DNA of 19,228 bases from positions 1 to 19,228 of the forward strand of contig JADHVN010000013.1 of NCBI GenBank assembly GCA_016783995.1, written 5' to 3'. Within the stretch, counting starts at the first letter, position 1; the number at the start of each line of letters is the position of its first letter. This document shows, in pieces, positions 1 to 19,228 of the stretch. Source of the stretch: Actinomycetota bacterium. Lineage in GTDB: Bacteria; Actinomycetota; Humimicrobiia; Humimicrobiales; Humimicrobiaceae. The position numbers were made by a program, and so were the translations under genes. The notes beneath the pieces were generated by a model. That model was given only the letters and a program-made list of their open reading frames with translations, was not told where the DNA came from and ran no database searches.

Positions 1-33
1 TATTTCTTTAAATTCCATAATAATATAAAAAAA

Positions 34-582
34 TTACCAACTGGACGGGGGCCAGTAAATTAAAACAAACTTCCCGAATATATCATCTTCTGCAATTGTT
101 CCAAAAAATCTGCTATCAAAACTGTTATTCCTGTTATCTCCCATTACAAATACTTCACCTTCACCGACAACTATGGTCTGGTTGATATAGAATATATTTT
201 GATTGGCTGGCAGGTAACTTTCAGAGATTTTTTCACCATTTATGAAAATTTCACCTTCACTGGTCAGAGTAATTTCATTACCTTCTACAGCGATAACTCT
301 TTTGACCAGATCTTTTTGTTCCAACGGAGAATGAAATGCTACAATATCTCCTCTTTCAACAGTGCCAAATTTATATGCCATTTTATTGATTATGACTTTA
401 TCTCCAACTCTTAAGTTAGGTTCCATAGAAGGAGTGGGAACAATGAAAGGTTCAAGTATAAAAATTCTAATTAAAGTGGCTGATATTACTGCTGCTAAAA
501 TAACAATAGCGTATCCTAAAAATTCTTTTAAGATTTTTTTATTTTTGGCATTAACCTGTTTATTCTTAATCTTAAGAGGCAT
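34..582 (-). CDS. lepB: Signal peptidase I
   Basis: Membrane-anchored serine peptidase that removes signal peptides from exported proteins; 182 residues, a normal length for the short Gram-positive type. A lysine-rich N-terminus is followed by one membrane segment at about residues 20-42. The catalytic Ser52 lies in PTPSMEPNL (box B), the general-base Lys94 in KRVIAVEG (box D), and box E (GDNRNNSFDSR) is near the C-terminus. The last gene of the ribosomal/trmD run, 28 bases after rplS, as in many actinobacterial and firmicute genomes. The ATG has no clear Shine-Dalgarno sequence. The catalytic dyad is visible, so the call is firm. Confidence 0.96.
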   Translation of the reverse strand: MPLKIKNKQVNAKNKKILKEFLGYAIVILAAVISATLIRIFILEPFIVPTPSMEPNLRVGDKVIINKMAYKFGTVERGDIVAFHSPLEQKDLVKRVIAVEGNEITLTSEGEIFINGEKISESYLPANQNIFYINQTIVVGEGEVFVMGDNRNNSFDSRFFGTIAEDDIFGKFVLIYWPPSSW

Positions 583-610
583 TAATATAAAAAGTCAAAT
601 CATTACATAT

Positions 611-952
611 TTATTTAGACTTAATTTTTGATTTTTTACCAATTTTATCTCTAAGGTAATATAATTTAGCCCTTCTTACTGCGCCTTCGCTAACCCTTTC
701 GATAGACTGAATTATAGGTGAATTTAAAAGAAATGTTCTTTCAACACCCACATTATTAAAAGAGATCTTTCTTACCGTAAATGTTTTATTGATACCAGAG
801 CCTTTAATCCTTATTACAATTCCTTCAAGGACCTGAATTCTGTCCTTATTTTCCTCGCTGATTTTTATCTTGACTCTTACTTTATCTCCCGGCCTAAATT
901 CGGGTATATCAGTCTTTATATATTTACTTTCTATTTTATCTAATTTATTCAT
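611..952 (-). CDS. rplS: 50S ribosomal protein L19
   Basis: Large-subunit protein at the 30S-50S interface; 113 residues, the usual size. The middle contains the family pattern [13 protein letters not shown], then [23 protein letters not shown], then [17 protein letters not shown], and the protein ends in a basic tail after [16 protein letters not shown] Shine-Dalgarno lies 7 bases before the ATG. It follows trmD with 57 bases between them, the standard rimM–trmD–rplS order. Nothing is odd apart from the very lysine-rich end. Confidence 0.97.
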
Positions 953-1009
953 TTTAACTCCAGCCTATCTCTTTTTCATTCTAATAAGAACCAAACAAAT
1001 ATAATGAAT

Positions 1010-1711
1010 TTAACCGTCCTTGTCAATTAAATCCGGTCTTTTTATTCTGGTTATTTCCAGTGACTTTTCTTTTCTCCACTTTTGGATATCTTTATGGTTT
1101 CCGCTTAAAAGAATTTTAGGAACATCCATTCCCTTAAAACCCGGTGGTCTTGTGTACTGGGGATAATCAAGCAGATTGTCCTCAAATGATTCCGACTTTA
1201 AAGATTCTTCTTTTCCGACTACACCTGGAAGCAGCCTTATCGCTCCATCTATTATAACCATTGCCGGAATTTCACCTCCGGTTAATACATAATCACCTAT
1301 GGAAATCTCAAAATCGATAAGAGAATCTATCACTCTTTCATCAACACCTTCATACCTTCCACAAATAAGTATTATATTTTCAAGATTTGACAGATACTTT
1401 AATTTATTCTGGTTCAACTTTTCTCCCCTGGGAGCAAGCAATATTGTTTTTTGCTTTTCTTTCTTTTTAATTTTATTCTTTTTTTTAATGAAAGTAATTG
1501 CATTGTCTATGGGTTCCGGCATTAATACCATACCTGGACCTCCACCATACGGTCTATCATCAACCCTGCCGTGCTTATAATTCGAGAAATCTCTTAAGTT
1601 GTATATATTCAGCTGGCAGATATTTTTTTTAAAAGCTTCCTTTAGCACCCCAAACTCGATAATATTATCAAACATGTCTTGGAAAATGGTCACCACATCT
1701 ATTTTTAGCAT
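1010..1711 (-). CDS. trmD: tRNA (guanine-N1-)-methyltransferase (m1G37)
   Basis: SAM-dependent SPOUT methyltransferase that makes m1G37 next to the anticodon and prevents +1 frameshifting; it works as a dimer. The protein has 233 residues, close to the family norm. Visible motifs are the N-terminal MLKIDVVTIFQDMFD, the GGGPGMVLMPEP stretch, and the trefoil-knot SAM site (CGRYEGVDERV, then IGDYVLTGGE). The ESFEDNLLDYPQYTRP segment carries the catalytic aspartate region, followed by the basic KILLSGNHKDIQKWR motif. It lies 45 bases after rimM. The ATG has no strong Shine-Dalgarno, but the N-terminus matches the family exactly, so I trust this start. Confidence 0.97.
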   Translation of the reverse strand: MLKIDVVTIFQDMFDNIIEFGVLKEAFKKNICQLNIYNLRDFSNYKHGRVDDRPYGGGPGMVLMPEPIDNAITFIKKKNKIKKKEKQKTILLAPRGEKLNQNKLKYLSNLENIILICGRYEGVDERVIDSLIDFEISIGDYVLTGGEIPAMVIIDGAIRLLPGVVGKEESLKSESFEDNLLDYPQYTRPPGFKGMDVPKILLSGNHKDIQKWRKEKSLEITRIKRPDLIDKDG

Positions 1712-1756
1712 TTTTCAAATGAAAAGGTTTTAAAATGTGATAAAAAAATAACAAAT

Positions 1757-2311
1757 TCAAATATATTCTGGAATTTTTTTTAATATTATTTTTTTATCTT
1801 TTAGATTTATACTTTCAATATAAATTTCAATAACCGGAATATAGAAAATATTACTGTCAGAATCTCTTATATCTAAATCCTTATTCTCTATTTTTACTGC
1901 TAAATTATCATTTGCTGCAAATTTCTCCACATTTACTACCTTACCAACAAAAATATTATTTTTTGTATAAACCATACAATTTATTATATCGTCTACCCAG
2001 TATTCATCCTCTTTTAGTTTAGGACTGTCTTTTACACTCCGGAAGAGCCTGGCACCTTTTAAGTTTTCAGCATCATTTCTGCTGTCTATACCTTTAAATT
2101 TAATTACTGGAATGTAAGATCTTTTTATTTTCTTCCATCTAATACTTTCAACATCTATTTTCTTCTTACATTTTTCATCAAAAAAAAGAGTATCTCCACT
2201 TTTAATAGTTTTGGGATAATCAGTAAGCAACACTACAGTTATTTCTCCTTTTATTCCATGCGGCTTACCAATTACCCCAATCAACCTTGCATCTACAATT
2301 ACTTCTGACAT
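1757..2311 (-). CDS. rimM: 16S rRNA processing protein RimM
   Basis: Assembly factor for the head of the 30S subunit that binds ribosomal protein S19. The protein has 184 residues. The N-terminal RimM barrel begins ARLIGVIGKPHGIKGEITV, the characteristic opening of the family. A C-terminal PRC-barrel region follows from about residue 95, containing YWVDDIINCMVYT, then GKVVNVEKFAANDNLAVKI and FYIPVIEIYIESINLKDKKIIL. The usual IPFV.. strand reads IPVIEIYI here. It lies between khpA and trmD, its standard position. The Shine-Dalgarno is weak. Confidence 0.95.
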   Translation of the reverse strand: MSEVIVDARLIGVIGKPHGIKGEITVVLLTDYPKTIKSGDTLFFDEKCKKKIDVESIRWKKIKRSYIPVIKFKGIDSRNDAENLKGARLFRSVKDSPKLKEDEYWVDDIINCMVYTKNNIFVGKVVNVEKFAANDNLAVKIENKDLDIRDSDSNIFYIPVIEIYIESINLKDKKIILKKIPEYI

Positions 2312-2360
2312 TTACCAGTGCCTGTATAAAAAAATCTATCTATATTTATATATTAAATTA

Positions 2361-2594
2361 TCAATCCATAATCTTAACAATAGAGGCTTTACCTCTTTTA
2401 GCAGATGCAGCTCTCATTAAAATCCTCAGAGCATTTGCGGTTCTTCCTTTTTTCCCAATTACTTTTCCCAGATCATCTTCTGCTACTTTTAGTTTAAAAA
2501 TCACTGTTCTCTCATCTTCCTCCTCTTCTGTAATTTCAACATCATCCGGGCTGTCAACCAACTCTTTTACCATGTACTCCAGAAGTTCTTTCAC
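2361..2594 (-). CDS. khpA: KH-domain RNA-binding protein KhpA
   Basis: Small single-domain KH protein (77 residues) of the KhpA/YlqC family. In Gram-positive bacteria it partners with KhpB and affects RNA metabolism and cell division. The KH signature GKVIGKKGRT spans about residues 43-52, after an acidic stretch ITEEEEDE. The start codon is GTG, supported by a strong GGAGG 8 bases upstream. It lies 27 bases after rpsP and before rimM, the conserved place for this gene. The RNA targets cannot be read from the sequence. Confidence 0.92.
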   Translation of the reverse strand: MKELLEYMVKELVDSPDDVEITEEEEDERTVIFKLKVAEDDLGKVIGKKGRTANALRILMRAASAKRGKASIVKIMD

Positions 2595-2621
2595 TGTTTA
2601 CCTCCAGTCTAATTGTAATAA

Positions 2622-2867
2622 CTACTTCTTTAAATCAATTTTATCAAAAAGTCTTTGAACTGTATCTGTCGGTCTTGCACCTTTCTTAATCCAATCAAGA
2701 GCCTTGTCTTTATCCACTTCTATTCTCGATGGATCACATTTCGGATCATATATGCCTATTTTTTCAATGAACCTTCCATCTCTTGGCGACCTGATATCCG
2801 CTACCACAATTCTGTAAAAGGGTTGTTTTTTTGAACCCATTCTAGCCAGCCTGATCTTTACACTCAA
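2622..2867 (-). CDS. rpsP: 30S ribosomal protein S16
   Basis: Small-subunit assembly protein of 81 residues, the usual length. It begins [35 protein letters not shown], which is the S16 family signature, and continues [10 protein letters not shown] and [12 protein letters not shown]. The start codon is TTG: the matching N-terminus begins exactly there and a GGAGGT lies 8 bases upstream. It is the first gene after an 86-base gap that carries a promoter candidate, so rpsP–khpA–rimM–trmD–rplS–lepB may be transcribed partly independently of ffh. Confidence 0.97.
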
Positions 2868-2912
2868 TCTGTAACCTCCAAATTCCTAAATAGATAGCTT
2901 TATGCTTTCATA

Positions 2913-2940
2913 ATTATATATTTTTCTATAAAACTTGCAA
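2913..2940 (-). promoter_or_regulatory. Sigma-A type promoter candidate for rpsP operon
   Basis: In the 86-base ffh–rpsP gap the minus strand reads TTGCAA, 16 bases, then a perfect TATAAT. The -35 box matches consensus at four of six positions. The predicted start lies about 38 bases before the TTG of rpsP. AT-rich sequence produces chance matches, but box quality, spacing and location fit a promoter driving rpsP through lepB. Confidence 0.5.
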
Positions 2941-2953
2941 AATATTTTTTTAC

Positions 2954-4282
2954 CTAAAAATTACCAGGAGGTAAATTAAATTTCCCTTTCAGCCCTGAAA
3001 ATTGTTTTAACATCTGTTTTGTTTTGCTAAATTGTTCCAGTAGTTTATTTACTTCTGATACAGAACTGCCGCTTCCTTTTGCTATTCTCTTTTTTCTGCT
3101 GCCGTTAATTATATGCGGTTTTCTTCTTTCATCCACAGTCATAGAATTAATTATGGCTTCTATATGAGACAGATGCGAATCATCTAAATTTACTTTTTTA
3201 AATATTTTACTTTTATTGACTATGGGCATCATCGAAAATATCTTATCTATTGACCCCATTTTCTTTAAACTTCTTATCTGTGCAACAAAATCCTCAAAAT
3301 TTAATTCATTCCTGTAAATTTTCTCTTCGATTCTCTTTGCCTCTTTTTCGCTTACTACTTTTTCCGCTTTTTCAATCAGTGTTAAAATGTCACCCTTACC
3401 TAATATTCTGGAAGCTATCCTTTCCGGGTAAAATATATCGAAATCCTCGATTTTCTCCCCATTAGATACAAATTTTACCGGTTTTTTAACTACATAATAT
3501 ACTGAGAGCGCAGCACCACCCCTGGTATCACTGTCCAATTTAGTCAGTATTATTCCGTCACATTCAACCCGCAGGTTAAAACTGGAAGCAATATTTACAG
3601 CTTCCTGACCGGTCATGGCATCCAATACAAGATATATTTGATGTGGCATAATTTTATTTCTGATATTTGCAATCTCATCCATCATATTTTCATCAATATG
3701 TAACCTTCCAGCAGTATCAATTATGATTACATCACTCCCGGATTTTTTAAATAATTCTACGCCTTTTACCGATATGGATACCGGGTCTGAATTATTTTCA
3801 GAATAAACATCCACATCTATATTTTTTGCCATATCTTCCAGCTGTAGCACTGCAGCCGGCCTGTATACATCTGCAGCAACCACGGATACCTTTTTTTGAA
3901 ATTTAGTTTTTAAAAAATTAGCTAATTTAATAACAGATGAGGTTTTTCCAGAACCATGAAGTCCAACAGTCATTATAATTGTAGGACCTCTGGAAGCAAA
4001 ACTAATACCGCCACTGCTTGAACCCAGCATTCTTATAATCTCTTCATTCACTATTTTTACTACATGCTGATAAGGTGTTAGGCTTTCCAATATCTTCTCG
4101 CCTGTTGCCTTCGTCTTTACATTTTCTATAAATTCTTTAACCACTTTAAAATTTACATCAGCCTCCAGTAAAGCCAGCCTGATTTCTCTAAAAGCACTAT
4201 CTAAATCATTAGGGCTTAATTTCCCTTTATTTCTTATTTTATAAAATAAATCTTCAAATTTAGCTGTCAGCAGATCAAACAT
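2954..4282 (-). CDS. ffh: Signal recognition particle protein Ffh (SRP54)
   Basis: GTPase subunit of the signal recognition particle. It binds 4.5S/6S RNA and signal sequences and pairs with FtsY. The protein has 442 residues, a normal length. An N domain (about 1-95) is followed by a G domain with P-loop GLHGSGKTSS (about 107-116), DVYRPAAVLQL, DTAGRLH, TKLDSDTRGG and the closing GEKIEDF. The M domain from about residue 325 has the RNA-binding signature RKKRIAKGSGSSVSEVNKLL, and the tail is short. An AAAGGGA lies 9 bases before the ATG. It follows ftsY with 32 bases between, and the ylxM gene that Firmicutes usually keep beside ffh is missing. Confidence 0.98.
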   Translation of the reverse strand: MFDLLTAKFEDLFYKIRNKGKLSPNDLDSAFREIRLALLEADVNFKVVKEFIENVKTKATGEKILESLTPYQHVVKIVNEEIIRMLGSSSGGISFASRGPTIIMTVGLHGSGKTSSVIKLANFLKTKFQKKVSVVAADVYRPAAVLQLEDMAKNIDVDVYSENNSDPVSISVKGVELFKKSGSDVIIIDTAGRLHIDENMMDEIANIRNKIMPHQIYLVLDAMTGQEAVNIASSFNLRVECDGIILTKLDSDTRGGAALSVYYVVKKPVKFVSNGEKIEDFDIFYPERIASRILGKGDILTLIEKAEKVVSEKEAKRIEEKIYRNELNFEDFVAQIRSLKKMGSIDKIFSMMPIVNKSKIFKKVNLDDSHLSHIEAIINSMTVDERRKPHIINGSRKKRIAKGSGSSVSEVNKLLEQFSKTKQMLKQFSGLKGKFNLPPGNF

Positions 4283-4314
4283 TCACAAAATCCCTTTCTA
4301 TCTTGAGTTTCAAA

Positions 4315-5187
4315 TTAAGAGAATATCAATTCAGTGAATCTGACCGGATCAAAATAACATATGTCTTCTAATTTTTCACCATTGGTAATCAGCTTTATAG
4401 GAATATTCAGATCATTCTTTATAGTAATTACTATTCCGCCTTTAGAAGTGCTGTCGGTTTTAGTTAAAATAATTCCGGTTAAATTTAATGAATTGTTAAA
4501 TAATTCTGCCTGATTTCTGGCATTCTGACCTGTAGTGGAATCCACTACAAGCAATATTTCATCAACTTCCCGGTCTATTCTCCTGCAGATTACTTTTTTT
4601 ATTTTTTTAAGTTCTTCCATAAGATTATACGAAGTTTGCATTCTTCCTGCAGTATCAATTATTACCAGATCGGTTCCTCTGGCTTTTGCTTTTTCTACAC
4701 TATCATAAACTACTGCCCCGGGGTCAGAAAACTTCTGGTGGTAAACTATATCCATTCCTAATATTTCAGCATAATATTGTATCTGTTCCACTGCAGCCGA
4801 TCTGTAAGTATCAGCTGCTGATATCAAGACCTTTTTTCCATTCTTTTTAAACATATTGGCTAATTTTGCAATCGAGGTGGTCTTACCCACACCATTTACT
4901 CCAACTATCAGGAATACCGTGGGAGGTCTGGATGATATATTTAATTTACTATCTCTATTGCACTTGAGAATTTCTATAATTTGCTGTTTTAATGAAGATT
5001 TTACTTTTTCAAGGTTATTTATATTTTCACGGTAAACATAATCTTTTACTTCTTCTAATATCCTGCTGGCAGTATTAATGCTGATATCACTTGTTACCAT
5101 CTGTTCTTCCAACTCGTCCCAGAATGACTCGCGGCTATTTCTAAACTTATTCCAGATATAACTTAAATTTTTAATTAACTTCTGCAT
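4315..5187 (-). CDS. ftsY: Signal recognition particle receptor FtsY
   Basis: Membrane-associated SRP receptor GTPase that docks Ffh–ribosome complexes at the translocon. At 290 residues it is a minimal N+G form with no acidic A domain; membrane contact would fall to the N-terminal helix (MQKLIKNLSYIWNKFRN). G-domain motifs are VGVNGVGKTTS (95-105), DTYRSAAVEQI, DTAGRMQ and GEKLED. The G4 motif reads TKTDSTSKGG instead of the usual TKLDGTAKGG; the two bases-of-specificity residues K and D are intact. Its first 17 bases overlap the end of smc, with a GGGG-containing Shine-Dalgarno inside smc, so the two are probably translationally coupled. Confidence 0.97.
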   Translation of the reverse strand: MQKLIKNLSYIWNKFRNSRESFWDELEEQMVTSDISINTASRILEEVKDYVYRENINNLEKVKSSLKQQIIEILKCNRDSKLNISSRPPTVFLIVGVNGVGKTTSIAKLANMFKKNGKKVLISAADTYRSAAVEQIQYYAEILGMDIVYHQKFSDPGAVVYDSVEKAKARGTDLVIIDTAGRMQTSYNLMEELKKIKKVICRRIDREVDEILLVVDSTTGQNARNQAELFNNSLNLTGIILTKTDSTSKGGIVITIKNDLNIPIKLITNGEKLEDICYFDPVRFTELIFS

Positions 5188-7489
5188 ATTTTTCCCCGAT
5201 CTTTTCGGAAATTATTTTGGAAATCCCGTTGGATTGCATAGTTACTCCATAAATCGTATCTGCAACTTCCATTGTTCGTTTCTGGTGAGTAATTATTATT
5301 ATTTGCTGCTTTTCAGAAAATTTCTTCACCAGGGTCAGAAATCTGCCAATATTTACATCATCCAGCGAAGCATCTACTTCATCAAAAACATAAAAAGGTG
5401 ATGAATTTATTGAATAAATAGAAAAAAGAAATGCTATAGAAACTAAAGATTTCTCTCCTCCGGATAGCAATGAAAGAGGAACAAACTTATTATTACCAAT
5501 ATCTACCTTCAGATCCACACCTATTTCATTATCGCTTTCGCTATCACTTTTTTCAAGCTGCATCTCACCCTCACCTAAGGGAAATAGAATCTTAAAATAG
5601 TTTTTAAAACACTGGTTGATTTCATCAAATTTTTTAAAAAAATAGTTAGCTATCCTTTCATTTATATCCTTAATTAATTCCTCCAGATTTTTTTTGCTTT
5701 CAACAAGATCAAGACTCTGATCAGCAAGGAAGTCGAATCTTTTTTTTATTCTGTTGTATTCAATTGATGCATTGGGATTAACATTTCCATATTTCTTTAT
5801 TTCATTTTTAAATCTTTTTACTTTAACTTCGGACTCCTTAATGTCACTGCTCGGACTGTAACTTTTCAATGCATAATCAATTGATAAATTATAATTATCT
5901 ACAATATTCTCTGTAATAGCTTCTACCTTTTCCTTTATTTGTTCCTTCTTTAAGTCGATTTTATATATACTGTTCTCCAGGTTTGATCTAGAGATATTTA
6001 GCTGGTTTAATCTGATGCCAAGTTCATTTATTTTATCCTGACTGCCTGAAATTAAACTGCTTCTTCTTTCAAATTCCGGGTAAAGTTTGTTTTTTATATC
6101 TTCTGAAACTGATAGATAACCATTTAGAATTGAATGAATCTTTTTAGACCTTTCCAGGTTTGTCATACAAATATTCTTTATGATTCTAATCCGGTCCAGT
6201 CTCTTCTTAAAATTATCGACTTGCTTCTCATTTCCTTTTTGAGATTCTTTTTTACTAATCGCATCTTTACTTCGCTGGCTGGTTTCAATTACCTTATATA
6301 ATTTCTTTATCTCTTCTATAATTAAATTTCCTTCATTTTCAACATAACGAGCAGTATTTTTATCTTTTACTTTTTTCTTTAAATTTTCTAAAAATTTCAG
6401 GAGCAGTTCATCAATCCTTTTAAGTCCATTTGAAATTTTCTGCAGAAAAGATATATCAATACCATTTTTGTCTTTCTCCAATGAGACCTTCAATTCGTTC
6501 TTATTGCTCGTACCGCTTGAAAACTTTAGATCGAACATATTATATAATGTGCTGAATACATTCTTTTTACTTTCAATCAGGGCTATGATACTTTCGAGTC
6601 TGTTTTTTTCTGAATTAAACCAGTCAATCTTATTTTTCCAGAATTCGTACTCATCCTGCTCCTTATTAGCGAGTTTTAGAAGATCATTTTTCTCCTTTTC
6701 TATACTTAAAATTTTACTGCTGATTTCTTTTAACTCATCTTTATTTGTCCTGTAAGATTCGTTTTCACTTTCCCATTCATTATTTAAATGGTTAAGATGA
6801 GCGATAAAAAGAGAGATTTCCTCGTTCTTGAGTAAATTGAAAATTTCAGAATGTTTTTGGGCTCTTTTTGCTTCAATTTCAAGGGGATCCATTGTCCTTT
6901 TTATTTCTTCCATCAAATCATTTATCCTCTCGATATCATTTTTTACTTTTTGAAGCTTACTCAGGGATTTATCCCTCCTGTTTTTATGTTTTGATATTCC
7001 CAGTACCTCATCTATTATAGTTTTCCTTTCAATAGGTTTCAGCACTGCAATTTCATTAATCTGTCCCTGATTTATAATAATATACAAGCCTCTCCCTATC
7101 CCGGTGTCAGCTGTAAGCTCCTGTATATCTATTAGTCTGCAGGGTGAAGAATTTATAAAATACTCACTGCCTCCTCTCGTAAATACCCTGCGGGTGAATT
7201 TAACATCCCTGAACTCTGTATTAAATAATTTATTTGAGTTATCAAACATCAGGGAAACTTCAGCAATTCCCATTTCTTCATTTTTACTCCTGAAAATTAC
7301 ATCTCCCATTGAGCTCCCACGAAGTGATTTCGGGCTTTGCTCGCCCAGAACCCAGGAGATAGCATCTGCTACGTTACTTTTACCGCTTCCATTGGGCCCA
7401 ACAATTACACTGATCCCAGGCTCAAAAAATAATTGACTTTTATTTTTGAAAGATTTAAAACCCCGGAGTGTTATATTCTTTAAGTACAA
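5171..7489 (-). CDS. smc: Smc-type chromosome condensation ATPase, short and apparently hingeless
   Basis: ABC-class head ATPase of the Smc family, which organises and segregates chromosomes with ScpA/ScpB. The N-terminal head has MYLKNITLRGFKSF, Walker A GPNGSGKSN (31-39), SLRGSSMGDVIF, and the Smc-specific IDIQELTADTGIGR, INQGQI and GISKHKNRR. The C-terminal head has the signature LSGGEKS (from 675), Walker B FYVFDEVD (699-706) and a switch His in ITHQKRT. Family members have about 1150-1200 residues; this has 772. Only about 400 residues separate the two heads, mostly coiled coil, and no glycine-rich hinge is recognisable. The TTG start gives the canonical N-terminus and has AGGA 9 bases upstream. 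It lies between rnc and ftsY, the standard site of smc. Confidence 0.93.
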   Translation of the reverse strand: MYLKNITLRGFKSFKNKSQLFFEPGISVIVGPNGSGKSNVADAISWVLGEQSPKSLRGSSMGDVIFRSKNEEMGIAEVSLMFDNSNKLFNTEFRDVKFTRRVFTRGGSEYFINSSPCRLIDIQELTADTGIGRGLYIIINQGQINEIAVLKPIERKTIIDEVLGISKHKNRRDKSLSKLQKVKNDIERINDLMEEIKRTMDPLEIEAKRAQKHSEIFNLLKNEEISLFIAHLNHLNNEWESENESYRTNKDELKEISSKILSIEKEKNDLLKLANKEQDEYEFWKNKIDWFNSEKNRLESIIALIESKKNVFSTLYNMFDLKFSSGTSNKNELKVSLEKDKNGIDISFLQKISNGLKRIDELLLKFLENLKKKVKDKNTARYVENEGNLIIEEIKKLYKVIETSQRSKDAISKKESQKGNEKQVDNFKKRLDRIRIIKNICMTNLERSKKIHSILNGYLSVSEDIKNKLYPEFERRSSLISGSQDKINELGIRLNQLNISRSNLENSIYKIDLKKEQIKEKVEAITENIVDNYNLSIDYALKSYSPSSDIKESEVKVKRFKNEIKKYGNVNPNASIEYNRIKKRFDFLADQSLDLVESKKNLEELIKDINERIANYFFKKFDEINQCFKNYFKILFPLGEGEMQLEKSDSESDNEIGVDLKVDIGNNKFVPLSLLSGGEKSLVSIAFLFSIYSINSSPFYVFDEVDASLDDVNIGRFLTLVKKFSEKQQIIIITHQKRTMEVADTIYGVTMQSNGISKIISEKIGEKYAEVN

Positions 7490-7510
7490 CTTTAATTTCC
7501 TAAATAAAAA

Positions 7511-8227
7511 TTATAAATTTAAATTATATAGCGTTTTTAAAGTATTTTTTGCAGCATCCTGTTCGGAATCTTTTTTACTTTTTCCTTCGCCCCTGCCAAT
7601 TATTTCATCATCGATCATTACCACTGAATAAAATGATTTATTATGATCAGGACCTTCGGATTTAACCAGTTTATATTTTGCAAGTTTGGAATAATCCGCT
7701 TGAATAACTTCCTGAAGATAAGTTTTATAATCTATAATTTCAGAAGTTTTAATTTTTTCTTTAATTTTATCTTCATATCTTTCCAGGACCCAATTAAAAG
7801 TAAAATCAATTCCCTTATCAACGTAAATAGCACCTATAAGAGCTTCTACGCTATTAGCTAAAATAGATATTTTTTTTCTTCCCTTACAGGATTCTTCATT
7901 TTCACTTAAAAGTATCTGCTGGTCTATTTTTATTTCTCTGGCTATTTTAAACAGCGTCTCTCTATTGATTAAAACTGCTCTTATTTTAGCCATTTCCCCT
8001 TCGGTAAAATTGCTGTATTTTTTATATAAATATGATGTAATGATAAAGGAAAGTACACTATCACCCAAAAACTCCAATTGTTCGTTCCCCCGTGATTGAA
8101 TATTTATCTGATGCGCAAAAGATCTGTGAGTTAAACTTTGTATATAAATTTTTAAATCTACAGGATTAATTCCCAAACTTTTTAACCAGTCTCTTGCTCT
8201 ACTCCTCAGGACACCTTCATCGTTCAT
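7511..8227 (-). CDS. rnc: Ribonuclease III
   Basis: Double-strand-specific endoribonuclease that processes rRNA precursors and structured mRNAs; it acts as a dimer. The protein has 238 residues. The catalytic signature NEQLEFLGD (48-56) supplies the metal-binding Glu and Asp. The second metal motif reads LANSVEALIGAIY, keeping the essential Glu128 but with Asn125 where E. coli has Asp114, a variant I believe occurs elsewhere in the family. A C-terminal dsRNA-binding domain spans about 165-236 (DYKTYLQEVIQADY ... GEGKSKKDSEQDAAKNTL). It follows acpP and precedes smc, the conserved acpP–rnc–smc order. Confidence 0.97.
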   Translation of the reverse strand: MNDEGVLRSRARDWLKSLGINPVDLKIYIQSLTHRSFAHQINIQSRGNEQLEFLGDSVLSFIITSYLYKKYSNFTEGEMAKIRAVLINRETLFKIAREIKIDQQILLSENEESCKGRKKISILANSVEALIGAIYVDKGIDFTFNWVLERYEDKIKEKIKTSEIIDYKTYLQEVIQADYSKLAKYKLVKSEGPDHNKSFYSVVMIDDEIIGRGEGKSKKDSEQDAAKNTLKTLYNLNL

Positions 8228-8283
8228 TAAATAAATTTCCCCACCTTATATAACTATAAAACTTTTTTTATCCATATTTAAAA

Positions 8284-8520
8284 TTATTTTTTAGAATGAG
8301 CATCAATATAATCCAGAGTATCTTTTACTGTAACAATTTTTTCAGCATCTTCATCGCTTATTTCTATCCCGAATTTATCCTCAAATGCCATAATAAGTTC
8401 TACTAAATCCAGTGAGTCAGCTCCCAGATCATCAACAAATTTACTTTCAGCTTTAATATCTTCTTCCTTAGCGCCAAGTACATCAATTAAAATCTTTTTA
8501 AGCTTGTCAAAATTTTCCAT
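8284..8520 (-). CDS. acpP: Acyl carrier protein
   Basis: Small acidic carrier (78 residues) whose phosphopantetheine arm holds growing acyl chains for fatty acid and phospholipid synthesis. The attachment serine is Ser36 in [13 protein letters not shown], the classic AcpP motif. Downstream [18 protein letters not shown] is also typical. A strong AGGAG lies 6 bases before the ATG. It is immediately downstream of plsX, which uses acyl-ACP, but fabD and fabG, often found between plsX and acpP, are absent. Confidence 0.98.
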
Positions 8521-8531
8521 TCTTACTCCTT

Positions 8532-8567
8532 TTACTATTGTTTTAATTGTTACTATTGTTTTAATTT
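8532..8567. repeat. 18-bp tandem duplication between plsX and acpP
   Basis: Two adjacent copies of ttactattgttttaattg, the second differing only in its last base (17 of 18 identical). The repeat covers the last two codons and stop of plsX and most of the short spacer before the acpP Shine-Dalgarno. It looks like a recent replication-slippage duplication that lengthened the spacer. Confidence 0.85.
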
Positions 8568-9580
8568 ATATTATTAATTTCTTCATTAATCTTACTGGTC
8601 AGATTTGTTTTCAAGCCTTCTATGGCTACTCTTATGGCATTTTTAATTGCTCTGGACTTTGATCTTCCATGAGAAATAATTACCAGTCCATTTAACCCTA
8701 GAAGTTGTGCTCCTCCATATTCTTCATAATCAAATTTCTTCTTCATCGTGGTAAAAGAGCTCCTGAGCCACAAAGCTGAAAGTTTGGCCAGTATACCTGA
8801 AGTCAAGATTTTTTTTATTTCACCAAAAAAGAAGTTTGTCAGACCCTCAACCGACTTCAATATTACGTTTCCCACAAACCCATCACAAACCACTACATCT
8901 GCTGCACCCTCAAACAGTTCCCTTCCTTCTATATTTCCGATAAAATTAATTTTAGGATAGCTTTTAAGTAATCTGTAACTTTCAACCACCAGTTCACTCC
9001 CTTTCTTTTCTTCCTCGCCAATATTAACCAGAGCCACTCTTGGATTGTCTATTCCAAGAATATTCTCGGAATAAATTTTTCCCATTATAGCAAATTGCTT
9101 TAAATATTGAGGTTTGCAATCAGCATTGGCTCCAGCATCGATTAATACAAACTTCCTATCTGATAAAGGTATTACCACTGCAATAGCAGGTCTTATTATA
9201 TTTTCTATTCTTTTCATATTAAAAAGAGAGCAGGCCATTACCGCACCAGTATTACCAGCAGAGAGAAAAGCTTTTCCCTGACCCCTGGATGCGAGCTCTG
9301 AACCTATAAAAATTGAGGAATTCCTTTTTTTCTTTAGTATCTCTGATGGGGATTCGTTCATACTTACTTCCTGGGAGCTTGGAGCAATCTCTATACCATC
9401 AAGATTTAACTGGCTGGCTGCTGCAACTGTCTTTATCTTATCTTTATTTCCAACCAGTTTTATTTTTACTTGAAAGGCTGCTCTGGCTTCTATAGAACCC
9501 TTAACAATCTCTTCAGGGGCAAAATCTCCTCCCATTGCATCTATAATGATTGAATAATTGTTTGAGTTAAACTGCACCAT
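8561..9580 (-). CDS. plsX: Phosphate acyltransferase PlsX
   Basis: Peripheral membrane enzyme that converts acyl-ACP and phosphate to acyl-phosphate, the donor for PlsY in phosphatidic acid synthesis. The protein has 339 residues, the normal size. Visible family patterns are [19 protein letters not shown] near the N-terminus, [48 protein letters not shown], and [14 protein letters not shown]. The end ([20 protein letters not shown]) is also typical. The C-terminal codons run into an 18-bp tandem duplication. It lies 18 bases downstream of the DRTGG-domain gene, where Firmicutes would have fapR or recG upstream. Confidence 0.98.
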
Positions 9581-9598
9581 AATTGATTTTAGCTGTAA

Positions 9599-10663
9599 TT
9601 ATTTTTTTGAAATTTCCAGCAATCTGTTTATATCTATATACTCCCGTACCACTTCAACTATTTTATCTATTTTTTTAATTTCATGAAATCTTACATGGCC
9701 GATAATTTCTCCAACTTTCTCTACTGCAGTAAGCGTATCATAATTAACCAGAATCATAGGCACACCTAATTCTTCAGCCCTTCCAAGAACTATAGTGCTT
9801 GGCTGAAAATTACCTGTAAGTATAATACATTTAGTAGGTGTTTCCAGCGCTGCAAGCTGAACATCCGCCCTGTCTCCACCGGTTATAACCGCTTTATTGG
9901 CCTTTCTTCTAAAAAATTTAAGCGCCTGTTCCTGACCCATAGCTCCAACCATAAATGTCTCCACTAATTCATTAACTTTATCTTCAGCGCAAATTATCTG
10001 TCCGCCTAAAAGCTCGGACATTTCCTTTATACTTACAGAGGACAGCATCGTGTCCGAAGCTATATATCCAAAAACTTCTATTCCCTTTTTTGTCAGGAAT
10101 GGAACTATCAATTCTTCGAGGTAGTTCATCTGGCTTCTTGGAACCCAATTTATGATTACACCACTCAAGCAATCTTCTAAAAATCCCTTTGAATAAAGAA
10201 TTTGATCTACAATTTCAGAGCTATATTTAATTACCATAATTACCTTGGCACCCAATTTTTCACAAATTTTATCTGAAGATATCCCCAGGAAGTAGCCGTC
10301 TTCAACACTTTTAGCCCCTTCTAAAATTACAATATCCTTACCCTTTTGAATTCTCTCGTAAGCTTTAGCAATTAAATCCACAAACCCCTTAGAGAAACTT
10401 TGATCTTTCAGGCCTTCTCTGTTAAAATGCTGGGTTAACACAATAGGGCATATATCCTCGAGTTCTTCTTTTACGTCCAGTATATTTGAGATATATTGCG
10501 CATCTTCATCTGTAGTTATTCCTCCTACCCGGATTGGCAACGTCCCTACTGGTTTCATATACCCTACTTTCAGGCCTTTTTCAGTAAATAATTTTCCTAC
10601 ACCTACACACATCGAACTCTTGCCAGAAAAAGGTTGGTTTGAAATAAAAAATAACGGAACCAT
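9599..10663 (-). CDS. P-loop (BioD-like) plus DRTGG domain protein, Pta regulatory-region homologue
   Basis: 354 residues resembling the N-terminal non-catalytic part of long phosphotransacetylases. An N-terminal BioD/CobB-like P-loop domain has SNQPFSGKSS (8-17), YMKPVG (35-40) and a Walker-B-like VILEGAKS (112-119). A DRTGG domain at about 205-330 contains GGDRADVQLAAL (262-273) and LGRAEELGVPMILV. The phosphotransacetylase catalytic domain is absent, so it cannot by itself make acetyl-phosphate. Its ATG lies one base after the acetate–CoA ligase stop, with AGGAGG inside that gene, so the two are translationally coupled. I infer a nucleotide-sensing or regulatory role for the ligase; the function is not established. 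Confidence 0.85.
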   Translation of the reverse strand: MVPLFFISNQPFSGKSSMCVGVGKLFTEKGLKVGYMKPVGTLPIRVGGITTDEDAQYISNILDVKEELEDICPIVLTQHFNREGLKDQSFSKGFVDLIAKAYERIQKGKDIVILEGAKSVEDGYFLGISSDKICEKLGAKVIMVIKYSSEIVDQILYSKGFLEDCLSGVIINWVPRSQMNYLEELIVPFLTKKGIEVFGYIASDTMLSSVSIKEMSELLGGQIICAEDKVNELVETFMVGAMGQEQALKFFRRKANKAVITGGDRADVQLAALETPTKCIILTGNFQPSTIVLGRAEELGVPMILVNYDTLTAVEKVGEIIGHVRFHEIKKIDKIVEVVREYIDINRLLEISKK

Positions 10664-10664
10664 T

Positions 10665-12770
10665 TTAACCTCCTATTCTTATTCTTACATCTCCAGCTAT
10701 AGAGCCCTCTCCCTGTTTTTTTACAAATAAGGGATTTATATCCATTTCTATTATTTCTGGAAAATCCGTAACCAGCTGAGAAACTCTAAGTATGATTTCA
10801 ATTATACTATCAATATCTGAAGGATCTTCACCTCTTATGCCTTTAAGCAGTTTGATAGTCTTGATTTCCTCTACCATCTCTCTGGCAACCTGTCTGCTTA
10901 AAGGGGCGATTCTGAAAGAAACATCTTTAAGTGCCTCAACATATATTCCTCCAAGCCCAAACATAATCATAGGCCCAAACTGCGGGTCTTCACTCATTCC
11001 AATAATAGTCTCTTTTTTATCCTTAATAAATTCCTGAACCAGAATACCGCGTATATTGGCATCAGGCATATATTTGCTTACACTAAAAAGAATCTGGTTA
11101 TAATTTTCCTCCAGCTCTTTTTCATTATCTATTCCAATCTTAACACCGCCAACATCAGTTTTATGTAATATATTCGGAGAAACAATTTTTAGCACCAGTG
11201 GATATCCAATAATCCTGCCTGCTATTTCTTTTGCTTCATCTATATCAAAGGCTAATTCTGCTCTGGGCATTCTTATGTTGTATGCCTCCAGAATTTCTCT
11301 AGATTCCATCTCCCCTAACTCTAATCTGCCTTCACTCTGGCACTGATAAAATATTTTTTTGACTCTTCCCTTATCAACATTAAAATTTTCAATAGGAAAG
11401 CTTCTTCTGGATTTCCAATCAATGTGCTCCATCATAACTTTCAATGTATCTATTGCTTCTTCCGGAATATCAAAGTTTGGAATATTTTTTTCAGCTAAAA
11501 ATTTTACTGCTTTTTCGACTTCAGAACCTCCCATAAAACTGGTCAGCACCGTAATACTTTTGCCACTACTTTCAATTACTTCCACAATTGCCCTGGCTGT
11601 CCTGTAAGGTTGAGTCATAGCCTGTGGTGTAAGCAGCACCACTACCGCATCAACATTACTATCCTTTACAACCACTTCCAGTGTCTTTTTGTATCTATCT
11701 GCCAGTGCATCCCCTAATATATCAATAGGATTATAAAAATTTGCCGCTTCTGGCAAAAATTCCTTCAAACCATCTATGGTTTCTTTTCCCAAACTGGCCA
11801 GCAATATATCGCTTTTCTCACATTCATCGGTGGCCATGATACCGGGACCACCTGCATTTGTTATTATTGCAACTTTTTTACCTTTAGGCAATGGTTGATA
11901 TGAAAAAGCTGTGGCATAATTGAATAAATCCCTTATGGTATTAGCCCTTATTATTCCTGCCTGTTTAAAAGCTGCTTCATAAGCTTTAGCTGAACCGGCT
12001 AGAGTACCGGTATGAGATGACACTGCCCTGGCTCCGGCATCTGTATTACCCGACTTTACAACAATTATAGGTTTCTTCTTAGAAACTCTTGAAGATATCC
12101 TGATAAATTCCCTGCCATATTTTACACCTTCAAGGTATGCTGTTATAACCTCAGTATCTTTCTCATTCTCCCAGTCATCAAACAAATCGTTTTCTGAAAT
12201 ATCGGCTTTGTTACCCAATGATACAAATTTTGAAAATCCAACCTTATTGGTTTTTGCCCAATCCAGGATAGAGGTGCCCAGTGCACCTGATTGTGAAATA
12301 AAACCTATCTTACCCATGGGAGGCATATTGGGTGAGAAAGTGGCATTTATGGGGCATTCAGTATCAATGATTCCCAGACAATTAGGTCCTAATATTCTAA
12401 TCCCATAGTCCTTTGCTTTTTCGATCAGCTGTCTTTCTCTTTTTGCACCTTCTATTCCGGTTTCCTTGAATCCTGCTGAAATAATTATAGACCATTTCGT
12501 ATTTTTCTTTGAACACTCTTCTAAAACCTGCAATACAAACTGTGCAGGGATAACTATTATAGCTAAATCAATATCACCGGGAACATTTAAAACTGAGGGG
12601 TAGCATTTAATGCCGTGTATTTCATCTGCTTTAGGATTTACTGGAAACAACTTACCTTTATATCCTGAATTTATTATGTTATCAAGGATGATATGGCCTA
12701 CTTTTTCTTCTTCTCTGGCAGCTCCTATTACTGCTACAGAATCGGGACAAAAAAAATTTCGTAAACTCAA
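10665..12770 (-). CDS. Acetate–CoA ligase (ADP-forming), fused alpha-beta
   Basis: Converts acetyl-CoA + ADP + phosphate to acetate + CoA + ATP, reversibly. About 701 residues, single-chain alpha-beta form. A CoA-binding Rossmann domain (SVAVIGAARE, 11-20) comes first. Ligase-type domains follow with FISQSGALGTSILDW, and the phosphorylated histidine His253 is in SSHTGTLAGS. The C-terminal ATP-grasp part has SPNILHKTDVGGVKIG, GLGGIYVEALKDVSFRIAPL and IIEMDINPLFV. The open frame begins 15 bases further up at another TTG (12785), but I prefer the TTG at 12770 because GGAGG lies 8 bases before it. Acyl substrate preference (acetate, branched or aryl acids) cannot be read. It lies between rpmF and plsX, an unusual place. 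Confidence 0.93.
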   Translation of the reverse strand: MSLRNFFCPDSVAVIGAAREEEKVGHIILDNIINSGYKGKLFPVNPKADEIHGIKCYPSVLNVPGDIDLAIIVIPAQFVLQVLEECSKKNTKWSIIISAGFKETGIEGAKRERQLIEKAKDYGIRILGPNCLGIIDTECPINATFSPNMPPMGKIGFISQSGALGTSILDWAKTNKVGFSKFVSLGNKADISENDLFDDWENEKDTEVITAYLEGVKYGREFIRISSRVSKKKPIIVVKSGNTDAGARAVSSHTGTLAGSAKAYEAAFKQAGIIRANTIRDLFNYATAFSYQPLPKGKKVAIITNAGGPGIMATDECEKSDILLASLGKETIDGLKEFLPEAANFYNPIDILGDALADRYKKTLEVVVKDSNVDAVVVLLTPQAMTQPYRTARAIVEVIESSGKSITVLTSFMGGSEVEKAVKFLAEKNIPNFDIPEEAIDTLKVMMEHIDWKSRRSFPIENFNVDKGRVKKIFYQCQSEGRLELGEMESREILEAYNIRMPRAELAFDIDEAKEIAGRIIGYPLVLKIVSPNILHKTDVGGVKIGIDNEKELEENYNQILFSVSKYMPDANIRGILVQEFIKDKKETIIGMSEDPQFGPMIMFGLGGIYVEALKDVSFRIAPLSRQVAREMVEEIKTIKLLKGIRGEDPSDIDSIIEIILRVSQLVTDFPEIIEMDINPLFVKKQGEGSIAGDVRIRIGG

Positions 12771-12812
12771 ATTACAAACCTCCAATTCTATTTCTCCGTT
12801 CCACTTTCACTT

Positions 12813-13037
12813 TTATTTGCTTGCTTCTTTGGTTTCTTTCTTTTCTTTTCTTTTTCCCTTCTCTTCAAATATTATTATCTCGTGTTCTGAGTAATAGCCG
12901 CAATTTTCACAGACTCTATGGGATATCTTTTTGCTATGGCACCTGGGGCACTCTACAATGTTTACCATTTTTAACCTGTCATGAGTCCTGCGTTTGTCTC
13001 TTCTAGATTTTGACGTTTTCCTTTTTGGAACCCCCAA
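12813..13037 (-). CDS. rpmF: 50S ribosomal protein L32, zinc-binding form
   Basis: Large-subunit protein. It begins GVPKRKTSKSRRDKRR, the L32 signature. Four cysteines (C30, C33, C43, C46 in CPRC and CENC) form a zinc ribbon, so this is the zinc-binding paralogue type. With 74 residues it is longer than the usual 56-62 because of a highly charged tail (KGKRKEKKETKEASK). The start is TTG, where the family N-terminus begins, with AGGAGG 8 bases upstream. A DUF177/YceD gene, the usual partner directly before rpmF, is absent; the spacer instead holds a promoter candidate. Confidence 0.96.
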   Translation of the reverse strand: MGVPKRKTSKSRRDKRRTHDRLKMVNIVECPRCHSKKISHRVCENCGYYSEHEIIIFEEKGKRKEKKETKEASK

Positions 13038-13070
13038 TACTATATCCTCCTGCTGAATATTTTGTTACAA

Positions 13071-13093
13071 ACTTGTTATAAATAAACACAAGT
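13071..13093. other. Small inverted repeat in rpmF leader region
   Basis: ACTTGT and ACAAGT, six bases each, are separated by 11 AT-rich bases just downstream of the rpmF promoter candidate. It could fold at the 5' end of the rpmF message or serve as a binding site. There is no T-run, so it is not a terminator. Chance is possible in such AT-rich sequence. Confidence 0.25.
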
Positions 13094-13098
13094 ACATA

Positions 13099-13126
13099 AA
13101 TATATCACAAAATAATATTTATTCAA
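13099..13126 (-). promoter_or_regulatory. Promoter candidate for rpmF
   Basis: In the 107-base gap between the DivIVA-like gene and rpmF the minus strand has TTGAAT, a 16-base spacer and TATATT (four and five of six matches to consensus). The predicted start lies about 55 bases before rpmF. It would let rpmF and the downstream acetate–CoA ligase be transcribed apart from coaD. Confidence 0.4.
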
Positions 13127-13144
13127 TAAACATTATTTATCATG

Positions 13145-13606
13145 TCATTTATCGTCTGAACTCAGTGTACTTCTGAATTGCTCTCTTCCTTTTTCAATTG
13201 CATTCAGTAGTTTATGCAATACAGCTTCCATGTTTGCCAGCTTTTCATCAGCATAATCCTCAGCTTCCAGCCTGATGGTTCTTGCTCTTGCTTCTACTGC
13301 AGACATCATTTCCTCTGATTTCCTATTGGCATTTTTTAGTATCTCGGTTTCACTAATCAGAATTTCTGCCTTTTCTTTTGCATCCTTTATTATTCTTTCA
13401 GAGTACCTTTTTGCTTCCTCTATCATATTTTCTCTTTCTTTCACAATCCATCTGGATTGCTTGAATTCTTCCGGCAGTATATTCCTCAGTTCATCCAACA
13501 GGTCGTATATCTCATTTTCATTTACAATTATATTGGACGAAAATGGAATTCTTTTTCTCTTATCTAGAAATTCTTCAATCCGGTCCACAATTTCAATTGC
13601 ATCCAT
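13145..13606 (-). CDS. DivIVA-like coiled-coil protein (Rv2927c-like)
   Basis: Soluble, highly charged helical protein of about 153 residues. The N-terminus AIEIVDRIEEFLDKRKRIPFSSNIIVNENEIYDLLD-like is a short helical segment with the typical P-F-S-S-x-x-x-V-x-E pattern, followed by a long coiled coil (about 60-150) rich in Ala, Glu and Lys. In Actinobacteriota such proteins sit near coaD, rpmF and rnc and are annotated as DivIVA-domain or ATP-synthase-b-like proteins; their role is probably scaffolding, but this is not firmly known. The frame opens four codons earlier at 13618, but GGAG lies 6 bases before the ATG at 13606. It follows coaD by 12 to 24 bases, depending on start. Confidence 0.8.
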   Translation of the reverse strand: MDAIEIVDRIEEFLDKRKRIPFSSNIIVNENEIYDLLDELRNILPEEFKQSRWIVKERENMIEEAKRYSERIIKDAKEKAEILISETEILKNANRKSEEMMSAVEARARTIRLEAEDYADEKLANMEAVLHKLLNAIEKGREQFRSTLSSDDK

Positions 13607-13630
13607 ATCATTCTCCATATCTATTTCTTT

Positions 13631-14125
13631 TTAATTAAAAATATTTTTATTAAAACTTTCAACTATATCTTTTTCTATTTCCTCTGGAACCAAACCTTTT
13701 ATACAGCCTTTAAACCTGGCCACTTCTTTTACCGCACTGGAACTAAGATAAGCAAATTTAGGATTAGTTACCATAAACATAGTCTCTACTTCCGGATTTA
13801 ATTTTTTATTTATTTGCGCCATCTGGAATTCATACTCAAAATCCGATATAGCTCTAAGACCTTTGACTATAACCGTTGACTTTACTCTTTTGGCAAGATC
13901 CACCAACAGCCCTTCAAATGTGATCACTTCAATATTATTTATATTTTTTAGCGCCCTCTTTGCAAAATCAACTCTTCTCTCTGTAGTATAAAGAGGTTTC
14001 TTTCTGGTATCTCTTGATATGGCTATTATTACTTTACAGAAAATCTTTGAACATCTGCTAATAATATCTTTGTGCCCCTCGGTTATAGGATCGTAAGTAC
14101 CCGGGCATAGTGCTATCTTTTCCAT
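13631..14125 (-). CDS. coaD: Phosphopantetheine adenylyltransferase
   Basis: Penultimate step of CoA synthesis: transfers AMP from ATP to 4'-phosphopantetheine, giving dephospho-CoA; a cytosolic hexamer. About 164 residues, the usual size. The nucleotidyltransferase motif CPGTYDPITEGH (7-18) is at the N-terminus; VIVKGLRAISDFEYEFQMAQIN and YLSSSAVKEVARF (the ISSS motif) follow. The frame extends to a TTG at 14137, but homologues start at the ATG used here and a GGA lies 7 bases before it. It follows rsmD by about 22 bases; the rsmD–coaD pair is widely conserved. Confidence 0.97.
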   Translation of the reverse strand: MEKIALCPGTYDPITEGHKDIISRCSKIFCKVIIAISRDTRKKPLYTTERRVDFAKRALKNINNIEVITFEGLLVDLAKRVKSTVIVKGLRAISDFEYEFQMAQINKKLNPEVETMFMVTNPKFAYLSSSAVKEVARFKGCIKGLVPEEIEKDIVESFNKNIFN

Positions 14126-14147
14126 AAAACAATCCAATCTCTTAAAT

Positions 14148-14702
14148 TTAATAAGGAGAGAGATAAATTACTTTTTTATCTCCAAAATGCGATTCTTTAA
14201 TTTTTCTCAAATTTTCTATTTCCTTACTTGCATCCTTTTTAAAAAAATATTCATATATTATAAGGGTATCAGCTCTTGTAATTTTTTTTTCTGATAAAAT
14301 ATCGAATATTTTTTTCATTATACCACTTTCAATTTTATATGGTGGGTCTAAAAAGATTATATCCCACTTTAAACCTTCATAAAACTTCAAAAATTTAAAA
14401 ACATCACTTCTAATTATTTTATACTTTTTACTGTCATTTTTTAAACACTCAGTATTATATTTTATGAGATTAATTGACTCAAAGCTTTTATCTACAAAAT
14501 ATACCAGATTACAATTCCTGCTCAAAGATTCTATTCCCAGTGAGCCTGTTCCTGAAAACAGGTCCAAAACATTTGACCCCACTATTCTATCGCCAATAAC
14601 ATTAAAAATACTTTCTTTTACACTGTCTAAAGTGGGTCTGATTTTATAATCCGAAGGAGTCTTTAGTTTTTTACCTTTAAATTTACCAGAAATAATTCTA
14701 AT
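14148..14702 (-). CDS. rsmD: 16S rRNA (guanine966-N2)-methyltransferase RsmD, apparent ATT start
   Basis: SAM-dependent methyltransferase that makes m2G966 in the 30S P-site region. The Rossmann SAM motif is VLDLFSGTGSLGIESLSR, and the catalytic NPPY-type motif reads DPPY (FLDPPYKIE). The first ordinary start, a GTG at 14582, would remove the conserved N-terminus. Reading on upstream in frame gives IRIISGKFKGKKLKTPSDYK and then IRPTLDSVKESIFNVIG, a clear RsmD N-terminus. That stretch has no ATG, GTG or TTG and reaches an in-frame TGA at 14708. The best start is therefore ATT at 14702, giving 184 residues, with GGTGAT 5 bases upstream. Alternatively, one extra T in the read would hide an ATG giving MSIRIISG. 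It lies 22 bases after fakA. Confidence 0.85.
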   Translation of the reverse strand: MRIISGKFKGKKLKTPSDYKIRPTLDSVKESIFNVIGDRIVGSNVLDLFSGTGSLGIESLSRNCNLVYFVDKSFESINLIKYNTECLKNDSKKYKIIRSDVFKFLKFYEGLKWDIIFLDPPYKIESGIMKKIFDILSEKKITRADTLIIYEYFFKKDASKEIENLRKIKESHFGDKKVIYLSPY

Positions 14703-14724
14703 AGCTCATCACCATCTAGTGCAA

Positions 14725-16449
14725 TCATTCTATTGAAAATATATAAGGATATAAGGGTTGTCCCCCCTTATGCATTTCTATATCCATTTTAGGAAAATAT
14801 TTTTTAAGCTTTATTTTAATGATCTCATTATCTTCATGTATGGCATCTTTCCCGGTATAAAAGGTAATAACCTCTTCAGTTGAACTTGCAATATCTCTTA
14901 CCAGATCTATAGTCGCATCCACAACATTATTCGAGATTACTCTTACTTCGCCATCAGATAAACCAATATATTCACCCTTCTTTATTTTACCAACCATAAG
15001 ATTTGCATCCCTCACTGCCTGTGTTATTTCCCCGTTCTTGGTCTTTTGGGCTGCTTCCTCCATATTATACTTGTTTTCTTCCATGCCTGAATCAGGATTA
15101 TAGCTCAGGATTGCCGATATTCCAGCCGGAATGTTTTTAGTAGGCACTATATAAACACTCTTATTCCTGACAATTTTTTTTGCCTGGTTTGCAGTAAGTA
15201 TAATATTTTTATTATTTGGAAATATGATAACCTCTACAGCCTCCGTGCTGTTTATGGCCTTTACTATATCATAAGTTGATGGATTCATACTCTGTCCCCC
15301 GCTTATAATAATATCCGCACCAATACTTTTAAATATCCCTTCCAGTCCATCACCATTAGCCACTACTATCAGAGCCCTTCCTTCCTCCATCTTTTCTTCT
15401 ACCGGTTCTGCTTCTCCTGTTGCTTCTTTCCTCTGATCTTCCATATTATTAATTTGAATGTCATGAAGAGTACCTTCTCTTAATGCTATTCCCAGAACTT
15501 TTTGGGGATGGTTTGTGTGTACATGTATTTTTACAAGATTTTCATTTCCGACCACCATCGTGCTATCGCCAAAACTTTCAATTCTTTCCCTTAATCTTCC
15601 TATATCTATCCCGCTGCCCCTTACCATAAATTCCGTACAATAAGTATATTTAATCTCATAACTTATTTTTACTTCTTTTAATCTTTTACTCTCAGCTTGC
15701 GGAACATATGCTTTAGATTCCTTATCTAGACTATTACTCTTTGATTTATTATTTTTACTGCTGCCAGATATAATAGATACGCTTCCTGCTTTACTTACAT
15801 TTCTTTCTAAACTGCCGTCTATACTATTAATCTCGATTAAAGCCTTTTTGGCTCCAATCAAAATATCTAAAATACCCTGCGCTCCAGCATCTACTACACC
15901 AGCTTTCTTTAGTATCGGCAGGAGAAAAGTAGTTCTTTCAACAGATTTTTCAGTTTCGGAAATAATTCTGTCCAGAAGCTCCACCAGTTTTATTTTATCA
16001 GTATTATTGACTAAATTTTCAACAAGCTTGCAAATATCCTTCATAGTGGTAAGCATGGTTCCTTCAGTCGGATCCTGCACAGAATCATATGCCAAATCTC
16101 TGGATGATTTTAACGCTTCTTTAATTACATCCAGATTTAAACTATCACTTTTTATTATTATATCGAAAAAACCTTTAAGTATTTGAGAGAATATTACACC
16201 AGAATTCCCCCTTGCACCCATTAATGCGCCAAATGAAGCTTTCTCCAGAATACTTTTTACAGAAAAATTTTTAAGCTTTAAAAGCTCTTCTTTTATCGCC
16301 TTTAAAGTCAACAGCATATTGGTACCGGTATCTCCATCTGGAACGGGAAACACATTTAAAACATTAATTTTTTCTTCGTTTTCCTTAAAATTTTCCAGTA
16401 TTATATCAATAACTTTTTTTAAATCCTTGTTATTTATTTCATAAAACAT
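14725..16449 (-). CDS. fakA: Fatty acid kinase FakA-like (DAK2/YloV family)
   Basis: ATP-binding subunit that phosphorylates fatty acids held by a FakB partner, feeding acyl-phosphate to PlsY or, via PlsX, to acyl-ACP. The protein has 574 residues (family about 550). The N-terminal DAK2/DhaL domain has PDGDTGTNM (37-45) and GARGNSGVIFSQIL. The middle domain has EFMVRGSGIDIGRLRERIESFGDS and VHVHT-like KIHVHTNHPQKVLG. The C-terminal domain has ADIIISGGQSMNPSTYDI and FPNNKNIILTANQA. A Ser/Lys-rich linker near 215-250 is longer than usual. No FakB gene is in this window. recG, its common downstream neighbour, is absent and rsmD follows directly. The ATG has no strong Shine-Dalgarno. Confidence 0.93.
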   Translation of the reverse strand: MFYEINNKDLKKVIDIILENFKENEEKINVLNVFPVPDGDTGTNMLLTLKAIKEELLKLKNFSVKSILEKASFGALMGARGNSGVIFSQILKGFFDIIIKSDSLNLDVIKEALKSSRDLAYDSVQDPTEGTMLTTMKDICKLVENLVNNTDKIKLVELLDRIISETEKSVERTTFLLPILKKAGVVDAGAQGILDILIGAKKALIEINSIDGSLERNVSKAGSVSIISGSSKNNKSKSNSLDKESKAYVPQAESKRLKEVKISYEIKYTYCTEFMVRGSGIDIGRLRERIESFGDSTMVVGNENLVKIHVHTNHPQKVLGIALREGTLHDIQINNMEDQRKEATGEAEPVEEKMEEGRALIVVANGDGLEGIFKSIGADIIISGGQSMNPSTYDIVKAINSTEAVEVIIFPNNKNIILTANQAKKIVRNKSVYIVPTKNIPAGISAILSYNPDSGMEENKYNMEEAAQKTKNGEITQAVRDANLMVGKIKKGEYIGLSDGEVRVISNNVVDATIDLVRDIASSTEEVITFYTGKDAIHEDNEIIKIKLKKYFPKMDIEMHKGGQPLYPYIFSIE

Positions 16450-16491
16450 AGTCTTATCATTTCAAGATTAAATTATAAATATAAGGTTAAT

Positions 16492-16520
16492 ATTATATTA
16501 AAACTTATCTTATTTTTAAA
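16492..16520 (-). promoter_or_regulatory. Promoter candidate for fakA operon
   Basis: The minus strand reads TTTAAA, 17 bases, then a perfect TATAAT, with the predicted start about 36 bases before the fakA ATG. The -35 box is only a four-of-six match and the surrounding sequence is very AT-rich, so chance is possible. Confidence 0.38.
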
Positions 16521-16632
16521 TAAAAACAATTTCTTTAGTTGTATAATTTGAACATCTTAATTTATTTTCTACCAATTAAGACTTTTTAAATTAAAAATTG
16601 TTTCTTGTCATAATCATACTTTTTTATTTACC

Positions 16633-16661
16633 TTGAAAATTAAATAATAAGATGCTAATAT
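16633..16661 (+). promoter_or_regulatory. Promoter candidate for rpmB
   Basis: TTGAAA, exactly 17 bases, then TAATAT on the plus strand, with a predicted start near 16668 and a leader of about 90 bases before rpmB. Box match and spacing are good for a housekeeping sigma factor. Confidence 0.5.
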
Positions 16662-16757
16662 TCCTTCCTGACCTGTTTATAGTTGTTTTTAATTTATTAA
16701 TACCGAATGTATTCTTAAAAGTTATAAAATATATTTTTTTAATATACAGGAGAAAAA

Positions 16758-16949
16758 ATGTCCAGCGTATGTGAAATTTGTGATAAAAAAACATCTTTTG
16801 GAAATAACGTGAGCCACTCGCACAGAAAGACCAGAAGAACATTTAAACCTAATGTTCACAAAACAAAAGTTGAATATAAAGGCAAGATTAAAACCATAAA
16901 TATCTGCACCAGCTGCCTGAAATCAGGCAAGGTTAAAAAAATAGTATAA
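16758..16949 (+). CDS. rpmB: 50S ribosomal protein L28, zinc-binding form
   Basis: Large-subunit protein of 63 residues, the usual length. It starts MSSVCEICDKKTSFGNNVSHSHRKT-like, the L28 signature (GNxVSHSxxxTRRxFxPN), and has two CxxC pairs (C5/C8 and C50/C53) that form the zinc ribbon of the zinc-binding type. AGGAG lies 5 bases before the ATG. It is the only plus-strand gene here, divergent from fakA, matching the rpmB–fakA neighbourhood of monoderm bacteria. A 7-base inverted repeat (TGCCTGA/TCAGGCA, 16914-16929) lies within its last codons. Confidence 0.97.
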   Translation: MSSVCEICDKKTSFGNNVSHSHRKTRRTFKPNVHKTKVEYKGKIKTINICTSCLKSGKVKKIV

Positions 16950-17057
16950 ATAAATATCACCTTTCTTGATAATTAGAGAAAATATCCATTCCTGCTATTT
17001 TGAAAGATAACTCATTCATTTTTTAATAGTTTACCTTATTTAAAAACAACATATAGA

Positions 17058-17441
17058 CTAGATTTCTTTAATTCCCAACTCAGGGAAGGGATAATGTTTT
17101 ATATTCTTTGTAACCAGCGTTAAACCATATACCATAGCTGTAGCTGCAATAATTACATCAGTAGTAGCCAATGTCTTACCTTTTTTTATATACTTTTGCT
17201 TCAGTCCCCCGGCTAATCTTGCGATCTCTTTAGTTACCTCATAATAATAAAGGCTTTCAATAAATCTATCTGTCTTCTCTTTTTCTTTTTCTTTTACTCC
17301 TGTATAAACTTCAGCAATATTTATACAACAGCAGCCGGCAATGTCACCCTGCATCCCAATTTCTTCCAGATAGGAGCTTACTTTTTTATCACCACGCAAG
17401 TGATCAATTATTGTGGTTGTATCCAATAGATATTCAGCCAT
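17058..17441 (-). CDS. VapC-type PIN-domain toxin
   Basis: Likely endoribonuclease toxin of a type II toxin-antitoxin pair. The 127-residue PIN domain shows LLDTTTIID with the acidic Asp7, INIAEVYTGV with Glu44, and LATTDVIIAATA with Asp95, the usual three metal-binding acids. The end of the domain reads TKNIKHYP, with His116 where many VapC proteins have a fourth Asp. A KEKEKEK run at 50-56 is encoded by a simple repeat. Its ATG overlaps the antitoxin stop by one base (TAATG), indicating coupling. Its RNA target cannot be predicted. Confidence 0.9.
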   Translation of the reverse strand: MAEYLLDTTTIIDHLRGDKKVSSYLEEIGMQGDIAGCCCINIAEVYTGVKEKEKEKTDRFIESLYYYEVTKEIARLAGGLKQKYIKKGKTLATTDVIIAATAMVYGLTLVTKNIKHYPFPELGIKEI

Positions 17442-17704
17442 TACATTATTTCCTTAAGTCTCTTTTCATCTTCCTTCCGCAGGCTCCTTACCCACCTGTC
17501 CACTCCTTTCTTAAATTCGGGATGATCTTCATCATTCCAAGTTCCAGCTGTTTCCTTTACCACATTAAGAAAATTTAGTCTTTGTATCTCTTTTTTTACA
17601 GCCTGGGTTATGAACCAACTGCGCTTTCTTTTTCCCGAAAGCCTGTCTATCTCTTCTACTAATTCTTCCGGCACCACGACATGTGTTCTTTTTTTTGTAT
17701 CCAT
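17441..17704 (-). CDS. Ribbon-helix-helix antitoxin (VapB-like)
   Basis: Antitoxin and likely autorepressor of the PIN toxin that follows it. The protein has 87 residues. The N-terminal half fits a ribbon-helix-helix DNA-binding fold: RTHVVVPEELVEEIDRLSG (strand plus first helix) then SWFITQAVKKEIQRL (second helix). The C-terminal half, from about residue 45, is charged and probably wraps the toxin. It has its own promoter and a palindrome over the -10 box. The pair sits between rsmB and rpmB, where no such gene is part of the conserved order, so it is probably a later insertion. Confidence 0.85.
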   Translation of the reverse strand: MDTKKRTHVVVPEELVEEIDRLSGKRKRSWFITQAVKKEIQRLNFLNVVKETAGTWNDEDHPEFKKGVDRWVRSLRKEDEKRLKEIM

Positions 17705-17738
17705 GTTAATCTTTTTGTTAATTAATAATTGTATATTT

Positions 17739-17750
17739 TATGTTAACATA
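17739..17750. promoter_or_regulatory. Palindromic operator candidate for the toxin-antitoxin pair
   Basis: A perfect 12-base palindrome, TATGTTAACATA, covers the -10 box of the antitoxin promoter. Its half-site TTAACAT recurs (minus strand) at 17703-17709, overlapping the antitoxin start codon. This is a likely binding site for a dimeric ribbon-helix-helix repressor. Confidence 0.5.
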
Positions 17751-17767
17751 TTATGGGACTTTGTCAA
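17740..17767 (-). promoter_or_regulatory. Promoter candidate for the toxin-antitoxin pair
   Basis: The minus strand has a perfect TTGACA, a 16-base spacer and TAACAT, ending about 36 bases before the antitoxin ATG. The perfect -35 box in a 96-base gap makes this the best -35 match in the window. Confidence 0.55.
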
Positions 17768-17800
17768 TATAACAAAAGATTAATCAATTCATAAACAGCT

Positions 17801-19228
17801 TTAAGAATTCTTTAAAAGGCTGCAGATAAAGCCTGCTTCACTTCCAAAATAATAAGGCATTATTTCAAAGCAGGCTTCCTCTCTCGAGCTGGCGTCATTT
17901 TTTAGTTGACCTGAAAATGATATCAACTTATCAGAGATGCTTGATTTTTCCATTCTGTACTTATCTTTAAACTCTCCCAGAAACTTGCTTATCACCTGCT
18001 GATTTTCTATAGGTGACAGGGTACAGGTATAAAAGATAATCTTTCCACCGGTTTTCAGGTACCAGTCACAATTTACCATAATTTTGTAGGACATTTCGGA
18101 AATACGGATTAAATCTTTCATCGTTTTGTTATATTTTGCGTCCGGATTCTTAGAAATGGTTCCAAAAGCACTGCAGGGAGCATCGATTAAAATCTTATCA
18201 AAATATCCGGTATAACCGGCAGTTGTTCTTTCATCTTTAGAACCCTTATTCTCCCTAATATCTCTGTTTCTCTCCAGAAAATCCGTTTTGGCTGCATCTG
18301 CTTCCACAATCCTTACATTCCTTATATTTAACCGGTCTAAATTATCTTCTAATACATCCAGCCTTGTTTTGCTTATATCAACCGATACTACTTCACCCTC
18401 ATTTTTCACCAGCTCTGCAATATAGGCAGTCTTGCCGCCTGGCGCAGCACATACATCCAGTACTTTCTCACCTTCCAAAGGTTCCAGGAAGTATTTTATT
18501 GCTATCTGTGATGAGAGATCTTGAACTGAAACCAGGCCCTCCCGGTAAACATCAGTCTCTGAAATATCCTGGACGCTGGAAACCTCTATTGCATCCCCAT
18601 ATACATCTTCCGGTAAGAGCCTCCCGTTAACTGGCTTCATGTTTAACTCTTTTACCAGTTCCTCCCTTGTAATTTTACTTTTATTAAACCTTAGATAAAT
18701 ATGTGGATTTTCATTCAGTGATCTGCAGATTAAAATTGTTTTATCCTTCCCATACCAGTCAAACCAGTATTTTACCAGCCAGCCCGGATAGGAGTAATCT
18801 ATGCTTATTTTATCAATCTCATCTTCCACCAACCTATCAATCTTATCTTTTGCAAATGAATCTATGTTTGGAACTGAACTGACTTTGCGCAGTACTGCAT
18901 TCACAAATTTAGAAGAAGATAAAGTTACGTTTTTCTTGGCCAATTCCACACTTTCATTTACTATTGAATAAGACGGAACCTTATCCATATACATGAACTG
19001 AAAAATTCCCATACGGAGAATATTAAGCACTGCAAAATCAATATCTTTTATTTTTTTATCTGAAAGAAAAGAGAGTAAAAAATCAATTTTTAGATAATAC
19101 CTTACTGTGCCCTTAACTATATTAAAAATAAAGCGCTTATCAAGCCCGGATAGCCTGTAATTTTTAAAATAAAAGTTTATTATGTCTTTTAGAGATTTTT
19201 TTTTCTTGAAATATTCATTCAATATAAG
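17801..19228 (-). CDS. rsmB: 16S rRNA (cytosine967-C5)-methyltransferase RsmB, 5' end beyond window
   Basis: Makes m5C967 of 16S rRNA, next to the RsmD target. The N-terminal NusB-like helical domain (KRFIFNIVKGTVRYYLKIDFLL-like, then ILRMGIFQFMYMDKVP) is followed by an Rsm/NOP2-type methyltransferase domain. SAM motif I is VLDVCAAPGGKTAYIAEL. Motif IV has APCSAFG with its conserved Cys, and motif VI has YTCTLSPIEN with the nucleophilic Cys. An insertion of about 20 charged residues precedes the APCSAFG strand. A TTG occurs at 19222, but the frame stays open to the window edge and the NusB-like domain seems incomplete there, so the true start is probably outside. At least 475 residues are visible. 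Confidence 0.94.
   Translation of the reverse strand, partial: LILNEYFKKKKSLKDIINFYFKNYRLSGLDKRFIFNIVKGTVRYYLKIDFLLSFLSDKKIKDIDFAVLNILRMGIFQFMYMDKVPSYSIVNESVELAKKNVTLSSSKFVNAVLRKVSSVPNIDSFAKDKIDRLVEDEIDKISIDYSYPGWLVKYWFDWYGKDKTILICRSLNENPHIYLRFNKSKITREELVKELNMKPVNGRLLPEDVYGDAIEVSSVQDISETDVYREGLVSVQDLSSQIAIKYFLEPLEGEKVLDVCAAPGGKTAYIAELVKNEGEVVSVDISKTRLDVLEDNLDRLNIRNVRIVEADAAKTDFLERNRDIRENKGSKDERTTAGYTGYFDKILIDAPCSAFGTISKNPDAKYNKTMKDLIRISEMSYKIMVNCDWYLKTGGKIIFYTCTLSPIENQQVISKFLGEFKDKYRMEKSSISDKLISFSGQLKNDASSREEACFEIMPYYFGSEAGFICSLLKNS

Follow-up and report, generated by a model that had tools for sequence, protein, structure and literature searches.

A short Smc with a predicted helical hairpin in place of the hinge in Humimicrobiia

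Known SMC systems with and without a hinge

In most depictions of the SMC ring, the hinge is the defining site of dimerisation and a possible DNA gate. Rad50/SbcC and RecN share SMC-like heads, a coiled coil and the lack of an SMC hinge with the protein described here; however, they belong to other head subfamilies, Rad50 carries a zinc hook, and to our knowledge none of them has an ScpA kleisin. The canonical Smc-ScpAB complex of Bacillus subtilis resembles the Humimicrobiia system in its heads, joint, ScpA, ScpB, ParB and gene neighbourhood, but B. subtilis Smc has a hinge and a stated arm length of 344 (PMC5344682), whereas in our protein the hinge appears to be replaced and the arm helix measures 162 residues. 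Burmann et al. 2017 (PMC5344682) describe engineered B. subtilis proteins: Smc(Zh), in which the Rad50 zinc hook stands in for the hinge, allows normal growth on rich medium, and mini-Smc is functional when its arms fall in one of the windows 253-267, 330-373 and 407-435, which recur with a 91-residue period. These proteins resemble ours in having an unrelated module for the hinge and shortened arms, but they are engineered. Conversely, fission yeast Rad50 accepts a hinge in place of its hook (PMC6969161), so that joining arms through an exchanged tip module has experimental precedent.

The hinge-less kind of SMC is already known from marine Actinobacteria, where Sussfeld et al. 2025 (PMC12153180) report a 'hinge-less' SMC annotated to the class Actinomycetes. 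This protein is like ours in having an actinobacterial head and coiled coil but neither hinge nor CXXC, and it was not seen in tandem with a regular SMC in the genomes screened there. The search behind it demanded 80% length coverage, SMC being around 1200 aa long. Judged from these search criteria rather than from sequences, it would suit a 1018-aa long-armed form from another Actinomycetota family, f4 (see below), better than the 772-aa form. The words ScpA, ScpB and kleisin are absent from the main text of that source, and the term 'hinge-less' is also used in PMC8327961, for Smc5/6. Among the matches listed in our literature search, whose coverage leaves most subscription journals outside, PMC12153180 was the only paper on a naturally hinge-less SMC, and no report was found on an SMC hinge or zinc hook in Patescibacteria or Parcubacteria. 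As we found no report of the short-armed Humimicrobiia form, the tip hairpin, the Patescibacteria pattern or a natural zinc-hook Smc, these are the additions made here.

The smc locus and its relatives

The window, i.e., the whole stretch of 19,228 nucleotides that was analysed, comes from a member of Humimicrobiaceae and has the canonical neighbourhood of smc, with ffh and ftsY downstream and rnc upstream (Table 1). An earlier, sequence-only reading had described both half-heads as complete, within one uninterrupted frame at the canonical locus. This description stands: the 772-aa frame is unbroken, and Walker A, LSGGEKS (from residue 675) and Walker B are all in place.

Table 1. Features of the smc locus and of the encoded protein (window positions; residue numbers refer to the 772-aa Smc)
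Feature	Position	Strand	Remarks
ftsY	4315..5187	minus	17-base overlap with smc 3' end
smc (772-aa hinge-less condensin ATPase)	5171..7489	minus	TTG start at 7489, stop at 5171-5173
C-terminal half-head, residues 636-772	5174..5584	minus	LLSGGEKS 674-681, Walker B 699-706
Joint region and head-proximal helix, residues 534-635	5585..5890	minus	AF2
C-arm helix, residues 424-533	5891..6220	minus	AF2
Linker 2, residues 407-423	6221..6271	minus	AF2, predicted disordered
Tip hairpin at hinge position, helices 348-373 and 379-406	6272..6448	minus	AF2
Linker 1, residues 327-347	6449..6511	minus	AF2, predicted disordered
N-arm, single helix, residues 165-326	6512..6997	minus	AF2
N-terminal half-head, residues 1-164	6998..7489	minus	Walker A 31-39 at 7373-7399
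rnc (RNase III)	7511..8227	minus	directly upstream of smc

The protein scores 614.9 bits against TIGR02168 (chromosome segregation protein SMC; cut-off 567.35), with its best-scoring stretch (residues 2-432 against model positions 1-438 of 1181) covering the head and the first part of the arm. In Pfam it matches SMC_N, while neither SMC_hinge (PF06470, searched up to E<=10) nor the MukB hinge (PF16330) was found in it. Among the features expected of a bacterial Smc, it has Walker A, the ABC signature and Walker B in two Smc-type half-heads and, according to the AlphaFold2 (AF2) prediction, a long antiparallel coiled-coil arm with a joint, the arm being of about half length. Because the central hinge PF06470 is missing, we file the protein as a hinge-replaced variant and not as a canonical Smc.

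A custom hinge HMM was trained iteratively on 76 hinge segments taken from 75 canonical Smc proteins. It gives 39-82 bits to hinged Smc proteins (some of these, such as L056, L060 and L065, are also in its training set; hinged Patescibacteria are outside it), and no hingeless row exceeds 2.5 bits among the window Smc, f1 to f4 (f1 to f3 being Humimicrobiia) and 26 Patescibacteria rows. The lack of a hinge, as originally read from the sequence, is thus upheld by both the Pfam and the custom profile. The exception is the hinged L057 (f14, genome G041), which reaches 21.6 bits in Pfam and 12.7 bits for its best domain in the custom HMM, with a negative whole-sequence score; this is a warning that divergent hinges exist.

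Short hinge-less Smc proteins were found throughout the class, whose members are uncultured. A search of relatives at E<=0.001 gave a match in 40 of 41 genomes, of which two (G013 and G022) have only weak ABC-type matches, leaving an Smc orthologue in 38; each of these carries a single copy, not counting pieces that are divided among contigs or segments. In a survey of the class at 1e-20, 36 of 40 genomes have an Smc match and 4 have none. All 26 complete copies from these 40 genomes are short, with unbroken frames of 735-813 aa in 22 f1 genomes, 877 aa in f2 and 893-900 aa in three f3 genomes; in nine further f1 genomes and one further f3 genome the copies are partial or split, and the frame in G024 is broken. 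Pfam SMC_hinge is absent from all 30 class genomes searched (25 f1, 1 f2, 4 f3) and from the one f4 genome, versus its presence in 10/10 genomes of f5 to f14, f14 lying just under the Pfam cut-off. Across 296 Actinomycetota genomes that passed a 90% completeness filter, SMC_hinge is found in 244 and absent from 52, a count of profile absence irrespective of whether Smc is present; the 20 listed among the 52 comprise 18 Humimicrobiia (f1, f3) and 2 f4 genomes.

No second Smc was found in the relatives searched, and the MukB hinge PF16330 was found in 0/40 class genomes; among 14 controls this profile matches E. coli only, so that MksB-type proteins lie beyond the scope of the negative result. 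A scan of genome contigs returned no close orthologue among the matches listed, the best segment identity being 50%. The window-type Smc is the only Smc found in relatives. These comparisons bear out the earlier proposal of a lineage-wide, short-armed and hinge-replaced Smc, and they revealed neither a full-length orthologue in close relatives nor a second full-length Smc or MukB.

Core residues of Walker A, LSGGEKS and Walker B are invariant in a 36-row family alignment (A2) and nearly so in a 15-row class alignment. Some close homologues are named Candidatus Hydromicrobium, Candidatus Humimicrobiaceae or Actinomycetota bacterium. The window protein is probably the chromosomal condensin ATPase of a Candidatus Hydromicrobium-like member of Humimicrobiaceae, in which the hinge was lost and replaced.

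Partner proteins are mostly retained, by counts that describe relatives of the window genome. ScpA is found in 37/41 relatives and 26/30 class genomes, ScpB in 36/41 and 25/30, and ParB_N in 35/40 class genomes (34 above cut-off). The presence of scpA and scpB, which the sequence-only reading had proposed to check, thus holds for most of the class; the nearest genome, G001 (Smc 94% identical), is a fragmented assembly with only a piece of ScpA at a contig end and no ScpB match.

The arm tip and its possible roles

The AF2 monomer replaces the alpha/beta hinge with a two-helix hairpin (residues 348-406) hung on two disordered linkers, without any strand. Confidence in the tip is moderate, with pLDDT of 47-78 in blocks of 10 residues and a pTM of 0.48, and a comparison with PDB structures is dominated by the heads and is uninformative on the tip. 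It had been suggested from the sequence that a replacement for the hinge lies within a lysine-rich region at residues 310-425; lysine indeed accounts for 21 of these 116 residues, with 5 glycines, and the predicted hairpin falls inside it. Compared with the earlier estimate of about 400 residues between the half-heads, the AF2 boundaries give a somewhat larger spacing of about 470 (165-635) between the half-head cores.

The arms are nearly constant in length and the stretch between them is not. The N-arm measures 162 residues in 35 of the 36 rows of A2 and 161 in the remaining row, and the joint region with the head-proximal helix measures 102 in all 36. Across 11 genus-level rows, linker 1 varies from 6 to 63 residues, linker 2 from 7 to 22 and the whole inter-arm stretch from 65 to 132. 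We observe that 344 - 2 x 91 equals 162, a suggestive coincidence given that arm ends are defined differently in the two proteins; as an extrapolation, an arm of 344 minus two periods lies beyond the windows reported for B. subtilis in the passages cited (PMC5344682).

The hairpin is amphipathic and has 14 conserved hydrophobic columns in a heptad pattern; conservation of its sequence is poor, at a mean pairwise identity of 0.19. The arms have as many such columns, and the pattern therefore points to a helical interface without implying that it lies between molecules. The dN/dS ratio is 0.91 for the hairpin, drawn from just 15 synonymous changes in total across five pairs that are not independent, compared to 0.57 and 0.37 for the linkers, 0.74 for the C-arm and 0.15-0.18 for the heads; strong purifying selection on the hairpin was not found with these five pairs.

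We consider the best explanation, with a probability of roughly 60%, to be that two Humimicrobiaceae Smc monomers are joined by their tip hairpins, with ScpAB at the heads. The hairpin would be the likeliest, though putative, dimerisation module of the window Smc. A four-helix bundle formed by the hairpins of two monomers would join the tips, ScpA (with ScpB) would bridge both heads and thereby close the ring, and ParB would load it. ATP-driven head engagement would then open and zip a ring of about half the usual length. Under these assumptions the hinge would be a tip-joining device only, and its alpha/beta fold, DNA binding and possible gate function would be dispensable in the Humimicrobiaceae lineage. 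The further proposal in the sequence-only reading, that the working of the ring would change, is doubtful; since B. subtilis with Smc(Zh) grows normally on rich medium (PMC5344682), exchanging the tip does not necessarily alter the ring.

It is rather unlikely, though this alternative survives best, that the tip joins no monomers at all, i.e., that the hairpin packs against the arm of its own monomer or is a simple cap, with the heads and ScpAB alone keeping the complex together. The flexibility of the linkers and the fast evolution of the hairpin favor such a role, and the AF2 monomer prediction does not separate it from tip joining. However, a conserved hydrophobic pattern between disordered linkers exceeds the needs of a mere cap, and other hingeless lineages have a predicted helical tip or a CPxC motif at the same place, which suggests that a tip module is needed.

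A true SMC hinge that has diverged beyond recognition is very unlikely. While the low scores of L057 demonstrate that profiles can nearly fail on a hinged Actinomycetota protein, the inter-arm stretch is 65-132 residues in the genus-level rows, versus 116 positions in the Pfam hinge, the AF2 model has two helices and no strand, and the best hingeless row reaches 2.5 bits. Less credible still is a repair ATPase related to RecN or Rad50 instead of a condensin. The short, hingeless coiled coil is indeed reminiscent of RecN and SbcC, but the TIGR02168 score far exceeds those for RecN (TIGR00634; 69.6 bits, cut-off 407.85) and Rad50 (73.7), and the mid-protein CxxC of the Rad50/SbcC zinc hook occurs in 0/120 listed homologues of the window Smc. 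Moreover, the gene lies in an ftsY-smc-rnc locus, ScpA and ScpB occur in the class, and a head tree of Smc rows only places the protein near Actinomycetota Smc, weakly. Finally, an assembly error, pseudogene or decayed copy is rejected: these genomes are fragmented metagenome assemblies, one with a broken frame, but many intact short orthologues share length and architecture across assemblies (among the homologues listed, at least 75 have precisely 772 aa and are 89-100% identical, at least one being the window's own), head motifs are conserved, head dN/dS is low, and there is no other Smc in the relatives searched.

Hinge-less Smc in other lineages

In f4, the lengths of the listed Smc homologues centre on about 1018 aa, which is the exact length in 70 of 120, and none of these 120 has a CxxC or a hinge-HMM domain above 2.8 bits. 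In the f4 protein L055, residues 5-520 match positions 2-515 of the TIGR models and residues 532-1014 match positions 680-1164; both arms are therefore near full length and the hinge alone is missing.

Patescibacteria Smc resembles the window Smc in several respects. Smc occurs in 52 of 145 genomes, of which 4 have SMC_hinge above cut-off and 48 have no Pfam-detectable hinge, most frames being about 705-900 aa; 26 hingeless rows were also tested with the custom HMM and the others, including some frames of 950-1105 aa, by Pfam alone. ScpA accompanies Smc in 51 of these 52 genomes. The AF2 model of one 874-aa protein has a tip hairpin without strands, with a break at 380-385 and helices at 386-409 and from 413 onward, a tip that rests on few rows, as alignment A3 put 6 of 22 rows into the hairpin columns. 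The arm of this model does not obviously fit the 91-residue series. The genome-contig scan also returned three short Patescibacteria-like Smc proteins (L072-L074; L072 is an Uhrbacteria record, genome G042, phylum Patescibacteria), and SMC_hinge is absent at E<=1 from their three genomes.

Patescibacteria Smc differs from the window Smc in forming a separate clade in the head tree and in having one clade with a CPxC at the tip. L166 (genome G186, which also has ScpA) carries CPMC at residues 329-332, mid-protein. All 120 of its homologues listed, out of 7994 matches, have a mid-protein CPxC (CPLC 78, CPTC 25, CPMC 15, CPVC 2), and those that are named include Nomurabacteria, Paceibacterota, Parcubacteria and similar. 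L166 scores 499.5 bits against TIGR02168, below the cut-off of 567.35, and matches no Rad50 or SbcC model at 1e-20. By analogy to Rad50, the CPxC of this Paceibacteria/Nomurabacteria clade may bind zinc or dimerise.

The history of the hinge was considered on a head-only tree of 74 rows, made by a quick method with SH-aLRT support only; the partial L167-L170 were omitted, and L173, L177 and L181 were retained though cut by the locus end. Humimicrobiia f1 to f3 form one group (SH-aLRT 99), as do Patescibacteria (100), f4 is placed inside a group that also contains hinged Actinomycetota (99), and support for where Humimicrobiia join the rest is weak (29). The hinge state requires at least 4 changes, and several losses or a regain are needed in Patescibacteria, because three hinged rows nest inside hingeless ones. 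Transfer from Patescibacteria is unsupported, as the tree separates both groups.

A single hairpin domain common to both phyla is likewise unsupported, since cross-matches between hairpin profiles are limited to one weak row. Of 28 Patescibacteria rows, L160 alone attained 9.4 bits in the middle against the Humimicrobiia profile (the scores of f1 rows against this profile are circular). The Patescibacteria profile, made from 6 rows, gives its best f1 scores (6.5 and 5.9) outside the middle, while L154, L173, L177 and L181, which are outside its training set, score 9-27 bits in the middle. The two tips therefore look convergent. Given f4 and Patescibacteria, the loss of the hinge looks convergent as well. 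There is about an even chance that the hinge was discarded at least three times, giving way in Humimicrobiia and, independently, in many Patescibacteria to a linker-hung helical hairpin, in one Paceibacteria/Nomurabacteria clade to a zinc hook of the Rad50 type, and in f4 to a plain helical long-arm tip.

These observations suggest that two Smc arms can be joined in several ways, the hinge being only one of them. A hingeless Smc whose lineage has mostly kept ScpAB and ParB is a natural test of the role of the hinge beyond arm joining, and its half-length, near-constant arms are relevant to models that give arm length a functional role. The engineered B. subtilis chimera, which works, would have its natural equivalent in an Smc with a zinc-hook motif. 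If at least three losses did occur, then hinge opening and hinge-DNA contact would not be universal in the Smc-ScpAB mechanism.

Hinge-less Smc with long arms and a split smc gene in Actinomycetota

In a second Actinomycetota family, the Smc (listed matches P0241-P0360) has arms of near full length and lacks the hinge. It possibly belongs to the marine hinge-less clade that has already been described. In G024, a relative, smc is carried by two overlapping frames on a single contig, and a sequencing or assembly frameshift is a possible cause.

Features discussed here, with coordinates
Feature	Location	Strand	Remarks
Hinge-less Smc, about 1018 aa	L055:574-3633		genome G031
Smc with CPxC	L166:1501-3630		genome G186; Paceibacteria/Nomurabacteria clade
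Split smc	G024:C121:38551-40813
Acyl carrier protein-like gene	window 8284-8520	minus	between rnc and plsX
PIN-like protein, 127 aa	within window 17058-17704	minus	by eye
Ribbon-helix-helix-like protein, 87 aa	within window 17058-17704	minus	by eye

Other genes of the window

The acyl carrier protein-like gene, which we presume to be such from a ten-residue motif, falls under the 80-aa cut-off of our ORF list. From that list only, the PIN-like and ribbon-helix-helix-like pair looks like a VapBC toxin-antitoxin system.

Smc, hinge and ScpA in Patescibacteria

Smc was detectable in 52 of the 145 Patescibacteria genomes surveyed, and in 48 of these 52 there was no Pfam-detectable hinge. ScpA accompanied Smc in 51 of the 52 and was found in 56 of the 145 genomes overall; these two proteins occur together in G186. 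Among the matches listed for the Smc of the latter genome (P0121-P0240), all 120 homologues carry, at the hinge position, a CPxC motif that resembles that of Rad50.
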